Shown here piece after piece: positions 1-5,760 of a stretch of DNA of 5,760 nucleotides. Numbering within the stretch: position 1 is the stretch's first letter; each line of letters opens with the position of its first letter. The notes beneath the pieces are model-generated. The model had not been told where the DNA came from. It ran no database searches and worked only from the letters and a program-made list of their open reading frames with translations. The stretch is from positions 1 to 5,760 of the forward strand of contig JACPHL010000194.1 of NCBI GenBank assembly GCA_016188625.1, read 5' to 3'. The translations under genes were made by a program, and so were the position numbers. The stretch comes from Candidatus Rokuibacteriota bacterium (lineage in GTDB: Bacteria > Methylomirabilota > Methylomirabilia > Rokubacteriales > JACPHL01).

Positions 1-68
1 TCTTTTATACCACAGCGCCCGGGGGACCGCGCGGGCGGCGCTCGACGCAGGGGAGGCCCCGATTTCTT

Positions 69-97
69 TTGACTCGCCTCCGGCGCCGTGTCAAAAT
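69..97 (+). promoter_or_regulatory. possible sigma70-type promoter ahead of the operon
   Basis: A TTGACT hexamer at 69-74 (5 of 6 to the -35 consensus) is followed after 17 bases by CAAAAT at 92-97 (4 of 6 to the -10 consensus). It lies in the only clearly A/T-richer patch ahead of the first gene. Transcription would begin near 103-105, almost on the ribosome binding site, giving a leader of only about a dozen bases. The spacing is ideal, but the tight leader and the unknown sigma preferences of the host keep this tentative. Confidence 0.35.
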
Positions 98-103
98 CCG
101 CGC

Positions 104-110
104 GGAGGGG
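104..110 (+). promoter_or_regulatory. ribosome binding site of the SCP2-like gene
   Basis: GGAGGGG lies six bases before the ATG at 117. This decides the start: an in-frame TTG at 69 would add 16 residues, has no comparable upstream site, and overlaps the putative -35 hexamer. Confidence 0.6.
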
Positions 111-116
111 CGGCCG

Positions 117-500
117 ATGCCGACGGTGAGGGAGACCTTCGAGGCGATGCCGAGCCGCTTCCGGCCCGAGCGCGCCCAGGGGGTGAGCGCCACGATCCAG
201 TATGAGATCACCGGGGAGGGGGGCGGCCGCTGGTACGCCACCATCGCCGACGGCTCCTGCGCCCTCGCCGAGGGGACGGCGCCGTTCCCGACCCTGACCG
301 TGACCATGGCCGCCCAGGACTGGCTCGACCTGACCCAGGGCAAGCTCGCCGGGCAGGCGGACTTCCTGTCGGGGAAGCTCAAGCTCAAGGGCGACATGAG
401 CCTGGCTCTGAGGCTCCCCGGGCTGTTCCTGTCGGGGAAGCTCAAGCTCAAGGGCGACATGAGCCTGGCCCTGAGGCTCCCCGGGCTGTTCGCGCTCTGA
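117..500 (+). CDS. SCP2 sterol/lipid-binding domain protein with duplicated C-terminal segment
   Basis: A 127-residue protein recognised as a stand-alone SCP2 (sterol carrier protein 2) domain. It has an N-terminal helix-like stretch, a beta strand with GRWYATIADG, an acidic/aromatic middle ending in DWLDLTQGKL, and the family's typical end, an SGKLKLKGDM strand followed by a hydrophobic helix closing in LF. SCP2 domains form a hydrophobic tunnel that binds fatty acids, acyl-CoAs or sterols; no signal peptide or membrane segment is seen, so it should be cytosolic. The domain would normally finish near residue 104. Here the 21-residue ending (residues 83-103) is repeated at 104-124, followed by Phe-Ala-Leu and the stop. 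The gene sits 16 bases before the first CoA-transferase, as first gene of the apparent operon. A role in presenting acyl-CoA or lipid to the downstream enzymes is inferred from position only. Confidence 0.8.
   Translation: MPTVRETFEAMPSRFRPERAQGVSATIQYEITGEGGGRWYATIADGSCALAEGTAPFPTLTVTMAAQDWLDLTQGKLAGQADFLSGKLKLKGDMSLALRLPGLFLSGKLKLKGDMSLALRLPGLFAL
363..488 (+). repeat. 63-bp in-frame tandem duplication inside the SCP2 gene
   Basis: Two head-to-tail 63-base copies, 363-425 and 426-488, differ at a single base: t at 407 and c at 470, a synonymous Ala codon change. The match continues for three bases (ttc) after the second copy. Each copy encodes 21 residues carrying the SGKLKLKGDM strand and the terminal hydrophobic helix. 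The phase is exact, so the reading frame continues to the stop. Confidence 0.95.
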
Positions 501-516
501 GGCGACCGGCGCCCCG

Positions 517-1878
517 ATGCCCGATCCGAGAGACCCCGAGGCGGCTCCGAGCGACTACTTCGACTGGACGGCCCGGCTCCTCGACCTCGGCGCCGTCCCC
601 GCCAAGCCCGAAGCGCTCCGGGGGATCCGCGTCCTCGACCTGTCGGTCATCATCTTCGGCCCCGCGACCGCGGACTTCCTGGGCGAGCTGGGGGCCGAGG
701 TGGTCAAGGTCGAGCTGCCGGGCGGCGGGGACGTGACCCGCATCCTCGGCGGCGCGCGGACCTTCTGGAAGAACACGAGCCCCTTCTTCTTCCCCCAGAA
801 CCACTCCAAGTACCACGTCGGCATCGATATGCACCGCCCCGAGGGGCAGGCCCTGATCCGGAAGCTCGCGGCCCGCTCCGACATCCTGGTGGAGAACTTC
901 AAGGCCGGGACCCTGGAGACCAAGTTCGGGCTCGGCTACCGGCAGCTCGCCGAGGTCAACCCCCGGCTCATCTATGTCGCCAACACCGGCTTCGGCCAGT
1001 GGGGCCCCTTCGCCGAGGGGCGGGCCTCCTACGACGGCCTGGCCCAGGCGGTCTCCGGGCTCACGGCGATCACGGGCTTTCCCGGCGCGCTCCCGACCAA
1101 GATCGGGATCTACATCGGGGACTGGATGGGGGCCTGCTTCGCGGCCCTCGGGGTCCTGGCGGCGCTCCACTACCGCGCCCGGACCGGCCGGGGGCAGTTC
1201 CTCGAGATGGCCCAGTGCGAGGCGCTCATCCGCGCCATGGACTGGACCTGGGTCCACGCCGGGCTCACCGGCAAGGACCGGCCCCAGACCGGGAACCGCG
1301 ACCCCGCCTTCTCGCCCTCGGGGGTCTTCCGCTGCCGCGACGGGTCCGTGGCGATCGTCGCGGCGACCGACCGCGAGTTCCAGGGCCTGGCCGCGGCGAT
1401 GGCAAGGCCCGGGCTCGTGGAGGACCCTCGCTTCGCCACCCCGGAGGCGCGGCACGCGGAGGAGAACGTCCGGGCCCTCGAGGCGCTGATCGCGGCCTGG
1501 TGCCGCGACAGGACGCGCGCCGAGGTCGAGGCCCTGGGTCGGGAGCATGGCTTCGCAGCGGCTAGGGTCATGACCGCCGGGGACCACTTCGAGGACCCCC
1601 ACTTCCGCGCGCGCGGGGCGGTGTGGGAGCTGGAGGACCCCGTCTATGGCCACCTCACCGACTACGGCCCGGCCCCGAAGCTCTCCCGGACGCCGGCCCG
1701 CTACAAGTGGGTCGGGCCGCCGGTCGGGATGCACAACGACTACGTCTTCGCCCGGGTCCTCGGGCTCGCGGCCGAGGAGATCCGCGCCCTCGATGAGGCC
1801 GGGGTCATCGGCAAGTGGGCCGACCGGCTCGGCGCCAAGCCGCCCGATGGCTGGGCCGGGGAGGGGTTCCTCCGGTGA
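517..1878 (+). CDS. class III CoA-transferase (CaiB/BaiF family), catalytic Asp present
   Basis: A 453-residue family III CoA-transferase, an enzyme class that moves CoA between organic acids through an aspartyl-CoA intermediate and normally works as an interlocked dimer in the cytosol. Visible family features in order: ALRGIRVLDLS near residue 33 opening the domain, LGAEVVKVE, QNHSKYHVGIDM (residues 94-105, the CoA-contacting stretch, with His where the common NRNK form has Arg), ADILVENF-like SDILVENF, a YDGLAQAVSG segment, then IGDWMGACFAALGVLAALHYRA. Asp202 in IGDW fits the catalytic aspartate (Asp169 in formyl-CoA transferase) once the roughly 33-residue N-terminal extension is allowed for. 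GNRDPAFSPSG (259-269) matches the active-site loop region. The substrate cannot be read from sequence. The ribosome binding site is weak, so translation may depend on the SCP2 gene ending 16 bases earlier. The stop overlaps the start of the next gene by four bases. Confidence 0.9.
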   Translation: MPDPRDPEAAPSDYFDWTARLLDLGAVPAKPEALRGIRVLDLSVIIFGPATADFLGELGAEVVKVELPGGGDVTRILGGARTFWKNTSPFFFPQNHSKYHVGIDMHRPEGQALIRKLAARSDILVENFKAGTLETKFGLGYRQLAEVNPRLIYVANTGFGQWGPFAEGRASYDGLAQAVSGLTAITGFPGALPTKIGIYIGDWMGACFAALGVLAALHYRARTGRGQFLEMAQCEALIRAMDWTWVHAGLTGKDRPQTGNRDPAFSPSGVFRCRDGSVAIVAATDREFQGLAAAMARPGLVEDPRFATPEARHAEENVRALEALIAAWCRDRTRAEVEALGREHGFAAARVMTAGDHFEDPHFRARGAVWELEDPVYGHLTDYGPAPKLSRTPARYKWVGPPVGMHNDYVFARVLGLAAEEIRALDEAGVIGKWADRLGAKPPDGWAGEGFLR

Positions 1879-3173
1879 AGTGGGCGGAGTGGATCCGGGC
1901 CGCTGAGGATCCCGCCCGGGTCTCCGAGAAGCCCGAGGCGCTCGACGACCTCCTGGTCCTCGATGCGAGCCACGCCAGCTTCGGCGCCTTCCTCTGCGGA
2001 ACCTTCCTCGCCGAGCTGGGCGCCGAGGTCCTGAAGATCGAGCCGCCGTCGGGCGACCCGGCCCGACGCTGGGGGCCCCCGGACGCGGCCCTTGAGGGGG
2101 AGGGGCTCGCCTACCTCGCCGAGGGGCGGAACAAGCACTACATCACCCTGAACCTCGAGCGTGCCGAGGGGCGGGCAATCTTCCGGGGCCTCGCCGAGCG
2201 CGCCGACGTCGTGATCGACTCCTCCCCCGCCGGGCACCTGGATGCCCTCGGGGTCGGCTACCGCCAGCTCCGGGAGGCGAACCGGGGCCTGGTCTGGGCC
2301 GCCTTCGCCCCCGACGGGCAGTTCGGCCCGCGCGCCCGCGAGCGCCGCCCCGACTACGACCTCACCAACCAGGCCCTCTCCGGGATGATGTACGTGACCG
2401 GCGAGCCCGAGGACGAGCGCGGCCCGCGCCCCGAGGCCGTCCCGACCCGGATGGGGAGCTGGATCTCCTGGTACGCCGCCGGCGCCTGGGGCGCCATCGC
2501 CGTCCTCGCGGCCCTCCATCACCGTCGCGCCACGGGGGAGGGGCAGCTCGTGGACCTCTCCGGGGCCGAGGCGCTCATGCGCTTCATGGGGCTCGGGGTC
2601 TTCCGCTACGAGGTCGCCGGCTTCGTGAAGGAGCGGGAGGGGCTTTACGAGTCCGCGGTCTACCCCTACACCTTCGTCCGGGTCAAGGACGGCTGGGGTT
2701 TCATCGCCGGCTACACCGACCCCAACTTCGGGGCGATCTGCCGGATCATGGGGCGGCCCGAGCTGGCGCAGGACCCGCGCTTCGCCACGACCACGGCCCG
2801 GACCACGCCGGAGAACCAGGCACCCCTCCGCGAGGAGATCGAGAGGTGGTCGGTCGACTACACCGCGGACGAGATCCTCGCCAAGGTCCTGGCCGACCCG
2901 GGGCCCGGCGTGGTCGTCTTCGGCCGGGTGAACGCCCCCACCGAGACCCTGCGGGAATCGCACTGGTGGGAGCGGGGGGCGTTCCGGAGGCTCCAGGACC
3001 CGCTCTACGGCGAGCTCCTGCTCCAGGCGCCCGCCTGGCGGATGACCGAGACCCCGCCGAGGGTGAAGTGGCCGTGCCGCCCCCTCGGCTACCACAACGC
3101 CCACGTCTACCAGAAGTACCTCGGCCTCGGGCCGAGCCGGCTCGCCGAGCTCAAGGCCCAGGGGATCATCTGA
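1875..3173 (+). CDS. class III CoA-transferase paralogue, apparently lacking the catalytic Asp
   Basis: A 432-residue CaiB/BaiF-family protein similar to the preceding one over its length: LDDLLVLDAS at the domain start, LGAEVLKIE, GRNKHYITLNL (84-94, with the usual Arg and Lys), ADVVIDS, YDLTNQALSG, then VLAALHHRRATGEGQ. In an ungapped alignment of the region before VLAALH, the catalytic aspartate of the first protein falls on Trp199 (MGSWISWYAAG here, IGIYIGDWMG there). The active-site loop also differs: YESAVYPYTFVRVKDG (258-273) has no GNRDP-like segment. The likely role is the non-catalytic or structural half of a heteromer with the upstream subunit; known two-subunit relatives include benzylsuccinate CoA-transferase BbsEF and succinyl-CoA:malate CoA-transferase SmtAB. 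The GTG at 1875 is chosen because it makes a GTGA overlap with the previous stop and has GGGGAGGGG about eight bases upstream. An in-frame GTG at 1815 would add 20 Arg-rich residues with no family similarity. Confidence 0.87.
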   Translation: MKWAEWIRAAEDPARVSEKPEALDDLLVLDASHASFGAFLCGTFLAELGAEVLKIEPPSGDPARRWGPPDAALEGEGLAYLAEGRNKHYITLNLERAEGRAIFRGLAERADVVIDSSPAGHLDALGVGYRQLREANRGLVWAAFAPDGQFGPRARERRPDYDLTNQALSGMMYVTGEPEDERGPRPEAVPTRMGSWISWYAAGAWGAIAVLAALHHRRATGEGQLVDLSGAEALMRFMGLGVFRYEVAGFVKEREGLYESAVYPYTFVRVKDGWGFIAGYTDPNFGAICRIMGRPELAQDPRFATTTARTTPENQAPLREEIERWSVDYTADEILAKVLADPGPGVVVFGRVNAPTETLRESHWWERGAFRRLQDPLYGELLLQAPAWRMTETPPRVKWPCRPLGYHNAHVYQKYLGLGPSRLAELKAQGII

Positions 3174-3177
3174 CCAC

Positions 3178-3186
3178 GGGGAGGGG
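3178..3186 (+). promoter_or_regulatory. ribosome binding site of phaC
   Basis: A strong purine run, GGGGAGGGG, precedes the ATG at 3190 by a few bases. It lies in the 16-base gap after the CoA-transferase stop, which supports this ATG and independent initiation inside a shared transcript. Confidence 0.6.
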
Positions 3187-3189
3187 AGC

Positions 3190-4266
3190 ATGCCGGACAC
3201 TGCTCGCGAGACCGACGCCTTCCGACACCTCCAGGAGGAGTGGACGCGACAGATCCTGCGGGGGACCCGGGCCATGGAGCTGATCCTGAACCCCGCCGAG
3301 CCGAAGGTCGGCCAGACGCCCCGGGTCGAGGTCTACCGGAAGGGGAAGGCGCGGCTCTGCCGGTACCAGTCCTCGCGGAAGCACCCTGTCCCGGTCCTCA
3401 TGGTCCCCAACCTGGGGATCAGCCGCCCGTACATCTTCGACCTCCAGCCCGGGGCGAGCTTCATCGAGTACATGACCCGGGAGGGGTTCGACTTCTACCT
3501 CCTGGACTGGGGGGTCTTCGGCGAGGAGGACAACGGGCTGACGGTGGACGACTGCGTGACCCGCATCCTCCCCCGCGTGGTCCGGAAGGTCCTGGAGAGC
3601 TCAGGGGCCGAGGCGCTCTCCCTCCTCGGCTACTGCATGGGAGGCCCGCTCTCGGCGTGCTTCGTCGCCCTCCACCCCGAGGTCCCGGTCCGGGCCCTCG
3701 TCAACATGGCCGGCCCCATCGACTTCGCCCACGCGGGGCTCTTCCGGCTCTGGCTCGACAAGCGCTTCTTCAACGTGGACCGGATGGTGGACACCCTCGG
3801 CGCCGTCCCCGCCGAGATGGTCAAGGCCGGCTTCAAGCTCCTCAAGCCGACCATGGACGTCACGACCGCGCTCAACCTCTGGTGGAACCTCTGGAACGAC
3901 CGTTACGTCGAGGGCTTCAAGGCCCTCAACAAGTGGGCCAACGAGTACGTTCCCTTCCCCGGCGAGTTCTTCCGCCAGTGGGTGAAGGAGTTCTACCAGG
4001 AGAACCGCCTGGTCCGGAAGGAGCTCCGCCTGGGCGGACGGCTCGTGGACCTCGGCCAGATCCGCTGCCCTGTCCTCGTCGTGGGGGCCCAGGAGGACTA
4101 CATCGCCCCCGCCCCCTGCGTTCGGGCCGTCCTGGACCACGTCGGGTCCCAGGACACGCGCTACGAGGAGCTTCCCGGCGGGCACATCTCGCTGATCGCC
4201 GGGCGCTCGGCCGCGCTCCACTGCTGGCCCCGGGTCGCGGGCTGGCTCGCCCCACGCTCGGGCTAA
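3190..4266 (+). CDS. phaC: class III-type poly(3-hydroxyalkanoate) synthase, catalytic subunit
   Basis: A 358-residue alpha/beta-hydrolase-fold PHA synthase, close to the roughly 355 residues usual for class III PhaC and much shorter than class I/II enzymes. It polymerises (R)-3-hydroxyacyl-CoA into polyester on the surface of storage granules, releasing CoA. Landmarks: VPNLGISRPYIFDLQPG, the core of the PHA synthase signature (families often read NRPYI, here SRPYI); FDFYLLDWG with Asp106-Trp107-Gly108; the lipase-like box GYCMGG with nucleophile Cys149; Asp303 in VGAQEDYIAP; and His332 in GGHISLIAG. These match the Cys149-Asp302-His331 triad of the Allochromatium vinosum enzyme within one residue, so the triad is intact. 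Class III PhaC needs a PhaE partner, and a PhaE-like gene follows after a hairpin-bearing gap. It starts 16 bases after the CoA-transferase pair, probably on the same transcript. Confidence 0.95.
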   Translation: MPDTARETDAFRHLQEEWTRQILRGTRAMELILNPAEPKVGQTPRVEVYRKGKARLCRYQSSRKHPVPVLMVPNLGISRPYIFDLQPGASFIEYMTREGFDFYLLDWGVFGEEDNGLTVDDCVTRILPRVVRKVLESSGAEALSLLGYCMGGPLSACFVALHPEVPVRALVNMAGPIDFAHAGLFRLWLDKRFFNVDRMVDTLGAVPAEMVKAGFKLLKPTMDVTTALNLWWNLWNDRYVEGFKALNKWANEYVPFPGEFFRQWVKEFYQENRLVRKELRLGGRLVDLGQIRCPVLVVGAQEDYIAPAPCVRAVLDHVGSQDTRYEELPGGHISLIAGRSAALHCWPRVAGWLAPRSG

Positions 4267-4269
4267 CCC

Positions 4270-4300
4270 ATTCGGAGGGGGGCACAGCCCCCCTCCGAAT
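4270..4300. terminator. strong hairpin directly after phaC (terminator-like, no T-tract)
   Basis: A perfect 13-bp stem pairs 4270-4282 with 4288-4300 around the loop CACAG; the loop could close by one further C-G pair. It starts four bases after the phaC stop. No run of T follows on either strand, so it is not a classical intrinsic terminator. It could attenuate transcription, protect the 3' end of the upstream message, or belong to a dispersed intergenic repeat. A G-run/C-run hairpin of similar make-up follows the last gene at 5544-5561. Confidence 0.55.
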
Positions 4301-4302
4301 TA

Positions 4303-4331
4303 GAGCGAGGGGTCGGCGCCTCCCGGGGGGC
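4303..4331 (+). repeat. left arm of a 29-bp perfect inverted repeat
   Basis: Bases 4303-4331, beginning GAGCGAGGGGTCGG and ending in CCCGGGGGGC, are the exact reverse complement of 5591-5619. The match stops at both edges. The arm starts two bases after the phaC hairpin, contains the palindrome GGCGCC (4315-4320), and overlaps the left side of the hairpin at 4318-4339. Confidence 0.9.
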
Positions 4332-4339
4332 CGGGAGGC
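4318..4339. other. second intergenic hairpin between phaC and phaE
   Basis: A 9-bp stem pairs 4318-4326 with 4331-4339 around a GGGG loop. It follows the phaC hairpin and uses part of the left inverted-repeat arm, so this arm could either fold locally or pair with 5591-5619, but not both at once. The role is unknown; it may influence how much message reads through into the PhaE-like gene. Confidence 0.5.
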
Positions 4340-4380
4340 CGTCGCGGCAGAAAGAATCGTCGGGACGCCCGGGGGTGGTG

Positions 4381-4389
4381 TGGCATAAT
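4381..4389 (+). promoter_or_regulatory. possible extended -10 promoter ahead of the PhaE-like gene
   Basis: TGGCATAAT fits the extended -10 form (TGn followed by a hexamer with 5 of 6 matches to TATAAT). Upstream only a poor -35 is seen (GGGACG at 4362-4367, 16-base spacer). If active, transcription would start near 4396. The message would then begin after the ATG at 4388 and translation would have to use the ATG at 4406. It would let phaE-phaJ be expressed apart from phaC across the hairpin gap. Weak evidence. Confidence 0.3.
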
Positions 4390-4960
4390 GGCCGCGAGGT
4401 CGCGCATGGCGGAGAAGGAGCCGACCCAGGAGATGTTTGAACTCTGGCGGAAGTCCCTCGAGGAGGGGACTCAGGCCTGGCTCAAGACGATCACCCAGAC
4501 CCCGCCCGCGGACGTCACCCAGTTCTGGCGGCCGATCCTCGAGCAGGGGATGGAGTTCTGGGCGAAGGGCATGGGCCAGGTGGGCGCCCCCGATCCCGCG
4601 CAGCAGTGGAAGCGCTTCATGGACCTCTGGCTCGAGGCCTGGTCGAAGGCGCTCGGCCAGGCGATGGCCACCGAGGGGTTCGCCCGGGCCCTCGGGCGGT
4701 ACATGGACCAGTGGCTCACGGCGCAGGGGCCGTGGCGGAAGGCGGCCGAGCAGTCGAGCGAGGCCGCCCTCAAGGCCCTGGGGCTCCCAGGCCGGGCCCA
4801 GGTGGCGGCGATGGCCGAGCAGCTCACGGCGCTGGAGGAGCGGGTGGACCGGCTGGATGACCGGCTGGACGAGCTGAAGCAGCTCCTCGAACGACTCGCC
4901 CGCTCCCCAGCGGATCGCGCCGCGGTGCCGCGACGGACCACGAGCCGGAAGCGGTCGTGA
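4388..4960 (+). CDS. phaE: PhaE-like / phasin-family PHA synthase partner
   Basis: A 190-residue, Trp-rich, helix-forming protein best matched to the PhaE subunit of class III PHA synthases or to a phasin. PhaE activates PhaC and phasins coat the granule; both act at the polymer surface. Three 27-residue repeats (17-43, 44-70, 71-97) carry Trp pairs W20/W31, W47/W58 and W74/W85. Then comes an amphipathic region, then GLPGRAQV (132-139), resembling the PhaE C-terminal motif around (L/I)P(T/S)R. It leads into a coiled coil with hydrophobic positions 146, 149, 153, 156, 160, 163, 167 and 170, and a basic Arg/Lys tail (about 179-190). The protein is much shorter than A. vinosum PhaE (about 357 residues), but short PhaE proteins are known, for example in haloarchaea. 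The start is uncertain: ATG 4388 follows a GGGGGTGGTG stretch, whereas ATG 4406 (184 residues) has GAGGT at 4396-4400 at ideal spacing. The phaE symbol rests on the C-terminal motif and the phaC neighbour; phasin is the alternative. Confidence 0.75.
   Translation: MAARSRMAEKEPTQEMFELWRKSLEEGTQAWLKTITQTPPADVTQFWRPILEQGMEFWAKGMGQVGAPDPAQQWKRFMDLWLEAWSKALGQAMATEGFARALGRYMDQWLTAQGPWRKAAEQSSEAALKALGLPGRAQVAAMAEQLTALEERVDRLDDRLDELKQLLERLARSPADRAAVPRRTTSRKRS
4396..4400 (+). promoter_or_regulatory. candidate ribosome binding site for an alternative phaE start
   Basis: GAGGT lies five bases before an in-frame ATG at 4406 (residue 7 of the longer reading). This is at least as good as the diffuse GGGGGTGGTG region ahead of 4388 and leaves the true start open. 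The six residues in dispute (MAARSR) are basic and carry no recognisable motif. Confidence 0.4.
4436..4678 (+). repeat. three 81-bp (27-residue) degenerate repeats in the PhaE-like gene
   Basis: Residues 17-43, 44-70 and 71-97 align without gaps. Shared by all three are Trp at unit position 4, Arg/Lys at 5, Leu/Met at 8, Glu/Asp at 9, Trp at 15, Lys at 17 and Gln at 21. Units 1 and 2 share the pattern WRxxLE(E/Q)GxxxWxK and are also similar as DNA (both have TCTGGCGG, later CTCGAG, then AGGGGA). The third unit is more diverged, and no fourth unit keeps the spacing. Confidence 0.7.
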
Positions 4961-5538
4961 TCGGTCGGCCCATCGAGGAGCTGGCGGTCGGGGACTCGGC
5001 GGAGATCTCCCGGGTCGTGAGCCGGGAGACGGTGCGGGGGTTCGTGGAGGCGACCGGGGATGCCAACCCGCTCCACGCCGATCCCGCCTTCGCGGCCGAG
5101 ACCCGCTTCGGGGAGGTCATCGCCCCCGGCCTCCTCACCGGGGGCCTCGTCTCGGCGGTGATCGGGACCCGGCTCCCGGGACCCGGAACCGTCTACCTCT
5201 CCCAGGAGCTCCGCTTCCGCCGCCCGGTCCGGCTCGGCGAGGCGATCACGGCCCGCGTGGAGGTGATCGAGGTCCAGCCCGAACGGGGCCGGGTCCGCCT
5301 CCGTACCGTCTGCCTGAACGGCAGGGGGGAGGTCGTCCTGGAGGGGGAGGCCTGGGTGCTTCCGCCGACCCGTCCGCTCCGCTACGAGCGCCCCGCGACG
5401 ACCGCCGGCGCCTGGAGTCGGCTGGCGGTCGCCCCCTGGCGGTGGGGCTTCGCCGCCGCCCTCGGGATGATCGCCGACCCGGCCTTCGCGCCCCGCCCGG
5501 TCCCTTCTGGCCTGCGGTTGCTAGATTCTTCCGAGTAA
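4957..5538 (+). CDS. phaJ: MaoC-like (R)-specific enoyl-CoA hydratase with C-terminal extension
   Basis: A 193-residue protein whose first about 135 residues form a single hot-dog MaoC/hydratase 2 domain. It should hydrate trans-2-enoyl-CoA to (R)-3-hydroxyacyl-CoA, linking fatty acid oxidation to PHA synthesis. The hydratase motif is clear: ATGDANPLHAD with Asp35 and His40, the pair equivalent to Asp31/His36 of Aeromonas caviae PhaJ, followed by TRFGEVIAPGLL, IGTRLPGPGTVYLSQELRFRRPV and GEAITARVEV. The usual His-Gly before the central helix is replaced by Pro-Gly, as seen in other MaoC proteins. Residues 136-193 extend beyond the normal end (PhaJ is about 134 residues), with Trp153, Trp161, Trp163 and a hydrophobic GFAAALGMIADPAF stretch. 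The GTG start forms a GTGA overlap with the previous stop, so the two are likely translationally coupled. The phaJ name rests on fold, catalytic motif and the neighbouring phaC and phaE. Confidence 0.85.
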   Translation: MIGRPIEELAVGDSAEISRVVSRETVRGFVEATGDANPLHADPAFAAETRFGEVIAPGLLTGGLVSAVIGTRLPGPGTVYLSQELRFRRPVRLGEAITARVEVIEVQPERGRVRLRTVCLNGRGEVVLEGEAWVLPPTRPLRYERPATTAGAWSRLAVAPWRWGFAAALGMIADPAFAPRPVPSGLRLLDSSE

Positions 5539-5543
5539 GCTTT

Positions 5544-5561
5544 CGGGGGTTCTGCCCCCCG
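5544..5561. terminator. G-run/C-run hairpin after the last gene (terminator-like)
   Basis: A 6-bp stem pairs 5544-5549 (CGGGGG) with 5556-5561 (CCCCCG) around a 6-base loop, six bases after the stop of the hydratase gene. No T-tract follows. It may help end transcription or stabilise the message. Its G-run/C-run design recalls the phaC hairpin at 4270-4300. Confidence 0.4.
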
Positions 5562-5571
5562 CAGGCCCGAT

Positions 5572-5592
5572 GCGTTCTCAGGGAGGGAACGC
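5572..5592. other. hairpin abutting the right inverted-repeat arm
   Basis: An 8-bp stem pairs 5572-5579 with 5585-5592, with one G-T wobble, around the loop AGGGA. Its last two bases overlap the right arm of the 29-bp inverted repeat, mirroring how the left arm overlaps its own hairpin. Function unknown. Confidence 0.4.
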
Positions 5593-5619
5593 CCCCCGGG
5601 AGGCGCCGACCCCTCGCTC
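5591..5619 (-). repeat. right arm of the 29-bp perfect inverted repeat
   Basis: Exact reverse complement of 4303-4331. It lies 53 bases past the stop of the hydratase gene, so the two arms enclose the phaE-like and phaJ-like genes (1,259 bases between the arms). No target-site duplication is visible outside the arms and no transposase lies between them. Confidence 0.9.
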
Positions 5620-5760
5620 CACACGCTCCGCGGCGCACCCGTCAGTGGCTCGCCGGCCGGGGCCCCTCCTCCTTCGTTCTGAGCCCGTCCTCCGGCTTCC
5701 CCACCCGGCTCGCTCACGACGGGGACCCGCGCCGCTCCGCTTAACGTTCCGCTCGGGGCC

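Follow-up and report, generated by a model that had tools for sequence, protein, structure and literature searches.

A tandem pair of family III CoA-transferase subunits, one with and one without the catalytic aspartate, in a PHA gene neighbourhood of Candidatus Rokuibacteriota

Two overlapping genes of a Candidatus Rokuibacteriota bacterium encode family III CoA-transferase proteins, A and B, of which only A carries the catalytic aspartate. Taken as a whole, the data are best explained by an obligate heteromer of interlocked A and B chains, either AB or a dimer of AB, that has one live active site, and we regard this as the probable state of the enzyme. We infer hetero- rather than homo-assembly of A and B, and likewise the substrate and the direction of the reaction, from the comparisons described below.

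Results and Discussion

The analysed stretch of DNA (the window, 5,760 nucleotides) is the whole of contig C333 of an incomplete assembly (2.6 Mb in 344 contigs, 84% complete). All six genes, SCP2, A, B, PhaC, PhaE-like and MaoC-type hydratase, are located on the + strand:

117..500, +, SCP2-domain protein directly upstream of A (PF02036, 79 bits; cluster c6, linked to the pair in relatives)
517..1878, +, subunit A, family III CoA-transferase, 453 aa, Asp202 codon at 1120-1122 (PF02515, 374 bits)
1875..3173, +, subunit B, family III CoA-transferase fold, 432 aa, GTG start, Trp199 codon at 2469-2471 (PF02515, 310 bits)
1875..1878, +, four-base GTGA overlap formed by the A stop and the B GTG start
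3190..4266, +, class III-like PHA synthase PhaC with the nucleophile motif GYCMGG (TIGR01836, 292 bits, under the model cut-off of 365)
4388..4960, +, PhaE-like PHA synthase partner (PF09712, 29.5 bits, cut-off 25.7)
4957..5538, +, MaoC-type (R)-enoyl-CoA hydratase (PF01575, 70 bits)

Both A and B match PF02515 over the full profile (374 and 310 bits against a curated cut-off of 23.3), and the initial annotation was right in describing two family III (CaiB/Frc) genes with a four-base overlap, which is GTGA. A spacing of -4 or -1 between A and B recurs in most relatives, and such an overlap is typical of coupled subunits. When scored against the single-function NCBIfam families for Frc, CoA:oxalate, succinate-glutarate, mesaconate, carnitine and Mct, neither protein passed any of these named models (best 228 of 750 bits for A and 186 of 700 bits for B). 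Alpha-methylacyl-CoA racemase pairs a catalytic His with the Asp, and in the region that we take to be the place of this His, A has Tyr172.

Two further features of the window concern its other genes. The SCP2 gene contains a 63-base tandem duplication (363-488, two copies 98% identical) that adds 21 residues to the C-terminus, the protein having 127 residues compared to mostly about 97-107 in relatives. A 21-base intergenic repeat occurs at 4303-4323 (+) and 5599-5619 (-) and is found nine times in exact form in the genome, the reversed control giving no copy; beside it, between PhaC and PhaE, two very strong hairpins are located at 4262-4345 (z -4.7), and this region resembles either a REP-type dispersed element or a structure that attenuates transcription.

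The catalytic position

At the conserved position of the family III aspartate, A has Asp202 and B has Trp199. The two proteins align without a gap here, PTKIGIYIGDWMGACFAALGVLAALH in A and PTRMGSWISWYAAGAWGAIAVLAALH in B, with D202 opposite W199 exactly as the initial annotation had read it. Relatives were gathered by genome search, those retrieved as loci were aligned, and distant rows were aligned automatically. Relatives of the pair that carry a name in public genomes belong to Candidatus Rokubacteria/Methylomirabilota, and the 27 aligned A-B pairs come from Rokubacteria, Desulfobacterota and one Archaeoglobales MAG. The aspartate is present in 100% of their A proteins and 0% of their B proteins, and in 100% of 65 single-gene relatives, a pattern far beyond chance. 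In B the position is taken by Trp (48%), Ala (37%) or, in the remainder, Ser, His, Tyr or Gly. Trp, the commonest, is also found in other subfamilies and in Desulfobacterota, and Ala occurs in most close relatives of the window; the constant feature of B is thus the loss of Asp and not what replaces it. An assembly or sequencing error at W199 was considered and rejected, the same Trp being present in two other subfamilies and in Desulfobacterota pairs.

Between residues 188 and 221 B contains neither Asp nor Glu, which leaves no alternative acid that a shift of the alignment could bring to the catalytic place. Another Asp of B at this position, which had been named beforehand as evidence against a dead subunit, was also sought, and none lies within ten residues. 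Single-chain models of the two proteins (pLDDT 68 and 63) show the fold and a helix beginning near D202/W199, and no interface; such middling confidence is what one would expect when alignments are shallow and the dimer is interlocked.

Joint inheritance of A and B

Throughout the phylum B lies directly downstream of A for 40 of 48 A genes. For the other eight a contig end is reached at or near the gene, and in three of these B has begun where the contig breaks off; among all 48 no A without B was found away from contig ends. Seen from the other side, A is upstream of 40 of 45 B genes, the rest being at or near contig ends except for one truncated copy (G073). A mirror-tree comparison of the A and B distance matrices gave r 0.961 for 26 pairs; the highest of 5000 permutations was 0.518. 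Shared species history contributes to this figure, which therefore speaks for joint inheritance and equal rates and not for contact. With a slope of 0.99, B changes at the same rate as A and is not in decay.

Mean column identity is 64% in B vs 68% in A, so that B is almost equally conserved and hence under selection, which would also suit a B that is active through another residue or in other CoA chemistry, the pair then being two independent enzymes encoded in tandem. We consider this very unlikely, as B offers no acid within ten residues of the catalytic position, lacks the CoA-contacting Asn in 27 of 27 sequences, and occurs without A only in the contig-end cases and the truncated copy mentioned above.

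Pocket, loop and CoA-contact residues

Of 37 positions conserved in at least 90% of the single-gene relatives, B has lost four, namely Pro49, Asn127, Gly158 and Asp202 (A numbering), all of which we place in the CoA/Asp pocket, and A has lost only Pro67 and Arg96. B keeps most other canonical residues, including G259 (93%) and P267 (89%) of the loop, and in A the Asp, Asn127 and the GNxD loop are intact in all 27 sequences. In Mct, Asn100 contacts the pantetheine part of CoA (PMC9196870, PMC9813914), and we equate Asn127, the Asn of the E-N-F motif, with this residue by motif and not by residue alignment. Judged from the sequences, the division between the subunits is uneven: A is nearly complete, and B appears as a wrecked pocket within an otherwise sound fold. 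Of the obligate heteromer that the initial annotation proposed, one catalytic and one dead subunit therefore stand and a heteromer is very probable, but the reciprocal loss does not, since A keeps almost everything.

The Arg of the N-R-x-K stretch is indeed kept only in B (R85; H96 in A), as had been noticed earlier. Arg is found here in 100% of B and 95% of single genes, and A has His (70%) or Lys (22%). As E. coli YfdW has Ser and BbsF has Ala at the same position, Arg is not needed there for activity. The active-site loop had been described as kept only in A. This is correct for GNRDPAFSPSG in A, but the loop of B is not simply lost and has its own conserved version, R-G-x-[YLF]...F-P-Y with the Tyr in 27 of 27. 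Where YfdE has a His proposed to face the carboxylate substrate, B mostly has Glu or Asp, a mild argument against a dicarboxylate acceptor.

A model for the A-B heteromer

An interlocked dimer with active sites built in trans is known for YfdE and Mct (PMC3720670, PMC9196870), and each active site of YfdE combines the catalytic Asp of one subunit with the GNxH loop of the other (PMC3720670). By analogy, the loop over Asp202 in an A-B dimer would be that of B, and the invariant GNRD loop of A would cover the dead pocket of B. The original assignment of Asp202 and the A loop to one and the same site is not supported, the YfdE geometry leading to the opposite grouping (PMC3720670).

In the resulting model, for which the trans-assembled active sites and the Asp chemistry are taken from the literature, the live site would be formed by the Rossmann domain of A, with Asp202, Asn127 and Lys98, and the small-domain loop of B would close over it. 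Asp202 would attack the acyl-CoA donor, an aspartyl anhydride and then an aspartyl-CoA thioester would be the intermediates, and CoA would be handed to the acceptor acid. The mirror site, made from the Rossmann pocket of B (Trp199, no Asn, no Gly-Pro) and the GNRD loop of A, should be incapable of this chemistry and might serve in structure or regulation. Covering of Asp202 by the B loop would also explain why decay in B has affected the Rossmann pocket and spared the small-domain loop.

The invariance of the A loop over a dead pocket leaves room for an A2 homodimer or for a regulatory role of this pocket. With its full set of canonical motifs (Asp, Asn and GNxD loop, in 27 of 27 sequences everything a homodimeric family III enzyme needs), A2 could be active without B. 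A would then be an active homodimer alone, and B would be a pseudoenzyme apart from it with a regulatory or chaperone-like function, acting for instance as an acyl-CoA sensor or as a competitor that lowers activity by forming AB; the presence of the PHA operon without the pair in other genomes (see below) points in the same direction. Against this stand the consistent absence of A without B away from contig ends, the equal rates of the two trees (r 0.96) and the solved analogue BbsEF, where both kinds of chain are present in one crystal structure. We therefore regard an independent A homodimer as unlikely and prefer the heteromer with one live site.

PHA operon context

In the subfamily of the window PhaC follows B in 18 genomes, that of the window among them, and the larger neighbourhood has the order FadR-type regulator, enoyl-CoA hydratase, SDR, SCP2, A, B, PhaC, PhaE, MaoC, PhaB-like reductase, PhaR-type PHA regulator, phasin-like protein (named by position only, with no family match) and acyl-CoA ligase. 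In six relatives (G005, G007, G057, G043, G010 and G004) the same operon lacks A-B, PhaC coming immediately after SCP2, so that the pair is an accessory that PHA synthesis can do without. G015 encodes, between its SCP2 and PhaC genes, a 362-residue protein with no Pfam match where A-B would otherwise lie (L144, 6431-7519).

For the heteromer in the lineage of the window, the acceptor would most likely be a short (hydroxy)carboxylic acid, and the resulting CoA ester could feed PhaC directly or via the ECH, SDR and MaoC enzymes of the operon; activation of such an acid for PhaC or for the hydratase/reductase steps would fit the context. Some pairs of subfamily iii as well as Smithellaceae/Delta pairs adjoin genes for branched-chain-type ABC transporters or for the binding proteins of these, a setting compatible with activation of an imported acid. 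As subfamilies ii and iii occur in other surroundings, a role in PHA monomer supply is not general.

It is also conceivable, although we would not expect it, that the dead pocket (B Rossmann domain and invariant GNxD loop of A) has been retained for regulation or acyl-CoA sensing and in this way sets the monomer supply to the adjacent PHA synthase, the pair being a second, independent family III heteromer with one live site and an optional module of the PHA operon. The gene context points to an uncharacterised CoA-ester feed to PHA synthase in uncultured Rokubacteria, and the otherwise matching PHA operons with and without A-B offer a natural comparison.

Evolutionary origin and comparison with known systems

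To look into the origin of the pair we reconstructed a tree of 105 rows (quick search, SH-aLRT only, rooted for drawing only), in which the program flagged long branches, BbsE among them. The A/B group forms one starred clade (100). Within it, 26 B proteins form one starred clade beside the B-like members of tandem pairs in which both proteins have Asp (L053, L058 and L104), and A groups with the A-like members of these pairs. Like A-B, such Asp/Asp pairs consist of two adjacent genes, one grouping with A and one with B; they differ in that both members keep the Asp and the B-like gene comes first. From this placement a two-Asp tandem pair is the likely forerunner of A-B, that is, the state before B lost its Asp, with the direction of change presumed, as the root serves for drawing only. 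One such sister pair, L058, is found in the genome of the window itself (G000:C323, 3-2362) beside a phosphoglycerate-mutase-like gene.

BbsE-like and BbsF-like proteins each cluster in starred clades of their own. A single origin of all dead subunits was rejected by the AU test (p-AU 8e-9, a cost of 132 log-likelihood units; the constraint group was chosen with the tree already in view). The dead state requires three changes on the tree, and the starred branches force at least two. On this tree the A-B pairs are a lineage of their own, and their loss of the Asp is independent of that in BbsE. This indicates that family III CoA-transferases have lost one of their two active sites more than once, and relatives at the Asp/Asp stage, one of them in the same genome, allow the question of what is gained from giving up half of the sites to be addressed by experiment.

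More BbsEF-like pairs were seen in Chloroflexota MAGs (L111, L115 and L140), one member having Leu, Tyr or His instead of Asp. In addition, G039 encodes a BbsE-like protein (L044, 1-1032) whose catalytic position is taken by Tyr, about 9 kb from its PHA-operon A-B pair; the partner lies beyond the part of G039 that was covered.

YfdE, YfdW and Frc share the fold with the pair, and A has their catalytic Asp, a GNRD (GNxH-like) loop and the CoA Asn and Lys; they are homodimers with two live sites, whereas in A-B one chain lacks the Asp. SmtAB is a two-subunit family III enzyme. SptAB has been named as another (PMC11659651).

The closest match in layout is BbsEF, for which our statements rest on PDB titles and sequences (entries 9FN0, 9FOL and 9FUN); the references for BbsE, BbsF and a Brucella enzyme were read off HMMER alignments, a few terminal residues missing. 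BbsF Asp178 aligns with Asp202 of A and BbsE Tyr171 with Trp199 of B, and a D178-CoA adduct is mentioned in the 9FOL title, so that BbsEF also combines one family III subunit with the Asp and one without. The initial annotation had rightly cited BbsEF as a two-subunit precedent but missed that it is itself a one-Asp pair. Chains of the BbsE type have also lost the equivalent of Gly158 and mostly that of Asn127. This shared layout would favour A-B being BbsEF-like by kinship or function. Yet BbsE-like and BbsF-like rows stand in their own clades apart from A and B, the single dead-subunit clade is rejected, and PHA genes surround the pair, so that we regard such a relation as highly improbable and kinship as disfavoured, in line with the initial annotation, which did not recognise the pair as BbsEF; orthology with BbsEF is not supported. 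The two systems share about 25-29% identity and lost the Asp separately; B has Trp or Ala and retains loop residues that are mostly lost in BbsE-like chains, and the context is toluene for BbsEF and PHA for A-B. The layout of one catalytic and one dead subunit is thus already known from BbsEF, and A-B is a new, separately evolved variant of it.
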